Positions 1 through 34,332 of a DNA stretch of 34,332 nt are shown piece after piece. The stretch is from Bacteroidia bacterium (GTDB taxonomy: Bacteria > Bacteroidota > Bacteroidia > Bacteroidales > GWF2-35-48). Where the stretch lies: the NCBI GenBank assembly GCA_016212695.1, contig JACREX010000171.1, forward strand, positions 1 through 34,332. Reading direction: 5' to 3'. A program made the translations under genes and the position numbers. Each line of letters begins with the position of its first letter. Within the stretch, counting starts at the first letter, position 1. The notes under the pieces are model-generated. The model was not told the origin of the DNA. It saw only the letters and a program-made list of their open reading frames with translations, and made no database searches.

Positions 1-108
1 AAAAGGTTTATTGAGAATTTTTCAAAGAGGACATATAGATGTCCAGTCAAGCGGCATTTTACATGTGAACTTGACCCTGATATGGTAGCAAAATTACAGT
101 ATATATAA
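1..108 (+). CDS. 3' end of an unidentified gene (partial)
   Basis: The first frame is open from the window edge to a TAA at 106-108 and encodes 35 residues ending in ...DPDMVAKLQYI. The peptide has two cysteines (one in RCPVKRHF) and many basic residues. I do not recognise the family, and the fragment is too short to assign. It could be a genuine C-terminus or a chance open frame. The non-coding stretch after it (109-295) fits the end of a gene here. Confidence 0.45.
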   Translation, partial: KRFIENFSKRTYRCPVKRHFTCELDPDMVAKLQYI

Positions 109-290
109 AAATCAACCAATATTTAGATAAGAGCCAAAAAAAATAACGAATACTGAATAACGAATGTTGAATGTTGAAGTGTTTGAATACTTCGATATTC
201 TGCGGTTCAACCCGCCTGCTGCGAAGCGGGCAGGTATTCGATATTCATCATTATGATAATTGTAAAGTTTATTTTTTTACGAATCCTTTG
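109..290. repeat. Intergenic repeat with GC-rich hairpin
   Basis: No gene is visible between the partial CDS and the next start. The stretch 145-180 has degenerate copies of an AACGAATRTTGAA-like word. At about 184-245 lies an imperfect inverted structure: GAATAC and GTATTC arms flank a GC-rich core with CCCGC/GCGGG arms. The words TTCGATATTC and ATTCGATATTC repeat on either side of the core. Such islands are common between Bacteroidota genes. It may terminate the upstream gene. Confidence 0.5.
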
Positions 291-295
291 ACTAA

Positions 296-664
296 ATGAC
301 AAATCCGGGACAATCTACTACCGCAGGAAAAAAACTTTGCAAGGCGGGCTTCATTTTTGGTATCATCGGCTTAGTATTATTCTGGATCCCCTGGTTAGGT
401 TTGGTATTAGCCGGAATCGGTTTGGTTTTCAGCATTATCAGTTTTATTGTTGTATATAAAGGCAATGGCGCAAAAAAGTTAATCATCATCGCTTTGGCAA
501 TTTCCATAGCTGCTTCCGGTTTAAGCGCCTTACGAACCTATTCGGTTATGAAGATAATAAAAGGTCAAAATGAAGCCTATGAAAACTACAGAAAAGAATT
601 CCAAACCGAACTGGAGAATGTAAAAAATCAGCAACAGCAGCAGAATCAGCAAAAACCACATTAA
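296..664 (+). CDS. Small two-helix membrane protein, DUF4190-like
   Basis: This 122-residue protein has a short polar N-terminus and two hydrophobic segments, at about residues 18-52 and 61-80. The first is glycine-rich (GFIFGIIGLVLFWIPWLGLV), as in DUF4190-type membrane proteins. The C-terminal 40 residues are charged and end in a glutamine run (QQQQQNQQKPH), probably outside the membrane. No catalytic motif is visible and the function is unknown. The ATG at 296 is the only sensible start. The gene stands alone, convergent with the kinase gene that follows. Confidence 0.75.
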   Translation: MTNPGQSTTAGKKLCKAGFIFGIIGLVLFWIPWLGLVLAGIGLVFSIISFIVVYKGNGAKKLIIIALAISIAASGLSALRTYSVMKIIKGQNEAYENYRKEFQTELENVKNQQQQQNQQKPH

Positions 665-946
665 TAATACTATTACTATTACCTTTAAGCTAAAAGCCCA
701 AAGTCCAAAGCTAAAGAATTTATTGGTTGTAAGGTTGAGCAGTTTGTCTGGTCAATTGGTTATTGGGTGTATGGTTGTGCGACTAGTTAGGTTGATGGTC
801 TTTGGTTATTGGTTTTTTCCTATATACTATTGCCTATTTCCCAAATTAATTGCCAACCCATTGAATTTTTTGACTTTTTCCCATACCAGTTGCATAACCC
901 ATCAACTATTGACTAATTTCAAATTAACTTTTCACTTTATACTTCA
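665..946. other. Intergenic region with degenerate low-complexity repeats
   Basis: This 282-base gap separates two convergent genes. It holds loosely repeated words (TTGGTTATTGG twice, GGTTG several times) on the left. On the right are complementary-flavoured words rich in CCCA and TTGAC. An open frame at 723-950 has a repetitive, hydrophobic, non-protein-like translation and I regard it as noise. No RNA gene or clear terminator hairpin is seen. Confidence 0.5.
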
Positions 947-1873
947 TTAATATACCTCCGGGACAAAGGTTTGATCAGACATAGGCGGCCTCACATAGTT
1001 ATCGTCAACCGTTCTCGGATGAAGCTTAATGGGCTCCGGGGTCAGGTCTTCGTATGGAATCAGACTCAGTAAATGATGTATGCAATTTAATCTTGCGCGT
1101 TTTTTATCGTCTGCACGCACAACATACCAGGGTGCCTGCTTGATGTCGCAACGGGCAAACATCTCGTCTTTTGCTTTTGAATATTCCACCCATTTTTCTC
1201 TCGACTCCAGATCCATCGGGCTGAGCTTCCATCGCTTTGTGGGATCATTCAGCCGGTCCTGAAAACGTTTTTCCTGCTCTTTGTCGCTTACCGAAAACCA
1301 ATATTTGATTAATAATATATCCGAACGGATAAGCATTCTTTCAAATTCGGGACAGGAACGCAGAAACTCCATATATTGATCTTCTGTGCAGAAACCCATT
1401 ACCTTCTCAACACCGGAACGGTTATACCAACTCCGGTCGAAAAGCACCATTTCTCCGGCGGCCGGAAGATGGGCCGCGTAGCGTTGAAAATACCACTGCG
1501 TTTTTTCACGTTCTGTTGGGACACCCAATGCAACGATCCTGCAATATCTCGGATTAAGCCGTTCGGTAATGGTTTTGATTACCCCGCCTTTTCCGGCAGC
1601 ATCGCGGCCTTCGAAAATTATCACTATCTTGAGTTTTTTTAACTTTATCCACTCCTCGAGCTTTACCAACTCAATCTGTAATTTGGACAATTCCTTTTCA
1701 TAAAACTTTTTATCAAGCTTTTCCTTTTTTATTTCTGCCGTTTCATAATGATGGTCCGTCTCGCTGATTTTCTTTGAGAACTTGCCTTTCTTTTCCTTTT
1801 TGGGCTTCTGCTTTTTTTCTTTTTTCTCACCCTTCTTTTCTTTATCTTCTTTAGATTTTTTTTGTTTTGCCAT
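947..1873 (-). CDS. ppk2: Polyphosphate kinase 2 family protein
   Basis: PPK2 enzymes transfer phosphate between polyphosphate and nucleoside phosphates in the cytoplasm. The 308-residue product has the family's Walker A loop EGRDAAGKGG at about residues 88-97. The lid/Walker B motif LFDRSWYNRSGVE starts at about 144. Further hallmarks follow (IKYWFSVS, KRWKLSPMDLES, KW..Y..AKD.MF). The first 40 or so residues are an extremely lysine-rich extension that lies outside the kinase core, perhaps binding polyphosphate or nucleic acid by charge. The start ATG at 1873 includes this extension, and no later in-frame start looks better. Whether the preferred acceptor is an NMP or an NDP cannot be told. 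It follows the nucleotidyltransferase gene on the same strand after a 280-base palindrome-rich gap, so it is probably transcribed separately. Confidence 0.93.
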   Translation of the reverse strand: MAKQKKSKEDKEKKGEKKEKKQKPKKEKKGKFSKKISETDHHYETAEIKKEKLDKKFYEKELSKLQIELVKLEEWIKLKKLKIVIIFEGRDAAGKGGVIKTITERLNPRYCRIVALGVPTEREKTQWYFQRYAAHLPAAGEMVLFDRSWYNRSGVEKVMGFCTEDQYMEFLRSCPEFERMLIRSDILLIKYWFSVSDKEQEKRFQDRLNDPTKRWKLSPMDLESREKWVEYSKAKDEMFARCDIKQAPWYVVRADDKKRARLNCIHHLLSLIPYEDLTPEPIKLHPRTVDDNYVRPPMSDQTFVPEVY

Positions 1874-1997
1874 ACTTATTGTTTTTTAGTAAAAATTAAT
1901 AAAATTCGTTTTTATGCAGTTGCTAATTTACAATAAATTATATAATACTTCCTATTTTTTTTATATGAGATCAATAGTTCGGTGATTTATAGGGTTT

Positions 1998-2094
1998 TGG
2001 GCTAAAGCCCAGTAACGACGGGTATTTGAAGTAACCCCGACCTTAAGGTCGGGGTTATAAATGAAACCCTGATATAATCAGGGACTTTAGTCCC
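1998..2094. repeat. Cluster of four short perfect palindromes
   Basis: Four perfect inverted repeats follow one another. TGGGCT/AGCCCA lies at 1998-2011. A 26-base palindrome lies at 2032-2057, with left half TAACCCCGACCTT. CCCTGAT/ATCAGGG lies at 2067-2083. GGGACT/AGTCCC lies at 2081-2094. The last two share the bases 2081-2083, so only one can pair fully at a time. The cluster sits downstream of the nucleotidyltransferase and upstream of ppk2, in a gap without a gene. It may end the first transcript or be a REP-like dispersed element. Confidence 0.8.
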
Positions 2095-2153
2095 TCAATA
2101 AAAAATTACCGAAGTATTCAGAGATAGAAGTTTATAATAAAATCCGGGATGAA

Positions 2154-2771
2154 TCAATCAGTCAGCGAACCGCCACCGCCATCAGCAAAATACAGTTGAT
2201 ATTCTTCCATCGTATTTATATTAAGCAGAATTTTTTCATCCCGGGTTTCTGCATTTTCCCTGCAAAAATGTGACAATACTGTTTTGAAATCGCTGATTGA
2301 ATCTTCAATCGTGCCGATCAGTTTCATAACCGGCCGGTTGATTAGTATGGGATGGCCTCCCCGGCCTCCGAACATCGGGACAATATATGCATTGTCATTT
2401 TTTTTATTATACAATAGCTCCAGAAGCTCCCCATTCACAAATGGATTGTCAACATTCTGTATAAAACAGTATTTTGAGTTTTCTGTTTTTTCCATACCCA
2501 GCCGGATAGACGATAATCGCCCGAATTCAGGGTGAGGATTTACAACTACCATTGCCTTCTGAAGGAAACTATATCCGTAATTACAATATAAATCATGTAC
2601 GTTCCGATTGATCACTGCAATAATTTTCGGGCAGGCAAAATTTTCGTATTCCCGTATTATTTTTTCCAGAAACACGGTCTGATCTTTCCATTTCAAAAAC
2701 GCCTTGGGAAACCTCATCCTTTCAGAATTTCCCGCTGCCAATATGATTACGGAACAATCTTGGTTCACCAT
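2154..2771 (-). CDS. MobA-like nucleotidyltransferase (YgfJ/MocA-like)
   Basis: This is a GT-A-fold NTP transferase of the MobA/MocA type, which attaches CMP or GMP to molybdopterin or activates similar substrates. The signature LAAGNSERMRFPKAFL lies near the N-terminus (about residues 11-26). It is followed by QNVDNPF in place of the usual DQP/DMP and by the family motif GGRGGHPILI. I place the start at the ATG at 2771 (205 residues, MVNQDCSVII). The frame extends upstream to a TTG at 2846, but that would add residues before the first beta strand and overlap the promoter -7 element. It is divergent from the ygfK-like gene. E. coli also has a MobA-like gene (ygfJ/mocA) near ygfK, which supports a molybdenum-cofactor role. 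The exact nucleotide and substrate are unknown. Confidence 0.85.
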   Translation of the reverse strand: MVNQDCSVIILAAGNSERMRFPKAFLKWKDQTVFLEKIIREYENFACPKIIAVINRNVHDLYCNYGYSFLQKAMVVVNPHPEFGRLSSIRLGMEKTENSKYCFIQNVDNPFVNGELLELLYNKKNDNAYIVPMFGGRGGHPILINRPVMKLIGTIEDSISDFKTVLSHFCRENAETRDEKILLNINTMEEYQLYFADGGGGSLTD

Positions 2772-2843
2772 TTTATTTTTTTCAAATGTAACGATTCTAA
2801 ATGAAATGACAAAGGCATCAGGCAACTGCATAAAAGATAAAAT

Positions 2844-2870
2844 CAAAGCTAATTATTTTTTATACTTTTG
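2844..2870. promoter_or_regulatory. Overlapping divergent Bacteroidota -7 elements
   Basis: Both strands carry a full TANNTTTG match: TACTTTTG on the plus strand at 2863-2870, facing the ygfK-like gene, and TAGCTTTG on the minus strand at 2851-2844, facing the nucleotidyltransferase gene. Predicted transcripts would start about 7 bases beyond each box. No TTTG is seen at the -33 distance on either side. The close back-to-back arrangement suggests shared control of the pair. Confidence 0.55.
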
Positions 2871-2897
2871 CCTTTAACGAAAAAATAATATAAAACC

Positions 2898-5800
2898 ATG
2901 TCAGACAAATTTTCTATCATCCCTATCGAAAGATTGTTCTCAATGATTCTCGAAGATTTAAAGCTAACCCGGATTTTCGGTATTCCCAAAGAACTGTTTT
3001 TTTCTCCTTCGGAAAACGATCCGTTCCGCATGACCCGCTACGGACAGTTGCTGGAAACCCCCATCGGAGTTGCCGCCGGGCCTCACACACAAATGGCTCA
3101 AAACATAATCGCAGCCTGGCTTTGCGGCGCCCGGTATATAGAACTAAAAACCGTTCAGACATTGGATGAAATCCATGTGTCAAAGCCCTGTATTGATATC
3201 CAGGATGAAGGCTATAACTGTGAATGGTCGCAGGAACTCAGGATCCATCAGGCTTATGATCAATACCTGAATGCATGGATCATCATACATATTTTAAAAG
3301 ATATGTTCGGCTGTAAAAGCAAAGAGCCAGGCATGATCTTCAACATGAGTGTGGGCTACGATATGAAAGGCATACTCAATGAAAATGTTCAGTGGTTTTT
3401 TGAAAAAATCAAAAATTGCAGTGAAGAAAAAATACGCAAGATAGCCGCATTATCATCACTGTATCCAAGGATACGAAGCCTGGATATACCTGACCGCATG
3501 TCAGACAATATCACGCTTTCCACCATGCATGGCTGCCCGCCCGACGAGATTGAAAAGATCGGCCTTTACCTGATAGAAAAGAAAAAACTGCATACCGCCA
3601 TAAAGCTCAATCCTACGTTGCTTGGAAAAGACGAATTGCGCGACATACTAAACAACCGGCTCGGTTTTGTAACCCATGTTCCGGATGAAGCCTTTGGCCA
3701 CGACCTGAAATATCCGGATGCGCTGAATCTTATAAAATCGTTGCAGGAAGCGGCAAAGAACAATAACGTACACTTTGGATTAAAGATCACCAATACGCTT
3801 GAAAGCGTTAATCACAAAAATATTTTCCCGCCCAACGAAAAAATGATGTACATGAGCGGAAGGGCGCTTCATCCCATAAGCATCAACCTTGCAAAAAAAT
3901 TACAGAATGAATTCGGCGGCACGCTCGATATCTCTTTTTCAGCAGGGGCAGACTGCTTCAATATTGAAGACGTGTTAACTGCCAATTTACGACCTGTAAC
4001 GGTTTGTTCCGATATATTGAAACCGGGCGGATACGCGCGCCTGCAGCAATACTTAGAAAACCTGAAAAATTTCACCGGCTTTGATAAAAAAGACAGTTTT
4101 GAAAAACTGAATATATATGCTGATTCGGTGCTGCAAAATAATTTATACAAACGAAACCCATTCCATGATCCCACCATAAAAACAAATCGCGAACTCGGTT
4201 ATTTCGATTGCATCAAAGCGCCATGCATAGATACATGCCCCACAAACCAGGATATCCCTGAATATTTATTTTATACATCCAGAGGCGAATATCAAAAAGC
4301 ATACGAAGTAATCCTGCGAACCAACCCGTTCCCATCCGTATCGGGAATGGTTTGCGACCACCTGTGCCAGACAAGGTGCACCCGCATAAACTATGACAAC
4401 GCACTGCTTATACGCGAAGTAAAACGGTTTATCACGGAACAGAATCCGGATGATTCCATATTTAAACCGGCAAAGAAAAATGGTCTGAAAACTGCTGTTA
4501 TAGGCGCCGGCCCCTCAGGCCTATCATGCGCGTATTTTCTCACGCTTGCAGGCTTTGAAGTGAATGTATATGAAATAAAAAACATTGCCGGCGGCATGGC
4601 GTCTGACGCCATACCTGCATTCCGGCTCACCGGCGAAGCAATCAAAAAAGATATTGAAAGGATTCAGAAATCAGGCGTTACTATACATTATAATTACAGC
4701 ATTGATAAAACAGCTTTTGAAAAACTGCAAAAAGAAAACAGCTATATTTATCTTGCTGTCGGAGCCCAGAAAGCCAAAGCGCTGGGGCTTGAAAATGAAA
4801 ACGCGGATGGCGTGGCAGATTCGCTCAGATTTTTATCGGATGTAAGGCAGGGTAAAACTACGGGGCTCGGCAAAAATATTCTTGTAATTGGCGGCGGAAA
4901 CACGGCTATGGACGTTGCCCGCACAGCTTTCCGCTTAGTTGGCGCTACAGGCAACGTTACCATTGTTTACCGAAGAACACGTTTTGAAATGCCGGCTAAC
5001 GCGGAAGAAGTGAAGGCTCTTTTTGATGAAGGGATACCGGTTATTGAGCTTACCGCGCCTGAAAAAATTATCCTTAAACAAGGTAAGGTATCTGCGCTTT
5101 TATGCAGCAAGATGAAATTAGAGGGAACCGATAAATCGGGCAGGCCAAAGCCGGTTAAAATCCCGGGCTCTGAATTTGAAATACCCTGCGACACCATCAT
5201 TCCTGTGCTGGGACAGGATGTGGTTCTCGATTTTATAGATTCAAAACATATAGAAGCGGACTCTACAAACTTTGAAACCAAAATCAAAAATGTATTCATT
5301 GGCGGCGATGCGCTCCGCGGCGGAGCAACTGTGATAAAGGCTGTGGGCGATGGCCGGAAAGCCGCCGCTTCTATCATCCGCAGATCGGAACTTGAGTATA
5401 ATTTCAAACCCGCTATTACTGATAAAGGATTGACATATTCCGATTATATCGTAAAACGCGCTAAGCGGATTCATGGAGAAGCCATTGATGAAACTGAAAT
5501 TAACAAGCGGCAGAATTTCAACCTTGTAGTTAAAGCCCTTACAAAAGAACAGGCCCAAAAGGAAGCATCCCGCTGCCTGTATTGCGATGATATCTGCAAT
5601 GTGTGCGTTACGGTCTGCCCCAACAGGGCTAATTATTATTACACTGTAAAGCCGATATCATATCGGCTCAACAAGATCATTAACACGGGTAATGATGAAC
5701 TCAAATTGGCATTCGATAAAACTTTTATTATCTCTCAGAAATACCAGGTATTGAATATTGCCGATTTCTGCAACGAGTGCGGAAACTGCAGCACCTTCTG

Positions 5801-6122
5801 CCCCACAAAGGGCAGGCCGTTTGCCGATAAACCTAAATTCTACCTGACATCCCAGGGTTTTAAAGAAGCGGATACAGGGTTTTATTTCAACCGGCTCAAT
5901 GGGAAAACCGTGCTGATCCATAAAAAAGACGAAGATTTCACAACCCTGACATTGCAGGATGAAAAATTTATTTTTGAAAGCAACCGGGTAAAAGCGACGA
6001 TAAATCCTGCAGATTTTTCCGTGATCCGTATTGATAGTTTTGATAAAAAAGAAAAAGAAATTTCACTCGCCTTTGCAGCAGAGATGAGTATTTTGATGGA
6101 TGCTGTAAAAGAGTTGTATTGA
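2898..6122 (+). CDS. ygfK: YgfK-type putative selenate reductase subunit, Fe-S flavoprotein
   Basis: The 1074-residue product has the order typical of YgfK (E. coli protein about 1030 residues). The N-terminal 400 residues resemble dihydroorotate dehydrogenase (GVAAGPHTQMAQN; LSTMHGCPPDEIE). A glutamate-synthase-small-subunit-like module follows, with a cysteine cluster CIKAPCIDTCP near 438. It has an FAD loop GAGPSG near 536 and an NAD(P)H loop GGGNTAMD near 665. Two 4Fe-4S clusters end the protein, CLYCDDICNVCVTVCP near 893 and CNECGNCSTFCP near 958. It should pass electrons from NAD(P)H through flavin and Fe-S centres in the cytoplasm. The true substrate is not established for the family; selenate reductase is a historical label, and links to selenium-dependent molybdenum hydroxylases rest on gene neighbourhoods. 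The start ATG at 2898 follows a TACTTTTG -7 box by 27 bases. Confidence 0.9.
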   Translation: MSDKFSIIPIERLFSMILEDLKLTRIFGIPKELFFSPSENDPFRMTRYGQLLETPIGVAAGPHTQMAQNIIAAWLCGARYIELKTVQTLDEIHVSKPCIDIQDEGYNCEWSQELRIHQAYDQYLNAWIIIHILKDMFGCKSKEPGMIFNMSVGYDMKGILNENVQWFFEKIKNCSEEKIRKIAALSSLYPRIRSLDIPDRMSDNITLSTMHGCPPDEIEKIGLYLIEKKKLHTAIKLNPTLLGKDELRDILNNRLGFVTHVPDEAFGHDLKYPDALNLIKSLQEAAKNNNVHFGLKITNTLESVNHKNIFPPNEKMMYMSGRALHPISINLAKKLQNEFGGTLDISFSAGADCFNIEDVLTANLRPVTVCSDILKPGGYARLQQYLENLKNFTGFDKKDSFEKLNIYADSVLQNNLYKRNPFHDPTIKTNRELGYFDCIKAPCIDTCPTNQDIPEYLFYTSRGEYQKAYEVILRTNPFPSVSGMVCDHLCQTRCTRINYDNALLIREVKRFITEQNPDDSIFKPAKKNGLKTAVIGAGPSGLSCAYFLTLAGFEVNVYEIKNIAGGMASDAIPAFRLTGEAIKKDIERIQKSGVTIHYNYSIDKTAFEKLQKENSYIYLAVGAQKAKALGLENENADGVADSLRFLSDVRQGKTTGLGKNILVIGGGNTAMDVARTAFRLVGATGNVTIVYRRTRFEMPANAEEVKALFDEGIPVIELTAPEKIILKQGKVSALLCSKMKLEGTDKSGRPKPVKIPGSEFEIPCDTIIPVLGQDVVLDFIDSKHIEADSTNFETKIKNVFIGGDALRGGATVIKAVGDGRKAAASIIRRSELEYNFKPAITDKGLTYSDYIVKRAKRIHGEAIDETEINKRQNFNLVVKALTKEQAQKEASRCLYCDDICNVCVTVCPNRANYYYTVKPISYRLNKIINTGNDELKLAFDKTFIISQKYQVLNIADFCNECGNCSTFCPTKGRPFADKPKFYLTSQGFKEADTGFYFNRLNGKTVLIHKKDEDFTTLTLQDEKFIFESNRVKATINPADFSVIRIDSFDKKEKEISLAFAAEMSILMDAVKELY

Positions 6123-6131
6123 TTTGTAATT

Positions 6132-6256
6132 TAATTCATAAAATATTATAGAAACTCAATCATTCTATAATTCGACTACGCTCATTATGACGAATGATTG
6201 AAAGTCATGCTGAGCGAAGTCGAAGCATGGCTTGAGGTTATAAAATTTATGAATTA
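6132..6256. repeat. Compound palindromic element between convergent genes
   Basis: The ends are inverted repeats: TAATTCATAAA at 6132 is matched in reverse at 6246-6256, and pairing continues imperfectly for about 18 bases. Inside are two inverted copies of a motif of the form GTCATNNTGAGCGNAGTCGA (reverse copy about 6170-6190, forward copy about 6204-6222). Nearly the whole 125 bases could fold into one long hairpin. A third copy of the inner motif is at 15097. It may serve as a terminator for both genes or be a miniature mobile element; no transposase is present. Confidence 0.75.
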
Positions 6257-6276
6257 GGCAATTTAACTCAGGTCTG

Positions 6277-8147
6277 TTATTCTTTCACGAGTTTTTTGCA
6301 AACCTTATTACCGCCGTCAGTAATACATACAATGTAGAATCCGGGTGAAAGGTCTTTTATCTGAATCCTTGTCTGTTCTTCATGAATATTACCGGAACAG
6401 ATAATTCTTCCTGAAATATCGGTGATGCTGTATGCGCTTTTCTTCCCGCTATATTCAATGACAAGTTCGGACGTTGCAGGGTTAGGATAAATTATAATTG
6501 AGTTTTCTAATTGAGAAATATGGTCAATATCTTCAAAATGTTCACATGATGGAAAATTATTGTTTTTATACCATTTTTTTATGTTATCTGCTATTAATTG
6601 CACATTTTGAACACTTGAATATTCATCTCCGGAAATTGCTCTTGCCCAAATAAAGGCAACATCAATGTTAACGACTTCTCCTGGTTCAAATGTAAACGGC
6701 CCCATTGATCCTAAGCCGCGCCTATCACTTGGAGGATTAGCCTCGCCTTTTTCACACCAGCCTAAAACGGGATTGGTAGGCGCTGGAGGAGGATAGCCGT
6801 CTGTACCGTAATCGCATAAATCTGTTTTACCAGGAAAAATAAATTTTGTAGTTAAGCCTGTTGTATCATGGCCTGTACCACCAGATGTCAATGGTAAACT
6901 ATCTTTCCAAAAACCTCTTAAATATTGAAAATATTGTACGGGTGTGGTAGGATCACACATATCTGAGCAACTACCATTATGAAAGCCATGAATCTTGTAT
7001 AACCCCATTTCTCGTTATCAACAATATTATCACCAAAATTAAACCCATTGATGTTGCCATTTAAAAAATCACCGCTATTTACATAAGTATAATTACCAGA
7101 TATAGAGTCAATCCGATAACCACCTGAACAATCTAATGAGGAACTACTGTTCCAGTTTGTAAGATCATCCAAACCATTTGGATCCTGATATGGCCCACTC
7201 AGCAACATAACACCCAATGCGGGAGGGGGTGGGCTGGGTCCTCCATAAGCTTCAGGTTGTCCGGTGCCGTCAATTGACATTCCATTATAAAAAAAATACA
7301 TATTTCTCATTAAATCAAAACCGGTATAATCATCATAACCATACCCTATATCGGCATCTGTAAACAATCCGACAAATGTATTACTGTAAGTTTTTGCGCT
7401 TCTATTAATAATCTTATATGATAGAAATGTGAGGTAATTAATGGCATCAATACTATCATTTGAAGGATTATTACAATTGTAATTAAAAGCTGATACCCTA
7501 ACTTCAACCTTCAGTGGTGTTCCACCTGTTTCTCCATGTGGTTTTGTATTATCATTAAACACATACCAAAGCATCTGATCTCCTTTTATGATTGGGTAAT
7601 CACCGTCATTCGGATTATAAAAGCCATCGGAATTATTATCAAAAAAAGGAGCTAAATATTCATCATATTCAGAAGTAGGGCCATGTGCAGGCCAATTAAC
7701 TATCGCATCAGGAATTGAATAATTTTGATTCAATAAACCATTTTGGTATCTGTAGATGAATTCTTCAATTTCAGTCTTTTTTATTTTCCAAATTTTATTG
7801 TAAAGTAATGATGTTGCAGTATCGGTTGAGCCGTCTGTTATTTTTAAGGGCCCGGGATAAAAATCTTGGCCGGATTCCATGTATCTATGCGCGCCAAGAT
7901 GTAGCTGCCCATTATTATCAGTACCCCCTATCCATAAAGAATGGGAAAAAACAGATGTCTTGCCGGAACCTTTAGGTACCTCATATTTAGCGTTACCCTG
8001 TAAATCCCAGAAAGCATTATTATTATTCCAATACCATGCTTTAACTTTGTTTAAATCTAAAGAATCATGTGTTTGGAATAAGCCATTTTGTGCATTGGCA
8101 GTATTTACCAACAATACAACTACGAGTAAATAAAAGAGTGTTTTCAT
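6277..8147 (-). pseudogene. T9SS-secreted surface protein, frameshifted
   Basis: Two overlapping minus-strand frames (8147-6918 and 7008-6277) together give one protein of about 623 residues. It starts with a signal peptide (MKTLFYLLVVVLLVNTANAQ) and a domain with FWDLQG, YEVPKGSGK and LWIGGTDNNGQL, common in large Bacteroidota surface proteins of unknown function. It ends with a type A sorting domain (IIIYPNPATSELVIEY; GFYIV; KKLVKE). The family reads through KWGYTRF into FHNGSCSDMCDP without a break. Here the frame changes at the AAA run at 6982-6984 (TTT on the coding strand), as if one T were lost. A sequencing error or a real mutation are both possible. If functional, it would be exported to the cell surface by the type IX system. 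It stands alone upstream of no obvious partner. Confidence 0.8.
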
Positions 8148-8204
8148 AAAAAATTTATTGTTATGGTTCTTTACTAATAAAGATTCTTTTTTATCGCATA
8201 ACCC

Positions 8205-8531
8205 CTATTCACTCTTTTCTTTTCTGAATTCCTTATGAGTTCCTATCAGTTTTTTTATTTCCCGTTCATACACTATCCCGTGTGAATGAAATTCGAAATT
8301 CACATTCTGTTCTGCCGCATGGGCAACGGCTATTTCAATGGCTGTTTCCTCATTAGTTTCTTCGGGCCTGAACCAAAGTTCGTAAATATTGTCGTCGCCG
8401 CAATTTCCGTAAAACCCGTGATGCTGCAAATTTTCAAACAAATCGGCTTCATCCCGTATAGCGTCTGCATTAGGTAAAATTTTAAATTCAACGTAATGGT
8501 GCGATACATGCCAGTCTTTAAGAATTTTCAT
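8205..8531 (-). CDS. Unknown 108-residue protein downstream of hydantoinase
   Basis: I do not recognise this protein. It is acidic and histidine-rich (HVSHHYVEF, LQHHGFYGNCG, FEFHSHG), with a single cysteine and no signal peptide or membrane segment, so it should be cytoplasmic. The length and alternating pattern suggest a small alpha/beta fold. The ATG at 8531 directly follows a purine-rich AAAGGAGGT on the coding strand. It begins only 8 bases after the dihydropyrimidinase stop, so the two are almost certainly one transcript, and it may be an accessory of that enzyme. The histidines could bind metal; that is a guess. Confidence 0.75.
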   Translation of the reverse strand: MKILKDWHVSHHYVEFKILPNADAIRDEADLFENLQHHGFYGNCGDDNIYELWFRPEETNEETAIEIAVAHAAEQNVNFEFHSHGIVYEREIKKLIGTHKEFRKEKSE

Positions 8532-8539
8532 ACCTCCTT

Positions 8540-9916
8540 TTATTTTCTGAATAAATAGTTGCCTTTAACTCCATCTGTATTTAATGTTCCGTTTTCATAA
8601 ACCACCCTGCCCCGTGCAATCACAAATGCAGGCGCACCCTTGGTCTTAATGCCTTCATATATATTTGTGTCGCATTGGCTGTGATGCGTTTTTGCAGTAA
8701 TTTTTCTTTCTGCTTTTGGATCCCACAACACAATATCAGCATCAGATCCTACGGCGATCTCTCCTTTTTGCGGATACAAGCCAAAAATTTTTGCGGGATT
8801 GGTTGAGTTATATTTTACAAATTGGTTCAGTGTGATTTTATTTTTCAGCACCCCATTCGTAAACATCAGGCTGAGTCTTTCTTCAACGCCATTGCCGCCG
8901 TTTGGTATTTTTGTGAAATTTCTAATTCCTCTATCTTTCTGTCCATAGTTGTTGAACGGGCAATGATCTGTTGCTATCACATCAAAAATATCATCGCTTA
9001 TGCAACCCCACAATTTTTTTATATCGCTTTTTTTCCGCAACGGGGGACTTAGCACATAAGAAATGGCTTCCCGCAACGGTTTCCTGTACACGCTATCATC
9101 CATCAATAAATAATGCGGACAGGTTTCAGCAAAAACTTTTTGCCCGGACTTTCTGGCTTCTTCAATAATCTCTATGCCAGCCTTTGATGACACATGTACA
9201 ATATATATTTTACATCCGGTAATTTTTGCCATGGATAAGGTCCTGAAAATTGCCTCTGCTTCTGCTGCAGGAGGTCTTGATAAAGCATGGTATTCCGGGC
9301 ATGTTTTTCCTTCAGCAATAAAATCAGTTTGTAGCTTTTTAATGAGATCGCCATTTTCACAATGTGCTGTAACGAGTGCATTGAACTTTCGGGCGGCAGT
9401 CATGGTTTTGATCAGTTCTTGATCGCCGATACCGATAGTTCCTTTATACGCCATGTATGTTTTAAAAGAGGTGATGCCTTCTTTTTTTACGCATTGTTCC
9501 ACTTCTTTCAGGGATTTTTCACCCCACCAGGTAATGCCCATATGCAGGCCGTAATCGAGCAGCGAACCGGATGCGCGTTTTTTCCGTTCTCTCAGCGCGC
9601 TTATATAAGATTCTCCTTTTCCTGGGGTTACAAAATCTATAAAAGAGGTTGTGCCCCCGGCAATGGCAGCCATACTGCCGCTTTCAAAATCGTCGCACGA
9701 ATTTCTGGCCGGTGTGGGAAGATCAAAATGCACATGCGCATCAACGGCTCCCGGAAATACATACAATGAATCCGCATCAATCACGCGGGTGTTGCAGTCC
9801 GGCTTTTTTATTGAACGGGAAACCTGTCTGATCTTATCTCCGGAAATTAAAAGATCAGAATGAATTGTTTTTTTTGCGGTAATAATATGTCCGTTCCTTA
9901 TTACGATTGATTTCAT
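8540..9916 (-). CDS. hydA: Dihydropyrimidinase / D-hydantoinase family amidohydrolase
   Basis: Enzymes of this family hydrolyse the cyclic amide of dihydropyrimidines or hydantoins using two metal ions. The 458-residue length is normal. The metal ligands are all visible: HVH at 61-63, the lysine that becomes carboxylated in TSFKTYMAYKG (K152), H185 in AHCENG, H241 in HVSSKAG, and D317 in ATDHCPFN. No signal peptide is seen, so it is cytoplasmic. The presence of the carboxylated-lysine motif separates it from catalytically dead relatives. It lies on the same strand as the unknown 108-residue protein, 8 bases upstream of it. With the YgfK- and YgfJ-like genes nearby it fits a purine or hydantoin-type nitrogen-compound catabolism cluster, but the true substrate is open. 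Confidence 0.92.
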   Translation of the reverse strand: MKSIVIRNGHIITAKKTIHSDLLISGDKIRQVSRSIKKPDCNTRVIDADSLYVFPGAVDAHVHFDLPTPARNSCDDFESGSMAAIAGGTTSFIDFVTPGKGESYISALRERKKRASGSLLDYGLHMGITWWGEKSLKEVEQCVKKEGITSFKTYMAYKGTIGIGDQELIKTMTAARKFNALVTAHCENGDLIKKLQTDFIAEGKTCPEYHALSRPPAAEAEAIFRTLSMAKITGCKIYIVHVSSKAGIEIIEEARKSGQKVFAETCPHYLLMDDSVYRKPLREAISYVLSPPLRKKSDIKKLWGCISDDIFDVIATDHCPFNNYGQKDRGIRNFTKIPNGGNGVEERLSLMFTNGVLKNKITLNQFVKYNSTNPAKIFGLYPQKGEIAVGSDADIVLWDPKAERKITAKTHHSQCDTNIYEGIKTKGAPAFVIARGRVVYENGTLNTDGVKGNYLFRK

Positions 9917-9937
9917 ACATTAATATATAGAAATAAA

Positions 9938-9961
9938 AAAGTCCCGGAAATACGGGACTTT
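9938..9961 (-). terminator. Intrinsic terminator after the 159-residue protein gene
   Basis: The stem AAAGTCCCG/CGGGACTTT (9938-9946 with 9953-9961) encloses a 6-base loop. Read on the minus strand it is followed by a T-rich run (the complement of 9931-9940). It lies between the small exported protein gene and the dihydropyrimidinase start at 9916. It leaves only about 20 bases for any separate promoter of the latter, so read-through or attenuation is possible. Confidence 0.8.
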
Positions 9962-9983
9962 AAAAAAACAGTATCATATTATA

Positions 9984-10439
9984 TTATTTTTGTATCTTGT
10001 CTTCTTCGTTCATAAAACCAACAAGCACGGTAACACAGCCTTTTGCGATTTCATCAATAAGAGTTTCAACTGTTTGCACCTGAATGGCAATAATCAGTTG
10101 TTGACTTGATTCCAAGGTGAAATCCCATGTTTTTGCAAAACCTTTTTCTTTATTGGAATAAAGAACTTTTCTTTTTGAATCCATCACCTTGAATTCAACC
10201 TTAGGCATGGTTTCTTCTGCTACCACTGCAATCCTGTATTGCTGTCCGGAATAAAATGTTTTATATAATTCCGCTGTTTCGCCTTCTGAAAGGACTGTGG
10301 CATTATAGATACCGTCGTGTATAAACGGGAGCAGATCTATTTTTGCTTTTTTAGCAAAATTTTTGCACTGGGCATTTCCCCAAAAAGGGATAACTGATAA
10401 TGCTGATAAAATCAATAAAAACTGAAAATACTTTTTCAT
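9984..10439 (-). CDS. Small exported protein of unknown function
   Basis: A signal peptide is clear when the ATG at 10439 is used (MKKYFQFLLILSALSVIPFW, then cleavage after NAQ). The longer frame to 10463 begins with GTG and overlaps the upstream gene, so I prefer the ATG, giving 151 residues. The mature part is a beta-rich domain of about 130 residues (SGQQYRIAVVAEE, VEFKVMDSKRKVLYSNKE) with two cysteines. The pattern is like lipid- or ligand-binding periplasmic domains, but I do not recognise the family. It follows the lipoprotein gene by 10 bases and is probably co-transcribed with it, then ends at an intrinsic terminator. Confidence 0.78.
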   Translation of the reverse strand: MKKYFQFLLILSALSVIPFWGNAQCKNFAKKAKIDLLPFIHDGIYNATVLSEGETAELYKTFYSGQQYRIAVVAEETMPKVEFKVMDSKRKVLYSNKEKGFAKTWDFTLESSQQLIIAIQVQTVETLIDEIAKGCVTVLVGFMNEEDKIQK

Positions 10440-10449
10440 ACTATCAAAA

Positions 10450-11370
10450 TTATTTAATGACACTGGTTCTGAAATTTTCTACTTTTACTATTAAGCGGTC
10501 GATGTCTTCTTTTTTATAAATCATTTCCGTTTTCACGCTCAATTTTGTTACTTTATCATCTTTGCTGCCGACCGGTTCAATATTTGACGAATTTACTTTT
10601 ACCTGATCAAAAATCAATTTTATTTCATTTATATCTTTCAGGATCGAGGTAATATCTTCGTTTGGTACTTTGTTTTCATTTTCCAGCATATTAATTAATG
10701 TAGTTAATGATAACTTTTGGTCAATAATCCTGGTGATTAAATCTTTGTTATTTTTTGTTGTCTTTACCAACTGGGTTGAAAGGTACAAGCCTTCAATCCA
10801 TCCGCCTGCTAAAATGATAGCTGCGATTTGTGTACGCTGGTTGTCCTTTAGATACGAGTTTGAGTTCATAAAAGTTTCAGAAATTATATCCATAATGGAA
10901 TCCCTGTTGTTAACATTATTTTCTAGCCGGTTGATGATAGACTGGTCAATGGCGCTCAGAATGCCGAGTTTATCGGCTAATTTCTTTGAGGCGGCCATAT
11001 ATTTGATAGAGGTCTGATTCTGGTCATATAAACTGGCATAGCTGAGGTCTGCGCTATATACTCCAAGATTCAGCGCCATTTGTTTGCTGGTGGTATATTT
11101 ATTTACATTGTCGAGTTTATTGAGAAAATCTTCGTTATACTGGGCGCCGGCTTTTTTCAGAATCATGGCCGTTTCGATAGGAGATGGCAAAGCAAAAAAT
11201 ATCTGTTTCGCTTTAAAAACCTTGAAATCTGTTTCAAGGTCTTCGGTTTCTCCCTGCTTGCCGTCATCATTTAATACATTGTTTTCATTGGTGCAGCTAA
11301 AAAATATAGCTGCAAGCCCAATAAACAGTGCGATTTGTATATTTCTAAAATTTAACTGTTGAATGCTCAT
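10450..11370 (-). CDS. Lipoprotein of unknown function, paralogue A
   Basis: A lipoprotein signal with lipobox IFFSC places the lipidated cysteine at residue 26, so the protein should sit in a periplasm-facing membrane leaflet or on the cell surface. A low-complexity acidic linker follows. Then comes an all-helical domain of about 240 residues with ALPSPIETAM, KQMALNLGVYSADLSYASL and ILAGGWIEGLY. No catalytic motif is seen and I do not recognise a named family. It is a close copy of the gene at 11507-12421: from KQMALNLG to NNRDSIM only one residue differs out of about 64, while the linker is unrelated. It has its own -7 element (TAATTTTG), so the two copies can be expressed separately. Confidence 0.85.
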   Translation of the reverse strand: MSIQQLNFRNIQIALFIGLAAIFFSCTNENNVLNDDGKQGETEDLETDFKVFKAKQIFFALPSPIETAMILKKAGAQYNEDFLNKLDNVNKYTTSKQMALNLGVYSADLSYASLYDQNQTSIKYMAASKKLADKLGILSAIDQSIINRLENNVNNRDSIMDIISETFMNSNSYLKDNQRTQIAAIILAGGWIEGLYLSTQLVKTTKNNKDLITRIIDQKLSLTTLINMLENENKVPNEDITSILKDINEIKLIFDQVKVNSSNIEPVGSKDDKVTKLSVKTEMIYKKEDIDRLIVKVENFRTSVIK

Positions 11371-11432
11371 AAATTTAATTGTTCATGTCTAATATTTCCG
11401 GTTGGTAAATGTAATATTATATTTTAAAAGTA

Positions 11433-11440
11433 CAAAATTA
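11433..11440 (-). promoter_or_regulatory. -7 element for lipoprotein A
   Basis: The coding-strand box TAATTTTG fits TANNTTTG. It is about 63 bases upstream of the ATG at 11370. No TTTG is seen at the right -33 distance, so only half the promoter is supported. Confidence 0.4.
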
Positions 11441-11506
11441 AACAATTATCTGAATTTTAAAAGCATCTTGTAGATTTTTTTATAGTAATGAAGTAATGCG
11501 AAGTGT

Positions 11507-12421
11507 TTATTTAATTATATTGCCTCTGAAAACATCTACTTTTGCAATCAGTTTGTCAATATCTTCTTTTTTGAACAATACCTCGGTCTTTACATTTAAT
11601 TTGGTAACATTAGTCTTTTTATCGGTAACAGGTTCAATATCCCCGGAACTGATTTTGATCTGATCAAAAATAATCTTGATTTCGTTCAGGTCTTTGAGGA
11701 TTGTCGAAAGATCTTCGTTCTGAACTTTATTTTCGCTTTCTAACAGATCCAATAATGTTTTTAAGGATAGTTTCTGATCGATTATTCTTGTGATAAGGTC
11801 TTTGTTATCTTTTGTGGTTTTAACCAACTGGCCTGAAAGATACAAGCCCTCAATCCAGCCGCCGGCAAGGATCATGGCAGCCATTTGTGTTCTCTGATTG
11901 TCTTTGAGATAGGAATTTGAGTTCATAAATGTTTCAGAAATCACCTGCATAATAGAATCCCGGTTATTGACATTATTTTCCAAGCGGTTGATGATAGACT
12001 GGTCGATGGCGCTGAGAATCCCCAACTTGTCAGCCAGCTTTTTCGATGCAGCCATATATTTGATCGAGGTCTGGTTTTGATCAAATAAACTCGCATAACT
12101 GAGATCAGCGCTGTAAACGCCAAGATTCAGCGCCATCTGTTTGCTGGTGGAATATTTATTTACATTTTCAAGTTTGTTGAGAAACTCTTCGTTATACTGG
12201 GCGCCGGCTCTCTTTAACATCATGGCTGTTTCAATAGGAGAGGGCAGCGCTATAAATATCTGGTGAACCCTCAAAGAATCTTCCCGGATTTTATTAGTAA
12301 GTTGCTTATCGTCTTCACCTATATTGGTATTTGTTTCTGAGGTGCAGCCGTAGAAAAGCGAAACCAAACCGATAACAACGAATACTTGCAAGGTTTTGAA
12401 AAATAAACATTTGGAATTCAT
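11507..12421 (-). CDS. Lipoprotein of unknown function, paralogue B
   Basis: The signal ends in LFYGC with the lipidated cysteine at residue 26, exactly as in paralogue A. After a short linker (TSETNTNIGEDDK) the same helical domain follows, with ALPSPIETAM, DQNQTSIKYMAASKKLADKL and a C-terminal KKEDIDKLIAKV. The DNA of the two copies has many silent differences although the proteins are almost identical in the core. This suggests an old duplication held by selection, not a recent copy. The function is unknown; an envelope role is likely from the lipobox. The gene has a full promoter (TTTG, 18 bases, TACTTTTA) and is divergent from the HEAT-like gene. Confidence 0.85.
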   Translation of the reverse strand: MNSKCLFFKTLQVFVVIGLVSLFYGCTSETNTNIGEDDKQLTNKIREDSLRVHQIFIALPSPIETAMMLKRAGAQYNEEFLNKLENVNKYSTSKQMALNLGVYSADLSYASLFDQNQTSIKYMAASKKLADKLGILSAIDQSIINRLENNVNNRDSIMQVISETFMNSNSYLKDNQRTQMAAMILAGGWIEGLYLSGQLVKTTKDNKDLITRIIDQKLSLKTLLDLLESENKVQNEDLSTILKDLNEIKIIFDQIKISSGDIEPVTDKKTNVTKLNVKTEVLFKKEDIDKLIAKVDVFRGNIIK

Positions 12422-12453
12422 GGCTTTATTGTTTAATAAATTAATTCAGACAG

Positions 12454-12483
12454 TAAAAGTAATACTTATTTTTAAAACGCAAA
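12454..12483 (-). promoter_or_regulatory. Promoter of lipoprotein B
   Basis: On the minus strand TTTG (12483-12480) is followed after 18 bases by TACTTTTA (12461-12454). This is a good match to the Bacteroidota -33/-7 pattern. The predicted start is near 12447, about 26 bases before the ATG. Confidence 0.6.
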
Positions 12484-12544
12484 ATAAATATTTATCTATA
12501 TTTATAAAAAAAACTGCTGTTTTTTATGTATCCTTGTTAAAGAT

Positions 12545-12583
12545 TCTGCATTCATACTGGCTTAAAAGCCCTAAAAATGCAGA
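12545..12583 (+). promoter_or_regulatory. Two-tier hairpin in the leader of the HEAT-like gene
   Basis: An outer stem TCTGCAT/ATGCAGA encloses an inner stem GGCTT/AAGCC, and five Ts follow at 12584-12588. It ends 18 bases before the ATG at 12602. The shape is that of a plus-strand terminator. It could be an attenuator or it could hold up a transcript from far upstream. No good -33/-7 promoter is seen for the gene. Confidence 0.5.
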
Positions 12584-12601
12584 TTTTTAAAAATATTCTT
12601 T

Positions 12602-13114
12602 ATGAAAAAAATTAATGTTCTTACAGAAAAACTAAATTCAAAAAATCCTGAAATAATTCTTGATGCAATCCTTAAGCTAAGAAATAAAGGAACTTTTCAG
12701 GTAATAGCCCAGGTTGTAAAATTATTGAATACAACCCAAGATGAAGAAATAAAAAAAGCAATCCTTAATTTTCTAAACGATTTGAAAAACAAAGAGAGCA
12801 TTCCGGAAATCGTTGCTGCAATCAAAAATCCGGTTTATAAAAAAAATCTGCAACCCCTTATATCGTCGTGCTGGCAGTCGGGACTTGACTATAGCAATTA
12901 TTTAGCAGTTTTTACAGATATTGTGATCCGGGAAAATTACGCGGCGGCTTTTGAAGCGTTCACGGTCATCGAAAATATGTACGGCATTATATCAAAAAAA
13001 GAAATTGATATAAATATTAAAAAACTCAAATCCGCTATAAATATTAAAAATAAGGAGAAAAGTTATTTATATGTTGAGCTGGTTAAGGTTTTATCTGCGA
13101 AACAGGGTGATTGA
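12602..13114 (+). CDS. HEAT-repeat-like helical protein
   Basis: The 170-residue product is built from paired helices (ILDAILKLRNKGTFQVIAQV; VVKLLNTTQDEEIKKAILNF; ESIPEIVAAIKN). This fits three or four degenerate HEAT repeats of the kind used for protein binding. There is no signal peptide, so it should be cytoplasmic. Small proteins of this type are common in Bacteroidota without known function. The gene is divergent from lipoprotein B and its stop lies only 7 bases from the stop of the convergent yggS gene. That leaves no room for a terminator between them, so the two transcripts probably overlap. Confidence 0.75.
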   Translation: MKKINVLTEKLNSKNPEIILDAILKLRNKGTFQVIAQVVKLLNTTQDEEIKKAILNFLNDLKNKESIPEIVAAIKNPVYKKNLQPLISSCWQSGLDYSNYLAVFTDIVIRENYAAAFEAFTVIENMYGIISKKEIDINIKKLKSAINIKNKEKSYLYVELVKVLSAKQGD

Positions 13115-13121
13115 AATTATT

Positions 13122-13796
13122 CTATGAATATATCCTGTCTCCAAAAATAGAACTTCCCACCCGCACCATAGTGCTGCCTTCTTCTACTGCAATCTTGTAG
13201 TCGCCCGACATTCCCATAGAAATTTCTTTAAACCCGCTGTTGGTTTTAAAAAACGTTTCTTTTATCTCTTTAAAGCCAGCGGCAAGAAATCTGAATTCTT
13301 TCCTTACATGTTCCATATCGTCGGTAAATGTTGCCATTCCCATTAAGCCGCAAATACTAATATTCTGAAGCTGTTTAATTTCTTCCGAACAAAGTATTGT
13401 CTTTAACTCTTCTATATCCAGTCCGTATTTGGTTTCTTCCTGCGCTATGTGTATTTCGAACAGGCAGGGAATGATCCGGTTATTTTTATTCGCTTCTTTA
13501 TTGATTTCTGCTAAGAGTTTCAGGCTGTCAACCGAATGAATAAAGTTCACAAACGGGGCAATGTATTTTACTTTATTGGTCTGCAAATGCCCTATGTAAT
13601 GCCATTCGATATCTTTTGGCAATTGTTCGTATTTGGGTAAAAGTTCCTGTACCTTGTTTTCACCAAAAATTGTGTGACCGGCATGGTACGCTTCTAATAT
13701 TTCATCACGGGTTTTTGTTTTGGATACAGCAACAAGCCTGACAGATGAGGGTAACCGGGACTTTAAATATTTTATATTTTCAGTAATATTAGACAC
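13122..13796 (-). CDS. yggS: YggS/PROSC-type pyridoxal phosphate homeostasis protein
   Basis: This family binds PLP on a single TIM-like barrel and keeps free PLP in balance. The 224-residue product shows the PLP lysine in LVAVSKTK (K26), then FGENKVQE, HYIGHLQTNK, SMGMSGDYKIAV and the phosphate-binding end GSTMVRVGSSIFG. The frame begins with GTG at 13796; no nearby ATG preserves the first strand. It lies 13 bases after the DUF1015 gene stop on the same strand and is likely co-transcribed with it. A PLP-balancing protein in a run with the PLP enzyme SerC is sensible but not proof of a shared task. Confidence 0.93.
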   Translation of the reverse strand: MSNITENIKYLKSRLPSSVRLVAVSKTKTRDEILEAYHAGHTIFGENKVQELLPKYEQLPKDIEWHYIGHLQTNKVKYIAPFVNFIHSVDSLKLLAEINKEANKNNRIIPCLFEIHIAQEETKYGLDIEELKTILCSEEIKQLQNISICGLMGMATFTDDMEHVRKEFRFLAAGFKEIKETFFKTNSGFKEISMGMSGDYKIAVEEGSTMVRVGSSIFGDRIYS

Positions 13797-13809
13797 AAAT
13801 CGATCGCCA

Positions 13810-15057
13810 TTAATCTAATGAATGAACGACTAAGCCGCTTCTTAATTTCGGCTCGAACCAGGTTGTTTTCGGAGGCATGATATTTCCGGTATCGGCAATG
13901 TTTATAAGCTGCTCCATGGAAACAGGATATAAGGCAAATGCAGCTTTCATCTCTCCGTTGTCAACCCTTCTTTTCAATTCGCCCAGCCCGCGGATGCCGC
14001 CGACAAAATCAATCCGCTTGTCGGTTCTCAAATCCTTAACGCCCAATATTTCATCAAGCACCAGCTTTGAAAGAATGGTTACATCGAGTACCCCGATCGG
14101 ATCATTATCATTATAGGTTCCCTGTTTGGCGGTCATTGAATACCATTTGCCATCAAGATACATACTGAAATTATGCAACTTGCCGGGTTTATAAATATCC
14201 GTTCCCTTTTCTTCAATTATAAAAACTTTTTCGAGTTTTTCGATAAACAGAGAAGAAGACAAACCATTCAAATCTTTTACCACGCGGTTGTAATCAATTA
14301 TGGTAAGCTGGTTGTCCGGGAAATGAACGGCAAGGAAAAAGTTGTATTCCTCCTTTCCTGTATGATTCGGATTTTTTTGTTTTTTTTCATTCCCTACTAA
14401 TGCGGCAGCGGCTGTTCTGTGGTGGCCATCGGCAACATATGTATATGGAATCTTTGCAAAAAGCTCAATCACCTGTTTTATTAAGCCGGTATCTTTTATA
14501 ACCCAGAAATGGTGGCCAAATCCATCAACAGAAATAAAATCATATTCGGGTTGATTTTCTTTTATATATTTTCCGACGATATCGTCAATTTCTTTCACTG
14601 CGGGGTATGTAAAAAAAACAGGCTCCATGTTGGCATTGGTGATGCGAACATGTTTCATGCGGTCTTCTTCTTTGTCTTTGCGCGTGAGTTCATGCTTCTT
14701 GATAATATTGTTCATATAATCCGTAACCCCGGCACAGCCCACAATTCCGTATTGTGTTTTTCCGTTCATGGTTTGAGCATAAATATAAAGATATTCTTCC
14801 GGATCCTGAACTAACCAGCCGTTTTGCTGATACTTGTTAAAATTCTCCTTTGCTTTTTCATATACTTCCGGTTCATGTTCATCTTTACCAATGGGAAAAT
14901 CAATCTCTGGTTTAATAATATGAAGCAATGAATATTGATTTCCTTTTGCTTCTTCGCACGCTTCCATTGAATTTAAAACATCATAGGGGCGTGAAGCAAG
15001 ATCTTTTGCAATATTCTTTGGCGGGCGAAGCCCTTTGAATGCTTTTAGTATGGCCAT
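13810..15057 (-). CDS. DUF1015 family protein
   Basis: At 415 residues it has the usual DUF1015 length and signatures: RPYDVLN near 23, IIKKHELTRKDKEEDRMKH near 118 and VADGHHRTAAA near 208. The DGHHR motif resembles the DGHHR/GHHR loop of ParB/sulfiredoxin-fold proteins, a fold that includes archaeal free-serine kinase. Whether DUF1015 shares that fold is inference. It is cytoplasmic, with no signal. It lies downstream of serC and serA on the same strand, an order I recall as recurrent in Bacteroidota, so a serine- or phosphoserine-related role is plausible. No serB is in the window. Confidence 0.88.
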   Translation of the reverse strand: MAILKAFKGLRPPKNIAKDLASRPYDVLNSMEACEEAKGNQYSLLHIIKPEIDFPIGKDEHEPEVYEKAKENFNKYQQNGWLVQDPEEYLYIYAQTMNGKTQYGIVGCAGVTDYMNNIIKKHELTRKDKEEDRMKHVRITNANMEPVFFTYPAVKEIDDIVGKYIKENQPEYDFISVDGFGHHFWVIKDTGLIKQVIELFAKIPYTYVADGHHRTAAAALVGNEKKQKNPNHTGKEEYNFFLAVHFPDNQLTIIDYNRVVKDLNGLSSSLFIEKLEKVFIIEEKGTDIYKPGKLHNFSMYLDGKWYSMTAKQGTYNDNDPIGVLDVTILSKLVLDEILGVKDLRTDKRIDFVGGIRGLGELKRRVDNGEMKAAFALYPVSMEQLINIADTGNIMPPKTTWFEPKLRSGLVVHSLD

Positions 15058-15096
15058 ACCTTGATTTATGCTTTTAGATTTACGATTTACGATTTT

Positions 15097-15125
15097 GTCA
15101 TGTTGAGCATAGTCGAAACATATGA
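15097..15125. repeat. Third copy of the dispersed GTCATNNTGAGC motif
   Basis: GTCATGTTGAGCATAGTCGA at 15097-15116 matches the inner motif of the compound palindrome at 6132-6256. The tail AACATATGA partly pairs with the start, forming a short imperfect hairpin. It lies between the four-helix-bundle gene and the DUF1015 gene, next to a short ATTTACG tandem repeat (15079-15093). Confidence 0.65.
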
Positions 15126-15204
15126 TTTTAAAATTTTCAGACCTGTTTAAATAAAAAAACTCAGGAAGTCACAGGCGTGGCCTCCCAAGTTCGTTTAATG
15201 CATC

Positions 15205-15600
15205 CTAACTGTTGTAAGTTGGCGTTGCGTTTGCTCTTTCCTTATTCAGCAGGGAAGTAATAAACCCGCTTAACATCTTGGAAAGTTCAATCAGTTTGCC
15301 CCGTGATTCTTCTTCAACGGTTTCGCTGATTAAAAACTGCCTTTTGGCAACGCTGGTATAAACAACGCATTCCCTCAGGGCGGCCTTCGCCATTCTGAGG
15401 TTGGTAATAAATTGGGATTTGTTCTCTCCGGAACCTTCGGCTATGTTCAGGGCTATTTCCTGTGAAGCCCTGCGGAACGGCCCCGATAAATCGTCGTTCG
15501 AAAATGACTTAGTGGTCGAATAAACCCAATCAACATAGTCCAACGCTTTCTGATAAACTCTTAATTCCTCAAATCTGAAAATACTGTCGTCTCGTTCCAT
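15205..15600 (-). CDS. Four-helix-bundle protein (23S rRNA intervening-sequence type)
   Basis: The 131-residue product has the family pattern: FRFEELRVYQKALDYVDWVY at the N-terminus, then GPFRRASQEIALNIAEGSGE and a last helix with LSKMLSGFITSLLN. Proteins of this type were first found encoded by intervening sequences in 23S rRNA genes and later as free genes in Bacteroidota. Their biochemical role is not settled. Here there is no rRNA nearby. It sits between serA and the DUF1015 gene, with repeats on its downstream side, as if inserted into an older serA-DUF1015 unit. Confidence 0.92.
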   Translation of the reverse strand: MERDDSIFRFEELRVYQKALDYVDWVYSTTKSFSNDDLSGPFRRASQEIALNIAEGSGENKSQFITNLRMAKAALRECVVYTSVAKRQFLISETVEEESRGKLIELSKMLSGFITSLLNKERANATPTYNS

Positions 15601-15640
15601 AATGTAAAATTAAAAATTAGTAAAATAGTTTATTGTGCTC

Positions 15641-16561
15641 TTATTTGTTCACCTGGTATGTTCTTACTCCGTTTTTAATAAAATTTACGATTTGATATGC
15701 TGCTGCAAGGCCTGCATTGATATTTGCCTCTGCCGTTTCGGCGCCCTGTTTCTTGGGTGTTGAATAATATCTTTCCGCGTACTGCAAAAGATCGGCATGG
15801 CAATCCGGAGCGATATCGGAGATATATTTAAAATCCGGACGCTCGGCAAAAATCTTTTTCAGCGATTCCTCATCCATAACTTCTTTTCTGGCTGTGTTTA
15901 CCAATGTGGCTCCCTTGGGCATCATAGACATCAGGCTGAGTCCGATAGATTTTTTTGTTTTCTCATTGGCGGGAATATGCAGGGATACATATTCGCAGGA
16001 GCTGTATAAATCTTCGGCAGAATTCAGGCATGTTACCCCGTCTTTTTCAATGTCTTCTTTTTTCAGGAACGGATCGAAGGCATAACACGCCATGCCAAAG
16101 CCTTTGGCTATTCTCGATACATTCTTTCCCACTGCGCCGTATGCATGAATGCCTAATTTTTTACCTTTCAGTTCTGATCCGGAAATTCCTTTAAATTGCC
16201 CACGGGCCATAAATACCATCATTCCCAGAGCAAGTTCGGCAACCGCATTGGAATTCTGCCCGGGAGTATTCATGGCGCAGATCCCTTTTTCCTTTGCAGC
16301 AGCCAAATCAATATTATCATACCCGGCGCCTGCGCGAACAATAATTTTCAGATTTTTGCCTGCCTGAATAACCTCCCGTGTTGCCTTATCGCTGCGTATG
16401 ATAAGCGCGTCAACATCAGAAACGGCTTTAATCAGATCGTTCGGATCTGTATATTTTTCCAGCAGAATGGTTTCAAATCCCGCTTCGCTGAAAATTTTCT
16501 TTATTCCTTCCACTGCGGCTTTTGCAAATGGTTTCTCGGTAGCAACTAATACTTTGGACAT
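15641..16561 (-). CDS. serA: D-3-phosphoglycerate dehydrogenase, short form
   Basis: It should oxidise 3-phosphoglycerate to 3-phosphohydroxypyruvate, the first step of serine synthesis. At 306 residues it is the short form without the C-terminal ACT regulatory domain. The dinucleotide loop is AYGAVGKNV (about 140), lacking the first glycine of the usual GxGxxG. The catalytic arginine is visible in NTARKEV (R225). Where most family members have a histidine (TPH), this one has lysine (STPKKQG, K270), matching the lysine-type short enzymes (Entamoeba- and Bacteroides-like, type IIIK). The standard His-Glu pair is therefore not present. It follows serC by 174 bases; the gap holds AGTTTAAA-like direct repeats and AACAATTG/CAATTGTT-type words. 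Confidence 0.9.
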   Translation of the reverse strand: MSKVLVATEKPFAKAAVEGIKKIFSEAGFETILLEKYTDPNDLIKAVSDVDALIIRSDKATREVIQAGKNLKIIVRAGAGYDNIDLAAAKEKGICAMNTPGQNSNAVAELALGMMVFMARGQFKGISGSELKGKKLGIHAYGAVGKNVSRIAKGFGMACYAFDPFLKKEDIEKDGVTCLNSAEDLYSSCEYVSLHIPANEKTKKSIGLSLMSMMPKGATLVNTARKEVMDEESLKKIFAERPDFKYISDIAPDCHADLLQYAERYYSTPKKQGAETAEANINAGLAAAYQIVNFIKNGVRTYQVNK

Positions 16562-16735
16562 ATTTATTAGTTTAAAGTTTAAAAGTTTAAGGTTTCAAGT
16601 TTAGAGCTTAAATCGGAAAACGCTTCGCTGATATTCAATAGTCATTCAGTTGTAATATTTTACTGTAACCAGTACTTCATTTATTTTAACAATTGCGTGA
16701 CTATTGCATAACAATTGTTTTCGATGGTTTTCATT

Positions 16736-17809
16736 TTAGAATAAAGCCTTTTCCTTTTCAAATTCTTTCATGCAATCAACCAGAGCCTGCACGCTTTCGA
16801 TCGGAAGCGCATTATAACACGAAGCCCTGAATCCGCCAACGGAACGATGTCCCTTAATCCCAACCATTCCTCTCTTCTTGGCAAAATCCATAAACTCATC
16901 TTCCATGTTTTTATAGGGCTCGGCCATAACAAAACAAATATTCATCAGCGAACGCGAATCTTTTTCTGCAGTGCCGGTGAAAAGCGGATTTCTTTCGATT
17001 TCATTGTAAAGCAGATTGGCCTTTGCCTCGTTCATTTTCTGCATTTCTTTAACCCCGCCCAAGCCTTTTAACCACCTCAACGTTTCCCTCATGGTATATA
17101 TGGCAAAACAGGGAGGCGTATTAAACATGGAGCCTTCCTTGATATGCGTTCTGTAATCAAGCATGGAGGGTAATGTTCTGCTTACTTTCCCGAGAATATT
17201 TTCGCGGACAATTACAAATGTTACTCCGGCAGGACCTACATTTTTTTGCGCGCCGCCGTAAATCAGTCCATATTTTTTTACATCCACCAGGCGGCTCATG
17301 ATATCGGAAGACATGTCGGCAACCAATAAAACAGGGCTGTCTATATCGTTTCTGATTTCCGTTCCATAAATGGTATTGTTGGTTGTGATGTGGAAATAAT
17401 CAACATCTTTTGGTATTTCATATTTTGGGATGTATGTAAAATTTTTATCTTTGGAAGAAGCCACAACATTCACTTCGCCGAACAATTTTGCTTCTTTAAT
17501 GGCCTTGCTTGCCCAAACGCCTGTTTCAAGGTATGCGGCTTTCTTTTCAAACAGGTTGAAGGGAACCATGCAGAATTGCAGGCTTGCGCCGCCTCCAAGG
17601 AACAACACATGATACCCGTCGGGAATATTCAATAATTCTTTCCATAAATTTTTTGTCTCTTCAATGATTGCTTCAAACTCTTTGCTTCTGTGCGAAATTT
17701 CGATAAGAGACATACCGATATTGTCTAATTCCAATACGGCTTTTGCAGTATTTTCCAAAGCAATTTTCGGAAGAATGCAGGGGCCTGCGTTAAAATTATG
17801 TTTTTTCAT
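16736..17809 (-). CDS. serC: Phosphoserine aminotransferase
   Basis: SerC converts 3-phosphohydroxypyruvate and glutamate to phosphoserine and 2-oxoglutarate, using PLP. The 357-residue length is normal. The start [10 protein letters not shown], the phosphate loop GGGASLQF (about 72-79), the PLP lysine in [10 protein letters not shown] (K189) and the end [17 protein letters not shown] all match the family. It is cytoplasmic. A full Bacteroidota promoter stands upstream (TTTG, 19 bases, TATTTTTA), so this gene probably starts the serC-serA run. Confidence 0.96.
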
Positions 17810-17847
17810 AGTAAGTACAATTAAGTTTTATGATTCCTATTTGGGAA

Positions 17848-17878
17848 TAAAAATAGAATAAAATTATTATTAAACAAA
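17848..17878 (-). promoter_or_regulatory. Promoter of serC
   Basis: On the minus strand TTTG (17878-17875) and TATTTTTA (17855-17848) are 19 bases apart. The predicted start is near 17841, about 32 bases before the ATG at 17809. Confidence 0.55.
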
Positions 17879-17926
17879 AAGTTCGCTTAAATGTTTTAGG
17901 ACAGCAGTAAGAAATGATAAATTTTG

Positions 17927-17942
17927 TCCGCCAGCTGGCGGA
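17927..17942. terminator. 16-base perfect palindrome after comB
   Basis: TCCGCCAGCTGGCGGA is perfectly self-complementary and directly abuts the comB stop codon (17943-17945). It can form a hairpin at the end of the kor-gcvT-comB transcript. The run after it on the minus strand (CAAAATTTATC) is only weakly T-rich, so it may instead be a repeat of the kind seen at 23520. Confidence 0.5.
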
Positions 17943-18683
17943 TTAAATTATTAAATCTGAAGAAATATTAATGATTTTATTCTTGCTGACTATAGGAATT
18001 ACATTCGTTCTATTTAAAGAAAAACAATAGGGTATTACATGGTCTAACTTCATTTTTTTCAATCGGCGCCTGTGCGCGGCTTTTGTCATATAATTAATGA
18101 TATCATTTTTTGCAATATTCCAAAGATCGGCAGAGGCAAGCGCTGAATCGCAAATTGTATCAAATTTTCCGGTATTTAATAATTTCTCAGTCAAGGCTCC
18201 GGAAAATACAGTATCTTCGAGGTTAAATTTATTTTTCCATCCGGCGCACAGAATGATAATATTCTTTCCCTGCAGGGTAAGCCATTCCGACAGGGCATCT
18301 AAATTTAAAAAACAACCGATCGCTACTTTTGAACAGGAGCTTGCCATTTCAATCGCCTGAGTTCCGTTTGTTGTACTGTACACTACGGTTTTTCCTTTGA
18401 CAATTTCAGGCGCAAAATTTTCCGGAGAGTTTCCGATATCTGCAAAGTCCAAGATGATTCCATCACGCTCTGCCGCTACAATATATCCTTTCTTTTTATA
18501 TTCCCGCGCTTCTTCGATTCCGGCAACCGGGATAAGCTCTTTAACACAGTTATGAAATGCCGTGCATATTGTAGTCGTAGCCCTGAGAATATCTACAACA
18601 ACCACAATGCTGTCATCATTTTGATAATATGGAAATAATACAGGTGAAAAACAGACTTCAATCAGGTTTTTTTGCTCGCTCAT
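17943..18683 (-). CDS. comB: ComB-family 2-phosphosulfolactate phosphatase
   Basis: ComB removes phosphate from 2-phosphosulfolactate, a step of coenzyme M synthesis in methanogens; homologues in bacteria are often of unknown purpose. The 246-residue length fits. Family motifs are VVVDILRATTTICTAF (about 29-44), AAERDG, FADIGNSPENF, and VYSTTNGTQAI. It starts 18 bases after the gcvT stop on the same strand and appears to be the last gene of the kor-gcvT operon. No comA or comC partner is in the window, so the real substrate may be another phosphorylated acid or a sulfonate precursor. Confidence 0.88.
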   Translation of the reverse strand: MSEQKNLIEVCFSPVLFPYYQNDDSIVVVVDILRATTTICTAFHNCVKELIPVAGIEEAREYKKKGYIVAAERDGIILDFADIGNSPENFAPEIVKGKTVVYSTTNGTQAIEMASSCSKVAIGCFLNLDALSEWLTLQGKNIIILCAGWKNKFNLEDTVFSGALTEKLLNTGKFDTICDSALASADLWNIAKNDIINYMTKAAHRRRLKKMKLDHVIPYCFSLNRTNVIPIVSKNKIINISSDLII

Positions 18684-18701
18684 TCGGGGTTCAGATTGGC
18701 T

Positions 18702-19790
18702 TTATTTCTTATAAAACGGGAATTTTACAACTTTTGCTTTTAATGCCTTATCACGAATCTTGATATATATCTCAACGCCTGGTTTAGAAAATTCTGATTT
18801 TACGTATCCCATCCCGATTCCGATTTTCATCATGGGCGACATGGTGCCGGAAGTAACATGGCCGATATTTTCTCCTTTGGCATCCACAATTTCGTATTCA
18901 TGGCGGGCTATGCCGCGGTCAATCATTTCGAAGCCGACAAGCTTACGGGCAACGCCTTTTTCTTTTTGCTGCAAAAGGATTTCCTTATCAATAAAATTTT
19001 TATGAGGAACAAATTTAGTGATCCAGCCAAGGCCTGCTTCTATCGGCGATGTGGTATCGTCAATATCATTTCCGTATAAACAAAAACCCATTTCAAGACG
19101 CAGGGTATCTCTTGCTGCAAGTCCAATGGGCTTGATACCAAATTCTTTTCCGGCCTCCATCACGGCATTCCAGATGGTTTCAGCATCCTTGTTGGCAAAA
19201 TAAATTTCGCAGCCTCCAGCCCCGGTATATCCGGTGGTAGAAAAAATAACATTTTTTACGCCTGCAAAATCTATCTTTTTAAATATATAATATTCCATGT
19301 CGGTCACCGGAGTATTTGTCATTTTTTGCATTGCCTTCAACGCCATCGGGCCCTGAACCGCCACCTGTGAAATTTCATCGGATGCATTATATAAAACCGC
19401 CCCAATGTCGTTTTGTTTATTGCACCAAACCCAGTCCTTATCAATGTTTGCAGCATTCACAACCAATAAATACATTTCTGCATTTATGCGATATATAAGA
19501 AGGTCGTCAACAATACCGCCCTTTCCATTCGGAAAGCAGGAATACTGTACTTTGCCGTCTACCAGAACCGACGCATCGTTGGAGGTAACTTTCTGCACAA
19601 AATCGAGGGCTTTCGGGCCTTTTACCCAAAATTCGCCCATATGGGAAACATCAAAAACACCGAGAGCATTGCGCACTGTTACATGTTCGTCAATGTCGCC
19701 GGTATATTTTATAGGCATGTAAAATCCGGCAAAGGGGCTCATTTTAGCTCCCAATTTTTCGTGGATACGGGTTAAGGCTGTATGTTTCAT
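18702..19790 (-). CDS. gcvT: Glycine cleavage system T protein (aminomethyltransferase)
   Basis: GcvT moves the aminomethyl carbon of glycine from the H-protein to tetrahydrofolate. The 362-residue product shows [13 protein letters not shown] (about 46), the folate-site region [13 protein letters not shown] (about 90-102), [12 protein letters not shown] and the C-terminal [21 protein letters not shown]. It is full length. It follows the korB stop by only 2 bases, hence co-transcribed. The H and P subunits are not in the window. Placing gcvT alone beside a 2-oxoacid oxidoreductase is unusual compared with the gcvTHP order of many bacteria. Confidence 0.95.
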
Positions 19791-19792
19791 TG

Positions 19793-20833
19793 TTATTTGA
19801 TCTCGTAAACATCTCCGCTAAGCATCAGGTCGTCAACTGTCTTAATCGGGGATGTTTCTTTATAATGCTTAATCTGGTCTTCAACTAAGTCGTCATACGT
19901 AGAGAACATGGCCGAACGGATCACGCCAAGCGCAATAGGAAATTCCGGAGGAGCAATCTTTGCAAGCATCATGTGAATACCCGGATCTCCTTCATACTGA
20001 TCATGTATCAGGATGTCCTTTTCTGTTATACCATTCACACCAATTTTAACCGCTTCGAACTTAGTTCCGTTTAGGCGGATCCCTTTATCTCTGTTTGTTC
20101 CGAAAATCATGGGTTCGCCATTTTTCAGATAAAGTTGATATTCGTCTTTGGTTTCTTTTGCCGTGATCAGGCCATGCGATTTATCAGCATAAATCACACA
20201 GTTCTGGAGAATTTCAATGATAGATGTTCCATCGTGCCTGGCAGCTTCAAACATCACATCGGTCATCATTTTTATATTATTGTCAACCACCCTGGCAAAG
20301 AATGTGCCCTGTGCGCCCAGCACAAGTTCGCCGCAGGTAAACGGATGTTCAATGGTACCCTGCGGAGAAGTTTTTGTTACCTGTCCCATAGGAGTAGTAG
20401 GCGAATATTGCCCTTTGGTGAGGCCGTAAATCTGGTTGTTAAAAAGAAGGATATTAATATCCACATTTCTCCTGATGGTATGAATAAAATGATTTCCTCC
20501 GATAGCCATCGAGTCGCCGTCGCCGGTAGCCATCCAGACGCTCAGATGTGGATTGGCTATCTTCACGCCTGTTGAAATAGCTGCCGCCCTGCCGTGGATA
20601 CCGTGAAATCCGTAAGTATTCACATAGTAAGGAAAACGGGAAGAACAGCCGATACCGGAAATAAACATAAAATTTTCTTTTTTATACCCGATTTTTGGAA
20701 AAACATTTGAAATAGCGGCAAGAACAGCATGGTCGCCGCAACCGGGACACCATTTCACCATCTGGTCGCTAACAAAATTGTCTTTTGTTAAAGGTACTCT
20801 TGACCTTTCTATTGTATTATTAAATTCGTTCAT
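19793..20833 (-). CDS. korB: 2-oxoacid:ferredoxin oxidoreductase, beta subunit
   Basis: This subunit binds thiamine diphosphate and one Fe-S cluster, and with the alpha subunit turns a 2-oxoacid (probably 2-oxoglutarate) and CoA into acyl-CoA, CO2 and reduced ferredoxin. At 346 residues it has [12 protein letters not shown] (about 27-38), [11 protein letters not shown] (about 60) and the ThDP motif [16 protein letters not shown] with [12 protein letters not shown] (about 103-142). The substrate is inferred from overall similarity to KorB; pyruvate cannot be excluded. It starts after a 3-base gap from korA and ends 2 bases before gcvT. Confidence 0.93.
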
Positions 20834-20836
20834 GGC

Positions 20837-22684
20837 TTATTTTTCTTTTAAAATTTTATTAAATGTAGGTAATAAATCGGCAACAAAAAATGGCAATCCC
20901 TGTATTTTGTTGCACTGGTGCATCGGGTACTGGGGGAATTTCATCCTGAGGTAATTTACAAATTGCCCGGAGTTCAATTCTGCAACTACGATCTTTTTAT
21001 ATTTTTTCAGAATGGATTCGGTGTTTTTAGGTAAAGGCATGATATGGCGGAAATGAGCGTGACCCACTTTATGACCTTCTTTATGCAATTCCTGAACTGC
21101 TGTCTTCACGGTACCCTGAGTGCCTCCCCAGCTAATAACAAGTAAATCCCCGTCCTGATCGCCGTAGATTTTTTGTTCCGGAATAAAGTCGGCTATTTTT
21201 TCAACTTTTGCAGCCCTCAGTTCAACCATTTTCTGGTGATTTTGAGGATCCATGGAAACATTTCCAATGCCGTCTTCTTTTTCAAGCCCGCCAACCCTGT
21301 GACGTAAGCCTTCAGTTCCGGGCAAAGCCCATTTTCTTACAAGAGTTTTTGGATCTCTTTTGAATGGTTGATAATCGGGATCATTAGCCTGTGCAACCGG
21401 GGGATTTATTGGCGGCATATCCATTGTTTTCGGGATTCTGAACAACTGCGATCCCTGACCGATATTCCCATCCGTAAGTAAGATAGCGGGAGTCATGTGT
21501 TCCATAGATAATTTTGCCGCTTCGTATGCAGCATAAAAACAATCGGAACATGAATCCGCTGCCATAACAATCACAGGCGCTTCCCCGTTTCTTCCAAACA
21601 AAGCCTGGTATAAATCCGATTGTTCGGATTTGGTTGGTAATCCGGTTGACGGGCCGCCCCTCTGAACATTCACAATCACAAGCGGGAGTTCTGTGATAAC
21701 AGCCAGGCCGATGGCTTCACATTTTAGCGATAATCCCGGACCGGAGGTTGTGGTTGCAGCCAGGGCGCCGGTAAAACTAGCGCCGATAGCAGAACAGATG
21801 CCTGCGATTTCATCTTCGGCCTGGAATACTTTTGCGCCGAGCGATTTGTGTTTTGCCAGTTCCATCAGGATTTCTGTTGCCGGAGTAATGGGATAAGAGC
21901 CTAAAAAGAACGGCCGGCCTGATCGTTCGGATGCGGCAAGCAATCCCCATGCAGTGGCAACGTTGCCTGTTACATTTGCATATTTTCCTTTTTCCAATTT
22001 GGCAGGATTAACACGTATTGCAGTGTCGAGTTTTTCGTGATTGCTTGCATATTCAAAGCCCGCTTTAATAATTATTTTATTTGCTTCAATCAATTGAGGG
22101 TTTTTAGCAAATTTTTTATCTAAGTAATTAAATGTAGTATCAAAGGTTCTGCTAAATATATAATATACCATACCGAGCGTAAACATGTTTCTTGTTTTTT
22201 CCATAGACTTCGGGTCTAAGCCAAGAGGAGATAAAACCTCTTTAACTTTTGAAGTTATCGGAGCAAGAATCATGTTATAGTCTTTCATACTTCCGTCTTC
22301 AAGCGGGTTATTGGTAAAGCCGGCTCTTTCAATTGATTTTTCGTCGTAGGTGTCAATATCTGTAATTATAGTAGCGCCTTTTTTAGCCCATTTTTTATTT
22401 GCTTTCAGAGAAGCAGGGTTCATGGCCACAATAACATCGCACAGATCGCCGAAATTATTAATTTCTTTGCTTCCAAAATGCACCTGGAATCCGGAAACGC
22501 CCGCAACGGTGTTGTGAGGAGCCCTGATTTCGGCCGGATAATCGGGGAAGTTTGCGAGGTCGTTCCGATCAATCGCTACCGTTTCGGAGAACAGTGTTCC
22601 TGTAAGTTGCATGCCGTCGCCGGAATCGCCCACAAATTTTATCACCACATCCTCCATTTCAATTATGTTACTTTTTTTACTCAT
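20837..22684 (-). CDS. korA: 2-oxoacid:ferredoxin oxidoreductase, fused gamma-alpha subunit
   Basis: At 615 residues this is the fused form: an N-terminal gamma domain (VVIKFVGDSGDGMQLTGTLF; AEIRAPHNTVAGVSGFQVHFG, residues about 10-190). Then comes the alpha (pyrimidine-binding) domain with GSYPITPATEILMELA near 265 and TTTSGPGLSLKCEA near 310, and a C-terminal transketolase-like domain (LLVISWGGTQGTVKTAV). The start ATG at 22684 fits the family. A TAATTTTG -7 box stands about 43 bases upstream, so this is the first gene of korA-korB-gcvT-comB. Confidence 0.93.
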   Translation of the reverse strand: MSKKSNIIEMEDVVIKFVGDSGDGMQLTGTLFSETVAIDRNDLANFPDYPAEIRAPHNTVAGVSGFQVHFGSKEINNFGDLCDVIVAMNPASLKANKKWAKKGATIITDIDTYDEKSIERAGFTNNPLEDGSMKDYNMILAPITSKVKEVLSPLGLDPKSMEKTRNMFTLGMVYYIFSRTFDTTFNYLDKKFAKNPQLIEANKIIIKAGFEYASNHEKLDTAIRVNPAKLEKGKYANVTGNVATAWGLLAASERSGRPFFLGSYPITPATEILMELAKHKSLGAKVFQAEDEIAGICSAIGASFTGALAATTTSGPGLSLKCEAIGLAVITELPLVIVNVQRGGPSTGLPTKSEQSDLYQALFGRNGEAPVIVMAADSCSDCFYAAYEAAKLSMEHMTPAILLTDGNIGQGSQLFRIPKTMDMPPINPPVAQANDPDYQPFKRDPKTLVRKWALPGTEGLRHRVGGLEKEDGIGNVSMDPQNHQKMVELRAAKVEKIADFIPEQKIYGDQDGDLLVISWGGTQGTVKTAVQELHKEGHKVGHAHFRHIMPLPKNTESILKKYKKIVVAELNSGQFVNYLRMKFPQYPMHQCNKIQGLPFFVADLLPTFNKILKEK

Positions 22685-22726
22685 TGTTATTTATTTTAAA
22701 TTATGTTAGTTAACTCAAACCAAAGC

Positions 22727-22734
22727 CAAAATTA
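22727..22734 (-). promoter_or_regulatory. -7 element for the kor operon
   Basis: The minus-strand box TAATTTTG fits TANNTTTG. It lies 43 bases before the korA ATG. A clear -33 TTTG at the right spacing is not seen. Confidence 0.4.
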
Positions 22735-22889
22735 AATACTTTACAATATAAATAAACATGATATTTGACATTTTTTTTACCCGGTTCTTTTAATCCCTGA
22801 TAATATATTAATTATCATAAAAATATCCTTTCAATTATTTTTATTTATTCCAAAGTTCCTGTAAAACTTATTCAAATTTTTTAAATCGC

Positions 22890-22921
22890 TTTGTATTTAT
22901 TACAAATAATGTCTATCTTTA
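22890..22921 (+). promoter_or_regulatory. Promoter of the acidic hypothetical protein gene
   Basis: TTTG (22890-22893), 20 bases, then TATCTTTA (22914-22921) fits the Bacteroidota pattern. The predicted transcript starts near 22929, which excludes the upstream ATG at 22891 and supports the ATG at 22945. Confidence 0.55.
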
Positions 22922-22944
22922 TAAATCTAACAATTTGTTTTTTT

Positions 22945-23460
22945 ATGGTAACAGTTTCTGAGAAAAGCATTGAAAAAGCAGTAGAAAAAATTGACAATAT
23001 ACCTGAGGAAGAAATTCAGGAATATATTGATAATGCAGCGAAAGAACAACCGAACATTATTGCCTACGCATTAGCCACGGGCAATGACTTAAAACAAGAA
23101 AATTCCGAAGATCTTTTGTATTACACATTAGTAATATGGGAGGCCTATAAATCAGAAACCCATGATGTTCCCGAGGTTTCAGAAGATATTCTGCTGAAAA
23201 ACGAAGATGCGTATTTAAAAAATCTCGAACATCTGGAAAATTCTCAAAACTTTGAAAATGGCGTTCTGGATGTTATCAACACCACTCTGCAGCCGGCATT
23301 GCTCTCTTATATAGCCAATGAATTAATGGATGATTCCGATACGGATGATACCATAAATGAAGAAGAAGTTGCAGAACAGGGCGCTTTATTTTCCGCCTTA
23401 CAGATAGTGATTGATTCTTTCAATGATGTTATTAACGGATCTCCCCTTAAATTGGTTTAA
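22945..23460 (+). CDS. Acidic hypothetical protein
   Basis: I do not recognise this 171-residue protein. It is rich in Glu, Asp and Asn, contains no cysteine, and is predicted to be mostly helical (SEKSIEKAVEKIDNIPEEEI; EQPNIIAYALATGNDL). A final acidic stretch DDSDTDDTINEEE precedes a last helix. There is no signal peptide with the ATG at 22945; the longer frame from 22891 would add a hydrophobic leader, but the promoter overlaps it. It is a single-gene transcript, divergent from the kor operon and convergent with ribH. Confidence 0.7.
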   Translation: MVTVSEKSIEKAVEKIDNIPEEEIQEYIDNAAKEQPNIIAYALATGNDLKQENSEDLLYYTLVIWEAYKSETHDVPEVSEDILLKNEDAYLKNLEHLENSQNFENGVLDVINTTLQPALLSYIANELMDDSDTDDTINEEEVAEQGALFSALQIVIDSFNDVINGSPLKLV

Positions 23461-23490
23461 ATGGTATACTTTGAATGTCCTTAATTTTAT

Positions 23491-23573
23491 AGGTAATCGG
23501 TTAAAACTACCGATTACCTGCCTGCCGGCAGGCATGGCAGTTCGCCGCAGGCGAAACCGAACACCGATTACCG
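23491..23573. repeat. Hairpin cluster between convergent genes
   Basis: An 11-base stem (AGGTAATCGGT at 23491-23501 with its complement at 23509-23519) is followed by the 14-base palindrome GCCTGCCGGCAGGC (23520-23533). A hairpin TTCGCC/GGCGAA (23541-23555) comes next. The word ACCGATTACC then occurs again at 23563-23572. It lies between the acidic protein gene and ribH, whose stops face each other. It can act as a two-way terminator; the GC-rich core resembles other dispersed palindromes in the window. Confidence 0.75.
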
Positions 23574-23587
23574 ACAGAGCTATTCCG

Positions 23588-24079
23588 CTATTTTAAACTT
23601 TTCTCCAAGGCCAGCATTTTAATAGCCGTTACCGCCGCTTCAACGCCCTTATTGCCATGTTTACCGCCCGCCCTGTCTTTTGCCTGTTCAAGGGTGTTCG
23701 TTGTTAAAAGGCCGTAAATAAAAGGCATTCCATACTTCATATTCAGATTTGTGATTCCCGAAGTAACCCCTTGGCAGATAAAATCAAAATGACGGGTTTC
23801 ACCCTGAATGACACAGCCAATACAGATTACAGCATCCACATCCGTATATTCGGCTAAAAACTGAGCGCCCATGGTTAATTCAAAACTTCCGGGCACATAT
23901 TTTTTAATTATCTGTTTTTCCTTTGCGCCATATTTCATCAGCGTTTCAATAGCCGCCTTTGACATGGATTCCGTGATTTCGCTGTTCCATTCCGAAACAA
24001 CAATTCCGAACCCCATCCCTTTTGCAGAGGGAATATCGGCAATATTGTGATCTGATAAATTCTTTAATTTGGTTGCCAT
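23588..24079 (-). CDS. ribH: 6,7-dimethyl-8-ribityllumazine synthase
   Basis: RibH joins the pyrimidine precursor with dihydroxybutanone phosphate to make lumazine, the riboflavin precursor. The 163-residue product has VSEWNSEIT (about 28), [13 protein letters not shown] (about 61-73), the catalytic histidine in [13 protein letters not shown] (H97) and the end [14 protein letters not shown] (about 137). Such proteins form large icosahedral or pentameric shells in the cytoplasm. The gene stands alone; no other rib gene is near it. Confidence 0.96.
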
Positions 24080-24173
24080 ATAGAAGAAATAAATATAGTT
24101 AATTTTGCTGCTAAGTTAAAATATTGTTCTTCAATTTTATCACAAAATACCTATCTTGCAAAAATTTTCTTAC

Positions 24174-25265
24174 ATGAAAAAAATAATATCCGTTGTAGGA
24201 GCCAGGCCAAACTTCATGAAAGTAGCGCCTCTGCACTATGAATTTCTGAAACACACAGACCGGATACAACACCTGATTTGCCACACCGGCCAGCATTTTG
24301 ACGAAAAAATGTCAAAAATTTTTTTTGATGAACTGGAGTTGCCGGAACCTGATTTTTATTTAGGCGTTGGCAGCGGCAGCCATGCAGAACAAACCGCAAG
24401 AATCATGCTCGCGTTTGAAAAAGTTCTTCTTACCGAAAACCCCGATCTGGTAATTGTTGTGGGCGACGTGAACTCCACCATGGCATGCAGCATTGTGGCG
24501 TCTAAGCTCTCTGTTAAAGTAGCGCACGTGGAAGCCGGATTGCGGAGCTTTGACCGTACCATGCCCGAAGAATTGAACCGGCTTGTTACGGATGTCTTGG
24601 CAGACTATCTTTTTGTATCCGAAAAAAGCGGCCTGCGGAATTTAAAAAACGAAGGCATTTCAAACGATAAAATTTTCTTTGTGGGCAACGTTATGATTGA
24701 CAGCCTTGTCAGGTTTACGTCTAAAATTGACAGATCAGAGATTCTAAAATCTCTTGACCTTGAAAACTCCGGGTATGTTCTTGTAACCTTTCACCGCCCC
24801 TCCAATGTTGATTCTTTTGAATCCCTGAAAGCGCTTACAAATTTACTTAACCGTATTGCCATTTTACGCAAAGTGGTATTTCCGGTGCATCCCCGCACTC
24901 ACAAAAATTTAATGAATTATAATCTGGCCGATATTTTCAATCCGAATATAATCATCACCGAGCCTATCGGGTATATTGATTTTCAAAAGCTGACCAAACA
25001 TGCAGAGCTGATAATTACCGACAGCGGCGGAATACAAGAAGAAACAACTTATCTGGGAGTGCAATGCATTACGGTAAGAGACAGTACTGAAAGGCCCATA
25101 ACCGCAGAAGTTGGAACCAATCAATTAATCGGCGCTGATTTTCAAAAAGTTGAAACGACGGCATTAGAAGTTTTAAACGGCAATATTAAAAACGGCAATA
25201 TTCCTGAATTATGGGACGGCAAAACAGCGGAAAGAATTATCCATACAATCCTGGAAAAAATTTAA
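24174..25265 (+). CDS. UDP-N-acetylglucosamine 2-epimerase family (WecB/WbpI-like)
   Basis: The family inverts C2 of UDP-GlcNAc-type sugars. I choose the ATG at 24174 (363 residues), since the frame upstream starts with TTG and adds six residues before the first strand. Motifs are SVVGARPNFMKVAPL (near the N-terminus), GSHAEQTARIM, VGDVNSTMA, HVEAGLRSFDRTMPEE, HRPSNVD and TDSGGIQEETTYLG. The GSGSHAEQTA form is closer to WbpI-type enzymes, which act on UDP-diacetamido sugars, than to plain WecB. Its place before a sugar transferase and the wbp-like genes points to surface polysaccharide synthesis. Confidence 0.9.
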   Translation: MKKIISVVGARPNFMKVAPLHYEFLKHTDRIQHLICHTGQHFDEKMSKIFFDELELPEPDFYLGVGSGSHAEQTARIMLAFEKVLLTENPDLVIVVGDVNSTMACSIVASKLSVKVAHVEAGLRSFDRTMPEELNRLVTDVLADYLFVSEKSGLRNLKNEGISNDKIFFVGNVMIDSLVRFTSKIDRSEILKSLDLENSGYVLVTFHRPSNVDSFESLKALTNLLNRIAILRKVVFPVHPRTHKNLMNYNLADIFNPNIIITEPIGYIDFQKLTKHAELIITDSGGIQEETTYLGVQCITVRDSTERPITAEVGTNQLIGADFQKVETTALEVLNGNIKNGNIPELWDGKTAERIIHTILEKI

Positions 25266-25345
25266 CCTCTACGTCTTTTATAATCCGTCTTTCTAGATTG
25301 TATCTGTGGGTATTTCATGTTATCTCCATGTTAAAATATAATTAT

Positions 25346-25353
25346 TATCTTTA
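25346..25353 (+). promoter_or_regulatory. Possible -7 element before the sugar transferase
   Basis: TATCTTTA fits TANNTTTG except for the last base and lies 66 bases before the ATG at 25420. No -33 TTTG is seen, so this is weak. Confidence 0.3.
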
Positions 25354-25419
25354 CAACAAATGCAACTAACAATAATTTATTAAAGTCTACAATCAAAAAA
25401 AAGTTACGATAACTGATAC

Positions 25420-26826
25420 ATGAGAATAAATACACATAGGATTTTGTTATTTACGCATGATGTCATTGCCGTTGTTTTTTCTATTTTTCTATCGTATGTA
25501 TATTTCACGTTTATTACACACGCATCGCATAGGGATGAATTGTTTTTTTGCGAAGCCGGTATAGGCGTTTCAACCATTATCATTCTTTTATTTCACGATA
25601 ATTTTTATAAATATCAGTTTGTTCTTAACCGCGCAAAACATACTGTGGGAATAATAAAATTCTTGATTGCCAGCCTGACCCTGTTAATCGTTTTTTCTTT
25701 TTTCTTTAAAATTATTGCTATTTCCACAAGCCGAATTTATGTTGGCACCATATATTTTACCCTGTTCATGGTCTTTCTTTTCAGCCGGGTTTTTTTAATT
25801 CCTGTTATTTATTACTGGTTAGTTAAAAATAAAAAGGTCAGCCGGAATCTGATAATAATCGGAACAGGGGAGCTAAGTATCAGTAAAGTAAAATTCTTAA
25901 ATGAAAGTAAAAAAAGCTATTACCATATTATTGGCTTTTTAGATAATGACGCAAAAGAAGGTGAAATCATCGAAGGGTATCCCGTGTTGGGAAAAACAAA
26001 AGATATGATAAAGATCATCCGTGAATACAAGATAAAAGATATTCTTATCTCGCTTGAAAATATGAGCAATTACAAATTGCAGGGCGTGATAGATTTTTGT
26101 AAGAGATCCGGCAGGACCATTCATGTTGTTTCAGAATTATATGATATTGTTACAGAGAAAATGGAAATTGACGAAATCGGGGGGATTTCTTCATTCAGGC
26201 TGAAGCGGACAAGTCATGCATTTTATGAATCTGTGAAAAGGTGGTATGATATTTTTATCGCACTGTTTTTCATCCTCGCTTTTTCCCCTTTCTGGTTGCT
26301 ATTGGCGCTATTAATAAAAATTACATCTAAGGGTCCGATTTTTTACCGGCCGAAAGTTGTAGGATTTGGCGAAAAAGAATTCACCATGTATAAATTCCGA
26401 TCTATGTATTACCAGAGCAGTGTTATTCAACATGAAAAACTTGTTACGGAAATAATCTTAAATAACAAACCTACCGAAAAATTAAAAACCGATAAGCGGA
26501 TAACCCTTATAGGAAAAATATTAAGAAAACTTTCTCTTGACGAATTTCCACAACTCATAAATGTTCTGAAAGGAGAAATGAGTATCGTTGGGCCACGGCC
26601 CTGTCTTCCGTACGAATACGAAGTTATGGATGAGTGGCACAGGAGAAGATTTGCTATAACACCGGGCATTACCGGGCTTTGGCAAATCAAGGGAAGAAAT
26701 GAAGTGAAATTTAACGATCAAATTGCGCTTGACTTATATTACATCGAGCACCGATCGTTAAGGTTGGATTTCGAAATACTTTTTAAAACAATCCCGGTTG
26801 TCATATTTGGTAAAGGAGGCTTATAA
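25420..26826 (+). CDS. Polyprenyl-phosphate sugar-1-phosphate transferase
   Basis: These enzymes begin polysaccharide repeat units by moving a sugar-1-phosphate to undecaprenyl phosphate at the inner membrane. The 468-residue protein has four N-terminal membrane helices (about residues 8-130) and a Rossmann-like cytoplasmic domain (NLIIIGTGELSISK; IIGFLDNDAKEGEIIEGYPV). A fifth hydrophobic segment (FIALFFILAFSPFWLLLALL) is followed by the catalytic domain with FTMYKFRSMY, LSLDEFPQLINVLKGEMS, IVGPRPCLP and GITGLWQIKGRN. It is the WbaP/WcaJ type. The sugar transferred cannot be told from sequence alone; a product of the neighbouring genes is possible. Confidence 0.92.
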   Translation: MRINTHRILLFTHDVIAVVFSIFLSYVYFTFITHASHRDELFFCEAGIGVSTIIILLFHDNFYKYQFVLNRAKHTVGIIKFLIASLTLLIVFSFFFKIIAISTSRIYVGTIYFTLFMVFLFSRVFLIPVIYYWLVKNKKVSRNLIIIGTGELSISKVKFLNESKKSYYHIIGFLDNDAKEGEIIEGYPVLGKTKDMIKIIREYKIKDILISLENMSNYKLQGVIDFCKRSGRTIHVVSELYDIVTEKMEIDEIGGISSFRLKRTSHAFYESVKRWYDIFIALFFILAFSPFWLLLALLIKITSKGPIFYRPKVVGFGEKEFTMYKFRSMYYQSSVIQHEKLVTEIILNNKPTEKLKTDKRITLIGKILRKLSLDEFPQLINVLKGEMSIVGPRPCLPYEYEVMDEWHRRRFAITPGITGLWQIKGRNEVKFNDQIALDLYYIEHRSLRLDFEILFKTIPVVIFGKGGL

Positions 26827-26886
26827 AACCCGCAACAACACTACTCCCGATACCTTCAATGGGTTATTTCTCCCGTTAAATTTTCT

Positions 26887-26915
26887 TTTGATTTCTTAAA
26901 AAATATATATCTTTG
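26887..26915 (+). promoter_or_regulatory. Promoter of the wbp-like operon
   Basis: TTTG (26887-26890), 17 bases, then TATCTTTG (26908-26915): a full match to the Bacteroidota pattern. The predicted start is near 26922, about 23 bases before the aminotransferase ATG at 26945. Confidence 0.7.
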
Positions 26916-26944
26916 GCCCCTCAGAAACACCTAAGGAATTATAT

Positions 26945-28066
26945 ATGCAGGTACCATTTTTTACGTTAAAGTTCCAGCACGAACAAATAAAATCCGAAGT
27001 ATTTCGCAAGATTGAAGAACTATACGACAGGACAGAATTTGTATATGGAAAAACAGGGAAGGAATTTGAAGAAAATTTTGCCCTGTTTAATGAAATGGCA
27101 TTTGCCTGCGCAATAGATAATGGAACGACCGGCGTGGAATTATGCCTGAGAGCTGCCGGCATAAAACAGGGGGATGAGGTAATTACGGTTTCAAATACTT
27201 TTATCGCCACTGTTGCCGCCATTCATTTTACCGGAGCAAAGCCTGTATTTGTGGAAGCGGATGCAAACACATGGAATATGGATCCGGCAAAAATCGAAGA
27301 AAAAATTATTCCTGCTACAAAAGCCATACTGCCTGTACATCTGTACGGACAACCGGCCAACATGATCGAAATTAATAAAATTGCTGAAAAATATAACCTG
27401 ATCGTAATCGGAGATTCTGCGCAATCTGTCGGTTCAAAAATTTTTTATAACGAAGAGTGGAAATCCACCAGCCGGTTTGCCGATATCTCTTCGTTTAGTT
27501 TTTATCCCGGGAAAAACCTAGGCGCCTGCGGAGAAGCCGGGATGATTGTTACAAACAATTCAAATTATGCAAAATTCATAAATATGTTCCGCGACCATGG
27601 ATCCGAAGAAAAATATATCCATGATTTCCCAGGGAAGAATAACCGTATAGATGCATTTCAATCTGCGATTCTGAATATAAAATTAAAACATCTTGATTTG
27701 TGGAATGCACAGAGGCGCCAGGTTGCAAAATGGTATTTTGACGAGTTGGGAAGCATTGAAGAAATTCAGTTACCGGCTGTTCCGGACAATGTGCTTCCGG
27801 TTCATCATTTATTTGTAATTTTAGTTAAAAACCGCGAGGATTTTCAAAAATATCTTGCCGAAAAAGGAGTAGGCACGGCGCTTCATTACAAACTGCCGAT
27901 ACATTTACAAAAAGCATTTCATCATCTGAATTATAAAAAAGGAGACCTGCCAATAACAGAATCAATAGTTGAAAGGAATATTTCTTTGCCGATGTTTCCC
28001 GAACTGACCTGTGAGCAGGTAAAATATATTGCAAAAACCATAAAAGAATATTTTTGCAAAAATTAA
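26945..28066 (+). CDS. DegT/DnrJ/EryC1/StrS sugar aminotransferase (WbpE-like)
   Basis: This PLP enzyme puts an amino group on a keto sugar nucleotide. The 373-residue product starts VPFFTLKFQHEQIK and has DNGTTGVELCLRA (about 58), VHLYGQPANM (about 131), GDSAQSVGS (about 156) and the PLP lysine in FSFYPGKNLGACGEAG (K190). The neighbouring 3-dehydrogenase- and acetyltransferase-like genes suggest action at C3 of a UDP-2-acetamido uronate, as WbpE does. It opens the operon after a strong promoter; the acetyltransferase starts 9 bases after its stop. Confidence 0.92.
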   Translation: MQVPFFTLKFQHEQIKSEVFRKIEELYDRTEFVYGKTGKEFEENFALFNEMAFACAIDNGTTGVELCLRAAGIKQGDEVITVSNTFIATVAAIHFTGAKPVFVEADANTWNMDPAKIEEKIIPATKAILPVHLYGQPANMIEINKIAEKYNLIVIGDSAQSVGSKIFYNEEWKSTSRFADISSFSFYPGKNLGACGEAGMIVTNNSNYAKFINMFRDHGSEEKYIHDFPGKNNRIDAFQSAILNIKLKHLDLWNAQRRQVAKWYFDELGSIEEIQLPAVPDNVLPVHHLFVILVKNREDFQKYLAEKGVGTALHYKLPIHLQKAFHHLNYKKGDLPITESIVERNISLPMFPELTCEQVKYIAKTIKEYFCKN

Positions 28067-28075
28067 CTGTATACC

Positions 28076-28561
28076 ATGGATACCCGTGAAAAAAATATAA
28101 AACAAAACATCAACAATGTTAAGCTCGGCAAAGATGTAAAAATTTATGATTTTGTAAATATTTACGGCTGTGAAATTGACGATAATACGAAGATCGGTAC
28201 TTTTGTTGAAATACAGAAAGGCGCAAAAATCGGGAAGAACTGTAAAATCTCTTCGCATACTTTTATTTGCGAAGGCGTGCACATCGAAGACAATTGTTTT
28301 ATCGGTCATGGAGTGACGTTTATTAATGACAAACACCCCAGGGCAACCACTGAAAACGGATCGCTGCAAACAGAAAGCGACTGGAACTGTGTTCCGACTT
28401 ATATTAAAAAAGGCGCATCCATAGGATCGAATGCAACCATTCTTTGCGGTATCACTATCGGAAAAAAGGCAATCGTTGGCGCAGGAGCCGTTGTTACAAA
28501 AAATGTACCCGACAAATCAGTAGTTGCAGGTAATCCGGCACGGATTCTCAAGAAATTTTAA
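28076..28561 (+). CDS. Left-handed beta-helix N-acetyltransferase (WbpD-like)
   Basis: The 161-residue product is a run of hexapeptide repeats (KLGKDVKIYDFVNIYG; GTFVEIQKGAKIGKNCKI; ASIGSNATILCGITIGKKAI) with the end VAGNPARILKKF. Such proteins are trimers that use acetyl-CoA. The central loop FINDKHPRATTEN carries a histidine likely to act as base. In WbpD-like enzymes the 3-amino group made by the aminotransferase is acetylated. It is the second gene of the operon, 9 bases after the aminotransferase. Confidence 0.9.
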   Translation: MDTREKNIKQNINNVKLGKDVKIYDFVNIYGCEIDDNTKIGTFVEIQKGAKIGKNCKISSHTFICEGVHIEDNCFIGHGVTFINDKHPRATTENGSLQTESDWNCVPTYIKKGASIGSNATILCGITIGKKAIVGAGAVVTKNVPDKSVVAGNPARILKKF

Positions 28562-28584
28562 ACCAGATAGTCTGAAAATAATAC

Positions 28585-29655
28585 ATGGAAAAATATAAAT
28601 TTGCATTAATCGGTTGCGGAAGAATCTGCTATAAGCATGTTGAGGCTTTTAAAAAATTAAATGATACAAAGATTGTTGCAGTATGCGATATCATACCCGA
28701 AAAAGCTATAAAATACTCAAAAGAACTCCATATCCCGTATTATACCGATTATAAAGAAATGCTCCGGAAGGAAGATATTGATGTTGTGAACATCCTTACT
28801 CCGTCCGGCTGCCACTGGGATATAGCCATTGATGCCATGAACAGCGGGAAGCATGTAGTGGTTGAAAAACCGATGGCGCTTAAAATCAGAAGAGCCGATT
28901 TAATGATAGAAGCCGCCGATAGGAACGGAGTGAAATTATTTGTCGTTAAACAAAACCGTTTCAACAGCGCAGTGGTTAAAACACGTGAAGCATTGGAAAA
29001 AGGACGTTTCGGGAAGCTTGTCCTTGGAACCGTGAGGGTAAGATGGTCCAGAGATCAGTCGTATTACAATCAGGAATCATGGCGCGGCACGTGGGCATAC
29101 GACGGAGGAGTTCTTACCAACCAGGCAAGCCATCACATAGATTTGCTTCAATGGTTTTTTGGAGATGTTGAAAGCGTTATGGCTATGACATCAACGGCTC
29201 TTGTTAATATCGAAGCTGAAGATACCGGCGTCGCTATCATTAAATTCACAAACGGTGCATTGGGAATAGTAGAAGCAACAACGGCCACAAGGCCTAAAGA
29301 CCTCGAAGGTTCTTTCTCGGTTTTGGGCGAAAAAGGAAGCGTGGTTATCGGTGGATTTGCCGTTAACCAAATTTTAACATGGAGTTTTACAGAACCTGTT
29401 GATGAAGATAAAACTATTATCGAAAAATATAAAGAAAACCCTCCGAATATATATGGGTTTGGCCATGATGCTTATTTGCACCATGTCGTTGAATCTTTGA
29501 AAACAGGGAAATCCACTCTTGTTGACGGATTAGTCGGAAGAAAATCGCTAGAAATTATCAATGCCATTTATGAATCTGCATTCACCGGGAAAAAAGTATA
29601 TATTCACAACCAATTTAATAATAGCCCGCTGGGGACTAAAGATATTCTGTTATGA
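28585..29655 (+). CDS. Gfo/Idh/MocA oxidoreductase, WbpB-like
   Basis: This NAD-linked enzyme of 356 residues has the dinucleotide loop IGCGRICYKH (near 9) and the family EKP motif (94-96). The sugar-site region is RVRWSRDQSYY with WRGTWAYDGGVLTNQ and SHHIDLLQWFFGD. The latter set is typical of WbpB, which oxidises C3 of UDP-GlcNAcA to a 3-keto sugar for the aminotransferase. The next gene overlaps it by four bases (ATGA), a sign of translational coupling. Confidence 0.9.
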   Translation: MEKYKFALIGCGRICYKHVEAFKKLNDTKIVAVCDIIPEKAIKYSKELHIPYYTDYKEMLRKEDIDVVNILTPSGCHWDIAIDAMNSGKHVVVEKPMALKIRRADLMIEAADRNGVKLFVVKQNRFNSAVVKTREALEKGRFGKLVLGTVRVRWSRDQSYYNQESWRGTWAYDGGVLTNQASHHIDLLQWFFGDVESVMAMTSTALVNIEAEDTGVAIIKFTNGALGIVEATTATRPKDLEGSFSVLGEKGSVVIGGFAVNQILTWSFTEPVDEDKTIIEKYKENPPNIYGFGHDAYLHHVVESLKTGKSTLVDGLVGRKSLEIINAIYESAFTGKKVYIHNQFNNSPLGTKDILL

Positions 29656-30659
29656 TAACTATCGGCGTTATAGGTTACGGCTACTGGGGCCCCAATTTAA
29701 CAAGGATTTGGGCGCAGAGTAAAAAAGCAAATCTGAAGTATATATGCGACCTGAAAGAATCCAGGCTTGCCGTTGCAAAATTAAACTGGCCGCAAACCCT
29801 GCAAACCAAAGATTATTTCGACGTTATAAAAGACCCGCAGGTAGATGCGGTTAATATTGCAACAAACATTATCTCGCATTTTGAAATTGCCAAAAATGCG
29901 TTGCTTCACGACAAGCATGTTCTGGTAGAAAAACCCCTGACGGCATCATCCTCCGAAGTAAAAGAACTTGTTGAAATCGCAGAGAAAAGAAAAAAAGTGA
30001 TCATGGTCGGGCATACGTTCTTGTACAGCCCTCCGATCATAAAAATCAACGAGTATATAAAAAACGGCATAGTCGGAAATATTGATTTTATCCAGTTAAC
30101 CAGGATAAACCTTGGAAAAGTAAAACATGATTTTAATGTGATCTGGGATTTGGCTCCGCATGATTTTTCCATACTCGAATACTGGCTCAACAAAATGCCC
30201 CAGTGGATCCAGGTTGTCGGGAAAGCCGCCGTCTACCAGAATGTCTGCGATGTGGCATTTATCAACATGCAATACCCGGGAGATTTATTGGTTAATATAC
30301 ATCTGAGCTGGCTCTCTCCCGTTAAGCTTAGACAATCATATATTGTCGGCGATAAAAACATGATTGTCTTTGATGATACGCATCCTTCGGAAAAAGTTAA
30401 ATTGTATGATATTGGCATTGACCTTGTAAAAGAGCCTGATTCATTCGGCGAATTCCAGTTGACCTACAGAACCGGAGACATCAATGTTCCGAGAATAGAT
30501 AATACGGAACCTCTTACCGCAGAATGCGATCATTTTGCCGAATGCATTGAAACCAACAGCGCTCCGATATCCGACTCTGCTCATGCATTACGAATCATCG
30601 AAATGATCGAGGCTTCACAAAAAAGCTTAAATAATAAAGGAGAAAGAATTTATTTTTAA
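29652..30659 (+). CDS. Gfo/Idh/MocA oxidoreductase, second copy
   Basis: A second member of the family, 335 residues, with the loop GVIGYGYWGPNLTR (near 5) and EKP at 93-95. It has VMVGHTFLYSPPI, where the catalytic site loop is expected, and WDLAPHDFSILEYW. It is only distantly similar to the preceding gene, so it is not a recent duplicate. It may make a second sugar or act in a different step. It overlaps the upstream gene by four bases. Confidence 0.88.
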   Translation: MITIGVIGYGYWGPNLTRIWAQSKKANLKYICDLKESRLAVAKLNWPQTLQTKDYFDVIKDPQVDAVNIATNIISHFEIAKNALLHDKHVLVEKPLTASSSEVKELVEIAEKRKKVIMVGHTFLYSPPIIKINEYIKNGIVGNIDFIQLTRINLGKVKHDFNVIWDLAPHDFSILEYWLNKMPQWIQVVGKAAVYQNVCDVAFINMQYPGDLLVNIHLSWLSPVKLRQSYIVGDKNMIVFDDTHPSEKVKLYDIGIDLVKEPDSFGEFQLTYRTGDINVPRIDNTEPLTAECDHFAECIETNSAPISDSAHALRIIEMIEASQKSLNNKGERIYF

Positions 30660-30732
30660 TTCCGATATACAACAAACTCTTTACGCCGGCTTGAAAACAG
30701 TCGTTATAACACATACATTAAACTGTTTTCCG

Positions 30733-32361
30733 ATGATCTTTAAAATATTATTTCCTGTAGTCTTTTTGCTCATTGGCTCTTATGCTTTAACTGCGCAGGA
30801 ATTAATCCCCCTGAATAACGAATACCTTAACATCTTTGAAAAAAACGCTTCCCTGCCGGATTACGAATTACATAACTCTTTTAAACCTATAGACAAATCC
30901 AAACTTTTAAAAAAATTCAATACCGACTCTGTTATCCTGATTAACAGAACCCTTGATAATAAAACAATATCCCTGTTTCACAGAAAACTCAGGTACGAAA
31001 ATTTTTTAATCATAGACACCGGTGATTTTCATCTTACTATTGATCCGCTTTTCAATTTTGAAGTGTCAAAACAAAAAGGGTATAACAAAGACCTGTACAA
31101 TAATACCCGCGGGCTTATTGTACAGGGGGATATTACAAAAAAACTTCACTTTGAATCGCGGTTCTATGAGAATCAAACGTTTTTCAATGAGTACATCAAT
31201 GATTATATCACAAATAATATAATTGTTCCCGGCCAGGGATTTCCTAAACCTTTCAAGAGGGATTCCGCCAATACAAACGGATGGGATTATGCCTATGCAA
31301 CAGGCTATATTTCGTATTCTCCCAACGAATATTTCAACTTCCAGTTCGGACACGGTAAAAATTTTATCGGCGATGGATACCGGTCGCTTTTACTATCTGA
31401 TAATTCATTTAATTACCCATTCTTAAAAATTACTACAACCATCTGGAAACTGCAATACACTAATTTATTCGCATCTTTTATGGATTTGACCGCACCCCAC
31501 TCTTATGAAAGCGGTTTTTATAAAAAATTCGGGACATTCCATTATCTGAGCTGGAACATTCACAAACGGGTGCAAATCGGATTTTTTGAAGCCATCATCT
31601 GGCAGAATTATCAGGACTCAACCGGATTCCAGAGAGGATTTGATATCAACTATCTCAACCCGGTGATTTTTTACAGACCTGTTGAGTTTTCTTTAGGCTC
31701 GCCGGATAATGCATTAGTCGGATTGAATGGCAAAATTAAAATTACAGATAAACTTTTCTTGTATGGTCAGTTATTGATAGATGATTTTGATGTTGCGGGT
31801 TTAAAAAAAGGGAAAGGATATATCCTCGAAAAATATGGTTTTCAGGGCGGATTGAAGGCGTTTGATTTATTCCGGATAAAAAACCTGAATTTCCAGACAG
31901 AATTTAACCAGGTGCGGCCTTATGTGTATGCTCATAAAAAACCCTTGCAAAACTACAGCCACTATGGACAGCCATTGGCGCACCCGCTGGGAGCAAACTT
32001 TATCGAAAGCGTTTCATTTCTCCGGTACCGGCTGAAAGATTTCTTAGTTGAATTAAAATTCAATTATGCAATGTATGGAGCAGACACCGCAAATTCCCAT
32101 TGGGGAAATAATATCTTTCTTCCCGACGAAAATGCCCAACTGGGATATCCTTCGTGGGGAAATAAAGTTCTGCAGGGAGTACAAACAACCTTGATGTATA
32201 AAGATTTCCGGTTAACGTATATTGTCAATCCCAAAACAAATCTGAATGTAAGCATAGGTATTTCCAACCGCACTCAAAAGGCTGCATTATCTTCTAAAGA
32301 CGATTTTTTCATTTACATTAGCGTGAGAACATCGCTTTCAAATTTTTATTATGATTTTTAG
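30733..32361 (+). CDS. Wzi/RemB-like outer-membrane protein 1
   Basis: I choose the ATG at 30733 (542 residues), which gives a clean signal peptide (MIFKILFPVVFLLIGSYALT, then AQE). The frame also extends to a TTG at 30691. The mature protein has alternating beta strands and family motifs: GDGYRSLLLSDNSFNYPFLK, GTFHYLSWNIH, FEAIIWQNY, PVEFSLGSPDNALVGLN and GQPLAHPLGANF. This is the capsule assembly Wzi family; a gliding protein, RemB, of Flavobacterium is of this kind. It should be a beta-barrel in the outer membrane that binds or exports polysaccharide. It overlaps the next gene by 11 bases. Confidence 0.85.
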   Translation: MIFKILFPVVFLLIGSYALTAQELIPLNNEYLNIFEKNASLPDYELHNSFKPIDKSKLLKKFNTDSVILINRTLDNKTISLFHRKLRYENFLIIDTGDFHLTIDPLFNFEVSKQKGYNKDLYNNTRGLIVQGDITKKLHFESRFYENQTFFNEYINDYITNNIIVPGQGFPKPFKRDSANTNGWDYAYATGYISYSPNEYFNFQFGHGKNFIGDGYRSLLLSDNSFNYPFLKITTTIWKLQYTNLFASFMDLTAPHSYESGFYKKFGTFHYLSWNIHKRVQIGFFEAIIWQNYQDSTGFQRGFDINYLNPVIFYRPVEFSLGSPDNALVGLNGKIKITDKLFLYGQLLIDDFDVAGLKKGKGYILEKYGFQGGLKAFDLFRIKNLNFQTEFNQVRPYVYAHKKPLQNYSHYGQPLAHPLGANFIESVSFLRYRLKDFLVELKFNYAMYGADTANSHWGNNIFLPDENAQLGYPSWGNKVLQGVQTTLMYKDFRLTYIVNPKTNLNVSIGISNRTQKAALSSKDDFFIYISVRTSLSNFYYDF

Positions 32362-34042
32362 GAATGCGAAAATAAAGGTTAGATATGAAGGCAATTCAAA
32401 TTTGTTTAAAAAATTTTATTTTGTTCTGTTCCTGATTATTCTTTTTCATGCTTCGTTTTCGCAGCCTTTTCACAACCATTCAAGCCCGGAATATTTCTTT
32501 CCTGTTGAATCGGCATTTAATAAAAACGGAGATAATTTTCACACAGCCATCAGGCCCTATTATCAAAATCAGCTTACTCAATATGTATCTTTAGATTCAA
32601 ATAAAAATTCCTGTTCAATCCTTTCAAAAAAACTTTTTTCAGAGAATTTAATCAATTATAAAAATCGAAATTTTACGCTTGTTGCAGATCCTTTATTTGC
32701 AATAATTTCAGCGTATGATTTTTCAAATTCAACCCTTTTTTTTGAATCGGATTGCGGGATTGCTTTAAGAAGCCGGTTAGCGGAAAACCTGGTTTTTTCG
32801 GCAGACCTGCTTTATAATTATTCCGGGTTACCCTCCTATTTAAAATCCTCTGTTGACTCCCTGCACATCATTCCCGGCGAAGGCTTTGCTCACAAGGCGG
32901 GAGATTATTATGAATATCATAACCCTTCGTTTTACTTAGCATATACGCTGCCGAAATATTTTATTTTTGAAGCAGGGTTCGGAAAAAATTTCTGGGGCGA
33001 TGGGTACCGGTCCTTGATATTATCAGAGAATGCATACAATTATCCGTATCTGAAAATAGAAACCAATATCTGGAAAATAAAATATATTAACCTCTGGGTA
33101 AATTTTAAAGATATCCGAAACGCTGCTTCTTCCGGTTGGCGGGACTTTTACAATAAATACGGGACTTTTCATTTTCTGAGTTGGAACCTGACCAAAAAAA
33201 TAAACATCGGTTTTTATGAGGCTATTATCTGGCAAGACCGGGACAGCACGGGGGTTCGCGGTTTTGATGTAAATTATGCAAATCCGGTTATTTTTTTCCG
33301 TCCCATAGAGTTTTCTTTAGGCTCGCCCGATAATGCCCTGATGGGTTTAAATATTAAATATAAAATTAACTACCGCCATATTTTATATGGCCAGATTGTG
33401 ATTGACGACATGGTTACCCCTGACCTGAAAAACGATTTTAAACATCTCTTTAAACCCGGCGATACAACCATCAACTATGGCTCATGGATGAACAAACAGG
33501 CATTTCAGTTGGGTATAAAAATATTCGATGTGTTTGAGATGAAAAATCTTTACTTTCAGACAGAACTCAATGCTGCCCGGCCCTATACATATTCTCATCG
33601 CATGTCGCATCAAAACTACGGACATTTTAATCAGCCTCTTGCACATCCGCTGGGAGCTAATTTCTGGGAGTCATACTCATTGCTTCGGTATAATAAAAAC
33701 CGCTGGTTCTTTGAACTGAAATTCATGTATGCTATAGCGGGTATTGATTCAGCGAACAGCCATTTCGGGCAGAATATCTACCAGCCCACATTCTATTCTC
33801 CAATCCCTTCTACGCATAATATTCCGGTTAACCAATACAAAAATCAGATTGGACAGGGAATTAAAACAAATATTATTTTTAATGAATTAAAAATTTCTTA
33901 TCTCATCAATAGAAAAAATAATCTTAGAATTGAAGCGGGATTTATATACAGGCAACAAAAAAATACGCTTCTTACAACACAAAATAATTTTGTTTTCCTG
34001 GGTATAAGAACCAGCCTCTTTAATGGTTATAGCGACTATTAA
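32351..34042 (+). CDS. Wzi/RemB-like outer-membrane protein 2
   Basis: This 563-residue protein is a tandem paralogue of the preceding one. The shared motifs are GDGYRSLILSENAYNYPYLK, GTFHFLSWNLTK, EAIIWQDR, PIEFSLGSPDNALMGLN and NQPLAHPLGANFWES. About 20 polar residues precede its signal segment (FVLFLIILFHASFSQ). A TTG at 32402 would give a better signal peptide, so the true start is uncertain. The sequences outside the motifs are quite different from the first copy, so the duplication is old. It closes the operon; a hairpin terminator follows at 34049. Confidence 0.85.
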   Translation: MIFRNAKIKVRYEGNSNLFKKFYFVLFLIILFHASFSQPFHNHSSPEYFFPVESAFNKNGDNFHTAIRPYYQNQLTQYVSLDSNKNSCSILSKKLFSENLINYKNRNFTLVADPLFAIISAYDFSNSTLFFESDCGIALRSRLAENLVFSADLLYNYSGLPSYLKSSVDSLHIIPGEGFAHKAGDYYEYHNPSFYLAYTLPKYFIFEAGFGKNFWGDGYRSLILSENAYNYPYLKIETNIWKIKYINLWVNFKDIRNAASSGWRDFYNKYGTFHFLSWNLTKKINIGFYEAIIWQDRDSTGVRGFDVNYANPVIFFRPIEFSLGSPDNALMGLNIKYKINYRHILYGQIVIDDMVTPDLKNDFKHLFKPGDTTINYGSWMNKQAFQLGIKIFDVFEMKNLYFQTELNAARPYTYSHRMSHQNYGHFNQPLAHPLGANFWESYSLLRYNKNRWFFELKFMYAIAGIDSANSHFGQNIYQPTFYSPIPSTHNIPVNQYKNQIGQGIKTNIIFNELKISYLINRKNNLRIEAGFIYRQQKNTLLTTQNNFVFLGIRTSLFNGYSDY

Positions 34043-34048
34043 AAACAG

Positions 34049-34075
34049 GAAAGCCGGAGATGAACCCCGGCTTTC
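34049..34075. terminator. Two-way terminator hairpin
   Basis: GAAAGCCGG (34049-34057) pairs perfectly with CCGGCTTTC (34067-34075) around a 9-base loop. It lies between the plus-strand Wzi-like gene and a convergent minus-strand gene, and the flanking A-run (34041-34045) makes a T-run for the minus transcript. Confidence 0.75.
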
Positions 34076-34083
34076 TGCAATCT

Positions 34084-34332
34084 TTATTCAATCTGAATTA
34101 TCTTTTTCAGATAAACGGAATGGTTCACCTGTAACTGAATGAAGTAATTGCCTGGCAATAGTCCTTTACTTTTTACATGGAATGTGTACAGATAATTTCC
34201 CTCTGCCTGATTCATATCAACAATAGTTTCAATTTTCCTGCCGTGTATATCAAAAATAATAACACAAACTTTTCCGGCTTTATACAGGTTATAATTGATC
34301 GAAACATAATCCCGGTAAGGATTGGGATAAAC
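34084..34332 (-). CDS. 3' part of a T9SS-secreted protein (partial)
   Basis: The minus frame is open from the window edge to the TAA at 34086-34084 and gives the last 82 residues of a larger protein. It starts VYPNPYRDYVSINYNL, then has IFDIHGRKIETIV, GLLPGNYFIQLQV and the basic end VYLKKIIQIE. This is a type A C-terminal sorting domain, recognised by the type IX secretion system and removed on export. The main domain is outside the window, so its function is unknown. Confidence 0.9.
   Translation of the reverse strand, partial: VYPNPYRDYVSINYNLYKAGKVCVIIFDIHGRKIETIVDMNQAEGNYLYTFHVKSKGLLPGNYFIQLQVNHSVYLKKIIQIE

Follow-up and report, generated by a model that had tools for sequence, protein, structure and literature searches.

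Two tandem lipoproteins, LipB and LipA, encoded in a 34,332-nucleotide stretch of Bacteroidia bacterium DNA (hereafter the window), belong to a family of Bacteroidota lipoproteins, here named LIP, which has a small exported protein family of roughly 130-250 amino acids, here named PART, as its constant companion. LIP and PART are new protein families; the kind of system proposed for them, an ABC transporter under regulation and with accessory partners, is known. On balance, we favour the view that both are extracytoplasmic parts of a fused TerB-NBD-TMD exporter of the ABCG/WHITE type (TerB-ABC), some copies of which are controlled by Sia-type phospho-switches, and that the window pair may act in trans. 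The tandem pair had been picked out earlier in a sequence-only reading of the window, which missed that the two genes are only two of the eight LIP paralogs of their genome and part of a larger system with TerB-ABC, as well as the Sia-type kinase/phosphatase switch present at many loci.

Both lipoprotein genes are complete open reading frames on the minus strand, and each encodes a lipobox signal peptide, with the lipid cysteine at the residue where it had been placed (Table 1). The two proteins are 74% identical across 303 aligned positions, with 36% identity in the N-terminal 56 columns of the alignment. Their core, described before as near-identical with one change, has 64 of 65 residues in common, the sole difference being Tyr/Phe. 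The frequent silent changes in the DNA were likewise found, as 14 of the 21 fourfold-degenerate sites in the core differ; over the whole genes, pN is 0.16 and pS is 0.72, which is saturated. These values indicate strong purifying selection, as had been proposed for the core, and rule out a recent tandem duplication with a low synonymous distance.

Table 1. Features of the lipoprotein region, in window coordinates.
Feature	Position	Strand	Description
PART	9984..10439	-	151-aa exported protein, 10 bp gap from lipA
lipA	10450..11370	-	306 aa, lipid Cys26; downstream copy, transcribed second
Near-identical core of lipA	10891..11085	-	residues 96-160
lipB-lipA gap	11371..11506	-	136 bp; Bacteroidota-type -7 element TAATTTTG at 11433-11440, consensus match only
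lipB	11507..12421	-	304 aa, lipid Cys26; upstream, transcribed first of the tandem pair
Near-identical core of lipB	11948..12142	-	residues 94-158 (KQMALNLG...NNRDSIM)
HEAT-repeat-like gene	12602..13114	+	170 aa; divergent, upstream of the lipoproteins

The linkers between cysteine and core were the point at which the earlier reading had to be revised. They had been taken as unrelated, free to change, and suited to presenting the same domain at different distances. Their sequences have indeed diverged (38% identical), but the Cys-to-PSP tethers of the window pair are 34 and 36 residues long, so unequal tether lengths are ruled out, and in 47 of the 48 LIP members measured, 29-41 residues separate the cysteine from the core. 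Furthermore, the tether of LipA shares 71% of its residues with the orthologue from a sister species (locus L051), compared with 38% for LipB, which means that its change is not free; as judged from these alignments, the tether is paralog-specific and constrained.

The tandem arrangement is local to the window. At the corresponding site of the sister species a single copy is present (L051, which is also locus L042 of the MAG Bacteroidetes bacterium GWF2_35_48), and tandem LIP copies elsewhere are only sporadic (L158, L159, L161). In the family tree, lipA, lipB and L051 form one clade (support 99/96), within which the grouping of lipA with L051 is weak (88/40). At L161 (2675-5907, genome G017), remnants of LIP and PART form a decayed array next to an intact LIP, which suggests a recent loss in one lineage. 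At L052 (600-3551, genome G001), an extra LIP paralog lies just 3' of a BlaI/BlaR1-like pair (genes of 138 and 533 aa, recognised by eye). In the window itself, the -7 element in the gap between the two genes is consistent with lipA and PART having a promoter of their own, as they may; the predicted RNA fold of this gap is ordinary, with nothing unusual. At seven loci of this clade (the window, L051, L059, L065, L066, L071 and L073), the HEAT-repeat-like gene has been kept upstream of LIP in divergent orientation; its place in the system is uncertain. Two further minus-strand reading frames of the window (6277-7008 and 6918-8147) overlap in different frames and together resemble one secreted protein, which points to a frameshift, or to an error in the sequencing of this draft contig.

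Profile searches show LIP to be a large family: it is clearly present in 28 of 60 relatives, with a marginal match in one more, and in 161 of 393 genomes sampled from the order, but in only five of a phylum-wide set of 395. The family had been called unrecognised, and this holds. Neither LipA nor LipB matched Pfam or NCBIfam above a curated cut-off, LipB had no credible match in the PDB, and searches of 33 diverse members against Pfam gave no family common to more than two of them; a profile of these 33 sequences found as its best PDB match 62 residues of a proteasome subunit (E 0.009), which is not credible. No characterised lipoprotein family was thus matched. Across 80 members, the lipid cysteine, G101, E191 and R299 are invariant, and G187, D106, D155, Q216, W189, Y122 and P62 are conserved in more than 90%. 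An AlphaFold2 model built from five sequences (mean pLDDT 70) predicts a core made wholly of helices (61-252), together with a beta hairpin and a helix at the C-terminus, and a fold search with it gave no match at E below 0.4. Profile comparison detected no homology of LIP to the transporter loop described below, to TerB or to PART. No LIP relatives were seen among viral contigs, and a role in anti-phage defence was dropped, since PADLOC had no match for LIP or PART.

PART is the small exported protein to which the second lipoprotein copy had been linked, and this link recurs very widely. Among the 60 relatives, a genome-wide profile search found 118 PART matches, of which 102 lie no more than 3 kb from a LIP start, every one of them on the strand of that LIP; PART is downstream in 101 of these 102 pairs, with a median gap of 11 bp. 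It was found in all 28 LIP genomes and in one other (G020). In the window, PART carries a signal peptide followed by a mature N-terminal cysteine (AQ-C), and has no lipobox. At L159, a single reading frame fuses PART (1-138, E 1.8e-34) to LIP (162-417, E 2.9e-70), which has no lipobox of its own there; although a single case in a draft genome, this fusion is evidence for joint action in one compartment. The model of PART is a predicted beta-sandwich, for which the best fold match is GOLD/PPC-like (E 2.3e-5, TM 0.74 normalised by target). It resembles the GOLD domain of p24/TMED and bacterial PPC-type beta-sandwiches in fold, not in sequence, and searches of the PART sequence against Pfam and the PDB gave no family match, GOLD/PPC included. 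As the model derives from two sequences and is of low-to-moderate confidence (pLDDT 63), this likeness is one of fold class only.

Many LIP paralogs adjoin the fused transporter, a protein of about 1025 residues. In the linked TerB-ABC, ABC_tran (265-416) and ABC2_membrane (563-778) lie in one chain, which is the ABCG/WHITE-type layout, and the best NCBIfam match, TIGR00955, falls below its cut-off. The Pfam TerB domain was matched in two of four tested N-termini, and Pfam found an FHA domain in none of these four proteins. The glycines and lysine of nucleotide binding are conserved. Hydropathy analysis of 56 proteins places a loop of 181-225 residues (about 195) before the last transmembrane helix, the position at which ABCG proteins have their third extracellular loop. 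The genome of the window encodes four TerB-ABCs, the fourth of which (L138, 5030-9273; G000:C171) is found at the end of a contig, preceded by response-regulator-like genes, so that any LIP following it would fall beyond that end.

Clustering of LIP with this transporter is established from genome-wide searches: 57 of 96 TerB-ABC matches lie no more than 6 kb from a LIP, always on the same strand, where about 2% would be expected. Among the 57 TerB-ABC loci fetched, LIP stands within four genes at 42, SiaB/SiaC adjoin at 26, and the exact order SiaB-SiaC-ABC-LIP-PART is seen at 14. A PAS/GAF-SpoIIE gene of about 870-1120 aa precedes SiaB at, for example, L063, L163 and L142, the last of these outside the order of the window. 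At L063 the genes match PF07228 (SpoIIE), PF19788/NF038262 (SiaB) and PF09345 (SiaC), and L163, L142 and others have the same gene order; the SiaC equivalog model scored 86.8 bits, below its cut-off of 150. This set of phosphatase, SiaB kinase and SiaC is present at linked loci and absent from the window.

The two genes also occur together across genomes. LIP and TerB-ABC were found in the identical 28 of the 60 relatives and in the identical five of the 395 phylum genomes. In the order, where the two genome lists were matched by genome handle, 155 of 393 genomes have both, six LIP only, one TerB-ABC only and 231 neither. Since genomes are not phylogenetically independent points, no probability is attached to these counts. 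Five families (f3, f13, f23, f32 and f50) contain some members with both genes and others with neither, which argues against a single ancient origin of the link, though the positive genomes of f3 have 5-8% contamination. Furthermore, LIP co-diverges with both neighbours beyond the species signal. The distance correlation (Mantel) is r 0.84 for LIP and ABC (41 pairs) and r 0.79 for LIP and PART (74 pairs), and none of 2000 within-genome shuffles of loci reached either value. In all these comparisons, reading frames were called mechanically and most genomes are drafts. In four genomes of family f136 (G475, G576, G663 and G729), the searches gave one divergent LIP match each (E ~1e-29) and none for TerB-ABC; in these, LIP could function without the transporter.

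The exporter model would account for these observations as follows. The fullest operon would comprise a PAS/GAF-SpoIIE phosphatase, a SiaB-type kinase, SiaC, TerB-ABC, LIP and PART. TerB-ABC would carry a substrate, hydrophobic or of the envelope, outwards from the inner membrane, and its conserved loop of about 195 residues would hand over to, or be gated by, the lipid-anchored helical core of LIP, with soluble PART as a putative adaptor between the two in one physical complex. At Sia-linked loci, phosphorylation of SiaC, read by the cytoplasmic TerB domain, would set the activity of the transporter. We infer the complex, the direction of export, the substrate, the phospho-readout by TerB and the action in trans; the linked, co-diverging set of genes is what the computations show. 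The clade of the window, 24 of 80 tree rows, keeps LIP and PART and has no adjoining ABC gene, so the pair is tied to a transporter through its family only; our guess is that its LIP and PART would serve one of the four TerB-ABCs of the genome in trans, or modulate them, with LipB as a second, diverged copy. The absence of an ABC gene beside this clade speaks against the exporter model, as do the six genomes of the order in which LIP and no TerB-ABC was detected, a LIP clade with ABC and without PART, the TerB match in only some N-termini, and the lack of a fold match for the moderate-confidence LIP model. A bolder form of this model is offered tentatively, as somewhat doubtful: a new class of phospho-switched envelope export system in Bacteroidota, in which a TerB-ABCG protein with its extracytoplasmic domain of about 195 residues would deliver substrate to LIP and PART, and in which some of the 3-10 LIPs per genome, the window pair among them, would be detached, interchangeable front ends.

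The main rival is a signalling role without transport, which we regard as unlikely. Here LIP and PART would bind an envelope ligand or report stress, TerB-ABC would be a transmitter or effector, and the Sia phosphatase/kinase would read the state. The many LIP-PART loci without an adjoining ABC gene, that of the window included, would fit such a sensory pair, and so would the SiaB/SiaC genes beside the 26 ABC loci and the PAS/GAF-SpoIIE sensors within the operon; the conserved polar residues of LIP (E191 and R299, together with D106, D155 and Q216) could form a ligand site. However, the ABC protein retains its nucleotide-binding residues and its ABC2 membrane domain, as would be expected of an active transporter, LIP co-diverges with it, and several clades have ABC and LIP without Sia.

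It is rather improbable that the window pair has lost its transporter tie and consists of independent, subfunctionalised envelope lipoproteins, for example at the surface, whose tethers set their sites, as the earlier reading had suggested. Such a role would agree with the lack of an adjoining ABC gene in this clade and with tethers that differ between the two copies and are conserved in the orthologue of LipA. However, the tethers are nearly equal in length, and none of the 60 relatives is a clear case of LIP without TerB-ABC. Surface lipoproteins of Bacteroidota, which resemble LIP in being lipobox lipoproteins, carry an export signal, K-(D/E)2 or Q-A-(D/E)2, just past the lipid cysteine (PMC5080379). 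In LIP this published motif, of which the variant in this lineage may differ, is absent, and in 33 of 72 members the five positions that follow the cysteine contain no acidic residue; the missing acidic cluster argues weakly for a LIP that faces the periplasm. No Sus-like genes were seen among its recurrent neighbours. A role of LIP and PART, with or without ABC, in lipoprotein biogenesis or quality control is very improbable: genes recognised by eye as lspA lie directly upstream of LIP (L045, 7419-8063; L053, 7604-8275) and as lgt two genes away (L049, 9619-10425; L057, 8940-9749; L103, 4853-5707), but these represent only about three independent lineages, neither gene is found at most loci, and chance linkage to housekeeping genes would readily explain the proximity.

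Two described systems are the nearest analogues of the parts of the proposed exporter, and their combination was not found in the open-access literature. In Mycobacterium tuberculosis, the FHA-NBD-TMD ABC transporter Rv1747 shares an operon with the Ser/Thr kinase PknF (PMC3908365, PMC5549992). Like TerB-ABC, it is a fused regulatory-NBD-TMD half transporter, probably an exporter, beside genes of Ser/Thr phospho-signalling. TerB-ABC differs in its N-terminus, which is of TerB type rather than FHA, in the added loop before its last transmembrane helix, and in its lipoprotein and exported beta-protein partners; moreover, a SiaB/SiaC/SpoIIE partner-switch takes the place of the Hanks kinase. SiaABC(D) is a phosphatase/kinase switch of Pseudomonas aeruginosa (PMC7647112), and a PP2C/SpoIIE phosphatase, a SiaB-family kinase and SiaC are adjacent in this order at the Sia-linked loci. 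At these loci the output gene would be TerB-ABC with LIP and PART, and the window has none of the Sia genes. In a search that covered open-access literature and few subscription journals, no paper on TerB-ABC or on this operon was found.

The analysis places two unannotated families, LIP and PART, in a multi-gene system that about 40% of the genomes sampled from the order contain. It also proposes, for TerB-ABC transporters and for phospho-switches of the Sia type beyond biofilm control, a role that can be tested. If the export model is true, it would show how Ser/Thr phosphorylation and envelope export are linked in Bacteroidota.
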